Source: Chondrosia reniformis (Eukaryota; Porifera; Demospongiae; Chondrillida; Chondrillidae). Taken from it: a DNA stretch of 64,000 nt. Shown here one piece after another: positions 1 through 64,000 of this stretch. The stretch covers positions 6,258,884-6,322,883 of the forward strand of contig OX359199.1 in the NCBI GenBank assembly GCA_947172415.1, read 5' to 3'. Every line of letters starts with the position of its first letter. The stretch's first letter is position 1. A model generated the notes under the pieces. The model was not told the DNA's origin. It worked only from the letters and a program-made list of their open reading frames with translations, and made no database searches. The position numbers were made by a program, and so were the translations under genes.

Positions 1-175
1 ACACTTACTAAGACTTGGTTTGTTGAGAGACAAACGAGTTCAGAATTTTTGTTCCCGCGCTCAGAATTGAGACACACTCCAACTTCGGATTTTGAAAATA
101 GATGAATCCATTTTGTGACCAGTCCCCGGAAGCCAAATTTGTGGCCCATTTTCTGGGTCTCGTCCCGGCCAGACG
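1..175. other. Upstream region of the pleckstrin gene
   Basis: Noncoding sequence before the first ATG of the pleckstrin model. I see no convincing TATA box or other named element. It presumably holds the 5' UTR and part of the promoter. Confidence 0.4.
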
Positions 176-3100
176 ATGTCAAAAGAAGGCTATCTTGTGA
201 AAAAGGCAAGTTTCTAACTGATTAAGTTTGGAATCACGAACGTGTTTTTACATCATGAATTTAGCTATCTCTTAGTGTGCAATTTAATTACTTTATTTGA
301 GGTGGTCAGAAGGGTATAGGTAGTAAAGATAGAAGACGAAGCGTTCTACTCTATGATATACACGTTACATTATAGCAAAGCTAACTATATATTGTATTGG
401 TGAAACACGTTGTGTTATTACATGTTCTTCCGGATGAAAAACTCCAAAATTTTATTACATTGTGAGTAAAACGTTGGCTGGAATAGATTGTTTTATTGAG
501 TAAGTTATTGTAGGCATACACGTGACTGCATTCTGCTTTCATCTATCTAGTCATTGTAGAGATAATGTAGGGGAAAGTGAAAATATCTAGTATTGTCATA
601 TTATCTAATGGCTAGATATGAAGGTCTCTCTGTTGTCATACAGTACATTATCTAATGGCTAGATATGAAGGTCTCTCTATTGTCATACAGTGCATTATCT
701 AATGGCCTTCTTGGTTGTACAGGGCCACATACGACAGAATTGGAGAACAAGATGGTTTGTGCTGAGAGATGATACATTAAGTTACTTCAAAAAGAGAGAA
801 GTACGTACAAACAAACGTATGCTACTTTGTGCCAGTAGAATGTATACAGAGTTCTTCTCCATTTCAAGGACTATAATCCTGCTGGAGTTATACATCTACA
901 AGGTTCCTCTCTGGTCTGCCCCCCTCCAGGAGGCAACAAGAAGCACCCAGTTAGTTCCTTTCTATATCCTGCAACTGCTCTCCAAGTCATCTGATGTGTG
1001 TGTTTGACCTATTTTCTCCAGTACATCTTGCATCTAAAGACCTCAGCTGGGAAGTTGTATGATATCAATGCTCCTGACTTGCAGACACGTGATGATTGGT
1101 ATCGCTCCATTGCAGACCGTATAAGAACTTTGGCCGATACCAGGGAGGTACATTTATAAGTGTGAGCACCGCATAGATATCAAACTAATGGACTATCTGT
1201 TGCTATTAGGGTTCCCCTCTGCTCTCCTCACCGACGCAGGGAGGAAAGAGCAGCAGTATACAACTAATGTGTGGCAACTGGTAGGTTTGTGCACAGGACA
1301 CGCTTTGTTTATTTAGACTGAGTTTGCTATGTATACAAATAGTTATCTATCTTTAAAGATGTTTTAGTTGCAGTCACTCTTTCCTTATTAGGGAGCTGAT
1401 AAGAGCTATGCAAGACCCCTGGGGTGGGATTCCCATGTCTGACTTGAAGATCAAGTCCAGTGTTCAGAACCCATGCTTCACTGGTTAGATTCTATCGGCT
1501 ACTTGTAGCAGAATAGAGACTCACTGTTTTGATTGTGTGTTAGGTCAAGCTGTGGTTGAGTGGCTGTTGAAATGGTCTTTTGTATCAACACGTGAGGATG
1601 CTGTAAAGTTAGGGACTATGCTGATATATGAAGGGCACATTAAAATGATGGATTCTGTTTCTGTGGAGCGATTAAATGCAATCAGTTTTGTACAGGACAA
1701 ACAGAAACTCAAATTATTAGATTCACCAGATCAGTGCTACCTATTTGTAAGGAACACACATACCGATGTTGCCATAGTTACCAAATATTTATGAATATAA
1801 TGAAAATAGATAGATTCTCCTCAATCTAGGCTTTTTATGCTCCATCAAAGGAATTGGATTTATTCAGTGATAATCTTTTTGATGCGGATAAGGAGATGTC
1901 AGTACAAGAAGAGACACCGGTGCAAGTAAATAGATGCAAAAATCTGTCACATATTTTTTAAAGGTTTATTTTTAGGCTATGTACGTATCTTAGACATTAT
2001 AGCATGGTCTATTACATTGAAGACTATGTACAATGTATTGAAGATGGTTTGTCTTCTTTAATACTATCCTGACACATCTAGTACAGTACTTGATAAGTAT
2101 TGTTCATCTCTTTGATAATCTTATTAGCCACCACCTTCAGGGGATGCTCAAGTTGTCATCAAGCAGGGCTTCCTGCAGAAGAAGGTCAGCGAGTCACTCC
2201 TGTATGGCTTCTCTAGTGCAGCCTCATTCGTATGCTAATGTATTTAGGTGGATGGTAAGGCTGACTGGAAGCCGAGAAAGTTTGTCCTACTGAAGGATGT
2301 GGACCAATTTCTTTACTATAAAGGCTCCAAGGAGGTCAGTTTGGAGTAGAAACTCTTTATGTAGATATAAGTACTTGTGGACAGCATAAAATATATACTG
2401 CAATCCAGCTTAATTTGGTTTTAGTGAATCATCATCAAATTACTGATTACTTAGGACTTCCCAGGTGACCCCTCCCAATAGACCTCCTCTCCAGGTGACC
2501 CCTCCCCAATAGACCTCCTCTCCAGGTGACCCCTCCCAATAGACCTCCTCTCCAGGTGACCCCTCCCAATAGACCTCCTCTCCAGGTGACCCCTCCCAAT
2601 AGATCTCCTCTCCAGGTGACCCCTCCCAATAGACCTCCTCTCCAGGTGACCCCTCCCAATAGACCTCCTCTCCAGGTGACCCCTCCCAATAGACCTCCTC
2701 TCCAGGTGACCCCTCCCAATAGACCTCCTCTCCAGGTGACCCCTCCCAATAGACCTCCTCTCCAGGTGACCCCTCCCAATAGACCTCCTCTCCAGGTGAC
2801 CCCTCCCAATAGACCTCCTCTCCAGGTGACCCCTCCCAATAGACCTCCTCTCCAGGTGACCCCTCCCAATAGACCTCCTCTCCAGGTGACCCCTCCCAAT
2901 AGACCTCCTCTCCAGGTGACCCCTCCCAATAGACCTCCTCTCCAGGTGACCCCTCCCAATAGACCTCCTCTCCAGGTGACCCCTCCCCAATTGTACCCAT
3001 AACAGGTGACCCCCTCCCAATTGTATCTACATATATAACAGGTGATAGTTAGGTACAGTGGGTACATTTTGTGTCCTCATGCAGGGCAGTCCTGCGGGGA

Positions 3101-3363
3101 GCATTCCTCTGAGAGGTTGTTCAGTGCTGCTCCCCAGGGAGCATAGCTCAGACAGTAGCAGTGACTCTGAGGACAAGGAGAGCTCTAATAAACCAGATCA
3201 CTGCAATGACTATGTGGACGTGATGCAAACATGTTTAACTTTGCTCACAAAGAAGGGTCATTTCTACTACCTCAAAGCAGCCACCAGAGAGGAGAGAAAT
3301 GTTTGGGTAACAACTCTTAGACAGTTTATAATTGGTCTATCATCATTTAATAATGAACTCTGA
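176..3363 (+). CDS. PLEK: Pleckstrin (PH-DEP-PH protein)
   Basis: Eleven exons: 176-205, 723-800, 869-949, 1022-1147, 1210-1280, 1392-1483, 1544-1746, 1830-1925, 2128-2184, 2248-2334, 3085-3363; 399 residues (human pleckstrin 350). Exon 1 starts MSKEGYLVKK and joins GHIRQNWRTRWFVL, the start of the N-terminal PH domain, which ends near DDWYRSIADRIR. A DEP domain follows (NPCFTGQAVVEWLLKW to YLFV), then a second PH domain (KQGFLQKKVDGKADWKPRKF to NVWVTTLRQF). In this family the PH domains bind phosphoinositides at the plasma membrane, and pleckstrin is a protein kinase C substrate acting on the actin cytoskeleton. The second PH domain carries an acidic, serine-rich loop (DSSSDSEDKESS). Intron 1 uses a GC donor at 206-207. 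Intron 10 holds a 30-bp minisatellite. The gene converges on the STK16-like gene. The family is clear; exon 9 has an alternative acceptor. Confidence 0.9.
2459..2992. repeat. 30-bp minisatellite in pleckstrin intron 10
   Basis: About 17 head-to-tail copies of a 30-bp unit containing CCAGGTGACCCCTCCCAATA followed by GACCTCCTCT. Copies are almost identical; one has an extra C and one has GATCTCC. Because 30 is a multiple of three, long reading frames stay open on both strands, but these lie inside an intron and I do not regard them as genes. Confidence 0.95.
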
Positions 3364-3528
3364 CATTTTAACAATTAAAACACAACTTTTATCAAAACAG
3401 TACATTTTTACTAAAAGTTTTTCAAACTCATCATTTCATAATTTTATTTTCCTTATTTGGGTGTGTATATACTATTGCAATGTTTGGCTTTATTTCTCAG
3501 CAAATATGTGCGTATGTTAAATATGTAA

Positions 3529-3558
3529 AATAAACCATTCTTTATACATGAGTTTATT
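3529..3558. terminator. Facing polyadenylation signals of PLEK and STK16-like genes
   Basis: AATAAA on the plus strand at 3529-3534 serves the pleckstrin gene. The reverse complement of AATAAA (TTTATT) at 3553-3558 would serve the STK16-like gene on the minus strand. The two signals are about 20 bp apart and face each other, so the 3' ends of the two transcripts probably overlap slightly. Confidence 0.55.
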
Positions 3559-3642
3559 TTAAAATTCAAATTTACACTATATAATTTATAAATTATTTAC
3601 ATAGATACTGAAAATATTATGTATGTCATTCGCATTTTAAAA

Positions 3643-6600
3643 TCACATGTTGCTGATCAAAGTTAAAATGTCCGCCTTCACCAGAGATGCTGAAGGTCTG
3701 GCTTTTGGGTCAACTTGCAACATTGTCTTCAGTAAATCAACAAACTGCTCTGAATACTGACTGCAAAGGTGATATTTGAGGACAGTCACACAACATAAGC
3801 AGTAGTAATATTTCTATGTAATAATAACGTATGAGTATATATACGTATACAGTATGGAAGCAATGAGGTGTTCAGTGAGCCACAAAGTTCAATTACTACT
3901 AAAACTTCAAAAAGAGCTGAAAACTGAAGTATTCATATTCTTCTTGTCTGCAGACTTACTGTTCACTTGGGAGGGGTATTCGTCCACTGACTGCGGAAGT
4001 AGCTGATCCATCACAACATCTTCTCCCTGCAGAGTATACGATACTAACTGGAGGCATACTACCTCAATGGATGGGACAGTGAGACAGTGCATACTACCCC
4101 AATAGATGGGACAGTGAGACAGTGCATACTACCCCAATGGATGGGACAGTGAGACAGTGCATACTACCTCAATGGATGGGACAGTGAGACACTGCATACT
4201 ACCCCAATAGATGGGACAGTGAGACAGTGCATACTACCACAATGGATGGGACAGTGAGACAGTGCATACTACCACAATGGATGGGACAGTGAGACAGTGC
4301 ATACTACCCCAATGGATGGGACAGTGAGACAGTGCATACTACCCCAATGGATGGGACAGTGAGACACTGCATACTACCCCAATGGATGGGACAGTGAGAC
4401 AGTGCATACTATCACAATGGATGGGACAGTGAGACAGTGCATACTACCCCAATGGATGGGACAGTGAGACACTGCATACTACCCCAATGGATGGGACAGT
4501 GAGACAGTGCAGACTACCCCAATGGATGGGACAGTGAGACAGTGCAGACTACCACAATGGATGGGACAGTGAGACAGTGCATACTACCACAATGGATGGG
4601 ACAGTGAGACAGTGCATACTACCACAATGGATGGGACAGTGAGACAGTGCATACTACCACAATGGATGGGACAGTGAGACAGTGCATACTACCACAATGG
4701 ATGGGACAGTGAGACAGTGCATACTACCCCAATAGATGGGACAGTGAGACAGTGCATACTACCACAATGGATGGGACAGTGAGACAGTGCATACTACCAC
4801 AATGGATGGGACAGTGAGACAGTGCATACTACCCCAATAGATGGGACAGTGAGACAGTGCATACTACCACAATGGATGGGACAGTGAGACAGTGCATACT
4901 ACCACAATGGATGGGACAGTGAGACAGTGCATACTACCACAATGGATGGGACAGTGAGACAGTGCATACTACCTCAATGGATGGGACAGTGAGACAGTGC
5001 ATACTACCACAATAGATGGGACAGTGAGACAGTGCATACTACCACAATGGATGGGACAGTGAGACAGTGCAGACTACCACAATAGATGGGACAGTGAGAC
5101 AGTGCATACTACCCCAATAGATGGGACAGTGAGACAGTGCATACTACCCCAATGGATGGAACAGTGAGACAGTGCTATTATCCTAAGGAAGAACTCACAA
5201 AATGCTGCTTCAAACATTGTGCATCCTAATGACCATATATCCACGGCCTCTGTAATTTCAGCATCATAAGGCACCTCAAACAGTTCCGGAGCTCTTTATT
5301 AGGAAAAGAATAGTTAAACAGAAATACATGTGTCCTTTGAATAGGTTTAAATGTTCAAACAAGATAAATATGTAAATGCATGACCTAATAAATTTAAATG
5401 ATTTAATACAAATACAATCTGATAGACAGCTGTTGAGTACTTTGAGCTAGCTAGCTCATGGAATTCCCAGAAACAGCTGTCTGACCCAGTGGAGAAGAAG
5501 ATGAAAGAGAGGAAAGGAAGAAAGAAAAGACTCCTGTATCTTCATCCAAAGCTCACGCCAGGTTTAGTTCCCCTATAGGCTTTTTTACAGAATAGGCACA
5601 GCATGTAGGAAAATGATGTATTAGATTTTTCATATTATGAGAACACATATCAAACAGTAAGTACATATCATCAGGACACAACTGACCTGTAATTAGCTGT
5701 ACAAATCTGAGCAGCGAGCTCCTGCAGTGACAGAGCTTCTTGTCTGCAGCATTTAGACAGATACACTTAGTGAGTATAAAATACGAGCGACCTTATAAGG
5801 TACCTTCACGGCAAACTAACCTAGTTTGTAACACTACTCTGGCTGGATACAAACTGCCAAAATCCATTAATATCAACTCTTTCTGATTATCAGACAATAA
5901 CAAGTTTCCAGGCTACACAGCAAAGAATACTAATTAGTATACGTACATTAATCTTTCCAAGATGATGTTTGTCAGTACAACAAATTCTTTGAGGTAAGCA
6001 GCACCCTCCAGCAGATAAATACCTTGACATCTCTGTGTGCCAGTGGAACTGTGTGAGTGTGAAGAGCATTTAAGCCATCACAGACACCAACAAATAGAGA
6101 CAGCAAATCCTTTTCTGGAAGTGGACTGTTTGTAGTGGAGGACCTCTCAATCAGTGACTCAAGAGTACCTTCCTACATTAGCACAGGAAACAACCTCACT
6201 ATATATAGTCAATATGAATATCAGTAACCATTCTCAAACATCATGAAGAGGGAAAAACACGAAAAAAAGCAATTGCTGGGATTGAACCCACAACTGGCTA
6301 CAACATGCTCTGACACTCCAAATAAGGATTATCTCTCTCCATATAGAGTTTACAGTAGTTCCAATTCAGAGGGTTCACTCATTACATTCATATCATACGT
6401 ACGTATACTTGAAACTCCACAACAAAATAAATTACAACATTTCATACATTTGCTTGTAAAGTTAGCTGTGGTACATCGCTAATGGTGTGACTAAATTAAT
6501 TCTGGCATCATAAATGTGGTGATGGGAGGATTTGTACATTTTGGAAACACACAGTAACTATACACAATAATATCACTTTCATTTTATTGTATAAAGTCAT

Positions 6601-7046
6601 ACACCACATACTCTGTAGAAAGGGAATATCAGGAAGGCCTTCATATTGCTTCTTCCCTTCTTGACTTCATGGGCCACCAGTTTTATGAGGTTAGGATGGG
6701 ACACCTTTTGGTAAGATTCAATTTCTCTTTCAATAGCTTGCAGCTGGTCCACCTCCTGAAGGAGAACCTCTTTCTGAGAAAAGCAATTTATAAGTATGCG
6801 GCTTGTGATAATCTGCGGCACGATAACCATAATGTTAAATTGTAACTACGAGGAGTTGGTCGCATATCCATACTGTGTTAGCGAGTTCTACCTAAAGTTC
6901 CTTACCAACGCATATCTACTACCGGCCCTGCTTTGAACGAGATTTACATAGGAGAATCCACCTTCTCCTATTCTCCTTATAACTCGATACACTTCTCCCT
7001 GAACCTCGACTCGTTGACCAAACAAATAAGAGAATAGGGCGCCCAT
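3643..7046 (-). CDS. STK16: STK16-like (NAK family) myristoylated Ser/Thr kinase
   Basis: Eight exons on the minus strand: 7046-6906, 6773-6612, 6172-6023, 5912-5821, 5743-5687, 5293-5199, 4026-3960, 3760-3643; 293 residues (human STK16 305). The start is the ATG giving MGALFS, an N-myristoylation motif as in STK16; an upstream in-frame ATG lacks this logic. Motifs: glycine loop GEGGFSYV, the VAIK-type lysine restored across intron 1 (YAL|KEV), catalytic loop HRDVKPGN, DFGS, then YRAPELF and DIWSLGC. The insert LSLQELAAQICTANY matches the STK16 activation segment. In vertebrates this kinase sits on Golgi and vesicle membranes. Exon 7 (WRRCC to LPSEH) is the weakest part: it fits phase and partly matches STK16, but is shorter than the homologous stretch. 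The start lies only 72 bp after the adducin stop on the same strand. Confidence 0.88.
4060..5172. repeat. 35-bp minisatellite in STK16-like intron 6
   Basis: About 32 tandem copies of a 35-bp unit (ATGGGACAGTGAGACAGTGC then ATACTACCCCAATGG) filling most of intron 6 between exons 5293-5199 and 4026-3960. Variation is confined mainly to two sites: CCC/CAC/CTC in ATACTACC-C and GTGC/CTGC. The pattern of shared variants suggests higher-order duplication. Confidence 0.95.
5522..5602. repeat. Dispersed repeat, copy 1 (STK16-like intron 5)
   Basis: A stretch with AGACTCCTGTATCTTCATCC and GGTTTAGTTCCCCTATAGGC is closely matched, with scattered substitutions, by 39360-39430 in an intron of the minus-strand HSPA12-like gene. 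This marks a dispersed repeat family with the same orientation relative to the plus strand. I cannot name the family. Confidence 0.55.
6240..6345 (-). mobile_element. Possible tRNA-derived SINE head
   Basis: On the minus strand this intron segment contains AGAGCATGTTG followed at tRNA-like spacing by GTGGGTTCAATCCCAGCA, which fits a polymerase III B box and T-arm, then a T-rich tail. The A box is degenerate. This matches the layout of a tRNA-derived SINE fragment, but no second copy is seen in the window, so the call is tentative. Confidence 0.4.
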
Positions 7047-7118
7047 TGTGGGGACTTTCCTCCACTGATGAAAATTATAAAAAGGGCGTGTACAGTGTAC
7101 TGTTTTACACATTCAAAA

Positions 7119-10100
7119 TTATACTATCTCGTCAATTGGCGAGGTAAGGGCTTCTGTGAGTTTTTCAACTGCAGATGTAGTTGATTCAGCCACTTGTTCT
7201 GCCGTGGTCTTCATCTTGTTAAACGCCTTATGCATGCTCTGGACTTCCGAATCCTCCATCCAAGTGGTAATCTTTGTCTTTAGACTTGATGTACTGGACA
7301 CTTGTATCAGTTCATCATTATCTTCCATTTGACCATTTAGAACAACTTGTGTAGCAGTAGGCGGCTTATCATGCTTGTGAAGCTCGTTCACTGCTTCTGT
7401 GGTAGATTGGGCCACAACATGAGCAGTATGTCTGACTTTGTTGATTGGTGAAGGTCCATCGGTTGGAGATGTGTCTCTGTTAAATGGTGCAGATCCACAG
7501 TGTGTATGCTTGGTTGAGTCTGACGGTGTAGCTTCCTCTTTGGGTTCCAGTTGATCTGATTTACTAGCAACTGTTTGTGCAGCCTGGCTGGTTGATTGCG
7601 CAACACTCGCTGCTGTTTTAACTGTCCTTTCAAATGCATTGTCAGGCAATCTGCCATTAGTGAGTTCAAGGTGCCTCAAGATTGGGATTTCCCCAGAGAC
7701 TTTTCCTGTCTGTGTTGTAGACACAAATTCCCATGGATCCTTTTTGCCCTTTTCAACTGTCTTCTTTGCTAGATCTGTGCCAAGGAAATCCCATGCATCC
7801 TGTAGTGGGAGACAAGAATGGAAAGCCACAACACACCTGAGGCAAGTCTCAAGAAGGAATACACACACTCACACCCACCCACACTCACACTCACACCCCC
7901 TCACATCCACACACACTCACACCCCCTCACACCCACACACCACACACGTGACCATGCCATGCATTGCCCATGGAAGATGAAAATGTTATATTTTAAAATT
8001 TCACGTAAAGTTACATTTTAACAGACATAACAGGATTACATTAGTTTTAATCTGAATATTGAAATATATACAGTAATAAAATGTACATTCCCAGATAATG
8101 TTGAAAACCTTTGAATATTCCCTGCTTTCACTGTCATTGGTTGCATCTTCCTTCTCCAATTCCCTTTGTTTCCCCTTGGGATGCTTGCTCCTGTGGTCAG
8201 CTTCTCGGGAGCTCCTGGGGCCAGCTTCTCTGGAGCTCCTGTGGTCGGCTTCTCGGGAGCTCCTGGGGCCAGCTTCTCTGGAGCTCCTGTGGTCGGCTTC
8301 TCGGGAGCTCCTGGGGCCAGCTTCTCGGGAGCTCCTGGGGCCAGCTTCTCGGGAGCTCCTGGGGCCAGCTTCTCGGGAGCTCCTGGGGCTGAGTCTCCCT
8401 TGCCTGGGTCTCAGCAAGTGATTTCCCCTGTACTTGTACCCAGTTTGGTATCCCTGTGATCATCAACACAATTCAATAATTCCCAGAGTTAATAGGCACG
8501 CATGTATTACATTTGTGTACCTGGCTGTCCAACATTCTCATTAATGCTTCAAATTCCAGGTCGCCTACACCCCAGAGGCTGTGCTTGCTGACCCCACCCC
8601 CTCCCTTTGAGACAACACGGCTTACTTGACTCCATACACTCTGAGGTACCTGGATCAGACCTGTCAGACCAGCGCTCATGGCAGACACCTATTGAACCAA
8701 TCAGATAGGCCTAAAATGGCAAGTCTGTAAACCACATCACAGGACTAGGGAGAGCTTGAAATGATACATTAGGCTGGGTGATACAGCACCACACTAAACA
8801 TGAGGACATAACAGAGTAGTAAAGATAGCCTCTTAAATGATATCTTCTTCTCTAAAACATTCATGTATAGCAATGTTGTATGTATGCAGGAATACGTATG
8901 TGTAATATGCATTAATTTTGGGGTAAAGATCTGGTTATACTTAATGAGCTCAATAGCTTGTGACTGCACAAGGTACCTGTTTCCATGGCAACAACAAACC
9001 CTACTACCTACACACCATTTCATAGGTAAACAGATGTGTATATACATGCATAGACACACGTAGACACTTGTATACACACATAGACACACACAGAAATTGG
9101 TTATCAATATGTACAGTATATGTATATGTCCTAAATAAAACTAATTCTTTGGAAGGAAGATTCCAAAATTCCAATTACCATATAAGGGTATCAAAGGTTA
9201 GGACAAGCGGACAATATAGTCCAGTACTTTAAAGCTTCTCCACTTTCAAGTCTGTGGTATGTCAATTCAATTAGATTTTGAAAAAGATAGACTGAAATGC
9301 ATTTAGGTTTAATTGACAGCAGTATCTTTTTATTTGAGATAGTTATACCACAGTTTTTGAAAGCAAAAGCTTTTGGGCTGTGTTATATGAAACTTTTAAC
9401 TTCATAACTTTAGAAATATTGAAACAAACAAAAGCCATTATTTCATTTTATAAATTGGAAGGTTTAACCACAAAGTACTAGTTCAATCAGTACTAACCTA
9501 AGTATATGTATACTAACTATGTACGTAGTACCTGGATATATGTAATACTGATTATGGTTATTGTATGAGGGAGGTAGTTGTGAATATTCATGAAGGCACA
9601 TTATGCAAGTACATACATTTCACAAACACTGGAATTGTCCACATCTACCGTAGCTTATATAGATTTACTGTAGCTTATATAGAATTACTGTTGCTTATAT
9701 AGAATTACTGTAGCTTATATAGATTTACTGTAGCTTATATAGATTTACTGTAGCTTATATAGAATTACTGTTGCTTATATAGAATTAATGTAGCTTATAT
9801 AGATTTACCATTTTACCTGGATCTCACAAGCCTTCATTGTAGTGTAGAGATAATGAAAGGCTTCCTCTGCTGTATCTCCGAGTGCTACTATTCCATGGTT
9901 CCTCAGAATAAGGACCTGAGAAGGTTGAACATGAGTGATTGATGGCAGCCTCACAACGTGGCTGCTAGACACGTATTAGGGAGTATATTTAAAACCAAAC
10001 ACGATATCTTACAATTAGATTGGAAACTTTATTACTAATTATACAGTTGGTTAATGAATGATACAATGGAAATATTTGAGGATTTCTATATTCCAATCAA

Positions 10101-11975
10101 ATAGACAATTAATCAACACTTTTAATTAAAGTTATGCAACCAGTTTATACCAGTAATACCACCATCTAACCTTGCTAGCTTTGCCAAGATCTCTTGCAAT
10201 TACATTCTTCTCTTCCTCATCAACCACAATGCCTTGATAATCATGATAGGCAATAGGACCCAACTAACAAAATGATAAAGAAAACACTAAAATCTACTTC
10301 AATAAGTAAGAGAGAAGGAAATAAACTACAAATTGCACCATCATGACAGCCTTGCCATAATAATGTATGTGGTCAGGTGCTCTGACATGTAACATGCTTT
10401 ATCTAATTACAACTAATATAGAGTTCATTGTTATTATGGTATGAGGGAGGTAGTTGTGAATACACGTATTCATAAAGGCACATTATGCAAGTACATTTCA
10501 CAAATACTGGAATTGTCCACATCTACCATAGCTTATATTATAGGCTTATATAGATTTACCAGATTTACGTAGTTAGTATACATATACTTAGGTTAGTACT
10601 GATGTTATTAGTCCATTGTATGCAATTGTAGGGTCAACTTTAAAGTAGCCACTGATATCACTGACCACATAGTTAAATCACAATAGTTAAAGTCAACCTA
10701 TGCACTATATAATTCATATACAGATCATGTCACTTACAATCAGGGCTTCTTGTGAAATGGGAAGTAATCCACAAGACATAGTCGAAACCTGCAAACCACA
10801 TCACAAAGAAACCTAATAATTTACACTTTTAGATGTGACCTCAACAAACTAGAAACTTCCTTCCTAAACATGTCTGCCAACAAAGTGACTAATGCAGTTG
10901 GAAAACTCAATAGGAACATCACAATCACATTACATCTTTTACCTACAACTGTCAAATACAACTAATTGCATAGAGAGTTCACTGTTGCAAGCGGAAAACA
11001 GTAATTTTCCCACAATTTTATTAACATTGTGACACTGTGAATCATGCAATCACTAATTGAACTTTTAATAAACATCAATTTTGCAGAAACTTGCTTCACT
11101 TACAGCTGCCCCCGCAGACGTGTGTACGTGGATTATACACGATACAGCTGGTCTAACTGCATGGATTGCAGAATGTAGGGTGTACCCCGCCCTGCTGACA
11201 CCAAGCCTAGTGCTCCCTGCATCAATGACCTCTCCATCCAGATCTACCTTTACCAAGCTAGATGCAGTTACTTCACTGTACAGCAAGCCAAATGGATTCA
11301 AAAGGAAGTGATTGTTGCTGCCATCCACACGCACCTCACAAGAGGAAATACAGTGAAAACACTATATAACACTTCCTGTTATATATTTCGAGTTGACTGT
11401 GACCATTCCCTTTGTAATTAATGGGTGCAACTTACCATTCGACCACATGTGAAACTTACTGTGATGTGGTTATAAACAAGCTGACTCCAACCAAAGTAGT
11501 CCACCAGCCGATAGACTGATGCTAGTTTGCACCTTAATTCTTGTTCCGTTTTCGAATACCTCTTAGCTAGTGTCCCTCTTAAATCGTTGATAGGGCGTAC
11601 CATGGTAGTAGTGTGAGTGTGGTATGGAGCTGCAGATACAGACAGTGCTGGAGGTACTGGGGGAGGGGGCGGAGGAGGAGGAGGACCATCTTTTAAACCT
11701 CCGAAATTTGATCGGAAACTGCTAGTCACCTGCTTTTGGAGAATATTTTCCACTTTCGAAACAAATTCTTCCGAATTCAAAAGCTCCGAAACACGCCTAC
11801 TTTGGGTTAACTTTACCACATCTCTTTCTATTACATATGGACGATTCGATGTTTTTTTGCGATTCGAGGCGAACAAGTTTTTTCCAAGGCCAGACCAAGA
11901 GGGTGGTGCTTCAAAATGTACTTTTTTCTTTGAGTGACGACTTTTCTTTGCGTTTCCCGCCATGTTGGTCGCCAT
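7119..11975 (-). CDS. ADD: Adducin-like membrane-skeleton protein
   Basis: Eight exons on the minus strand: 11975-11460, 11334-11104, 10788-10738, 10263-10171, 9915-9817, 8688-8521, 8453-8109, 7799-7119; 727 residues, close to vertebrate adducins. The class II aldolase-like head domain is clear: [70 protein letters not shown], then the adducin-specific [11 protein letters not shown] and GYQTGYKYR. Adducins cap actin filaments and recruit spectrin. The N-terminus has a run of nine prolines. Exon 7 encodes an imperfect eight-residue tandem repeat (SSREAGPR). The C-terminal exon ([21 protein letters not shown]) lacks the lysine-rich MARCKS-related tail of vertebrate adducins. The start MATNMAGN is the first ATG; MAGN is an alternative. 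The exon 7 donor (AAG|GTTTTC) is weak. It is head-to-head with LST2. Confidence 0.9.
7862..7946. repeat. CA-rich simple repeat in adducin intron 7
   Basis: Irregular CACACTCACACCC-type repeat within the adducin intron between 7799 and 8109. Confidence 0.8.
8192..8392. repeat. 24-bp coding minisatellite in adducin exon 7
   Basis: Eight to nine tandem copies of a 24-bp unit (for example AGCTCCTGGGGCCAGCTTCT plus CGGG). On the minus strand it encodes an eight-residue repeat, SSREAGPR, with interspersed ADHR variants. It lies inside the adducin frame just after GYQTGYKYR, in the neck or tail region. The unit length preserves the frame. Confidence 0.9.
9485..10602. repeat. Direct and inverted repeats across adducin introns
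   Basis: A segment at about 9550-9660 (GAGGGAGGTAGTTGTGAATA to GGAATTGTCCACATCTACC) recurs in direct orientation at about 10442-10535. At the outer edges, 9485-9525 (ACTAACCTAAGTATATGTAT) recurs inverted at 10566-10602. Exons 4 and 5 of adducin lie between the outer arms. A 20-bp tandem repeat (TAGCTTATATAGATTTACTG, about eight copies) occupies 9652-9805. Confidence 0.75.
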
Positions 11976-12157
11976 TTTTTACTAATTTGACCGCTGACCG
12001 GCGGCAGGCGGAAACCAGTGGAGACTTGCGGTCAACAGTTTCCGTAATTATACAAACAGTTGATAAAATAGCTAAACAGACTGAACACCGAACAGAAATA
12101 GCCAGATATAGACACCATTGCAAGTTATTTTTATTTTCAACCTCCTGTAGCTGGAAT
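11976..12157. promoter_or_regulatory. Shared divergent promoter region, adducin / LST2
   Basis: Only 182 bp separate the start codons of the minus-strand adducin gene and the plus-strand LST2 gene. Both 5' UTRs and any core promoter must lie here, so it is a natural bidirectional promoter candidate. I see no clear TATA element. Confidence 0.5.
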
Positions 12158-15100
12158 ATGCTGAGATCTGCTTTAGGGAACAACGTGAGTTGCCTCTATC
12201 TTCATGACTATGACTAAGTTAATAGCTTGAACCTCGGCCAACACTCTCAAATATAGTTTTAATTAGCGCTTTGTTTTCTCTCTTTGCAGTCTAAGGACTA
12301 TTGTCCGCTTTCTCTATTCTATCACTGTGACCAGGAGGTCACGAAACAGCTCTCGCTCCTTAATCAAGCTATTATAGAAAACCCAAACGATCTAGGACGG
12401 AGAAATCAACTTATGGGAAGGTTAAAGGAATCCCAAAATAATCTCATGGATGTCATCATGACGGTGATTCAAGAAGTCTGTCCGGACTCTAGAGCCCGCA
12501 GGGACTACAGAATGAAATACCCCGATGACATTATATTGCATCAATTAAACGGTAGGTAGGTATTTGCGTACCATTGCGGCGAACTACACAAGGCAATCTA
12601 CAAGCATGTTTTTGCACCGAGTGTATGGTTGTTTAAATAATTATCACATTTGTACATGTTTTTAGCAAGTATTTTTAAAACTCTTTAGGTCCCATCTGGT
12701 TTGGAGCTGAAGTGAGTATCTACCATACAATTGCCATGCAGACATAAAACTAATTCAGTTTAATAACATTTGTTTTGATGACCTGAATATCAGTCCCTTG
12801 TTTATCTTATCACCTGATGGCTGAAGCCATCAGATGATACAGCTATTAGATCCCAATCATGTTTTACATATTTCTATTTTGGTTGACCATATACACATAT
12901 CCTCTTACAGTGATACATTGACAATTCTCTGTTAGATTCATCTTTCTACTTTTTGAGCCCCTGAAGGCACAGATTATATCATCTGTTCTTGGACAATGGG
13001 GGTTCTTCTTAAGTCTTTAGATTCTCAAAAAGTAGGAAGATGTTCTACCTAAATATGAGTTCGATATAGCTTATACTTATGATTTTCCAAGAATGATTGT
13101 CCTGTGGTGTCAAATTTCCCATATTGAATAGACACATGTAAGGCTTGCCTAACCCATAGTTTAAGCTATTTCTTGTTCCTCCAGTGCTTGTCAGCGGGGT
13201 CCTACATTGCACACAGGGAGGCAGAGTCTGATGACCTTCGACCTTATGCAGCACACCTAACTGAGAGCATTCATCGCATCCGCATGACACTGAGGAAACA
13301 TGTGCAATCAAAAAAAAGGAATTTTAGTGAAAGTGTAAGTGTCAGAAGGATTAACTGTGAGCCATCTTTGGCTTCTGCTTAAATTGAAACCATGTTAAAC
13401 CACAGGTATGCACTGTGGCCCCTGCCTGCCACCTCTAACCCTCAGACTAATGCCAGGCTGTAGTGGAATGCATCATATACTGCTGTAAACAACTCCAAAC
13501 ACACTTTTCTACCTGTCAATTATTCAGTGTTACCCATCAAACCGTCCTCTCTGTAGTTCTGTATCCCCAGTCCTATCCTGTATAGTGATAGTTGTGTGCT
13601 ATTACAAGTCTTGTTTATTTCTCTCATGTAGTTGGTGGACCTCTTGAGATGGTTTGACCACACATGGGCTGAATTTGAGTTCAGGTAGGTAACATGGTTC
13701 ATTTCTACAATTCATTCAAACTAGTTTTGTAGTGGTGACATTTAGCATTTCACACTAACCTACAATTTGTTCAGGACAGTGATTTGCATATCATTAAGGT
13801 AAATGAAATTCAATATTCATAGCTTTGTTTGATTATTTAAGTTGGGGGATTACCTGTTCAGGGAGGCTGGTTTTAGATTATGGAATTCTTGGATTTATGT
13901 ATAATTCTTGGAAGCTTCTAGTAAGTCATGAATGTCATTTGTGGTTTAGGTATGTCAGCATTATGTGTCCAGTGATGTCAGCTGAGGAGTTTGATCAACT
14001 TCAAGAAGTGACCATCTCCTTCATAGAAGCCACTAAAAGGTATACTATCTCAGCTCATGTGGTTTGTATTTGTGGTGTTTGAACATCTTGATTGCAATGT
14101 AACAGTTTGTCAACTGATTATTGAATGACCATAAAACTTAATTCATTTTCTGGAGTAATTCTGAAAGATGTTTAAATCAGAGTCTAGTATGTACTCAGTG
14201 GTTAAGATATTTAGGGTGCCATGGTAGTCCCACATACCCAGTTCACCCACGGAGGGAGCCCGGCCGTCCATGGATACAAAAGTTGCAATTGTTTCTCGTT
14301 CTTCATAGGCTGCTTCAGCACTCTGGTAGTGTCTGCCATTCTAGGCATGTGATAATATTAATATTCTAAGGTTTCTGTAGGCATAATAGAATTTCACTTC
14401 CTCCACATAAAATCACTTTTGAGTTAGGCATTGCCTCATCTTCCTTGTGTGGTCACCTCTTTGACACATATACTAGTATTCCATCCATTTATGGTAGTTT
14501 AGCTACATATATACATGTAAAATCAAACCACTGTAAAAACCTTTGTAGGTCAATTGAATGTGGTCATATCACTGAGGACATGATGGACATGATGGACCCC
14601 GCTTTGATGTTTGCCATTCCAAGACTAGCTATTATTTGGTAAGCCATTTCCAATACCATTAGTAAGGACTACAATTGTCTCCAATTATATTCACAGTGCT
14701 GACTGTAGTAATAATTTTTGAATTAGAATTGACTGATTTTTAAAGTTCCCAAGGCTCTATATGTTTGTGTTAATGTTTACATTGAGAGCTAGTTCAATGT
14801 AGGAAATGTTGTCTGTTAATATGAATTACTGCTCGGGTGAGACTTGTCAGTCCTTTGTTCCACAGGTGTTTAATTCAAGAGAAAGGAATACTTGGCCACA
14901 AGGAGGGGACTAAAGAATTGCCCTACTGTTTTAGGCCATACAGAAGCTCCCTGGAAGCAATCAGGTGAGAGAGAGAGTGCTTTGAAATCCAGTGTGCTTA
15001 TTCAAGCTTGATTATTAAATAACAATAACCTTTGAAACTGTGTGATGTGAAAAATAGTTCTGGAAATTGATCAGTTTTGTGGCTAATTTCATTAGTGTTA

Positions 15101-16595
15101 TGTGTACAGTGCATATGGTATGTACGTATGTAAGTCTATATGTTACAATAATCCTATAGCGAGTACTAACACCTGAAATTATAATACAGTATTAACATAA
15201 ATTTACAATTGATGAATGAGAATAAATAATGACAATGGAATACACCTACGTAAGTAGTTAAGTAAAGAAATCAGAAGGGGAGACCTCCTAGAGATTATAA
15301 CCTAATTTTTAATTATCAGGAATGTATGAATGTGTCTATTTTCACTATTTTCACTATTTTCACTATTTTAACTGAGAAATGGGTAACTCTAACTGCTTGT
15401 GTGTACATTACCTTTGTCCATATCTATATACGTGTGCCTAGCTGGCTGATGTAGTACTGAAAGGACAACCTTAATAATTGTTAAGCTGTCCCTTGTGTTT
15501 TCTAGGGAGAAGCTCTTACAGTTGAATGACGATGAATTGCAGATGCTAAAGAAGGCGTTGAGCAGTTCAGAAGGCTTGACTCCTCTGATGAGCAAGAAGA
15601 AAATAGAGCTACCAATATTAAGTGACACTCCAGCCAAGCTTCAGAGTGCAGAAGATGTCAGTTGTCCCAGCTCCCCTTGCAACTCTGTGGCTGAACTTGT
15701 ACAAGAACTTGAAGTGCCACTTACTCACTCGGAGTGTTGTAGTGATAGTGAAACTGAAAGTGTACCACAACATTTGTCAGAAGACGTAATTGAAGATGAA
15801 ATCCTATCACAACGAACTCCAGAGGAGATGGCAGAGGAGACGGTGGAGGAGAGGGCAGAGGAGACTACCTCTGAAGAATGTGATGTACCTCATTCGTCTA
15901 ATGACCACCTTCAACAACTCTTTGTAGACATATGCAGAGTGGCGGACCAGATGCAGTCTAAATACTCAAAGGAGATGAGAACTATTCTAAAACATGTTTT
16001 CCATGCTCTTGAATCAGAGGAGGCGACTACTGATGCTTCAAGTGTAAAGGAAGGCACTACAACAGGTGAGCCATGCATGCATATATTAATGGATTGGATA
16101 CGTATGTAGGTATGTATACATATGTATATGTGATGTTCTTTATTATATTATGTATCTGTTAACAGAGTTCCCTCCACCTGGCTCATCACCTCGTCAACCA
16201 AAACATGGTAAGTAGACTTCACCATCATCCAAAGCTGATGTGCTTATGAACTTCCTACACTTCACATTGTGTCTCTGCACTCCCTTCAGAACCTCCAAAG
16301 TGGATAGCTGACTCTGAAAGAACTCAATGTTACTGCTGCTTTGAGCAATTCTCATTCTTCAAAAGAAGACATCACTGTAGGAATTGTGGAGAGGCAAGCT
16401 TATCTTTTCAACTTTAGTGCTTCTTTGAGTTACATTATTCCCTTTTGTATCCCTCAGGTTGTGTGTAACAAGTGTTCCAGTGCTACCTTGACCCTCCCAA
16501 AGTTTGGGTTTGTGAAACCAGTTCGTGTCTGTTCTGTCTGCTACATAGCACATGTCAACCACCTACTTCATCCCGAAGCACCTCATGTTCAATAA
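12158..16595 (+). CDS. ZFYVE28: Lateral signalling target 2 / ZFYVE28-like FYVE protein
   Basis: Twelve exons: 12158-12184, 12290-12551, 12689-12711, 13185-13334, 13632-13684, 13950-14039, 14549-14638, 14866-14964, 15506-16065, 16166-16207, 16290-16393, 16458-16595; 545 residues. The N-terminal half matches LST2 throughout: FYHCDQEVTKQL, WFGAECLSAGS, YVSIMCPVMSAEEFDQLQEV, PALMFAIPRLAI, FRPYRSSLEAIR. A conserved segment (LFVDICRVADQMQSKYSKEM) precedes the C-terminal FYVE zinc finger with WIADSE, RRHHCRNCG, VCNKCSS and VRVCSVCY, the full set for PI3P binding. LST2 proteins act at endosomes and dampen EGF-receptor signalling. The central linker is acidic and much shorter than in vertebrates. The FYVE-splitting intron 11 (16394-16457) has a GC donor. 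It is head-to-head with adducin and 386 bp upstream of RAD50. Confidence 0.92.
14185..14345 (+). mobile_element. Possible tRNA-derived SINE fragment in LST2 intron 6
   Basis: CTCAGTGGTTAAGATATTTA resembles a polymerase III A box, and CCCAGTTCACCCACGG about 45 bp later resembles a B box, giving tRNA-like spacing. A GC-richer segment (GGAGGGAGCCCGGCCG) follows, unlike the AT-rich intron around it. The structure fits a degenerate tRNA-derived SINE. Confidence 0.4.
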
Positions 16596-16981
16596 GTATT
16601 TCATTGTATATCACGATTTCTAATTATGTAATATTTTAAATCATTCATCATTAACTCATCGTCAGTTCATCATTCAGTCTTTTAATTTCTCAATTGTATA
16701 CTTGTTAACTGATTTTGAAACTTGTAATTTAAAGAACTATCTACATGAAGGTTGTTATGTACATTCATTAAATGAACACATAACTCAGTTTCATTTATTG
16801 TAGTAGATTTGGGTGTGTTTTAATTCATATCTAATTCCTTACCTCTGCATATGATAGAAAGAACACATTTGTACAACTTGTTCATAACAATTTGCTAGCT
16901 TCATAGGTCAAATTTATGAGCGGAAAATTAAAAAATACAGCGACGATGACCTAATCGCTCGTAAGCTTTAGTCGCGACAAA
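16596..16981. other. Intergenic, LST2 to RAD50
   Basis: AT-rich stretch holding the LST2 3' UTR and the RAD50 promoter. A variant polyadenylation signal ATTAAA lies near 16768. Nothing else is recognised. Confidence 0.4.
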
Positions 16982-19900
16982 ATGTCTACCACTAAGGTAG
17001 AAAAGCTGCTAATTCACGGTAAGCTAAGCCATATGGCTAAGCGCATTTAAAAGGATGCATTTGTACTTAGGTTGTGTGTAACAAAAACCTACACCATAAT
17101 TAGTTAGTAAGATTGCTAGTCACATGTACGTAGTCCAATGTTGTACGAGTACTATACTAGGAAAATATTTATGGTTTAAGCGAGTATCAGTTCTTGTTTG
17201 GTGCGACGGACGGACATCTCAATACATGCTATTTTATAGGTATTCGAAGCTTTGGTCCCTTTGATGGACAGCACGCTCTAATTGAGTTCAACTGTCCCTT
17301 GACTGTCATTGTTGGTCAGAATGGAGCCGGCAAGACGGTATGCTTCAGGTCCTTATTTAGTGAGGTGTGGTGAAGATGCAGTGTGTGTTGTGTTTCATTA
17401 GACCATTATAGAATGTCTGAAGTATGCAACCACGGGGGAAATCCCTCCGATGAGCAAGGGGGGAGCATTTGTACATGATCCTAAATTGGCAAAGGAATCA
17501 GAGGTCAAAGCGCGTGTAAAATTGCAGTTCAGGGATCGAGCTGGTAACAAAACAGTGGTATCTAGGATATTGCAGGCTGTTCAGAAGGTACGTATGTACT
17601 TAAGCATGGCTCTTGCACAACTGGAGAATGGTACACCAATAATCTAATGCACCCTATCTAATAGATGTGGCTGTCATCAATATGAGGAAGAATCTTGTAG
17701 CTTTATTAAATTTATGTTTGTCATTGTTGTATTTTGTATCTTAGCCGAGTAAAATAGAGACAAAGACGCTTGACTCCAGTATGGAAAAGATAATAGATGG
17801 TCAAGTTAGTATGTATGTATGTTTAACCCACAGTCTATTACTATGCATTGACATATCTATACATATAGTATTGTATTGTATTGTATAGTATAGTATAGTA
17901 TAGTATTGTATAGTATTGTATTGTATTGTATTGTATTGTATTATTGTATTGTATTGTATTGTATTATTGTATTGTATTGTATTGTATTGTATTATTGTAT
18001 TGTATTGTATTGTATTGTTTGGTATGCGTGGGTATGGTATAAACCTGTGTACATAGTGTCAATGGTGTTCCACTGTGTGTATAGAGAGTGCAGATAACCT
18101 CACGATGTGCTGATGTGGACGAGGAGATGATGTACCACTTGGGAGTTAACAAGGCTGTGCTCACCAATGTGCTTCTCTGCCACCAGGAGGACTCTACTTG
18201 GTATGATAATCACTCCACCTTCTCCAGCTGTCATATACGTACATATGAAGTGCTTACAAGTATATAGACTGCTATAGTAATGAATGGAGAGGTAATCATT
18301 TTTACTTCTACTTGTGTACATAATTATCTACTGAACTTTATTTAGGCCCTTAAGCGAGGGCAAAATGCTAAAGAAGAAATTTGATCAGATATTCGAAGCC
18401 TCCAAATACAGTCAAGCACTTGACAATATAAAGGAGATTGTACAAGAGGAGGTTTGTAAATAGTGTGACTCCATGTCCACTGACACTGTTGAGCAAAGAT
18501 ATCTCTTCTCAGAACCAAGAGATGAAAGAGTGTAAGATTGAAATGAACTACCTCGCAGATCTCAAGAGGAAATCAGATGAGGTTAGCTAATGTACATGTA
18601 GTGCAGTTTCAGGCCGTCTTATGGTGGATACACTGCTATCTTTAGTACCACCAGGATCTAAAGCAGACAGAAGAGAAGATTGACTTACAGAAGAAAGACC
18701 TTCACAGACTAGACACAGAGTTGAAACCAGTTGAGGTTGTAATCCCCTTAAACACGTGTGTTTTAAAGTATTTGAGTGAATAGTAGTTAACATGTCCACA
18801 GGACAAGCTGTGTGAATTGGATCAGATGTTTGATGAAGTCAATGAAATAGAGAAGTCCATTGGTAAATTGTTGAGATACGCCACCTGTTTCCTATATGTA
18901 CATACATACATACGTGTCCGGATGTTATCATAAGCCCTGATACATACATGGAATGGTATGATGAGGTATGGTGTGGTGTGGTGTGGTGTGGTGTGGCGTG
19001 GCGTGGTGTGGTAGTGGCGTGGCGTGGTGTGGTGTGGTGTGGTGTAGTGTCATTGGTAGTCCAGTGCTAAAGTGCTTTGTCTGTGAACATTGTAGCTGCC
19101 CTGGATAGCCGTAAGGACCAGGTACTGCAGGATGTGAGGGAGTTGAGACCGAGGATTAGTAATCCTTTCAACGGAACTTTGGAGGAGTTACAGCAGTTGC
19201 GTGTCAATCACAATGCCAAATTGGCCACTGAGCATGGACAGCTAGAAGAGGTGAATGCTATAGTACCTTGCTAGTCCACACAGAGTTAGTTAGATAAGCC
19301 ACTTTAGTTTCTTTGGTCAAACTCTACTACTGTTCAGCTGTTTTTTATGGAATGTTTAGATGAATGAGTGTCTGAGGAAAGTATCAGCCGAGAGAACTGT
19401 ACTGGACAATGCTATTCAACGACTGTATGACGAACAGGGAAGACTTTTAGCTGAAGCTGAGGTAAGGTTTTATCTGTCTTTATAGGAGAGTCTGTCTTTG
19501 AATGTCAGTTTAATGTAATTAGAACCACAAGAATCAGAAAACTAATAGAGATAGACAGATTTCTACTCTGGCCAATCAGCTAAATATTCAAGGTAATTGC
19601 CTTTATTAGTAGTTTTGCAATACTATTTACTGGTTATTATGCTACGTATGAGCTTGTTTTACCCCTCAGGTTTTAGTTCAGAACTGTTTGAAGATTCAAC
19701 TGTCAGTAGGTTTCTCCGTGAAGTTGAGACAAGGCTGAGTCACATGAACCAGGCTTTTGAGGAGGAGAAGGTTATAATATAGTTTATGTACTTTTGGATA
19801 TAGTATGTCCACATGATTTGACTTCTCCTGTCAGTAGATTGTAGAAGTTTATTTGTGTTTGTCATGCAGGAAGCATTCAGTAGAGAAGAGAATGAGATCC

Positions 19901-22900
19901 AGCAAAAAATTAATGGATTAAATAAAGAGCTAACATCCTTTGAACAGGGCCTGAATGTAAAAACCAGGCAAAAGGTACATTTGTATGTATACATAATGCA
20001 GCATATGAGATGTATACATAATGCAGCATATAAGATAAGGGATGTGCTTTTGAGAGGTGCTCTACTTCCTGTTCGGTTTGTGCACCATTTTTGTCTCTGT
20101 TATGCTGCAGGAGGAGAACATTGAGAGGGTGAGGGAGATGGAGAGGGAATTGGCTAAGATTAGTACATCCAGTGCCACACTGACCAACTTGGATGATGAT
20201 CTGGAGACAGTGGTAAGAGCCAGATGAAATACCTGAAACAAGCCCTCCTTTTATGGGACTGTGATTGCGTAATGATACTCAGGAAGCGGAGCTTGCAGAT
20301 CATAGGGATAGCATTGATATTGTCAAGATGGAGGGAAATCTGGGGCACCTTCAGCTGGAGAAGGGTAGAGTGGATGAGAGTGTGAGGGGCTTGCAAGAGG
20401 AGATGGCTAAAGTGACAAAGCAGGCTAGCGCCAGAGGGGTCATAGACACGCTAAAGAAGCAAAGGAGGACAGCAGCAGAGGAGCTGAAAACAAAGTATTT
20501 TTAACATAATATGCTATATAGCAGCCAGAGTAGCTAGTCTAAACAATGGCAATGTTAAAGTTTTTCTGTTTTCCCTTCTTAACTATGTAACTATATCAAA
20601 TAGTACAATATTACATACTCTGTTATATACGTATGTGCTATGTTATAATATTACATACTATTTGATATAGTGCAATACTAATGTTTACAATGAATGTGTT
20701 ATGCTATGACAATTTGTCTCTATTATCATTGCTCAGACAAACTGAAATTGAAGTGGATCTGATGGATATATTTGATTGCATTCCACCCACTGTAGAACTT
20801 CCTCACAGAATGAGGGATTTGGAGAGGTACCTACATACGTATGTCATTAGTCAGTGTTGGAAGGTTATGTAACCACTTGTTACTATAAATAGAAGTAAAA
20901 CCACTGAACTTGAAAAGGCGGATGAAAAGTTGAAAGAGAGTAGAAATCGTCTGTCTGCTGCTGAAGCTCGGAAGAACATGACAGAGTAAGATAGTACTCA
21001 AGTGCTCAACTGGTCAATATGTTCAGACTGTGTGTTACAAGTGTTACTTACCTTACAGAGAAGATTTGAAAAGCAAGGTGTCACTGAAGAAAAGTATGAC
21101 AAGACGTGTATATGCAATGTTACAATGTATCAATTTACTTGATTGACTGTCTTAGAACTGGAATCAGAGATCAGAACAGTATGTGGCAGTGAGCCTCTAG
21201 AGTACGTTCAGAAGATGACAGAAGAGGAGATCAAGAAGATACAAGAGTACGTTAACTCTTGTGAACCTTGTAAACCTCAATCCAGCACTAACACTGAAAG
21301 TACTGATCGGTCTTGTAGACCTAAATTTTACTGCTGTGTGAGACTGTTTGTTTTGCACTGGTTCCTCTGTTGGTAGAGATATTGCTGGAACAAGAGGATC
21401 AGAGCCGTTCTTCAAGATGTGTGTGGACAAGGTCAAGCTGAATAAGAAGTGCCCAGTCTGTACCAGGGGATTCCAAAGTCAAGCTGACACTGACAAGTGT
21501 CTGGAGAATGTAAGTGAAGCACATCCCGGTGTGGGAGAACCTCCTTCCTCAAAGTCAATCTTGTTTGTGTATTCTTGTTTGTAGCTTACTCAGAGAATGT
21601 CCAAAGCTATACCTCGGGTCCTGGCAGATCTTCAGAACAAGCTCCACAGCCTTCAGGAGAAGCAGAAGGTTCTTCAAGGACTGGTGCCTAACAAAAAAGA
21701 AGTGAGAATGTACAAATGGTTTTGCTAGAGAATTCCTTTCCATCACACAAAAATCATATGTAGCTAGTAATACTTCACAATATGTTACTGTCTTAATGTC
21801 TGTACAACCTTCAGATAAAGGCTTTGTCTGACTGCAAAATTCCTGAACTGGAAAATAGCCTTCTACAACTAAACTCTGGAATGACTCAGTTAAGATCGGA
21901 AGTCAGCATGGTATGAGTTATGTAAAGGCTTTGTGCATTGAAATGCATGTGAACATGCCTATTTTGTTGTCATGGCTACTGCAGCAAGGCCAGCTGAGAG
22001 CAGAGACCAGCCAGAGCCTCTCAAAGCTGCACAGGTTGCTTCCTGTTGTCAACATGCTGAGCAGTTTGGAGAGCAAACTGGAGGAGCTGGATCAGAAGAT
22101 AAGGAGTGAGGAAGGAAGGATCCCCTCCAGCGCTAGAGGAGCCACTAGGAGTCACCATATTGTTGAGAGGGAATTGCAGGACAGCCAGTCAAGAAGGTAC
22201 CTACCACACCTCCCAGACACACCCCTCACACACCTCCCAGACACACCCCTCACACACCTCCTCCCAGGCACACCCCTCACACACCTCCTCCCAGGCACAC
22301 CCCTCACACACCCCTCACACACCTCCCAGACACACCCCTCACACACCTCCTCCCAGGCACACCCCTCACACACCCCTCACACACCTCCCAGACACACCTC
22401 TCAGACACACCTCCCAGACACACCTACCAGACAGTATATAGTACAGTCAAGAAGACTAATATGGTAGTGTACAGGTTAACTATTGTGTGTCTGTATTGAT
22501 TGTGTTCTCAGTGATGAAATTAATCGCAAGATTGATCGTTTAAGAAGAGAAATTGACCAAAGTAAAGAGCAAAGAAGTGACTTGGAACAACAAGTGTACA
22601 GACTGAGAGAGAAAAAGGTAGACTCAATGTATAGGGTCATGAAATGTGCCAACTGCTACTGATTGCCCATGGGAATGGGATCTTTTATTGGCTGTAGCTG
22701 GAGTACCAGGAGCAAGTCAACAAGAGAGACCAGTTTGTGGAACAGAAGTCATTGCTAGTGGCAAGAAATGAGACCATTACAAGAGAAGTCAAGGAACTCT
22801 CCAAACAAATAAAGCCACTAAATGTTAGCATTAACCGCCATCATCTATGTTTGTGTACTGATCCAATAGTAGCTACAAAAGGTAACGCTCATGCATCTCT

Positions 22901-25582
22901 CTTCCACTGATGTGTAATGCTTGTTAGGAGAAGATTACTGAGAGTCAGAAACAGAAAGATTCTTTGTCGAAAGACAAAGAGAAGGCCTATTCCACAACAA
23001 TGTCAGAGGTACTTAGACCACTTGCCTACTTAATGTGCATTGTCTAACATCTCAACACAGAAATGTGTTCATTCATAAGATGGAACCGTTTTGTTGTATT
23101 GCACAGATTTCAGAGGTCAGTGGCCATCACAGACGCATCAAAGAGATGCACAGTGATGTCAAAAGGTACACCCTACACCTTCATGAGGTGTACCCCATTA
23201 GGAGGCTATCAATATCTACTGTGTAATTAGATATGTCCTTTCTGGACGGGAGAAGGAGGCAGAGGATTGCAGAAGGAGAATGGAAGAAACTAGAGCTGAA
23301 TTGGACGAGCTGAACAAACAGAAGGCAGAACTGGAAGAACAACAGAGCAAGTTTCAAGAAAATCTGTCAACTGCCAAGGTGTGCTATGTCCTACATGAGT
23401 TATTGTAGAGTACCTGATGTATGTGCACTGGGCAGGTTCGGCTGCGTGAGATAGAAGACAATTGTCAGTTCCTCAAGAAGCAAGCTGATGCAAAGATGCT
23501 GCAGGATGAAATTGAAAGCAAGAAAGCTGAACTACAAAGTAGAGGTTTTGAAAATTATGAAAGGTAGCTACAAAGGTAAAATGCCCTTTCTTAGTTGCTC
23601 AGTCATGTGGTTCTTGTTTGTTAGTCAATACCATCTCCTTCAAAAGAAAAGAGAAGAACTTTCTAAAAGAGTTAGTTCTAGTATCTAAATGTACAGCACT
23701 TACTAGCACGTTATATGAGCATACATTGTGATAAAACTGTACATGTTGCATAACAATTTGTACCAAGCTTGTTATTCAGAGAATTCTTATCATTTTAATG
23801 TGTTGTTAGAAAGGCCAGGCTGAGGGTCTTTGCAGTGGTCTGGAGTTGCAGACTGTCAGATTGAAGAGGGAGCTAAATGAAAAGCGATTGAAAGATGCTC
23901 CCAAGAACTACACTCATAAGAAGATTGACATTGATGTAAGCTCATTGAACCACACTAAGCACACGTACGTATACTAGGAAAGATACGTACCGGGTATAAT
24001 TATAACCCCTTTTCACTTCTATATACCTACATGTATGCATGGGTGCTTTTGTAGACTATTAAACTGGGCCTCTCTGATGCTCAAAAGTTCTACAAAGCCT
24101 TGGACAGGTCAGTATCACATATCCTTACAGGTTATTACACTTTTAGATGGTTAATCTCAATGCACACATTACTCTAGAGCCATAGTAAAATTTCATGCTG
24201 CTAAAATGGAAGAGATAAATGAATACATCCGAGAGCTGTGGGTGAAGATTTACAAAGGAAATGGTAGGAAGATGTTTGTGTTGTGTTAAGTGTCCAAGTA
24301 CCTTTGTGTGACTAGCTGTACATTTCCATTTGAACTCCTGCTAGACATTGATTTTATCGAGGTAAAGTCAGAAGATGACGACGAGGAGAGTAAAGTCAGC
24401 AAACGAAAGGTCTACAACTATAAGGCATGTATGCATCATAACATGCTATTTCTATAAATTTAAGGTGTGTTTAAGAGGTGTGTGAGAGGTGTGTGAGGGG
24501 GTGTGTGAGAGGTGTGTGAGAGGTGTGTGAGGGGGTATCTGAGAGGTGTGTGAGGGGTGTGTGAGAGGTGTCTGAGAGGTGTGCGAGGGTGTGTGAGGGT
24601 GTGTCTGGTGCTAACTGTTGACTATTTGTTTGTAGATAGTGATGGTGAAAGGCAGCATCAAATTGGACATGCGTGGGCGATGCAGTGCTGGACAGAAGGT
24701 AACCACATTAGAGTGCATGTATATGTATTAATACTGTACCCTCAAATAGCTAACGTCTAAAGATGCAATTCTTTATTTGATCTTGTTCTTTGGACGTTTC
24801 GACCTCGGGGGTCTTCTTCAGCAAACTTCATAAAGATGTTTCCATGACAACAAAAACATAGAAATACATGCTTATGAATGGTTATAACAATCCTAGTATA
24901 TAAGACACACGTCATGTTTCAACACTGCTTAACAGTAACATATTTTGTCTGTGGCTATTATATACTTGACAGATGTTAGCTTCTATTGTGATAAGGATGG
25001 CCTTGGCAGAAACGTTTTCCTATGAGTGCGGTGTCCTAGCTCTGGATGAACCAACTACTAACCTGGATGATGACAACAAGGAAGGATTAGCCCAAGCACT
25101 TGCATAGTACGTGCTGCTGTGTGAGGTAGTGTGAGGTAGTGTGAGGTAGTGTGCTGGTGTGTGAGGTAGTGTGAGGTAGTGTGCTGCTGTTGTGTGGTAG
25201 GGTGGTACTCTGAAGTTAATCTCACGCTACAGTTCCCATACAACAAAATTTCTATACGAAAGGCAGCTAAATGGTGGAAATGTGTCAGTTTTTCACTTTT
25301 ATTTGGTTATAGTCTTGTGAAAGAGAGAAGTACTATGAAGAACTTCCAGTTGATTGTAATTACTCATGATGATGCCTTTGTGGAGATGTTAGGACGATCT
25401 CAATTTGTGGATGACTATTACAAAGTTACTAAAGATAGAGAGTAAGTACCCGATGCTCTTATGTGTGTAGTAGTACTTTTATTTAAAAGATATATGTGAT
25501 TAACATGCTTATGTATTTGATTCTCTTTAATAGTGGCATTTCAACAGTAAGGAAGTTGTCCTTTTCAAGCAATGAATTATAA
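16982..25582 (+). CDS. RAD50: RAD50 DNA repair ATPase
   Basis: Thirty-nine exons sum to 1,316 residues (human 1,312). Exon starts: 16982, 17240, 17402, 17745, 18085, 18346, 18513, 18646, 18802, 19096, 19360, 19523, 19670, 19870, 20111, 20283, 20737, 20893, 21059, 21156, 21377, 21585, 21815, 21985, 22512, 22698, 22928, 23107, 23231, 23436, 23625, 23810, 24055, 24178, 24345, 24636, 24973, 25313, 25534. Motifs: Walker [10 protein letters not shown]-loop region [10 protein letters not shown], zinc hook CPVC at 21450-21461 between long coiled coils, signature [10 protein letters not shown], Walker [13 protein letters not shown], and [13 protein letters not shown]50 is the SMC-like ATPase of the MRE11-RAD50-NBS1 complex that tethers and processes double-strand breaks. 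Intron 35 (24425-24635) has a GC donor, forced by the reading frame of YNYK|IVMVKG. Several introns hold simple repeats. The polyadenylation signal is AATAAA at 25693-25698. Confidence 0.95.
17866..18022. repeat. TTGTA pentamer microsatellite (RAD50 intron 4)
   Basis: Roughly 150 bp of TTGTA/ATAGT-type pentamers with phase slips, ending in TTTGGTATG. Confidence 0.9.
18960..19046. repeat. GTGGT pentamer microsatellite (RAD50 intron 9)
   Basis: Tandem GTGGT and GCGTG pentamers, strongly purine-rich on the plus strand. Confidence 0.9.
22203..22432. repeat. CACACCCCTCACACACCTCC minisatellite (RAD50 intron 24)
   Basis: Irregular tandem units built from ACACCCCTCACACACCTCCC with CAGGC or CAGAC junctions, in a pyrimidine/CA-rich tract following the exon ending at 22196. 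Confidence 0.9.
24466..24606. repeat. GTGTGTGAGAG repeat (RAD50 intron 35)
   Basis: Irregular GAGGTGTGTGAG units filling most of the GC-AG intron 35. A related GTGTGAGGTA repeat lies at 25108-25200 in intron 37. Confidence 0.9.
24773..24860 (-). other. Hammerhead-like sequence motif in RAD50 intron 36
   Basis: On the minus strand this reads GCTGAAGAAGACC, CCCGA, GGTCGAAACGTCC. The CUGANGA box, a four-base-pair GACC/GGTC stem and the GAAAC box resemble a hammerhead ribozyme core, but there is one extra A before the stem and I could not identify the closing stems. A related sequence lies at 51180-51215. It may be a remnant of a retroelement. Confidence 0.3.
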
Positions 25583-26085
25583 CATTGACCTACTTACTAA
25601 GCCTAGCACTCTTAGTATATACAGTACTTTGATTTTAACTGTTTAATTCATTTCTTTACATTAATTATTGTGAAAGTTCCATCTTATCAAACAATAAAGA
25701 TTGAAAAGTTGAAACAAACTTCAAATGAACTTCAAATGTAAAATAAATGAATGTATTGTATACTAGGGCATACATTTTAAATCCACTATATATAGCAGTG
25801 CATCTAGCCACTATATAGTATATATATAGCAGTGCCACTATAATAGCCAAAATGTAGAAGACATACTAATAACAGTTACCATTATAATATCTACAGTGCA
25901 TGGAACCACCAAAAACCAAAAAGCTAATAGCAAGAATGAGAACACGCCCCTTAGTAGACAAACTCATCACATGCCCTTTAGATAAACCCATCACACGCCC
26001 CTATACGTAGCTGTAATCTAAACTATGCTGTAATAAATATAGCCACGTAGTTTCAGCTATTTATGAGCAGCGTTTTTCTACAGTC
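25583..26085. other. RAD50 downstream region
   Basis: RAD50 3' UTR followed by AT-rich sequence with TATATA-rich stretches. It includes a short direct repeat of the form ACACGCCCCTTAGTAGACAA / ACATGCCCTTTAGATAAACC near 25945-26010. No gene is seen. Confidence 0.4.
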
Positions 26086-26170
26086 ATTCAGAGCTGGAGT
26101 GGTAGCCAGTGACGCGAGTATCAAGCTTACACTACCACCGAAGAAGCCAGCAGTTGGATCAACTACAGTG
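26086..26170 (-). other. Diverged duplicated segment, copy 1 (VVDPT block)
   Basis: On the minus strand this segment reads VVDPTAGFFGGSVSLILASL, a hydrophobic glycine-rich peptide. A diverged DNA copy with the same reading sense lies at 28331-28412 and reads VVDPTFGVFGGIVGLFLASL. Conservation at the protein level between two otherwise diverged copies suggests a coding exon or a mobile-element ORF fragment. I do not recognise the family. Confidence 0.4.
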
Positions 26171-27545
26171 GTGCTTAATCCACTTTTTGGCTTAAGCACC
26201 GGCAAGCCTTGTACTATTGAAATATGCAATCGAGGTGACTTGAAATGACACCCTGTAGTTCCTATATGGCTCCTGGTGCTTAACCCACGTTTTGGCTTAA
26301 GCACTGGCAAGCCCGGTACTATTGCAATATACAATCGAGGTGACTTGAAATGACACCTTATAGTTCCCAAATGCCTCCTGGTGCTTAACCCACTTTTTGG
26401 CTTAAGCACCGGCTAGTCTGATACTATTGCAATATGCAATCGAGATGACTTGAAATGACACATTGCAGCTCCTACAGGGCTCCTAGTGCTTAATCCACTT
26501 TTTGGTTTAAGCAGCGGCAAGACTGGTACTATTGGAAAATGTAATCGAGGTGACTTGAAATGACACATTGCAGCTTCTATATGCCTACTGGTGCTTAACC
26601 CACGTTTTGGCTAAAGCACCGGCAAGCCTTGTACTATTGGAAAATGCAATCGAGGTGACTTCAAATGACACCTTATAGTTCCTATATGCCTCCTGGTGCT
26701 TAACCCACGTTTTGGCTTAAGCACTGGCAAGCCCGGTACTATTGAAATATGCAATCAAGATGACTTGAAATGACACATTGCAGCTCCTACAGGGCTCCTA
26801 GTGCTTAATCCACTTTTTGGTTTAAGCACCGGCAAGCCTGGTACCATTGGAAAATGCAATCGAGATGACTTGAAATGACACCTTGTAGTTCCTATATGCC
26901 TCCTGATGCTTAACCCACGTTTTGGCTTAAGCACCGGCAAGCCTGATACTATTAGAAAATGCAATCGAGGTGACTTGAAATGACACCTTGTAGCTCCTAT
27001 ATGCCTCCTGGTGCTTAACCCACGTTTTGGCTTAAGTACCGGCAAGCCTTGTACTTTTGAAATATGCAATTGAGGTGACTTGAAATTACACCTTGTAGTT
27101 CCTATATGCCTCCTGGTGCTTAACCCACTTTTTGGCTTAAGCACCGGCAAGCCTATACTATTGGAAAATGCAATGGAGGTGACTTGAAATGACACCTTGT
27201 AGTTCCTATATGCCTCCTGATGCTTAATCCACTTTTCGGCTTAAGCACCGGCAAGCCTTGTACTATTGAAATGATACATTGCAGCTCCTACAGGGCTCCT
27301 AGTGCTTAATCCACTTTTTGGTTTAAGCACCGGCAAGCCTGGCACTATTGGAAAATGTAATCGAGGTGACTTGAAATGACACCTTGTAGCTCCTATATGC
27401 CTCCTGGTGCTTAACCCACGTTTTGGCTTAAGCACCGGCAAGCCTTGTACTATAGAAATATGCAATCAAGGTGACTTGGAATTATACCTTGTTGCTCTCA
27501 AAAGCCTCCTGGTGCTTAATCCACTTTTGGCTTAAGCACCAGCTA
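26171..27545. repeat. Exact 105-bp satellite array with internal palindrome
   Basis: Fourteen copies. Most neighbouring units are exactly 105 bp apart (26171, 26276, 26381, 26486, 26591, 26696, 26801, 26906, 27011, 27116), with one 104-bp and one 82-bp step near 27220-27302, then 27407 and 27512. Each unit carries an inverted repeat GTGCTTAA, 13 bp spacer, TTAAGCAC. Because 105 is a multiple of three the minus strand stays open over several units (peptide GLPVLKPKSGLSTRRHIGTT repeated), but stops occur in some copies. Confidence 0.95.
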
Positions 27546-28140
27546 ATTATACATCTGTAGGTTTAGTAGTTGCAGACCCAAACTGTTCCCATTTGCTTTC
27601 TGATGCTTAAAGTACACTGAATTTTAAACATCGTCTACCTGTACATGTGGATGAAGAATGGGAGCAGCATATATATGATATAATTATGGAAAATTGTTTG
27701 CATATGAATTCACGGTCTTATTTTAAAGCAAAAAATACGGACTATATATTGTTTATACATGCGAGCGCGTATTGGAGTTGTGTCATTGCAGTGTCTGCGT
27801 GCTGCTAAACCTGGCTGTGAGTCGCTATGATTAACCAACGCTTCAATGTATTCCACGCTTTTCTATCCTGACAGAAATAAAACGAACTGTCTAACCTCGA
27901 TATTTAATGATTCATTCCCTAATGCAGAGCACATAACCTAGTTCGCCATAAACGATCAAGTCCAAGTTAACTGCACCTTCAGGCAAAGCGCCTTCCAAAA
28001 CCGATTGTTCTTCTTTCTTTTTGAATGTGTTTATTTAACCTTTTGCATTAGAACGACTAATATCTCGAAGCCATCGAAAAACAAACTTGGAAAGCCCGAC
28101 GACCGTACTAAGGAGTACTATACGGAGAACTGTATAATAA
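27546..28140. other. Unannotated sequence after the satellite
   Basis: AT-rich stretch with no coding potential that I can support. It contains one more GATGCTTAAAG motif resembling the satellite core near 27602. Confidence 0.35.
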
Positions 28141-28305
28141 GTATGGCTGGTGCTTAACATTTTATACAATAAAAGGGTCATAGTTTATATATTAAGCTGG
28201 TGCTTAACATTTGGAGAAATGTATAATAAGTATGGCTGGTGCTTAACATTTTATACAATAATAGTGTCAAAGTTTATATATTAAGCTGGTGCTTAACATA
28301 CCACT
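28141..28305. repeat. Short repeats sharing the GGTGCTTAA core
   Basis: Two tandem units of about 88 bp, each with GTATAATAAGTATGGCTGG and TTATATATTAAGCTGG. GCTGGTGCTTAACAT occurs four times. The GGTGCTTAA core is the same as the satellite's palindrome arm, though the surrounding sequence is unrelated. Confidence 0.8.
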
Positions 28306-28330
28306 TTTGTATATATACAAGTTAATATCT

Positions 28331-28412
28331 GGTCGTTCATAAGAGCACCGGTAGTACAGTGAAGCGAGAAACAAGCCTACAATACCACCAAATACGCCAA
28401 AAGTTGGATCGA
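28331..28412 (-). other. Diverged duplicated segment, copy 2 (VVDPT block)
   Basis: Second copy of the hydrophobic VVDPT block at 26086-26170, same orientation. It is immediately preceded on the minus strand by a lysine-rich stretch (VMKVKKEKKT). The two blocks bracket the satellite array and the GGTGCTTAA repeats. Confidence 0.4.
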
Positions 28413-28489
28413 CTACGAGGGCAATCGTTTTTTTCTCTTTTTTCACTTTCATCACACAGAGTTGAGTATAAATAGTCCATTTTAACGTG

Positions 28490-28930
28490 ACCATTCAGGC
28501 CTACCAGCGTGGAGCCTCGGGTAAGGAAGTAAGTCCGAACTCGTTGGCTTGGTAGTGTCTAGGTTCCGTAGCTGCCCTGTATCGGTTGGTGCCATGGGGA
28601 TGTGCTCACCAATTATCGATTTATCGATACAACGGAACCCGGGGACGGATAAGGCCGGTTCTGTCACTCTGTGACTACCAAAGCCGAAACTGCACCAGTT
28701 AGGCGTTACCAACGATCCTGGCCCCAGACGACCAGCGATGGAAGGACGGCTCGCATTGTGGATGGTAACGTGAACTCCCTGCGTCGAGCAAAATCCAAGT
28801 CACACCTCCTCGCGGTGCTCGACGGTAACAGCAGTCTCTGCTGGCTAACGTGACTGGTCTTTTTTCTCTTCTTTCTTTTGCTGATTATCCTTCGATTATA
28901 GCAAGAGGGTTCAAAACCCACTCTAGCGGC
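28490..28930. other. GC-richer island, probable transposable-element fragment
   Basis: Base composition changes sharply from the flanks: CpG-containing sequence such as GGAACCCGGGGACGGATAAG and CCAGACGACCAGCGATGG. It contains an inverted repeat CGTCGAGCA / TGCTCGACG (28782-28823). The end is pyrimidine-rich with GGGTTCAAAACCC. I find no recognisable protein. Confidence 0.35.
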
Positions 28931-29581
28931 TGTTTTTCTCTTTTTTCCTTATCGTCAGCATATCGCGATAGTTGAACTAGAGTTTGGGAACCCATTGCGT
29001 ATCCTAACACACTTGGGACGCTTTTTTTATTTTTTTCATAACGTTAGAGACTAAATTTTTCTAAATCAATTTCTAGCTAAGTAGTTATCCCGTGAGAGAT
29101 AAGACAATGTGATTCTACATTAATAAATTTGTAAGTGGAAGAAATTATACGAAATCGGTCCTCCAAAGAGAGGTGTCCATAATTAGGAAAATTAAAAGCC
29201 CAAATCCCACAAATCAAGAAATATATAGCATCTCAAAAATGTATTTTAATTGAAAATAGACAATATACTCTATTTCCCACATTTCCATTTTGAATGTGTT
29301 GTACACCGAGTGTAGATATGAAAGTTGATAATTTAGTACTTTTCCAGTTCTGCGTTTATGTGATCAACTGTGTATGTTGGATCTATCTTACTCTCATGAT
29401 GTGTGCTGTTTGAAAATTGATGAATAAATAAGTGTACTCGATGCAGTATGGAGTTGGGTACACTGGCTTGTATATATATATATATACTCTATGCAGTAAT
29501 GGAGTGACCAATGTTTGAATTATACAAGTGTACACATAATTACATATATTATAGTTAGCATGTTGGTTTAATAATAAAAAT
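28931..29581. other. AT-rich intergenic region upstream of the ACOT7 stop
   Basis: AT-rich sequence with a short TA microsatellite near 29473-29486. It probably holds the 3' UTR of the thioesterase gene. Nothing else is recognised. Confidence 0.4.
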
Positions 29582-30664
29582 TTACAGTTTAGAAGATCCC
29601 TGTGCTTTTTTTCTTTGTCTCTTCTGTTCCTCGTACCTCTCCTTCCCCAACTGATAGAACTTCCTATCTTCTTCAGTCTGTGGTATCAAGGAAGGAACAG
29701 GAAGAGGCTTGCCTGATTTGTCCAGGGAAACAAATGTAAAGTAAGCTTCATTCGACATTCGAAGACAGTCTCGCTTGGTGCTGTCAGCTTCCACAGTGAC
29801 TAGAATTATCATTGACCTACTACTTGTAAAGATAAGTCTACCCTTCACTATGACCATCTCTCCTTTCGTTATGGGGGATACAAAATTTATGGCATCAATG
29901 CACGCAGTGACTGCATTGGTACCGCAGTGTTTGGTAGCTACAGTGAGGGCGCAGTTGTCCATCAACTTCATCAGAGGGCCGCCCTGCAACAGACCGGTAG
30001 AAGACAGACACTCGTAGGGTAAGACGACATGAATCAACGTGCAGCAAGAAGAGTAAGGGGTGTGTTGGACTGTTGTAATTGGTACAATACCGTGGTGCGC
30101 CGCATGAAGTAAGGCTCCCCTCGCTTGACGGTCCTTCTTCTGAAGGAGGTATCTCTCCTCCGCCTTCCTCTGCTCTGTCTCGTTCAAACTTAACTGAGGG
30201 ATCATTGCGACAAAGAGTTGCTTAGATCCTTTAAGCGCACTTCCGAAGGGTACAGCTACGTACCAGAAGAGAGCTCTATTCGTAAGATGTTCTGATCCCG
30301 TTTCCAGGTTCTCGGACCAGACCTCCGCAGTCACCTCCATAGATCGTTCAGAGGTGAACGTAACAGCCGCATATATCTTGCAGACCTCTCCTAGGAAGAC
30401 AGGATAAAGAAAGTCTGTGTGTTCCACGCGAGCTAGTACAGTTACAACAGGCAGACGACTGAATCCATCTGGGGATGATCCATTGCAATGTCTCATTGAC
30501 ACAACGAAAGCCGTTTCCGCTATCAATTTAAGAATACTTCCACCGTGAACATTACCCTCCGGGTTGGCGTCCTCTGGTATCATGATCCGAGACATTATTA
30601 GCGGAAAATTAGGAACTTTGGCCTTCCGATTAGTCATTCTGAGCGGTAAGTCAAGGTAACACAA
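29582..30664 (-). CDS. ACOT7: ACOT7-like double-hotdog acyl-CoA thioesterase
   Basis: A single uninterrupted frame of 360 residues that aligns end to end with vertebrate ACOT7 (brain acyl-CoA hydrolase), which hydrolyses acyl-CoA to free fatty acid and CoA. Hotdog domain 1 has PEDANPEGNVHGGSILKLI and ARVEHTDFL, including the catalytic asparagine. Hotdog domain 2 has LLQGGPLMKLMDNCALTVAT, with the second catalytic residue (Asp) kept, and DAINFVSPI. The usual HGG of domain 2 is QGG here. The C-terminus is lysine/arginine-rich. The vertebrate gene has many introns, as do the neighbours here, so the lack of introns suggests retrotransposition or complete intron loss. MTNRKAK is an alternative start nine codons in. 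Confidence 0.92.
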   Translation of the reverse strand: MCYLDLPLRMTNRKAKVPNFPLIMSRIMIPEDANPEGNVHGGSILKLIAETAFVVSMRHCNGSSPDGFSRLPVVTVLARVEHTDFLYPVFLGEVCKIYAAVTFTSERSMEVTAEVWSENLETGSEHLTNRALFWYVAVPFGSALKGSKQLFVAMIPQLSLNETEQRKAEERYLLQKKDRQARGALLHAAHHGIVPITTVQHTPYSSCCTLIHVVLPYECLSSTGLLQGGPLMKLMDNCALTVATKHCGTNAVTACIDAINFVSPITKGEMVIVKGRLIFTSSRSMIILVTVEADSTKRDCLRMSNEAYFTFVSLDKSGKPLPVPSLIPQTEEDRKFYQLGKERYEEQKRQRKKAQGSSKL

Positions 30665-30885
30665 TCTAATACTGTACCATAATTGTCAGCAAGTGCTGTA
30701 CACAATAAATTAATGGTCTGGTCAACTAAACTCCGGAATCTTCCGTGGATGCACATACACAAGCAGTCGTATTGTGTTGTATTGTATTACATGTATGTTG
30801 AATATATACACACTCAAAAGTACCTCAAAAATAAAAATAACATATAATTTTAAAAAAGGTTGATTACATATAATATTGTTTGTAA

Positions 30886-33345
30886 TTATAGGTCCATCCA
30901 ATTTGTAAAGAAATCATGGTTCTCTTTCAAGTTAAGTTCTTTTTCCTTGTCCAGGTTGATCTGTTCAGTGAGTTCCTTCACTTTATACTCCAGCTCCCCA
31001 GCTGATATTTGGAGGTCTATCTGGTCGGCCAACAGCTGTTTGTAGTTCTCTCTACACTTTATTGAAGTTTTGTGTAATTTCCTGACATTGTCTACAAAGT
31101 CAAAAATGTAATTTGTAAATGTTGTGCTTCTGTCAGGCAAGCAGGCACTATCCACACAAGCAGGGGAATGCTGAGGGACTGCTAGAGTAGTGTGGCTCCA
31201 ACTACTAGTCTCCATGGCAACTTCAGACTGGACTAGATTTTTGGAAATATCCACACAAGACCATATGCTTGAAGTCTGTTGCTCGTTGTGAAGGTTCTCA
31301 GGAGATGTAGCTTCACTTGCTAGCTTTTCAAGGTTACTTTGTTCATTTTTGGACTTTTGGACTAGCATATATGGATTCTGTACATATTGAGCACCTAGGA
31401 CGGCAGCCATCTTTTCCAAAGAATGTGTCAGTGCTACAAGGTGGGGCTTGCTGTCTAGGTGACTAAACTTGTTCCCTACAGTGGAGAACCTCTTACTACA
31501 CAGTTTACAAAAGAGTGAGGTATTGTTGTCTGATTTATCAATCTGTAGCAATGTCTTGTCCACATCATTCATGAGGACACTTGCAGCTGTCTCTCCTGTG
31601 GATTCCTTCAGTGTAGCAAAAAGGTATGACCTTAGTTCATTGAGGTAACGCTTCCTGTCTGCCACGGCCTTCTCTGTGAAAGTCCACTTTTCTCTGTCCT
31701 TCAGTGAGGACCACTGTTGTCCCAACTCTTTGTTAATGTCATTCATAGACATCTCAGGGTTGGCATCAATTAGTTGTTTCCTCCTTTCTCTCAGATACAT
31801 GGCATATCCTGTTAGAGGAAGCTTTGGTCTCTTAAGACTGTTCTCGTTATCTCTCTTCCTTTTCTTCCCCTTTGGCCAACCACCACCATTTCTCTTTCTT
31901 TGGATCTGAATGGCTGCCACATCTTGCTGTTTGGGATTAGTTAGATCTTCTTCGGGTACATTTGCCACTTTCTTCAGTACAGTAGGGTTATTCCCAGGAG
32001 AAACCTCAGGAGATAATGGTTGTTGCTGTGGAGACAACGATGATGGCTGCCTTGGTGACAAACATAATGAATGTTGTGGTTGGTTTAGTTCAGTTGCGGT
32101 TGTAACAGTGTTGAGATAAATTTGAGTCTCAGAAGCTGACGAAGGAGAAGAAATTTCATTAGTGAATGGGCTGTGTTGAGGAACAGGAGATGGCACAGGA
32201 GTCTGAACTGGAGTTGCATTCTGATTTGATGTTGGAGTTGGAACAGGAGTGGGAATGGGTGTCAAAGTGGGTGTAGACAAGGGGGTGGAACCAGCTGTAG
32301 AAACCAGTATGGAAATGGGAGTTTGCAAATGAGGCAAATCTGAATTGACATCTGAGATTGTATTGGAAATTGAAACTGAAGTTGTCTTGAGTTTTGAAGT
32401 AAACGTATTTCCTTTTTTATTCTTCAACTGAGTCCAGTCAATATGCGTGAATGAGGCAGTAATGTCACTGGAGCACACAGTGGAGCTCATCTGATTAGCA
32501 GGACCAACTGGACCTGTGTTAGAGGCAGCCAGCGCTTCATGAGCACTTCCTAGCTTCTTCCCTATAGGTTCAGTAGCAGCCACAGGTGGAACACTAGGCA
32601 AAGATGAGCCTGAGGTTCCTCCAACCAGTTCACTCACCAGCTGGCTTGATGAGGCCGGCACAGCTCCGCCGAGGATGTTGGTTACCAGCTGGACTAGGTC
32701 TACTTGCGGACTGCCCTGCTGGGCAAGGGGAGGGAGGGTGCCCTGCTGGGCAAGGGGAGGGAGGGTGCCCTGCTGGGCAAGGGGAGGGAGGGTGCCCGGC
32801 TGCAAGATGGCATCCCAGTTGATGACATAGTGGGCCACTTCTGGGTCACCGCTCAGTTCAGATGCATTGCTTATTTCACTGCAGAGGGATGTGATGGGGA
32901 ATACAGCCGATTCCCTTGTGGAACAGGCACATGGAAGAGCAGCTGACGTGGTTACTGTCTGAGATGAGGAGGCGCTACGAGAACTGAGTGGCATTACAGA
33001 GGATTCTGGGAGAAGAACAGAGTCTGAAACAATTGGTAAATTGTTTGTTCCGTGGCAAATGTCCTGAAATGTTAAAAACTCTGGCAATACATGTTTTTCC
33101 TTGGCCTTTGGCATGAATGAGCTCAGGTCTTCGTGGGAGATACGGCACTCATCATCTACTGTCTTCTCGTGACAGGTGTGGGAATGGGGCGGTAGGTCCC
33201 CGTGAGACGGAGAGATGGGAGCTTCAAAGATTCCCATCAGAAGAGAATCGTCAACTGTGAAAGATGTCGATATTCCATTGTGGTATTCAAAATGGAGGAG
33301 ATCTTGGAAAAAGTCAGGTCTCTCGTGTGTCTGCAGTTCATCCAT
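30886..33345 (-). CDS. HMG-box protein with U1-type zinc finger and C-terminal coiled coil
   Basis: Intronless frame of 819 residues. Residues 1-480 are low-complexity, rich in Ser, Thr, Pro and Gln, with three copies of QQGTLPPLA and a TPxPTP tract. A basic nuclear-localisation-like cluster (WPKGKKRKRDN) leads into an HMG box at about 505-571 (LTGYAMYLRERRKQL, GQQWSSLKDREKW). A zinc finger of the C-X2-C-X12-H-X5-H type (FCKLCSKRF to SKPHLVALTH) follows at about 610-640. The last 65 residues form a coiled coil (LLADQIDLQISAGELEYKVK). An HMG box plus C-terminal coiled coil recalls HMG20A/B, parts of the LSD1-CoREST complex, but the zinc finger and long N-terminus are not typical, so I give no symbol. 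It is probably a chromatin protein. It is head-to-head with RAB28, 274 bp between start codons. Confidence 0.85.
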   Translation of the reverse strand: MDELQTHERPDFFQDLLHFEYHNGISTSFTVDDSLLMGIFEAPISPSHGDLPPHSHTCHEKTVDDECRISHEDLSSFMPKAKEKHVLPEFLTFQDICHGTNNLPIVSDSVLLPESSVMPLSSRSASSSQTVTTSAALPCACSTRESAVFPITSLCSEISNASELSGDPEVAHYVINWDAILQPGTLPPLAQQGTLPPLAQQGTLPPLAQQGSPQVDLVQLVTNILGGAVPASSSQLVSELVGGTSGSSLPSVPPVAATEPIGKKLGSAHEALAASNTGPVGPANQMSSTVCSSDITASFTHIDWTQLKNKKGNTFTSKLKTTSVSISNTISDVNSDLPHLQTPISILVSTAGSTPLSTPTLTPIPTPVPTPTSNQNATPVQTPVPSPVPQHSPFTNEISSPSSASETQIYLNTVTTATELNQPQHSLCLSPRQPSSLSPQQQPLSPEVSPGNNPTVLKKVANVPEEDLTNPKQQDVAAIQIQRKRNGGGWPKGKKRKRDNENSLKRPKLPLTGYAMYLRERRKQLIDANPEMSMNDINKELGQQWSSLKDREKWTFTEKAVADRKRYLNELRSYLFATLKESTGETAASVLMNDVDKTLLQIDKSDNNTSLFCKLCSKRFSTVGNKFSHLDSKPHLVALTHSLEKMAAVLGAQYVQNPYMLVQKSKNEQSNLEKLASEATSPENLHNEQQTSSIWSCVDISKNLVQSEVAMETSSWSHTTLAVPQHSPACVDSACLPDRSTTFTNYIFDFVDNVRKLHKTSIKCRENYKQLLADQIDLQISAGELEYKVKELTEQINLDKEKELNLKENHDFFTNWMDL

Positions 33346-33619
33346 TAAAACGATCCACCATAGCTATAGGATACCTAAATATATAGACGAAAAGAGAAAA
33401 GGCCAACTAAAGAATCAACTCTTATTCAATTTTCTATCTAGTACGTTTTCGGTATAACCATTACACAAAAGACAGTCCTAACTTACAAATTAGACGGTCT
33501 TCACTCGTATGCGCAGTATACACTGGAGTTTCCATAGACATAAACTCGTAATGGTTAACTGACCTCACCGTTTCGAAAGTGGCCATTTAAAAACCACGAT
33601 CACGTGTGATCAAAGAAAA
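33346..33619. promoter_or_regulatory. Divergent promoter region, HMG-box gene / RAB28
   Basis: 274 bp between two opposing start codons. GTTTCGAAAG and CACGTGTGATC (an E-box CACGTG at 33602-33607) lie close to the RAB28 start. It is a candidate bidirectional promoter. Confidence 0.4.
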
Positions 33620-36600
33620 ATGGGCGACTCCGATGAAGAGGATAACACTAAAGAACATCAATTGAAAGTGGTGCTACTCGGAGACGGGACGAGTGGTAAG
33701 ACCTCAATTATCACAAGGTTCTGTCAAAGTAACTTTGATAGGACCTACAACCAAACTATTGGCTTGGATTTCTTCCTGCAGAGAATAATCCTTCCAGGTA
33801 AGCTGCTAGATAATTGCTAGAGCGTGCTACGTATTGCATTACCGCCTCTCCTCACCTCCCCTCTATAATGCTGAGCCGTATGTCTACCGCAAGCACTTGC
33901 ATAATCAAATGGCTTGCTTTTGCATTGCAGTCTTACATTTATCAGTAGGTGTGCACGTTCATTTGTGCAGGTGACCATCACGTGACTCTGCAGGTGTGGG
34001 ACATTGGGGGCCAGACTATGGGAGGAAACATGCTGGACAAGTACGTCTCAGGAGCACATGTGAGTCTCTGTACGTCTGAAGCCATTGTATGTGATGTCAT
34101 TGTTGGCTTTCGTGTGGGCAGTATGTGCTAACAGATAGTACACACTGGTTGCTAGGAGATGCAGTATAAGGTGTGGCTTATATGTCAACCCTTTGGAATC
34201 AAGTCTACTGAACCTTGTTCCTCTCTTGAACTGTTGTTGAACTCGCTTCCTCTCTCTGAAAGGTTATCTTTCGGATTCCTCTGTACATATTTGTATGGTG
34301 CTATGTTTCACTTAATTGACCCACGTCTGCCCAAGGTCCATTAAATGTAGCATCAGAGATATGTCTGTCTAAGGTACTTGGACTCTTCAGCCTACAGAAC
34401 CTTACATATTAAGCCTATTAGGAGTTTATGATATTATTATCACATCAGTTCAGTTGCCCTTCATTTATTTTATATACGTATAATGTATTCTGTTTTCAGA
34501 TTATTTTGTTTGTTTACGACATTACAAATCACTCAAGCTTTGAAAACCTGGAAGATTGGTATTCTACAGTTGAGAGTTGTCTCCTTAAATCTGATTCTCC
34601 AACTCCCAAATTAGCTGTTGTTGGGAATAAGAGTGAGTGTGTAAGATTTCAATGGCAACCACCAGACAGTTTAGTCATAATGTACCTCAGGGCATTATCA
34701 CTTCTCTCCAAAGTTGATGTTGAGATGTGATTCCTGATGATCATGTAATTGTATGTCCATTTGTGGAGGTAGATTACCCACTGACACAAAGCATGCTTTA
34801 ATTGTCAAAATTCCTAGCATTTATTCACTGGAGAATTAAGCTTTCGGTTCAGGGATGATTTATTGGCAGCAAATAGTTGCACTATAGTTTAAAATACTTT
34901 CTTAGTCTTAAAATGAACCTGTGTTTCTATTATATACTGTATATGAAAAGAAGGAGTTAACTGCACAATGTATGTATACAAAGGCCTTGACCTAATATGG
35001 ATAATCATTGGACAATCATTGGACAATGTTACACCTGACCATCCAAAGTTTACTACGCCGATGTGAACTCTAAGTAGGACAAAAACAGCTGTCTGTGGTT
35101 CTTTGATGATCTTGTTGGGTAGTTAGGATCACTGGGTACCATTTAATAGGACACATCCATACAAGAGGAGAATTGTGTATTGTCTTCCAGTAATTTTCTA
35201 TGTAATATACATACATGGGTGTTCTTGCATATACTATCCCAGGAACAGTTTCTTTTAATTAAAGATGGCAGCCAAAATTACGTAGACTGGTCGTCACTCA
35301 TTATTCTAACAAGGGTCAGATAATTGTGGTTGAGTAGAAATGTACCAAATAATATATACTGTACCTTAATATATGCGCAGTATATACAGTATTTACAGAC
35401 CATGTATTAGTCATTACTCTTTCCTTATATCCTCCTATCAGTTGATTTGGAACATTCTAGAGTTGTGAAGAAGGACAAACATCTGAAATTTGCACAGAAT
35501 CACAACATGTCCAGGTCTGTTCATTTCCACTGAAGTGTGTACCTCAAGTGTGTACCTCAAGCGTGTACCTCAAGTGTGTACCTCAAGTGTGTACCTCAAG
35601 TGTGTACCTCAAGTGTGTACCTCAAGTGTGCACCTCAAGTGTGCACCTCAAGCGTGCACCTCAAGCGTGTACCTCAAGCGTGTACCTCAAGCGTGTACCT
35701 CAAGTGTGTACCTCAAGTGTGTACCTCAAGTGTGTACCTCAAGTGTGTACCTCAAGTGTGTACCTCAAGCGTGCACCTCAAGCGTGTACCTCAAGTGTGT
35801 ACCTCAAGCGTGTACCTCAAGTGTGTACCTCAAGCGTGTACCTCAAGTGTGTACCTCAAGTGTGTACCTCAAGTGTGTACCTCAAGTGTTCTGTTTAGTG
35901 TATAGTGTATACATTCTCACTTTCGTAATGTACACTTCTCCCACCTGCCCTACTTCTTAATCTTTGCTATACTACCAAGGACCCATAGAACGTCATAGGT
36001 CAAAGTGCAGTTCAAAGGTTTAAGTTCTTTTATTTTGATAGATCAATTTGTTGTTGTGTACATGGCAATGTGTCACTTGTTGCATCATTAGATTGTGTCA
36101 TGTTCCAACTTCCTCTTCATACCAAATACTTGGTAGTCCAGTCGCTTTAACATCACTCCTACTTGACCATCCTGCTATGTACTGTAGCTATTAGAAAGGT
36201 GCTAAGGGACGTTTGTACATTTGTTGATCTTATTGATGGTATTATGTTGCTGTATTTGTGGGGTCAATGTGTGGTTTTCTAATTACATGAATGAGTAACC
36301 TAGACACTGTGCTGTTACACGTGTCCATCCCGAGACACGACTTACTCAACACATACATATGTCATTGTGTCCTAATGAAGCAACACAATTACTATTATAT
36401 ATGGACAACTTTTTATCAATGTGCAATTTATAATTTAATTTGTGTTATTCTATAGTTTTTTCGTTTCTGCTAAAAGCAATGACCAAGTGAGTTCCTTCTC
36501 CTTTGCTGAGCCAGACCACGCAGTGCTGTACACAGTAAATATACATGTCTTCTTTAGGTGTATAATTGTTTTAAGAAAATGGCCGCAGAGTCCCTTGGAG

Positions 36601-37418
36601 TACGGCTCACAACCGCAGATATAGAAGCAACTGCTGTATCCATTCATCTACATGCTTTATTATATTACTACGTGTAGTATGTGTATTAGTATATTCAGTA
36701 TATTACTACAAACAGTACGTATATTACTACATTCAGTATATTACTACAAACAGTACGTATAGTAGTACCATGTTCCAATAAAGATTCCTGTTAGCTAATT
36801 GGAAACATGTGACTAGCATAAACCGTTGCACGGTTGCCTACAAATTGTCTACCTGATTGGAATGCAGAGTCATCTTGAACTTTTCAAAGTAGTACCACTT
36901 TCTAGCTTCATTCTCTTCCAAATCGTGATAATACATTCAGTACCTAGATAGATCTTTGGGTTATTTTAATATATGGTGCTACAGCTTTCTATTGAGATTA
37001 ACTGTACATTCTCATGATCCATTTACTGTAAGGAGTTCTCTGTGTCAACATTGTTAACCTCTGCATATTTGGGTCCTAACCAATTTGTGCCTTCCTTGCA
37101 ACACTATATACCTCTCCCTTTTTATGGACTTGTAGCTTGATTTGTGTGTGTTATGGAACATTGTTGTTATCTTAAGGCCTATATATGGTGGTGGAATCCA
37201 ATTGTGTCAGTCTTGCCAGTCTTGTTAACACAAAACTTATTTATTCATATCTCTCCACCAAATGGATTTTTCTTTAATTGTATGACTGTCTCTTCATTTT
37301 ATCAAGTCCTTAACTCCATATTTAGACTATAGTGAAAGCGGATATAGTCAAGTACAGCAACACTCCTAAACAAGTCACTAACCAGAAATCTACCAGTTCA
37401 ATATGCTCCCTCCAATAA
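33620..37418 (+). CDS. RAB28: RAB28 small GTPase
   Basis: Seven exons: 33620-33797, 33971-34059, 34500-34632, 35442-35514, 36456-36486, 36558-36635, 37326-37418; 224 residues (human 221). Motifs: P-loop [17 protein letters not shown], the RAB28-type DIGGQT in place of [31 protein letters not shown] restored across the exon 3/4 junction, FVSAKS, and KADIVKY near the end. It ends in CSLQ, a CaaX box for farnesylation as in human RAB28 rather than the double cysteine of most Rabs. RAB28 works with cilia and intraflagellar transport and in membrane shedding. Intron 4 holds a 13-bp minisatellite, and intron 6 holds a reversed fragment of the HSPA12-like gene. The polyadenylation signal is AATAAA at 37650-37655. 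Confidence 0.93.
35536..35889. repeat. 13-bp minisatellite in RAB28 intron 4
   Basis: About 27 copies of TGTGTACCTCAAG with variants CGTGTACCTCAAG and TGTGCACCTCAAG, beginning right after the donor site at 35515. All three plus-strand frames are open because 13 is not a multiple of three, so they translate to shifted versions of one peptide. These are not genes. Confidence 0.95.
36684..36932 (-). pseudogene. Inverted partial copy of HSPA12-like exon 1 / intron 1
   Basis: This RAB28-intron segment is the near-identical reverse complement of about 41546-41790, which spans the last 77 bp of exon 1 of the plus-strand HSPA12-like gene, its GTAGAC donor and the start of intron 1, including the ATACGTACTGTATGTAGTAA repeat. 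Only a handful of substitutions separate the copies, so the event is recent. The fragment has no start codon, no catalytic region and no downstream exons. Confidence 0.85.
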
Positions 37419-37753
37419 CCATGCTCCACCATGTATACGTACATACCCCAGACCTTACTGAATACACTAACCTGTATACTTCCTTATAAGGAGTATTATT
37501 TTGGACACTTAACTGTTTTTATGTTATATTGTTGTATTATTAACTGTATATAGTAAAACGGAAAAGAACTTTTAATTCCTGTATATTGGTTGAAGATTAA
37601 TGTTAATACCATGTTTAGCCACTCTTAATCAATAATAGCATTGTTATGAAATAAAACATATTTACAGCAAAGGGGATTGAATTATAAAGTATATACACAA
37701 TCAAAGTGATTAACAAATGGTTTACAGTTATGGTAAAATTGGTGCATCACACA
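37419..37753. other. Convergent 3' region, RAB28 and minus-strand HSPA12-like gene
   Basis: AT-rich intergenic sequence between two converging stop codons, carrying the RAB28 3' UTR. No further gene is seen. Confidence 0.45.
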
Positions 37754-40700
37754 CTATTTACATAGCAAGTCTAAGTTGGCCAGTGCAGTGTGACCACTGG
37801 CACAGTCCACTGCACAAACAGTTATTTCTGTGTCTCCAAATCTCATGTAGACCTTGATTTCTCTGCTAGTCCCATCTTCCCTGATCGATAAAGGTGGCAT
37901 TTGTAACCTCAGCTCCCCAACTCTCATCACACCTGGATCGGTAATAAACAGTGTTTTCTCATCGTCGGTTGCAAATAGAGTGATAGTGGTAGTTGTAGTG
38001 GAAGAGATTGCTGGATTGTAGCTCTTGAGAACAACGTCATTGACTGGGATAGCCTGATCTGTCACTACATATGGCTCAAAGATGTCGGTACACCACTTCT
38101 TGCCTCCCTTCACTATGCACTTGTTTGGAGGGTGCTTGGCAGGATTGTAGGCATTGAGGACACCAACACCATAGGTCAGCGCTGATCTTCTTATTTTTAC
38201 AACTGTTGGATCCATGCCAAAGAAGACGGCTCCTTTCAGGATTGTCAGAGAGACATCTTGAGGTATGACTACTCTTAGTCGGGTCTCAAAATGCTTCTTA
38301 ATCTCATGCTGCAGTACTGGAGATTCTGCAAATCCACCAACTAGAAAAAGATGGCTGATATTGGTCAGCCTTGGGTGGTCTAGCAGAGTGCGAATGTGAC
38401 CTGTGATCTTTTCTGTGACCGGATGAAAGAGGTCATACATGATGGCTGCCTTGATGCGTAATGATCCCTGACTGTTCCATTCTATATTAGGATTATGGTA
38501 AGCCTTTACAGCATTTTCTATCGTGCAGTTGGTCTGAGCATAGAAGAACTTAATGAAGGAAAAGGGCAGAGAGATGTTGAATGCTACGGTGTTCTTTAGT
38601 GGATTTACAGATCTCTTTTTGGACTCAAATGTATCCATGAGCTCCATCCATCCCATTGGTCTGTGTTGTTTATAATCCATTATGAAATCTTTGCCAAAGA
38701 TCCGGTGTAACAGATGCTCAAACTGGTGATCAACGCCCACTGATCCCCAGGCTCCCCCAGTGGCCTTGTACAGCTCTGATAGGCTGCCCTTCTCCCCAAG
38801 CTCGTGGACTGTAAGATCTACAGTACCTCCTCCACAATCTACAATGATGTACCTCATTCCGCTCACAAACAAACTGTGATCTCCCAACTTGTGGCTTGGC
38901 ACAGGAGAGGCACCAGAATTCTGTGATGAATAAGGACTGTTACAATCCAAGGATGAGGTTGGAGAGCTTTCCAATGAGGAAGGCCTGAACCTAGTCATTC
39001 CTTCTCTAGCCTTCTTCAAGCCAAGTCCCAGTCCACCATTTCTCTTCAACACTGGTGAGTTGCAAGCTTCTAAGTCAAGCAAAGAGTCCCATCGTTTTAG
39101 CTTTTGACAATAGATGGATGCAGCTTCTGGCTCCAGAGCTATCAGAAGTTCATCTGGTCCGTCTTCTTCAAGCAACCCAGCCTATATGAATGTGAAATAG
39201 AGCTGGTATACAAGGAAGCATTTCAGTTAGGAAGCTGAAAGACAATAACTCTATTGTGAATCTGCTTTTTTCTAAAGTCCTTGAAACCCGTAAATGTACA
39301 TATCTTTGGAGTATATACATGTCAATATATTATATGTATAGAGGCCCAGTGGAGCAAGGAAGACTCTTGTATCCTCATTTAAGCTCTCACTAGGTTTAGT
39401 TTCCTATATAGGTGGCTTTTTAGAGTATGTATGTATAGAAATTTCATAATGTTTTTAGATTACTTGTACTATAGGAGATGTTGTTGTAAGAATTCTTTGG
39501 TATGTGCTTGGCTTGTAACAATCTGTGTGTAATTAGTTAGTTCAATTGAAATTTCCCTCTCACCTCCATTGCTGAAAGTCTCATAAATTGTTTAGCTGAT
39601 TGGGTCCATATGGCAGGAACTGTTATGACCCAACGAATTACATAGTCAATGATTCCGGTAGTTGATTGGTCAAATATTTCTTGCATGAACTGTTCCTTGA
39701 AGTAGCAAAGAGCATTAGCAAAAACTGTCACTGCTGATATTTGTTTTCCATTAGCAGCTGTTAAGACCATATCTCGGTGAATGTTCTGTAATTAAAATAA
39801 GAAGCAGTTCTCTTAGGGTATATACTATTGTACAAAGGGTGGAATTTTGACTAATAGGAAATTGACACCTAGAGTAACAAAGTAATGAAACATAGTTTCT
39901 ATTTATATCACATTTGTCCAAATGAAAACTTCTGTTGGTCAGCATGTACTAAGGTAAACATCACTTGCTGATGTAAATGTTGGCACTAGCTTTACGCCTA
40001 CCCAAATGGTCAAAGCTGAATTATTTGTGACTTCACTTCTCTCCTTACACGGAAGAGGGAGTATATGCATAAACCTTGCACTGCCTACGTACATTTATAG
40101 ATGTAGTCAGTCCAAGGTTTATCTATTATCTGCCTTGTTTTAATACAATTTGTAATGTTTGGTTATTGCTATATACATAGATTAAAGTGCATAAATTTAA
40201 ATTGTATACAATTGCTTTCAACAACTTTAATGTATAATGTTGTATTCTTTAAGTATGGAGAGCAGCCATATATAGTGATAACATAATCAAAGATAATAAT
40301 ACAACAGAAGAACTACTTCTGCAAATATTTGTAATTCTTAGAATCTCAACCTAGCTGCTACATATAAAAGATTTAAGCAATGGTTTGTCGTATATATACA
40401 GTATATGTATATTTAAGCCTTAAAACATATAACATGTACACTATGTCATACAATACCATTATATGTTTAGCTCAAATATTATAATGTTATTCATGCCCTC
40501 TATAATAGAACCTAATTATCATAAATTGATACTCTTAAGAAGTACTTAAGTATGTAGAAGTAAATATTTCATATGCATTCTCCAGTTGTTTCTGCCATGC
40601 ATGCGTGCAGCTTACCTCTGTATAATGTAACTCCATCTTGAATTTTTCAAAGTACAGATATCTTGATTGATCTACCACTTCCATGTCGCTATAAATCTCT

Positions 40701-41122
40701 TTAGCTTCGTATCCAAATGCCACGAAATCCTCATGCTCAGAGAGAAGTATGGCAGTCGGGGTCTTAAAGAAGATAGAGTTCCTCTCTTTGGGACCGCAGT
40801 CAGCTCTCCGCATCAGATGTACAACATCAGGATATTGTGAGAACGCGTATGCGTACCCGCTGCATGCCGTTCCAAAGTCTATCGCAACGACAATAAAATC
40901 GTCGGACTTGCTCAGCGGACGCTTCTCGGCAGTACCATTTGAAAATGACGCTACACCACTATCAGAAGATTTCATTCTCTTCTTTCTGGCTAGCTTCTTC
41001 CACCATTTCCCCTTTTTCTCAACATTGGCCATTGTACGCGTGATATGTGTAGGACGAACTAATGGCGAGCGCTCGTTCACAAGCGGTTTTAAGGCGGTTC
41101 TATCAGTTGCAATGGTATTCAC
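37754..41122 (-). CDS. HSPA12: HSPA12-type HSP70 family protein, paralogue 1
   Basis: Three exons on the minus strand: 41122-40616, 39785-39564, 39181-37754; 718 residues (human HSPA12A 675). The actin-like ATPase signatures are present: VVAIDFGTACSGYAYAFS (phosphate 1), [49 protein letters not shown] (phosphate 2) and LFLVGGFAESPVLQ. HSPA12 proteins are divergent HSP70 relatives that lack the classical substrate-binding domain. A basic N-terminal stretch (KKGKWWKKLARKKRMK) precedes the ATPase core, and a serine-rich insert (RFRPSSLESSPTSSLD) lies between the EAAS and DCGGG motifs. The exon boundaries and the 222-bp middle exon match those of the neighbouring paralogue exactly. Introns are long for this window and hold a dispersed repeat at 39360-39430. 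Confidence 0.92.
39360..39430. repeat. Dispersed repeat, copy 2
   Basis: Matches 5522-5602 (AGACTCTTGTATCCTCATTT, GGTTTAGTTTCCTATATAGG) with scattered substitutions. It lies in the intron between exons 2 and 3 of the minus-strand HSPA12-like gene. Confidence 0.55.
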
Positions 41123-41169
41123 AGCCGCGTAGGAGTGACTCTAGATTCCTGTCTTTTCTAGTGTGATCG
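41123..41169. promoter_or_regulatory. 47-bp divergent promoter between HSPA12-like genes
   Basis: Only 47 bp separate the two start codons. If both first ATGs are used, transcription start sites must lie within this gap or inside the opposite gene's coding exon, so the promoters almost certainly overlap. No TATA box or clear heat-shock element triplet (nGAAn) is visible in the gap itself. A downstream start in either gene would widen it (MANVEKKGK at 41032 for the minus gene). Confidence 0.5.
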
Positions 41170-44100
41170 ATGATGTATGGTAGTTCGAAAGGAGATGATA
41201 GAAGGCGTTCAGTCCCTTCGACAAGAATGACTGAAAATGGTTTTATTGGCCCTCAGTCTTACAATGCCAAGAAAACGCTGTCTCGGAGCTCCAGCTCTTC
41301 GAGTAGCAAATCTGCCAAGACCAACGGTCACAATTCGGATTATCACTTCGTAGTAGCGGCCATTGACTTTGGGACAACATACAGTGGCTACGCGTTCTCT
41401 TTCACGAGGGACCCCGACAGTATTCGCATGATGCGAAAATGGGAGGGAGGGGACCCTGGAGTCACTAACCAGAAGACGCCCACTACGGTACTACTGAAGC
41501 CCAATGGCGAGTTTCATTCGTTTGGATTCTCGGCGAGAGATTTTTATCACGATTTGGAAGAGAATGAAGCTAGAAAGTGGTACTACTTTGAAAAGTTCAA
41601 GATGACTCTGCATTCCAATCAGGTAGACAATTTGTAGGCAACCGTGCAACGGTTTATGCTAGTCACATGTTTCCAATTAGCTAACAGGAATCTTTACTGG
41701 AACATGGTACTACTATACGTACTGTATGTAGTAATATACTGAATTTAGTAATATACGTACTGTATGTAGTAATATACTGAATTTAGTAATATACGCCACT
41801 ACAAGTACAAGAATAAAAGAAAAGACTTAGTAATAATTGCATTCTGTTTACCCACTAATATTTGAGGAGATGTGTTTATAAATACTTTAGGTGCTACATA
41901 TAGAATGCTGATCCTGTAGTATATGTGATGTATATGATGAATCTAGATCTGTATCAAGTTTTACTCTTCTCCATATTTGATTAGTTACAATTTGACAGTA
42001 TGTACTTCACTATTCTGAGCGTGTCTTCCATCTTTAATTTCATGTATATATGTAATGTAATCCTGGTACTGAGCCTCTAAGATTTCCAATATTGGCATCA
42101 AATTTATATAACTTAAAGACATAAAATACATTGTACATCTTGTTTTATGAGTACAGCTAGTACATAATATTATTATTGAATGTAGTATTGTCGTGGATTA
42201 ACTGGCCTTGACCCTTCTCTCCCTCCATATTCTCAAGAGTGATATTGCCTGATTGTATGATTGATTATGGTGCAACTTGCTCAAAGTACTCTACTAATCA
42301 GCAGGATATATGTGTTGTTTATTAACCAAACTAGTTGTGTTTGTTGGACAACAATTATTATTGGTATCAGCACTTACATTTACATACTGAAATTATTGGT
42401 ATCAGCTCACTTACATATACCATTGATGCTGGTTCCAGATCCATTGCATAAAGTGTCTGCGTGTTTATGTTAAATGATCAGTGACCTATTTGTTAGTTCA
42501 CACTTTGTGCAAAGATCTGTGTTTAATTCAACCTAATCTGTGAATTTACGTGTGCATCATGTAGCAAGTCAAATCCATTCACTTAATTAATAGGCACCAC
42601 TGTTGGTGGTGTGTTGCAGCCATTAAAGACCTGGTATCATGTATCCAATCATAGTGGGCATGCATCCCAGCAAACAGGAAAACATGTTGATAGTATATCC
42701 AATATTCGCCCACAGGAGGTGTGGTGTGGTACATTTTGTTTCTCAAGTTTGCTTCTGTGTATCTGTGCTCTACTTGACTACAAGTATTTGCATACCTGAC
42801 ATTCATGCTTACATGACTTCTCAACCATTATTTCAATTATAAATTAGCACACACTGTCTCTCTATGTAGGATTTGCATAAAGGGGTTGAGATTCAAGCAG
42901 CCAATCGAAAAAGGATGCTAGCCTTAAAAGTATTTTCATATGCCTTGAGGTTCTTCAAGGAACACTGTCTCCAGGAGCTCTCAGATCAATCAGCCACTAG
43001 GATAGTCAACGAGGACATTAGATGGGTCATTACAGTTCCAGCCATTTGGAGACAACCAGCAAAGCAGTTTATGAGACAGGCTGCTTATGATGTAAGGGGA
43101 TTCATTTCATATTAGTACATCTGTGTCATGAAACCTGATGGATTATCTTAATTTATTATTCTAAGACTTGTCTGATATCCTATAAGTACGCATCTCAAAG
43201 GTTTATAACAAATCTGCTTACACATAACTGTTTTTACAGACTTGCCTTATCTACAAGTGACTACAACTAACAAGTCCCTTAAGGCAATTGATATATTCAC
43301 TAAACAGTTCTTTATCTACCTCTGGTAATGTAAAACCAATTGTTGGTTGACAATATGATAAAGTGATTACTTGTGTCTTTAAAACGTAATCCTTTCTTAT
43401 CAAGCAAATACTGTCTATACGAAATGTCACATACATTCTTTGCTATATGAGGTAATGATTTATATTATGTATACATGTATGTGTGCATGATGTGTAAGTG
43501 ATTTATGTTACTGTTGTTTTTAAAGGCTGGGCTGGCATCTCCTAGCAACCCAAGTCAACTGTTGATTGCACTAGAGCCAGAAGCTGCCTCCATTTACTGC
43601 AGAAAACTGAAACAAAGAGAATGTGTTCCTGACGATGACCACTCTACTTCTGGAACTTTTGGATCTTCGTTATCACTGAAACCTCAAAGACAGTCTACTT
43701 CCTCCCTTGCATCAAGTAATCCTTCACTTCCAGTGTCAACAGACTTCAAGGCTGGAACGCGATACCTTGTTGTAGACTGTGGAGGCGGAACTGTAGACTT
43801 GACAGTACATGAAATAGAGGTTGGAGGAACAATAAAGGAACTCTATAAAGCATCCGGTGGCGCATGGGGAGCTATTGGAGTTGATCAGGAGTTTGAAGAA
43901 TTATTGAAAAGAATATTTGGTATAGATTTTGTTCTGAGCTTCAAGTCAACCAAACCTGCCGGTTGGGTTGATCTCATGATTGCTTTTGAAGCAAAGAAAA
44001 GAACAGCAAGTCCTACTAAATCAAACCCACTCAATATTTCACTTCCGTTCTCTTTCATCGAACACTATCAGAAGCTAAAAGGCCAAAATGTAGAGGCTGC

Positions 44101-44848
44101 TATCAGACGCTTTAACAGCAAAGACATTAAGTGGTCTTCACAGGGCATGCTTAGATTATCTCCAGCTGCAATGCATGCATTGTTTGATCCGGTGATGCAA
44201 GAGATCCTAGGTCACATCTCTGAACTAATCAAGAAGCCAGAGCTAGATGGTTTAAAGTTTCTTTTCTTAGTAGGAGGCTTTTCAGAATCCTCCTTCCTTC
44301 AGGCAGAGGTTAGGAATGCATTTAGCCACAAGGTAAAGGTTATCATTCCTCAAGATGTCAGCCTGTCTATTTTGAAAGGAGCCGTAATATTTGGGCTTGA
44401 CCCTACGATTGTGAGAGTGCGGCGGTCAGCTCTGACTTACGGGGTTGGTGTGCTCAACAAGTTTATTGATGGCAAGCATCCGCCCGAAAAACAGGTTCAA
44501 AAGGACGGTGAGTGGTGGTGTACAGATGTTTTTGACACATTTGTTATGGCCGACCAGTCTGTCACTCTTGGAGATGTAGTCACACGGGCATACACTCCTG
44601 CCAAATCTTACCAAACTCACACTGTCATCACCATTTACAGCAGCGAAAAGGAGCATGTTATGTACACTACCGACCCTGGAGTGAAGAGGTGTGCTGAACT
44701 GTATCTTGACATGCCCGACATTACAGGGGGCAAGAGCCGGCAACTGCAGACAACAATGATGTTTGGAGACACTGAAATAAAGGTTGAAGCAAAAGACTTA
44801 ACGAGTGGCAAAGTAGCTAAAGCAGCTATAGACTTTCTTAATAAGTAA
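41170..44848 (+). CDS. HSPA12: HSPA12-type HSP70 family protein, paralogue 2
   Basis: Three exons: 41170-41622, 42870-43091, 43526-44848; 665 residues. Motifs: [84 protein letters not shown], and the C-terminal [20 protein letters not shown] shared with paralogue 1. The serine-rich N-terminus ([13 protein letters not shown]) replaces the lysine-rich one of the sister gene. Intron positions and phases are the same, so the pair arose by inverted tandem duplication of a three-exon gene. HSPA12-type genes are expanded in several marine invertebrates, where they are often discussed in stress and immune contexts; any role here is inference. A reversed fragment of its exon 1/intron 1 sits in RAB28 intron 6. 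Confidence 0.92.
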
Positions 44849-45081
44849 ATTTTTATTTGCGTTCTATTCTACATGATTCCAAAACAATCTCTTAATATAT
44901 TTTTTGTAGATATACAATATACATTAATTCTCCGCATATACTCGATTATATATATCTTTAGCTTCGTCGATTACGTTTACCATTTTAGATATCGATTTAA
45001 ATGAATCGATAAATGTTTGTTAATCACGTGCTTATAGCCGAGAAGTAAATTAAATTAAATATACTTAGTGACTACGTACGT

Positions 45082-48000
45082 ATGTGCGCAAAGGTTGATG
45101 AAGACATGATTCAAGCGGAGGATGAGCCCCTGGTGCAATCATATCCCAAGGTATAGCCGCTTCTCTATTATATAGCTATTGATCCGAAGCTTATTGGTGT
45201 TCTACTGCACTACATCGAAGGACATGTTGAAAGGGCAAAACATACGTATATGACTTTTTAGCTGTAATCTGTTTCAGTTTTGTCTCTGCTGTATTTGTTC
45301 TTGTTTCATCCACTCTACATCCATATTCTTCATTTATATTCAATCCATTAATCCATTTCAATAATGCAGTTCAGATCTACTTCAAAAGTGTATCTGCTCC
45401 TCTGTTTTGTAGTAGTAGTGGTAAGTGTTGCAATATCAGGTGGAGGTCGCATGATATCTTGAAAGTGTGTGTGTGTGTAGGTGATAGTTCTGGTGGCTAT
45501 TGCTATTGGAATTGGTATTGGCTACGTTATTGGTAAAGGTAAAACATCTGTCATCAATGTCCCAGGTTAGGTCTGCATGTCAGCACATGTTGACTGAATT
45601 TATTGTTCACTAATTTGTATTCAAGTGACCACCACTCAGTTTCCAAGCTTTGAGCCATCAAAATACAGAGATGAGATTTGGTAAGCATGTCTCATTACAT
45701 GTAGTCATGTACTTCACATGCGTACATCAGAATGTATTTTGTGATGCGTTGTGTATCATTCTGATTTGTATCGAGTTAGGCTTGCAAACCACATGGTGAG
45801 GGACAACAATACGCTTTCCCACTGACTTTGTTATTCAGCCATAGCTTGAGTGTAAATGTACTGTATGCTTGGTAGGAATTGGTATAAGGTATAATGTATG
45901 GGAAACAGTGGTTGATCCAGCACTAGGAAGTATTTGTATTGACTTCACTTTCAATTAGTTGGACCTCTGAATGTATCAGAGACCAAATCTAATATCCAGC
46001 ATGTCACAACCCGCTAGCAGACTTCTAAAATCTATACGTATGCCTGTAGCAACAACTCCCCAGTGTTCCAGATATCTCTGGATGGATACTGGGTTGGGTA
46101 CTTCAAGAGAAACCTCAGCTTCTTCCTCCAGTCTCTGGCTGACAATGGAGTCAGAGCGGAGTACCTCCGGAGTCAGTACCCTACAAAGACCTTTCCCAAC
46201 CACTTTAGCATCGTTACGGTGAGTATGCAAAGTGGTCTTTGTTTTATAACTTTCTAATATTTAGTTCCAATTACTTGGGGAATCTTACAAGTTATTACTA
46301 TTTTCAGGGGCTATTTCCTGAATTTCATGGAATTGTAGATAACAGATTCTATGACAAGCACTTTAATGAAACCTTTTCAATTACAAACAAAGATGAAACT
46401 AACTCAAAATGGTGGCACGGAGAACCAGTAAGTTTCACTGTAGCATGTGTGTCCAATGAATGGAATCAGACCTTGCACAACAGAACCCTTGGTTTGCAAA
46501 GGATTTGGCTTGTATTTGTCTGATTCTGGTTTATTCTATTCATACAGATATACTTGTATACTCTGTATGAATAGAATAAACAAAAATACACATCACACAA
46601 TGGGACTATTGTACATGCAAACATTTGTATATACATACAATGTCAGGTATGGGTAACTGCCAAGAAGCAAGGTTTGATAACTGGGGTGTACTTCTGGCCC
46701 GGGTCAGAGACAGAGTTTGACGGTATTAGACCTGACTACTACTTCAAATACAATGGGTGAGTACTCGCCTTATCACACTAGTGACTGCAATACCTTTCAC
46801 CTTCTGTATCCATGCAGAAGTGATCCCTTTATCAACCGGGTAAACACAGTATTGAGCTGGTTTGACCTGCCCAAGGATAAGAGGTGAGCCTGGCCTGGTA
46901 CATGTGGAGGGTCAGAGTTACTCCTGCAGATTTAGCTGTATACAAGTGCTCTCTTAATTAATATGATAAATCACAGAACCTACGTATGTGTAGCTGTGAT
47001 ACACTCAATGTACTGACTCGGCAATTATTTCTGAAAATTTATCTCATTTGGTAACACTGCTATGTACCATTCCAGGCCTCAGTATATTGCGACATACTTC
47101 AGCCAGCCTGACCATTCTGCCCATAAGTATGGACCCATGTCAGCACAAGTGAGTAACCTCAGGTGATGCAATCCAATAATCTCTCCACATTTATGTACAT
47201 TTAAAGTACTTGTGGTTGCCTTATCACCTCACTATGGACTGGTGTAGGTCAATGAATCCCTGATCAGCGTGGACTACTATTTGGGACTCGTAATAGCTGG
47301 ATTGAGGCAGAAAGGAATACTGGACTGTGTCAACATTATTGTCACTTCAGATCATGGTCAGTTAACAATGTCTGTGTGATCCTCCAGTCACCTTTATCAG
47401 AGTAATACAATAGGAAGTCAGTTATCTGAACTTTTATTATCCAAACACGTGTCTATCATTGTACAATCTCTATGGTACCATGGTGTTAGTCAATGGACTC
47501 CTCTTGCATAGAGCAGGGAAATGAGCCAGAAACTGACTACAGCCAATGACTACCTTGGCAGACTGCAATCAAATCACCTCCATATTACATATTTTTGTAT
47601 ATACACTGTATAGTTTGCTTTACCAATAAACTCTTCTACATAAATTATCAAACTTGATGTATCTGATCCCAATATGTTTGAATAAGTGACTTTCTACTTA
47701 ATAATATATACTTAAATGTATCTACGTACTCCTATATGCAGGAATGATTGAAGTACCTAAATCTCAGCTAATTTATTTGAATGTAAGTGGTATTCATCTG
47801 TGAGTATATACAGCTATGCAGTTCCTGTGGGTGCTTGCTATATTGGACCCTCTATATATGTATTGCAGACTAGTGTGTTTCCAAAAGATGTTATTTTTGT
47901 GGTGAACGGAGTGTCAGTTGCAATTGATGTTCTACCCCCAGGTACCCTGTGTGCGTAACATTATGTGCATTTCATATTTATTTATATAGCATTTATACAA

Positions 48001-51000
48001 TTTCCATAGGCAATGTATCAAAAATCTATCAAATGTACAAGTTTGTAAGTAACTTAGATGTCCATCCATCCATCCATCCATCCACCCACCCAGCCATCCA
48101 TTCATCCATCCAGCCATCCATCCACCCACCCAGCCATCCATCCACCCACCCAGCCATCCATCCATAGTAGAAATATGAACTCTGACCCCTGTAACAGCAT
48201 GATTATTTTCATGCTGGGAAAGCTATATATAATTGTACATGACATATTTATTATGTACTATATGTATGTGTCATGATAATACAATTGAAACTTCATATGA
48301 AAATATATTTGATGTGTTAATGAAATTGGTATATGTATATATATTGTAGTGCATGAATTGCCTATGTTGTAAGGTTCTCCATTTTGTGGCTGCAGCCGAA
48401 TGGATCCACCTTTCATCCGAAGGTTGATGTATACTATCAGTGGGAAGCCCCTGTTCGTTTCCATGTTGGACATCACTTCAACTGGTAACACCTCCAAATG
48501 ACATGCTGACACGTGCTGATCATCTATATAGTTAGTCTGTTCTGCTCCTTCTCTGCAGGAGATTTGGTGACATCATAATGGTTCCCAAACCAGGATGGTT
48601 CATCACCAAAAATGGGTCAGTGATGTAATGAATGGCCATCAATTACTCTCACTGATAGTGCTCCTGCAAGACCATTATGTAATATTGGCCTCCCATTACA
48701 TAATGATTACAATTACTGCATCCAAGGGTATTGTAACTGGCAACACCCCCAACTGACATGTGACATGTTGTCTGTACATAAGTTTAGTTCTTCATTCTCA
48801 TTCACTTGTTCTTTCTGCTCTCTGTCCTCCTGTAGATGGTGGTTGAAAGGTGAACATGGCTACGATAACAACGATGAACACATGCATGTATGTCTCCTAG
48901 CTACCAACTTACCTACATCAGCTGACCTTTATGCACTCTATACTTGAACTGACCCAGTGCTGTATCCCATAGGCTATATTTGTGGGGCACGGCCCCACCT
49001 TCCAGCAAGGCGTGACTGTACCTGCCTTTGATAACATTGAGATATACAATTTAGTATGTGGTAAGTGAGAAATGAACACAAATTATTGTGCCCATCAAAC
49101 TACATGTGTGATATCTTGAAATTTATGATGATCTTGGCATGTGTCTCCTACAACAGCTCTGCTGGGTATAAAGCCTTCGCCTAATAATGGGACATTTGGA
49201 TCACTCTATCACTTGTTGAAGCCAGAGATAGTCAGGGGACTTCCCAATGGTTTGATGACATCATATACTATATTAAGTATTACCAAAGCACTGAATGTTA
49301 TGGCTTTGTCCTGTACCTTTAGCCACAACACACCAGCCACTTCCAGAGAACAGTGTAACATTTAATTTCCCAAACGACTCAGATGAATTCATCAGAAGAG
49401 CAAACCTCACTTGCCACGTCAGTAGTTGTCAGGTATGACTGCAGATCCATACATCATCACCAGAATGATGAGTATGCACTACCTGTCAGATGTATGGATG
49501 GCTGCCTCAGATATATTTGTAAGTGTTCCATTATTTTGGCTACTGTGCAGGCCAATTATACAAGACGACTCGAAGCTGCAGAGACTTTGAACATTTCTAA
49601 ATCTGAAAGTAAACATTTATTGTGCATGTTTGGTTAATTAGAGATGTCTTGTTTTTGTGTTCTTCAGTGGAAATGTACCTTGAGGTCCACCTCCCGTGGG
49701 GTACGCCAGAAGGGGGCGGGGACAGTGGGGCAGGTCTGTTGATTGGAGAACACTTTATCATCAAATACAGTTCCTCACTTCATATCCCACTTTGGGGTGC
49801 CTACCGCCTATATGGCCATGTGAGTGGATGTGTAGTATTCCCCTATGTACTTACTACTATATATCTTAATATCTTGTTCTCATTTTAGAAGTCAGAGCCT
49901 GCACAAGATGCCATGCCTTGCTTTAGTTATGATCCTCGGTTGATATTTGCAAATTCCAGTAACTGTTCCAATTTTGTAGACACTTCTTATGTGATGGGTC
50001 AGCTAGTACCAACAGGTGTGTATTCCATGCCCCCACCCACCTGCCACACCCACTCCACACCCCACCCACCTGCCACACCCACTCCACACCCCACCCACCT
50101 GCCACACCCACTCCACACCCCACCCACCTGCCACACCCACTCCACACCCCACCCACCTGCCACACCCACCTGTGTGCCCATTCAGTATATCTACAGAACA
50201 CATTAAATCTGGTCCTATAAACTGTACTACAACTGTCTATTCTACTTGTATGTTCCATGTCTCTATATAACAGAGGATATGTCTAACAGTACTGCTAAAG
50301 AGCTGACTTACTTGTTGAGCAATGTTGTACCACAAAATAATACGTATAAGACAGGTATGGAAGTTAATGTACGTACATATAATATATTAAGTTGAACCTT
50401 TATGCATGTGCTTTTCTTTGTCTTAAATGGTTCATTTCTCTGTATGGTACACAGGTATACAAAAGGCTGTAGAAACAAAGATAAGGGAATTAGCCACCAA
50501 GTATGGTACAGTTTATGTTATGTCTGGTGTTGCCTTAGATGCTAACCATGATGGACAGAGAGACAGTGACGCAACCTATACCAGGTTGGGATGTCCTTTT
50601 AGTGTGGAACAACCATACACAATACAGCAATATTGTGTAACATTTGTGTTGCACTAGCAGAATATTCCCATTCTGAGATTAATTGAAAAAAATCTAATTT
50701 TGAATCCTGACTATATGCCTTCTATAGTCTCATGTTGAATGTTGAACATGTACATTCTATTGACAACTCAAAGGCTCTGTATTAACCCCTCATTAGCAAT
50801 GTGAAATGTGACATGCATGTGACATGTGATGGTGACTGTATATGTGTATCTGATGCTTGTGACTCTGTAGATGGACCCAGTCTGAGGGTAGTGTCGCTGT
50901 ACCAACCCACTTCTTCAAACTAGTCACCTACTGCAGTGTAACTACAACTAGTGTGTCCCTTTGCAGAGCCAGAGACTTGAAAGTGATTGCTTTCGTCTTA

Positions 51001-51568
51001 ATTAACAGTGATACCCCAGTTCCAATGGTTAGTGCTGTATACCCAGTATATGTACGTATAGTAAGCATGTGTTGTGGTAGTGGGACATATATAGGTTTGA
51101 TATGATAAGGGATCAAAGTTTCAAACTTATCTTTTAAAGGTTTTTACTCTCTTTTGAGCATCTGAATACATTTTTTGGTTGGAACTACTTGTCAAATGTT
51201 TCAACCCTGGAGATCTTCTTTAACAGCTGTCATTGAAAAGACAAGATATTTCAACCAAAAAACTGTTTCTTTAGATGCTCAAAGAGATGAGATGAGATGG
51301 CCCCTTTCAAAGATGCTATTGGACTGTTCTAAATTATGAAAGTGCTGACATACATTATTAGGAACTGTAGTTTAGTTTCAATATAAAGTAATTGTCCCTT
51401 TTTATGTTCCATAATGTGCAGGAGAAAGAAACTGAATACTTGGAAGAGAGGTTGAGTACAGTAAGAGAGTTAGAAGCATTTACTGGTATCAATTTCTTTC
51501 CTCTTTACACTATTGAAGATCAAAACACAATTGAACTGAAAATTGTACCTCTAACCGCAGACTTTTAA
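45082..51568 (+). CDS. ENPP: Type II membrane ectonucleotide pyrophosphatase/phosphodiesterase (ENPP)
   Basis: Twenty-six exons from 45082-45150 to 51422-51568; 798 residues. A short acidic cytoplasmic tail is followed by one transmembrane helix ([20 protein letters not shown]). The catalytic domain starts directly after a short linker: [10 protein letters not shown] (metal Asp), [13 protein letters not shown] (nucleophile Thr), [20 protein letters not shown] and [13 protein letters not shown] supply the other zinc ligands, so the enzyme looks active. The C-terminal half matches the nuclease-like domain of ENPP1-3 ([36 protein letters not shown]). The paired somatomedin-B domains expected between membrane and catalytic domain are absent. 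Such enzymes hydrolyse extracellular nucleotides or phosphodiesters. An ATG at 45106 is an alternative start. The exon at 46050 was chosen because it restores phase. Polyadenylation signal AATAAA at 51773-51778. Confidence 0.9.
48060..48168. repeat. CCAT / CCACCCACCCAG simple repeat (ENPP intron 13)
   Basis: Tandem CCAT tetramers interspersed with CCACCCACCCAG units in the intron following the exon that ends at 48044. Confidence 0.9.
50036..50168. repeat. 29-bp minisatellite (ENPP intron 22)
   Basis: Between four and five copies of a 29-bp unit beginning CTGCCACACCCACTCCACAC, starting about 20 bp after the donor at 50016. Confidence 0.9.
51149..51288. mobile_element. Fold-back (inverted-repeat) element in ENPP intron 25
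   Basis: Arms of about 45 bp in inverted orientation: left TTTTGAGCATCTGAATACAT then TTTTTTGGTTGGAA (51151-51195), right (minus strand) TTTGAGCATCTAAAGAAACA then GTTTTTTGGTTGAAA (51243-51286). Between them the minus strand reads AAAGAAGATC, TCCAGG, GTTGAAACATTTG, resembling the hammerhead-like motif at 24773-24860. The structure suggests a small non-autonomous element. Confidence 0.5.
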
Positions 51569-51832
51569 TAAGCAATACACCTGTACTCTACCTTTATTGT
51601 ATTTCTATGTTATCTACTTAATGTAGTCGTTACTATTTTGACTATTTTGATTACATTTATCTTGAATTTTAGGCATGAATTTATGTATAAACACACAATC
51701 TACAATCTAATAATTGTTAATTATATATTAATAATTAATTATATATCTAATTGTTAATTATATAACATGTTAAATAAACAAAAAAGATTAACTAAAATAT
51801 AACTGTTAATTCTCTTGATGGGCTAAACAGTT

Positions 51833-53189
51833 TTAAAAGTCTTGTTTTAGCTTTTCTAATTCGAGGAGATTACTGGAAATGTTAATGTTATGTTTGGATT
51901 GTCTCTCAAGGTATATTGAGTAGTAAAGTAGGACTTTTTGTAGAGTTGACTTTTTCAACTTGAAAGTGTGAACTTCAGGTTCCATGTTAGCTTCCACGCT
52001 TGTTATCATTGTTTTGCAATCCAAAAGGAAGATGTACGCCCCGCCCAAGTACTCATGTAGGTGTGGCTGGGTGGTCCAGTGGATATCAGCCATTGACAGA
52101 GCAACCCTGATAAGAACGGTTTCAAGAAATGCATAATCTTTTAATAAGTCCTTTTCAGCTAAGACCTTCAGTGCAGGCCCCACTGTTCTTTTCAGCCAAT
52201 TGGTGATGGGTTTGCAGAGACGTTCTGGAAACTCCCTCTTATCTTTATACTTTATCAAAAGGCTCTTTAGTTTCAGCAAATCAATATATTCGTCTTCCTC
52301 TCCATCTGTAGCTTCACAGCTCATTCTGAATGGGATGTACAGCTGTGGATGTGTTTGGTGACTAGTTACCGATGACTCAATGTCATTATATATTGTAGAA
52401 GAGTGATACAAATGCGGAAGATAGACTGGAAACCTCATCAAATAAATCTTTCAGTGCCACAATCTTCTGATTCTTCTCACCTCTGTGAATCATCCTTGGA
52501 AGAGAGAAGTGAAGGAAATATGAAACGACAGACATATTCAAGAGAGGATCTACCCACGAGGTTTCATCTTGTCTGCAAGCAGAGAGGACTACCAGTTTGT
52601 CACCACCGAAACCCATCTTACCAATCTGGTTAACAAAGCTACTTGCATAACAGCAATCCAGAATCAACCACACATATCTACCATGGAAGTTTCCCTTGTT
52701 GAATATACAGCTTATGAGGTCTTCTGCTTTCAGTTGGTCATTCTTGTGGTGTTCTCCATGTTTCCTCATGAGCAGCGATAAAACTCCTTTGGAGACAGAA
52801 CTGTGACCAGAAAAGACAACTATAAGTATTCCTTCCTCTGCCACTTTGCTTGCTTGTGAGATGAGAGCTCCAGACACTCCAGAAGAGGTGGCTAATTCCT
52901 CGTCCTTTGAGGAGATTATCTTTACAATATTCTCATTTGGTATCTCTAGTGTCTTTGTAAATCTTTGACAATACCCTTGAACATCCTTGTGACAGCAGGG
53001 AAGGTTGCTAGGGCCTCTACCTCCCTCAGCAGCTGAATATGTATCAATACCTACACACAGCGCTCTGCTCCTGAGAGAGTTAAACTGCAGGGACAGATGT
53101 TCACTCTGCAGCCTGTAGTGACTCTCTTTAACAAGCCTTTTGTTGTCTAATGCCAATCTTATACAACCTTTTGAAGTAGAACTGCCCAT
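51833..53189 (-). CDS. Caspase-like (peptidase C14 fold) protein with N-terminal lipidation motif
   Basis: Two exons on the minus strand, 53189-52434 and 52342-51833, joined across a 91-bp intron; 421 residues. The core has the C14 layout: strand RALCVGIDTY, a DVQGYCQRFTKTL helix, ILIVVFSGHSS with catalytic His129, then YVWLILDCCYASS with the likely catalytic Cys180 in the DCCYA context typical of metacaspase/paracaspase-like proteins, followed by LVVLSACRQDE. The start MGSSTSKGC fits N-myristoylation at Gly2 plus a possible palmitoylation site at Cys9; the upstream in-frame ATG (53222) would remove this. There is no CARD or death domain. The C-terminal 170 residues are helical and unrecognised. 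It converges on the ENPP gene. Function is unknown; a protease role in cell death or immunity is only inference. Confidence 0.75.
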
Positions 53190-53666
53190 TGCAATTTTGT
53201 CAACTGTAAAAATTTCTCTCAACTCTAAAGTCTATAGGTCTTCTTCAATAATCAAAAATAAGGTTTGTAACCTTAAGTTATAGTGAAAAATTATATAATA
53301 ACAGGATTACTATATTTAGAATCTGTATTCATAGTGTAGCAAGAGATACTAAACCTCTAATTGGGTATATGGGGAATATTTGTAGTCTGGATCCTGCTTA
53401 TATTGTGGCTTCTTCGACCACTAATTATAAAGTAATAATCTAATTAGGAGTACCTGGAAGAAAACTACAAAGAAAAACTGTGTGAATACATTTCTGTAGA
53501 ACCAGCCTACTGTTACATTTCTTGTGACCTTTTGGAATAATTATATGAGCCAAGGTACTGTTCATGTAAGATGTGTAAGTTTTATTTTATAATTACTCAA
53601 TATTAGTGACTATATTTCAAAAACAAAAATCTAAATTTTAATGAGAGATGTTTCTCAATGTTTTGT
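53190..53666. other. Intergenic, fucose mutarotase to caspase-like gene
   Basis: AT-rich sequence holding the 3' end of the fucose mutarotase transcript and the promoter of the caspase-like gene. No other feature is recognised. Confidence 0.4.
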
Positions 53667-53671
53667 TTATT
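53666..53671 (-). terminator. Polyadenylation signal overlapping the FUOM stop codon
   Basis: On the minus strand the end reads GAGAAATAAAC. The TAA stop lies inside an AATAAA hexamer, implying a very short 3' UTR if this signal is used. Confidence 0.45.
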
Positions 53672-54857
53672 TCTCATCTTCAGGTGGTAGAACTCCCTTC
53701 TGCAATATAATGTTTCCATACAGTGCTCCTTCACTATATAACATATACTATTATAATAACAGGTATACCTACATATTTACAGCCATTAGTGCTTGCTTCA
53801 TTTACCTAACTATCATTTGCATAACATAAACTCGTGAGAAAAACTTTTAATAACAAAATCAACAGTATGCAAGACCTACCCAGTAGCCACAACAGCAAAA
53901 CACTTTTTGGCTCTCTCGTAGAAGGCAAATCTCTCCACCAACTCAACACCAATCTACAAGAAATGAATTGGGAATAATTATCTACAATCAGTTGATTAGG
54001 TATTTATAATTATCAACACTCTTCACTGTGACCAGTTAATTTAACTAAACAATCTAATAAGATGATGCAACAATTATATTGCACTATAAACAGGCTAATT
54101 TACCTAATATAGTAACTAGTAACAAAATACAACCACTACTGTTTCCTAGGCAACAAGCTACAGTAGTGCACAATTCCAGCCTCACTTGCTTCCCCTCCTC
54201 GGCATTGATAATCTTCTTATACTCATCCCAAATGGGTGCCTTCAGTCCTCTAGCTTTGTCGTCAGGTACCAGGTCCATCAAAGCTACCTGAGTACAACAG
54301 AGAAAGGAACAAGGGTCAATAACAATGAAGAGAAGGGCAATCGAAGGGAGAGATTTCTAAAAGTTAAGGTTAGTAAACTGTACAATACAGTCGCATGTGA
54401 CTGTAGCTCACTGGTTTTGGTATATAGGTGTCCAATGGCATGAGTTTGACGACTGCCTTCAACAAGGCCGGAATGCCATGACCTGAACGAAATGACTCGA
54501 CAATTTAGCTTCTCGTTGAGCATCAACAAGTTTGCACTAACCGTCCGCTCTGATTAGCTCCGGTCCACTGCGACTTATTGAAGCACTCGGAAAGTTTGCA
54601 TCAGCGAGAACTGCAGAACAAGTTTATTCACCACTGCTAATATATATACCTGAACACTGCAGTGCTAATGACAATGCCCATACAGTACGACATTATAAAA
54701 TGGTTGTAATTAAGTCGCAATATTGTATGTACATTTGATGATCACTGGTCATTATTCATTCTATACATATACCTATTTCATCCCCATGTCCCATCCTAGC
54801 AAGGACCGAGAGTAACTCTGGAGAAAGAATTCTTGGAATATTCTTCAAGACCACCAT
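53667..54857 (-). CDS. FUOM: Fucose mutarotase (FucU/RbsD family)
   Basis: Six exons on the minus strand: 54857-54773, 54610-54542, 54482-54412, 54287-54186, 53953-53880, 53733-53667; 155 residues (human FUOM 154). The sequence follows FUOM throughout: LKNIPRILSPELLSVLARMG, GHGDEIVLADANFPSASIS, GIPALLKAVVKLMPLDTY, ALMDLVPDDKARG, ERFAFYERAKKCFAVVATGE, GALYGNIILQKGVL. The catalytic histidine of the GHGDEI motif and the tyrosine of FYERAKK are present. It interconverts alpha and beta L-fucose, helping fucose salvage. The exons are small (67-102 bp) and split conserved motifs, so gene finders may miss them. It begins 93 bp after the BOD1-like stop on the same strand. Confidence 0.92.
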
Positions 54858-54950
54858 TTTGTTCCGCTTGAACAAGACTTGTGGTTGGACCACATGATAA
54901 TAAATACATGATAATAAATACATGATAATAATGATGAAACTATATAAAAA

Positions 54951-56113
54951 CTATAGTTTAGTCCGCTTTGATTTCTTAGTCGATTGATTGTCGCTGTCTT
55001 TTGACTCTTTGCCTCTGTTGAATCTCTTCCTCAACCTTTGCTGTGAAGGGTAAACTCCTTCAACATTACCAATATTCATCTCTTCAGAGGTATCATTGAA
55101 GGACAAAGATTCTTCTTCTGGTACTGACTGTCTCTGCACTTCATCTTCATCACTTGAAGAGAGTATGGCTCTCTTCTTTTTCTTACTGTTCAACACAGGA
55201 GAAGTGCCCTCCCTGAGAGATGATACTTCAGATCTAGAAGGGGTAGGATCAACCATCTGTGTCTCCTCTACATTTGGTGCTACCCTCTCACTGTTGACAG
55301 ACTTGGCCATAGTCAAGTCTGCTTCAGCTTCAGTGAGTGAAGGTTCCGTGTCAGCGAGCTTTGAGGAGGAATTTGAAGGATCTTCTTTAGAGTCACTGTA
55401 CAGCTCCTTTGACTTGGTAGAGATCTTCCCTCCTCTTCTCCTTCCAGCAGGCAGGGAGACAGGATGGTGGGAGGACACGCCAAATGCATCCAGTAAATCT
55501 AGAGCAGTCTCTTTGGGTCCCTCTCTTCCTCCATCCACTGATATCTCTACAGAGGGTCTGGCTGATGCTGTCTCAGGGGGTGGAGTCTGCTGTTTGACCA
55601 GCTGCTCTATAGTGTTTGATATTTTACTTTGTATTTCCCTTTCCTTCTTGCTGAGAATCTGACCAATCAGATTGTCAAGGGACCGATTAATATCCTCCCT
55701 AAATGGACAATAGGTAAATAATTATATCTGATTGTATATAACGTAGAGAAACAGACTTTGAAAGCTGTTCTTTGATGGTTTGTCTAATTTGACTCCTAAG
55801 GTCACTCTTTGAGGCAAACTGACTGATGTACGTGGTCGTAAGAAACGCATCACAAGACTGCTCCAATTTAGAAGCGTCTTTCAAGAACTCTGGCTATGAG
55901 TGGGAGACAGAAAACCTGTATCGATCGCGATTGAACGACATAAAGTGACACATGAAGTATATAATAAAAACAGGCAAATGTATTATTTGTAATAGTTACA
56001 TCAGATTCAAGTGCCTGAAGACATGTTTTTCTGAATTCATCAAATATTCCACAACTTTTCATTGAACTTAACACTACATCTGCAGAAGGTAAACTATCTT
56101 CGGTATCCGCCAT
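54951..56113 (-). CDS. BOD1L: BOD1/Shg1-domain protein
   Basis: Three exons on the minus strand: 56113-56000, 55893-55757, 55698-54951; 332 residues. The N-terminal 120 residues match the BOD1/BOD1L1 (COMPASS Shg1) domain: SSMKSCGIFDEFRKTCLQAL, CDAFLTTTYISQF, LRSQIRQTIKEQL, INRSLDNLIGQIL and IQSKISNTIEQLVKQ. The rest is a serine- and acid-rich low-complexity tail with basic patches (KKKKRAILSSSDEDE) and ends KKSKRTKL, consistent with a nuclear protein. BOD1 acts at kinetochores through PP2A-B56 inhibition, BOD1L1 protects replication forks, and Shg1 is a COMPASS subunit. The tail is much shorter than in vertebrate BOD1L1 and longer than in BOD1, so orthology is open. Confidence 0.88.
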
Positions 56114-56501
56114 TTTAAAATATATCGAACGATATTTCGCGCTAACGATTTGTGAGTAGTACAAACTTGCTCATACCTTGGAGCCATGATGCACGTGGGC
56201 TAGCTCAATCACCCTTCCCTAGTCGATGGATACACTTAACCTTATTACACCACTCGGTAACAGGAATACATAATATACATATACATACATACAGATTGTT
56301 TTTGACATGCAAAGAAACAATATCAATGTTGACAAATGTTTGGACTTGGAAGTACTGGGAGAACTTGCTCCATTTCAATACTATTGAAGAAGGCATCAGA
56401 TCTAACTTGACAGCTGCTGAAACTTGACTCCTACTTGTAGGACTAAGGTTAGTAATGTCCTCTTAAGTGCCTCCTACGTTGGCCAATATCTCTTTCTTCA
56501 C
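56114..56501. other. Intergenic, LRR-like gene to BOD1-like gene
   Basis: Noncoding sequence with the 3' UTR of the LRR-like gene and the BOD1-like promoter. Nothing further is recognised. Confidence 0.4.
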
Positions 56502-59500
56502 TCATTCCACATCAGTTGAGTTGTCGTGCTGTGATTGAGCATGGGACTGGGTGACTTCACCTGACATCTGTTGGGGGTGTGGCCTAAGAGAGGGGTGTGG
56601 CCTGGGAGGGAGGTGTGGGCTGGGAGGGAGGAGCAGACTAAGAGAGGAGTGTGGCCTAAGAGAGGAGTGTGGCTGATACTGCATGCCTGGGTGATGTTGG
56701 GCTGACTGAACTGGGACAACTTCACTGTGATGAGAATGTCTGTACATTGGAGGTTGAGAAGATGGAATTGGGAGGGAGGAAGGGAGAAGCATGTGGGCTG
56801 GGAGGGAGGAGTTGACTAAGAAAGGGGTGTGACCTTGGAAAAGAGTATGGCTGATACTGCATGCCTGGGTGAGGGTTGTAGAGGGGCCTGGACTGGGAGT
56901 GGAAGGTGAAGGAGGACCAACTGGACTGTGATGAGAATGTCTGTACATTGGAGGTTGTTGAGAAGATGGAATTGGAGGTCTATAATACTCAGAAGTAGAG
57001 GAATGCAATGGAGGAGCTCTTGTCTGATGTTGTGGTGGTACTGAAGGTCCTCCTTGTATTACTCCACTATGGGGTCTGATGACAGCACACTGAAATGAGC
57101 CCAGTGGTCTGGATGATGGAGACTGAGGAGTGAGTGATCTTGCAGGTTGACTGAATGGATCTGTAGACAACAAAAGGAATTGTTAGCAGATCATAAGAGG
57201 AATGAGCACTAAATATTCATCATATCATTGCTTTGTTGTTACATACATACTGCTCTATTAGAAGAAATATCTAACAGGGGAGGGAGGGAGGGAGGGAGGG
57301 AGGGAGGGAGGGGGGCAAAATACAATGTAAGTAGTACAATTTTGAGGGGACAACCTAATTCAATATGTTAATTTCTTTTAAAATTGGCAATTTGACTTAC
57401 TTTAAGGAGGGATATTTTCAAGAGGGTTAAATGCCCTTCTCCCTAAAAAAGAACCCCTACAGGTTTTATTTAACATAATTTCCATCAAAATTAGCTGCTA
57501 GAGAGTAATAATTGCTTATCAATGAAATATTAATACTAGGTCACCTACTGTAGGTGATGAGGACTTTGGGGAATAATTATGTTACTTAACTCAATTCACT
57601 CACTAGTTGAATGAGACACTCTATTATTAGGCAACAGGTGAGACTGAGATGCAATTGAAAGGGCCTGACTCTCAGAATTTTTGTTACTCTTAAATATCTA
57701 CATACAATATGTACATACGTACAAGTTGACTGATCACTATATTTGTAGACAGAATATGTTACTTACTGATATAGTCATATGAACTATTACAAGTTCTCAT
57801 TCTTTTGCTGGGTTGTTCATCACCTCCTCCGGTCACTGGTCCACCTCCACCGGTCACTGGTCCACCTCCTCCGGTCACTGGTCCACCTCCACCGATCACT
57901 GGTCCACCTCCTCCGGTCACTGGTCCACCTCCACCGGTCACTGGTCCACCTCCTCCGGTCACTGGTCCACCTCCACCGGTCACTGGTCCACCTCCTCCGG
58001 TCACTGGTCCACCTCCACCGGTCACTGGTCCACCTCCTCCGGTCACTGGTCCACCTCCACCGGTCACTGGTCCACCTCCACCGGTCACTGGTCCACCTCC
58101 ATCGGTCACTGGTCCACCTCCTAGTGGTGTATATACCAAATATTCAATAGATCTGTACTCTACAACTCTTTAATTATTGTACGTGGGACCCAATCCACTA
58201 CATCATTAGACTGCATGACATGTCACTCACTCAATGACTGTCTTGTCTCAAGTGTCTTTAGGACACACCCATCATTACTCCATTCAAACATCTCTTTTGA
58301 AGAGTAAGATATTTCAGACTGCAAGTCACACACAATAGTTGGATATCGTCTAAGAAGATTGTTATCAAACTTCATTGCAAAGTCAATTTTGTGAAGATTG
58401 GCTGCAACTCCTTCTAAAATGGACAGCATCAATTCCATCCATGATGTGTCTTCCTAAAATCAAAGTTAAATTAGTCTTAGCTGTGCGTATATAATCATTA
58501 TTATAAATGTTTATATGACAAACACACACATACACATACGTACACACACTGGACATTACTCCATATTGTATAGACTATCAGTGTACAAACATACTTTACA
58601 CTGAGTATCAAGACTCATTTGAATGATAACAGTGACATCAAATCTAGTCCAATATAAACATCACGTACCAACAAGTGTTGGGTAGAAGGTTGAGTGTGAA
58701 AAATGATCTCCACAACCTTTAAATTGCACTGTGAAAACACTTCTCTCAGTTTTGGGAGTGCTTCTATATCAGCACTTGACTAAATAAGAAAATCATGAAA
58801 ATAACAAAACAGCTACATACGTACGTACATAAACACACTAATAAATATTGTAACTCTATTAACAGGTTAATATGAAGTAATGTACAGCAAAGGCAAGTCT
58901 CTTAAAACTGATGAAATATATCACATGATTCTGTTATATGTAACTGACAAGGAATTAAACAATTTGAAACTGAACACTGCAAGTTTCACTCTGTACAACA
59001 ATACACTGACACCTCTTTATACACTCTCAATTATTATATGGAACCATTTAATAAAAGTACCTCAATAATCCCAGCCATCACTTTGATCTCCTCCAACCTC
59101 TCTGCTTGTGCAATACCAATAAACAGATCCACCCACTCATGTAATGGAAAGTCCAGTTTAAGTCTACACTTGAGAGATGATGAGATGGGAACCACATCAG
59201 TTTGACCTTCCCAGAACTTGTCTAAATATTCATAACCTGCAAGCAAGGAGACACATGAGACACACATAGTCATGAAAGGCATTCTTTAGTGACTTAGTTA
59301 ACCAATAACATTTGAATGCTAATTAACAACAACAGGAACACTCAACTATAATATCAGTAATTCTACATTAAATTACTCATTTAGCAATCATTGTTCCTTT
59401 ATGTCTTTATCAAATACATATGTATATACAATAATGGAATCCTCTAAAGTATGCACTTACCACCATGATTACAGATGCACACATCTGTGGTACTTGTATT

Positions 59501-62500
59501 GTACAAGGCACCAAGTAACAGTGACCGTATCAATGGATACACCCTTCGCTTCTGTACTAAGACACCAAATCTTTTCAAAGAAGGCATGTTCTTGAGTGAT
59601 GCAATAACACTTTCATATAATCCTTGATCAACTGGTTCATCAGTTTCCTATAATAAAGTAAAAAGGCTATTACTAAAGCTTCTCATGTACAACATCTCTA
59701 ATAATTTATGTACATATACTGTACCTACCAAATGTAATGTAAGTTGGAGCACACTGAAAAACTACAATTGTACTATGATTACACTTCTCAATAGCAATAT
59801 GGGACATTTACACTATAACCTCAATAATAGGACATGTACACATATAATACTTGCTGCATAGGGAGGAAGGAACTGCTACAATATGAGGTCACTATATTAT
59901 ATGTGTGACCATATAGTGGAGGACACTATCATTATAACACACAACTGTAGTTCTAGGACACTCAGTTGTCAAACTGCATGTCATAGAGTGTCATCTTTAT
60001 ACATCAACAGAGTACCAACTATAGAATCAACTGGTTAAAATGGAGAAACAGAAAAGATAGATCTATATACGTACACATCACATAATTGTGGTTGGAATAT
60101 TCACAACCACACAAGAGGTTCATTGTACAACAAACACATTTCTAACAACTGATTGTACGTAGACACTTAGTAATCATTCATTTCACCTTAGCAATATACA
60201 ATATAGTCACGTTAACTAAAGACACCCACCCAACCCTATTGCACCTCATTTATGGACATTAAACAAGGCCTGATATATAATATACAGACGCTGTGGCTAC
60301 GTTCCATTTTGATGCATACATACATATGTAGGGGTTTCAAATATACTCTACATTCATGTCATTTTGACAGAGTAAGGTTATTCTCTCAAATATCTTTACA
60401 AGATAGGTACATAAACACACTAATCAATAGTGCAACTTTATTAACAGGTCAATATGAAGTAATGTACAGCAAAGGAAAGTCTTTTAAAACTGATGAAATA
60501 TATCACATGATTCTGTTATAACTGATAAGGAATTAAACAATGTGAAACTGAAAACTTCACATTTCACTCTGTACAACAATACACTGACACCTCTTCATAT
60601 ACTCTAAATTATTATATGAAACCATTTAATAAAAGTACCTCACTAATCCTAGCAATCACTTCGATCTCCTCCAACCTCTCTGCTTGTGCAATACCAATAA
60701 ACAGATCCACCCACTCATGTAATGGAAAGTCCAGTTCAAGTCTACACTTGAGAGATGATGAGATGGGAACCACATCAGTTTGACCTTTCCAGAACTTGTC
60801 TAAATATTCATAACCTGCAAGCAAGGAGACACATGAGACACACATAGTCATGAAAGGCATTCTTTAGTGACTTAGTTAACCAATAACATTTGAATGCTAA
60901 TTAACAACAACAGGAACACTCAACTATAATATCAGTAATTCTACATTAAATTACTCATTTAGCAATCATTGTTCCTTTATGTCTTTATCAAATACATATG
61001 TATATACAATAATGGAATCCTCTAAAGTATGCACTTACCACCATGATTACAGATGCACACATCTGTGGTACTTGTATTGTACAAGGCACCAAGTAACAGT
61101 GACCGTATCAATGGATACTCCCCGTTCGATACTAACACACCAAATCTTTTCAAAGAAGGCATATTCTTGAGTGATGCAATAACACTTTCATATAATCCTT
61201 GATCAACTGGTTCATCAGTTTCCTATAATAAAGTAAAAAGGCTATTACTAAAGCTTCTCATGTACAACATCTCTAATAATTTATGTACATATACTGTACC
61301 TACCAAATGTAATGTAAGTTGGAGCACACTGAAAAATTACAATTGTACTATGATTACACTTCTCAATAGCAATATGGGACATTTACACTATAACCTCAAT
61401 AATAGGACATGTACACATATAATACTTGCTGCATAGGAAGGAAGGAACTGCTACAATATGAGGTCACTATATTATATGTGTGACCATATAGTGGAGAACA
61501 CTATCACTATAACACACAACTGTAGTTCTAGGACACTCAGTTGTCAAACTGCATGTCATAGAGTGTCATCTTTATACATCAACAGAGTACCAACTATAGA
61601 ATCAACTGGTTAAAATGGAGAAACAGAAAAGATAGATCTATATACGTACACATCACATAATTGTGGTTGGAATATTCACAACCACACAAGAGGTTCATTG
61701 TACAACAAACACATTTCTAACAACTGATTGTACGTAGACACTTAGTAATCATTCATTTCACCTTAGCAATATACAATATAGTCACGTTAACTAAAGACAC
61801 CCACCCAACCCTATTGCACCTCATTTATGGACATTAAACAAGGCCTGATATATAATATACAGACGCTGTGGCTACGTTCCATTTTGATGCATACATACAT
61901 ATGTAGGGGTTTCAAATATACTCTACATTCATGTCATTTTGACAGAGTAAGGTTATTCTCTCAAATATCTTTACAAGACAGGTACATAAACACACTAATC
62001 AATAGTGCAACTTTATTAACAGGTCAATATGAAGTAATGTACAGCAAAGGAAAGTCTTTTAAAACTGATGAAATATATCACATGATTCTGTTATAACTGA
62101 TAAGGAATTAAACAATGTGAAACTGAAAACTTCACATTTCACTCTGTACAACAATACACTGACACCTCTTCATATACTCTAAATTATTATATGAAACCAT
62201 TTAATAAAAGTACCTCACTAATCCTAGCAATCACTTCGATCTCCTCCAACCTCTCTGCTTGTGCAATACCAATAAACAGATCCACCCACTCATGTAATGG
62301 AAAGTCCAGTTCAAGTCTACACTTGAGAGATGATGAGATGGGAACCACATCAGTTTGACCTTTCCAGAACTTGTCTAAATATTCATAACCTGCAAGCAAG
62401 GAGACACATGAGACACACATAGTCATGAAAGGCATTCTTTAGTGACTTAGTTAATCAATAACTTTTGAATGCTAATTAACAACAATAGAAACACTCAACT

Positions 62501-64000
62501 ATAATATCAGTAATTCTACATTAAATTACTCATTTAGCAATCATTGTTCCTTTATGTCTTTATCAAATACATATGTATATACAATAATGGAATCCTCTAA
62601 AGTATGCACTTACCACCATGATTACAGATGCACACATCTGTGGTACTTGTATTGTACAAGGCACCAAGTAACAGTGACCGTATCAATGGATACTCCCCTG
62701 GGTGTACACATACTAACACACCAAATCTTTTCAAAGAAGGCATATTCTTGAGTGATGCAATAACACTTTCATATAATCCTTGATCAACTGGTTCATCAGT
62801 TTCCTATAATAAAGTAAAAAGGCTATTACTAAAGCTTCTCATGTACAACATCTCTAATAATTTATGCACATACACTGTACCTACCAAATGTAATGTAAGT
62901 TGGAGCACACTGAAAAACTACAATTGTACTATGATTACACTTCTCAATAGCAATATGGGACATTTACACTATAACCTCAATAATAGGACATGTACACATA
63001 TAATACTTGCTGCATAGGAAGGAAGGAACTGCTACAATATGAGGTCACTATATTATATGTGTGACCATATAGTGGAGAACACTATCACTATAACACACAA
63101 CTGTAGTTCTAGGACACTCAGTTGTCAAACTGCATGTCATAGAGTGTCATCTTTATACATCAACAGAGTACCAACTATAGAATCAACTGGTTAAAATGGA
63201 GAAACAGAAAAGATAGATCTATATACGTACACATCACATAATTGTGGTTGGAATATTCACAACCACACAAGAGGTTCATTGTACAACAAACACATTTCTA
63301 ACAACTGATTGTACGTAGACACTTAGTAATCATTCATTTCACCTTAGCAATATACAATATAGTCACGTTAACTAAAGACACCCACCCAACCCTATTGCAC
63401 CTCATTTATGGACATTAAACAAGGCCTGATATATAATATACAGACGCTGTGGCTACGTTCCATTTTGATGCATACATACATATGTAGGGGTTTCAAATAT
63501 ACTCTACATTCATGTCATTTTGACAGAGTAAGGTTATTCTCTCAAATATCTTTACAAGACAGGTACATAAACACACTAATCAATAGTGCAACTCTATTAA
63601 CAGGTCAATATGAAGTAATGTACAGCAAAGGAAAGTCTTTTAAAACTGATGAAATATATCACATGATTCTGTTATAACTGATAAGGAATTAAACAATGTG
63701 AAACTGAAAACTTCACATTTCACTCTGTACAACAATACACTGACACCTCTTTATACACTCTCAATTATTATATGAAACCATTTAATAAAAGTACCTCACT
63801 AATCCTAGCAATCACTTCGATCTCCTCCAACCTCTCTGCTTGTGCAATACCAATAAACAGATCCACCCACTCATGTAATGGAAATTCCTGTTCAAGTGTA
63901 CACTTGAGAGATGATGAGATGGGAACCACATCAGTTTGACCTTTCCAGAGCTGGTTAAAACTTTCATAATCTGTAAGCAAGGAGACACATGAGACACACA
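56502..64000 (-). CDS. Leucine-rich-repeat-like protein with amplified exon pairs (5' end beyond window)
   Basis: Minus strand, running in from beyond 64000. Visible exons: 63970-63795, 62803-62614, 62389-62214, 61222-61039, 60814-60639, 59647-59461, 59236-59061, 58779-58669, 58453-58231, 58120-57767, 57160-56502, all in compatible phases. Two exons alternate: exon A (about 187 bp, ETDEPVDQGLYESVIASLKN to VCICNHG) and exon B (176 bp, YEYLDKFWKGQTDVVPISSS to AERLEEIEV), together about 121 residues per unit. Spacing of leucines (LPKLREVFSQCNLKVVEIIF, LSILEGVAANLHKIDFAM) suggests a leucine-rich-repeat solenoid. After it come a (GGGGPVT)n tract, a basic PSKRMRT motif and a Ser/Pro/His-rich tail with repeated PPMYRHSHHS. 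I do not recognise the family; an NLR-type or other immune receptor C-terminus is possible. A vertical run of identical introns argues for recent amplification. Confidence 0.65.
57279..57313. repeat. GGGA microsatellite
   Basis: Short run of GGGA tetramers in the last intron of the LRR-like gene. Confidence 0.9.
57814..58120. repeat. 21-bp coding minisatellite, (GGGGPVT)n
   Basis: About 14 copies of a 21-bp unit (CCGGTCACTGGTCCACCTCC plus one base), alternating CTCCTCC and CTCCACC versions. On the minus strand it encodes a seven-residue repeat, GGGGPVT, within the exon 58120-57767 of the LRR-like gene. The unit keeps the frame in every copy. Confidence 0.92.
58828..64000. repeat. 1.58-kb tandem segmental array, three full units plus a partial one
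   Basis: Units begin near 58828, 60406, 61982 and 63563 (steps of about 1578, 1576 and 1581 bp). Exons and introns are almost identical among units, apart from small differences such as GGGAGGAAGG versus GGAAGGAAGG. Each unit holds one A exon and one B exon of the LRR-like gene. The fourth unit is cut by the window end and its B exon is more diverged at the 5' end (DYESFNQLW in place of GYEYLDKFW). Confidence 0.93.

Follow-up and report, generated by a model that had tools for sequence, protein, structure and literature searches.

The window analysed here, a 64,000-nucleotide stretch of the Chondrosia reniformis genome (C11:6258884–6322883), carries on its minus strand a tandem array of 1.58 kb units that runs on beyond the window and in which two exons, A and B, alternate (Table 1). 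The assembly (GCA_947172415.1) comprises 117.37 Mb in 14 chromosomes plus the mitochondrion, as given in the available part of the genome report (PMC12181767); our genome searches covered 117,379,552 bases in 15 contigs. Exon A measures 187, 184 and 190 nt in units 1–3, and exon B 176 nt in each unit. Read from the sequence, both the start of exon A and the end of exon B are in phase 0, so duplication of an A+B unit keeps the reading frame. In self-BLAST comparisons, the long pairs within the array were 98.1% and 96.9% identical and the end pair 92.3%.

An earlier, first-pass annotation of this DNA described three tandem copies of exon A. Three do lie in the window, but the array contains four, the fourth unit having its loop, LDPMV, just beyond the window (C11:6323095–6323265), in an exon A that is about 8% diverged. 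Unit 4 is older than units 1–3. At its left end, unit 1 has 270 bases that are unlike those of units 2–4 and fall outside the near-identical block, and unit 4 differs from units 1–3 across most of the remaining unit sequence; the edges of the copied block therefore lie inside exon B.

Table 1. Positions of the array, its exons and loops, and related exons elsewhere. Coordinates are those of the window unless a contig or locus is named.
Feature	Position	Strand	Basis
Tandem array of 1.58 kb A–B units, running on beyond the window	58822–64000	minus	self-BLAST
Exon A, unit 1 (the final exon A in the transcript)	59461–59647	minus	open frame, acceptor TATAG, donor GTAAGTGC
Loop, unit 1 (QKRRV, 15 nt)	59541–59555	minus	sequence and translation
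Exon B, unit 1	59061–59236	minus	sequence reading
Exon A, unit 2	61039–61222	minus	open frame, acceptor TATAG, donor GTAAGTGC
Loop, unit 2 (SNGE, 12 nt)	61119–61130	minus	sequence and translation
Exon B, unit 2	60639–60814	minus	sequence reading
Exon A, unit 3	62614–62803	minus	open frame, acceptor TATAG, donor GTAAGTGC
Loop, unit 3 (CVHPGE, 18 nt)	62694–62711	minus	sequence and translation
Exon B, unit 3	62214–62389	minus	sequence reading
Exon B, unit 4 (exon A of this unit outside the window, about C11:6323085–6323266)	63795–63970	minus	sequence reading
Probable downstream exon of the same NLR-type gene (SSADIEALPKLREVF...), boundaries approximate	58668–58779	minus	open frame; inference
Probable last coding exon (EDTSWMELMLSILEG...), boundaries approximate	58223–58453	minus	open frame and weak relatives; inference
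Near-identical exons of an NLR gene on C1	L044:2262–2480, 3639–3850, 5729–5940		

The weak relatives of the probable last coding exon were found beside the related arrays on C8 and C12. Just past the end of the gene, positions 57821–58121 hold about 14 copies of a 21 bp unit with an open minus-strand frame that encodes (GPVTGGG)n. Elsewhere in the window we noted a match to an HDV-like ribozyme on the plus strand (28783–28855; RF02682, 45.4 bits, gathering threshold 44) and two arrays of 38 bp units 5 kb apart (36661–36768 and 41714–41795), the consensus units of which resemble, by eye, near reverse complements of each other.

The gene that carries the array

Past the window, an upstream open frame on the same strand encodes a NACHT domain (PF05729, 65.2 bits, E = 8e-18; cut-off 26.7), and the top 14 of its 17 PDB sequence matches are NLRP3. 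Another upstream frame on this strand gives a sub-threshold match to CARD (PF00619, 19.8 bits, E = 8e-4; cut-off 23.9). Genome-wide, NACHT matches number at least 101 (101 of 139 candidates scored), a lower bound because the window's own gene is absent among the matches listed; 44 of those listed are on C7, in dense clusters mostly at 0.9–2.8 Mb. From these domain and family matches we conclude that the array belongs to an NLR-type gene of a large family.

No Pfam LRR model matched the repeat exons tested, and for this reason we infer, rather than recognize, their LRR character. Matches to LRR_6 above the cut-off were located away from the NACHT clusters of C7. The sensor repeats of C. reniformis NLR-type genes thus seem to escape Pfam. 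If sponge NLR sensor repeats do so more widely, censuses based on domain models may undercount or misname these receptors.

Two further features lie in or near the gene. About 5 kb from its last open frame, a minus-strand open frame at 52389–53231 matches the caspase domain (PF00656, 23.6 bits; cut-off 21.4). Upstream of unit 4, at C11:6323753–6324380, is a broken reverse-transcriptase-like fragment, probably intronic, with an RVT_1 match of 16.7 bits that falls below the cut-off.

Loop and flank divergence in the array and its paralogues

The first-pass annotation placed in every exon A of the window a hypervariable in-frame loop, set in flanks that it called almost invariant. When we re-read the sequence, the coordinates, lengths and translations of the three loops were all as it had given them; in codon register the coordinates are one base lower (59540–59554, 61118–61129 and 62693–62710). 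Outside the loop, the 1.58 kb units differ at 9 (units 1 and 2), 18 (units 1 and 3) and 11 (units 2 and 3) of 1564 aligned sites, a divergence of 0.6–1.2%, and the flanks are as uniform as described except at the left end of unit 1. Over the 162 flanking exon bases, units 2 and 3 are identical and the other pairs among units 1–3 differ at two sites. Inside the loop, the same pairs in the same order show differences at 5 of 12, 8 of 15 and 5 of 12 alignable positions, with gaps of 3, 3 and 6 nt. The loop has therefore changed 46–72 times as fast as the sequence outside (Fisher p = 1.9e-8, 9.9e-12 and 4.1e-8, respectively). The loops had also been said to differ completely, and this is too strong: the excess over the flanks is large and the lengths do differ, but units 2 and 3 have GGGGAG in common. 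The loops of unit 1 and the fourth unit have their final GTG in common.

The start of exon B is nearly unvarying among units 1–3; at the exon's end, units 2–4 agree fully and only unit 1 differs, whose exon B sits partly in the older flank. In the intron of unit 3, four private substitutions fall within 35 bases (about 62455–62489, aligned to 59302–59336 of unit 1); this cluster may reflect a short tract of exchange.

Exon A has 23 clear members in the genome, itself included (four on C11, 15 on C8, two on C12 and two on C6); one weak match on C1 was left uncounted. In 19 of the 23, six residues separate the predicted strand from the following xP (xQ once), the exceptions being three loops on C11 (7, 8 and 7 residues) and one on C6 (7). 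The first-pass annotation had suggested seeking the same variable position in other paralogues and comparing its diversity with that of introns, and both comparisons came out in its favour in a gene of six tandem units on another chromosome, C8. With the loop position set in advance from C11, variable columns make up 10 of 21 in the loop of that gene and 184 of 863 in its introns (p = 0.0075). Its loop codons have a pN of 0.324, which is 3.6 times the intron value of 0.089, while the rest of exon A has a pN of 0.047 and a pS of 0.033. All differences in the C8 loop are amino acid-changing and none alters its length; a pS of 0 is not in itself proof of selection, because each pair offers only 3.7 synonymous sites. 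Two spots in exon B, at its start and its end, both following predicted strands and both chosen post hoc, are also raised in the C8 gene (pN 0.40 and 0.27, pS 0.19 and 0.13), whereas their C11 equivalents hardly vary.

In a comparison of 190 pairs drawn from 20 exons, nine of the 60 closest pairs listed have flank divergence of at most 3.7%; their loops are very different in six and identical in three. In an NLR gene on C1 whose exons are homologous to exon A, near-identical copies are set apart by 3 nt and some bases at the exon end, before the donor and after the second strand. In the single C7 gene sampled, no internal DNA repeats longer than 60 bases were found.

The loop had been expected to follow a strand directly, and an AlphaFold model of exon A from unit 3 agrees with this, with a strand at residues 26–31, a helix at 39–50 and the loop between them, albeit at low confidence (pLDDT 66). 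The relative on C1 (hhalign probability 90) is modelled with the same helix–strand–helix–strand order at a pLDDT of 88.5. Searches of PDB folds with the exon A and C1 fragments gave no clear match. The repeats may have an LRR-like fold, in which the loop may contact a ligand.

Origin of the loop variation

We think it probable that the loops are ligand- or partner-facing parts of an NLR-type receptor, in which recombination homogenises the repeats and diversifying selection acts on the loop. The loops would then be the variable parts of a sensor domain that is built of alpha/beta repeats and lies on the C-terminal side of NACHT. The frame-neutral A+B units would multiply by unequal crossing-over, and recombination would keep them alike, while in the loop behind the first exon A strand strong diversifying selection would favour novel sequences and, on C11, novel lengths too. 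The variants themselves would presumably come from ordinary mutation, from short in-frame insertions and deletions, and from exchange among units and alleles. The first-pass annotation had already raised diversifying selection on a contact loop, and the idea is strengthened by the recurrence in the C8 gene, by the exclusively amino acid-changing differences and the faster-than-intron rate there, and by the modelled position of the loop. The six close exon A pairs with very different loops speak for this reading as well, whereas the three with identical loops speak against it, as do the raised pS at the two exon B spots of C8 and the scant variation of those spots on C11. A hot spot of mutation alone should leave synonymous changes, and the C8 loop has none, although its synonymous sites are few. 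For the block-like length changes on C11, selection alone would suffice only if it were very strong or if loops were imported from other alleles. Gene conversion, which had also been proposed, is plausible: a run test with the loop sites omitted is suggestive (p = 0.017), but a window test is not (p = 0.81).

A localised germ-line process might instead rewrite the loop as a block, by untemplated break repair or from donors now absent, with selection filtering the products. The multi-base and length changes in all three C11 units, between flanks so little diverged, are what such a process would leave, and the unchanged exon flanks of units 2 and 3 would fit it as well. Nevertheless we regard it as unlikely. 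A search of the one haplotype, N stretches aside, found none of the three loops a second time within two mismatches, and the loops match the array over no greater lengths than shuffled sequences do, giving no sign of templated insertion. Block rewriting also sits poorly with the C8 loop, in which every change alters an amino acid although about 18% of the sites are synonymous, and with the six-residue length kept by most of the family. The targeted diversification that the first-pass annotation offered as an alternative finds no support in these searches for donors and templated insertion, and three of the nine close pairs have identical loops. Taken together, these points lead us to favour homogenised repeats under strong diversifying selection, with variants arising by ordinary mutation and by allelic exchange.

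Diversity-generating retroelements produce a short hypervariable coding spot. The reverse-transcriptase-like fragment upstream of unit 4 recalls them, but its match is sub-threshold and, unlike their products, the C11 loop changes include indels; no template repeat was found in the haplotype searched, N stretches aside, all 16 exon A matches at the DNA level being stop-free exon A frames. It seems improbable that a sponge NLR family carries one CDR-like loop per two-exon unit and that a germ-line or even somatic mechanism, acting on fewer than 20 nt, rewrites this loop as an in-frame block whose length varies. Were block rewriting real, an animal without lymphocytes would have interchangeable recognition loops arrayed inside one receptor.

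Alternatively, the loops might be old balanced alleles brought side by side by unequal crossing-over between haplotypes, their flanks having been homogenised by recombination. This would explain why no donor was found in one haplotype, and why three nearly equally diverged units each have a different loop. We doubt it strongly, since recombination would have had to remove linked differences almost up to the loop itself, within a few bases. That a surface loop has simply changed under relaxed constraint, without selection, is very improbable: a loop of a repeat solenoid may tolerate change, but a neutral loop should not outpace introns, as the C8 loop does, nor exceed its flanks as widely as on C11. 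An assembly or haplotype artefact, for which near-identical tandem units are a classic risk, is hardly credible given HiFi data of 10.31 Gb in 0.80 million reads (about 70×, mean read about 13 kb by division; figures from the available part of PMC12181767) with a mean read longer than the array of about 6 kb, in-frame blocks of 12, 15 and 18 nt that would hardly stem from sequence errors, and the same variability at a second locus.

Comparison with known systems

If diversifying selection on homogenised repeats is the right reading, the loop would mark the few residues of an NLR family likely to meet a ligand in an early-branching animal, and comparison of loops among individuals would offer a ready assay for invertebrate receptor diversification without somatic recombination. 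The first-pass annotation knew of no description of such loops. For sponges we likewise found none in titles and the starts of abstracts, wider queries on NLRs and on corals included, a search that covered subscription journals thinly; the principle, on the other hand, is known from fungal NLRs and brown-algal LRR-ROCO proteins. New as far as searched are the sponge case, the two-exon units, the length-variable loops and the recurrence of the site across chromosomes.

Yuen's 2014 account of the Amphimedon NLRs reportedly describes an expansion of NACHT receptors in a demosponge, some of them with CARD. The systems that follow are compared as the available parts of the cited articles present them. 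The NLRs of Dysidea avara likewise belong to the NACHT receptors that have expanded among demosponges and sometimes carry CARD, and the main text of that article contains none of the terms tandem, exon, hypervariab or positive selection (PMC12909245). Zebrafish NLR-B30.2 genes form a large animal NLR family shaped by gene conversion and positive selection, but there selection falls on the B30.2 domain and the LRRs are stated not to be particularly variable (PMC4852459). A sea urchin LRR NLR with high internal conservation (HIC) is an animal NLR with internally conserved repeats (Hibino 2006, cited in PMC12222747).

Two systems resemble the array in exon structure. Tetrahymena LRR genes have in-phase arrays of LRR exons multiplied by ectopic recombination; these are single exons of 90 bp, and the available text describes no hypervariable loop (PMC6564038). 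Brown-algal LRR-ROCO genes have tandem in-phase repeat exons, shuffling and, on the concave face, sites under positive selection, but encode a ROCO GTPase and use one 72 bp phase-2 exon per LRR, and no length-variable loop is described in the part available (PMC11378527).

The fungal HIC NLRs share with the sponge gene a NACHT receptor, near-identical repeats and a few hypervariable positions per repeat; their repeats are kept alike through recombination, as those of the sponge probably are. In examples such as the WD40 repeats of Podospora het-d, het-e and het-r, the repeats are near-identical and hypervariable positions under diversifying selection lie on the binding surface (PMC4986451, PMC12222747). 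HIC repeats are defined by an identity above 85% across 100 residues or more (PMC4986451). Across A+B, about 121 residues, units 1–3 exceed this: exon A is identical at 92–97% of residues to unit 3 and 90–92% to unit 1, and exon B at 52 of 58 or 58 of 58. By counting methods, the hypervariable, diversifying positions of the array are few, as in HIC. The fungal repeats are WD40, ANK or TPR repeats of 24–42 residues with fixed hypervariable positions (PMC4986451, PMC12222747), whereas the sponge array has alpha/beta repeats, a two-exon unit of 1.58 kb and a loop that changes in length.
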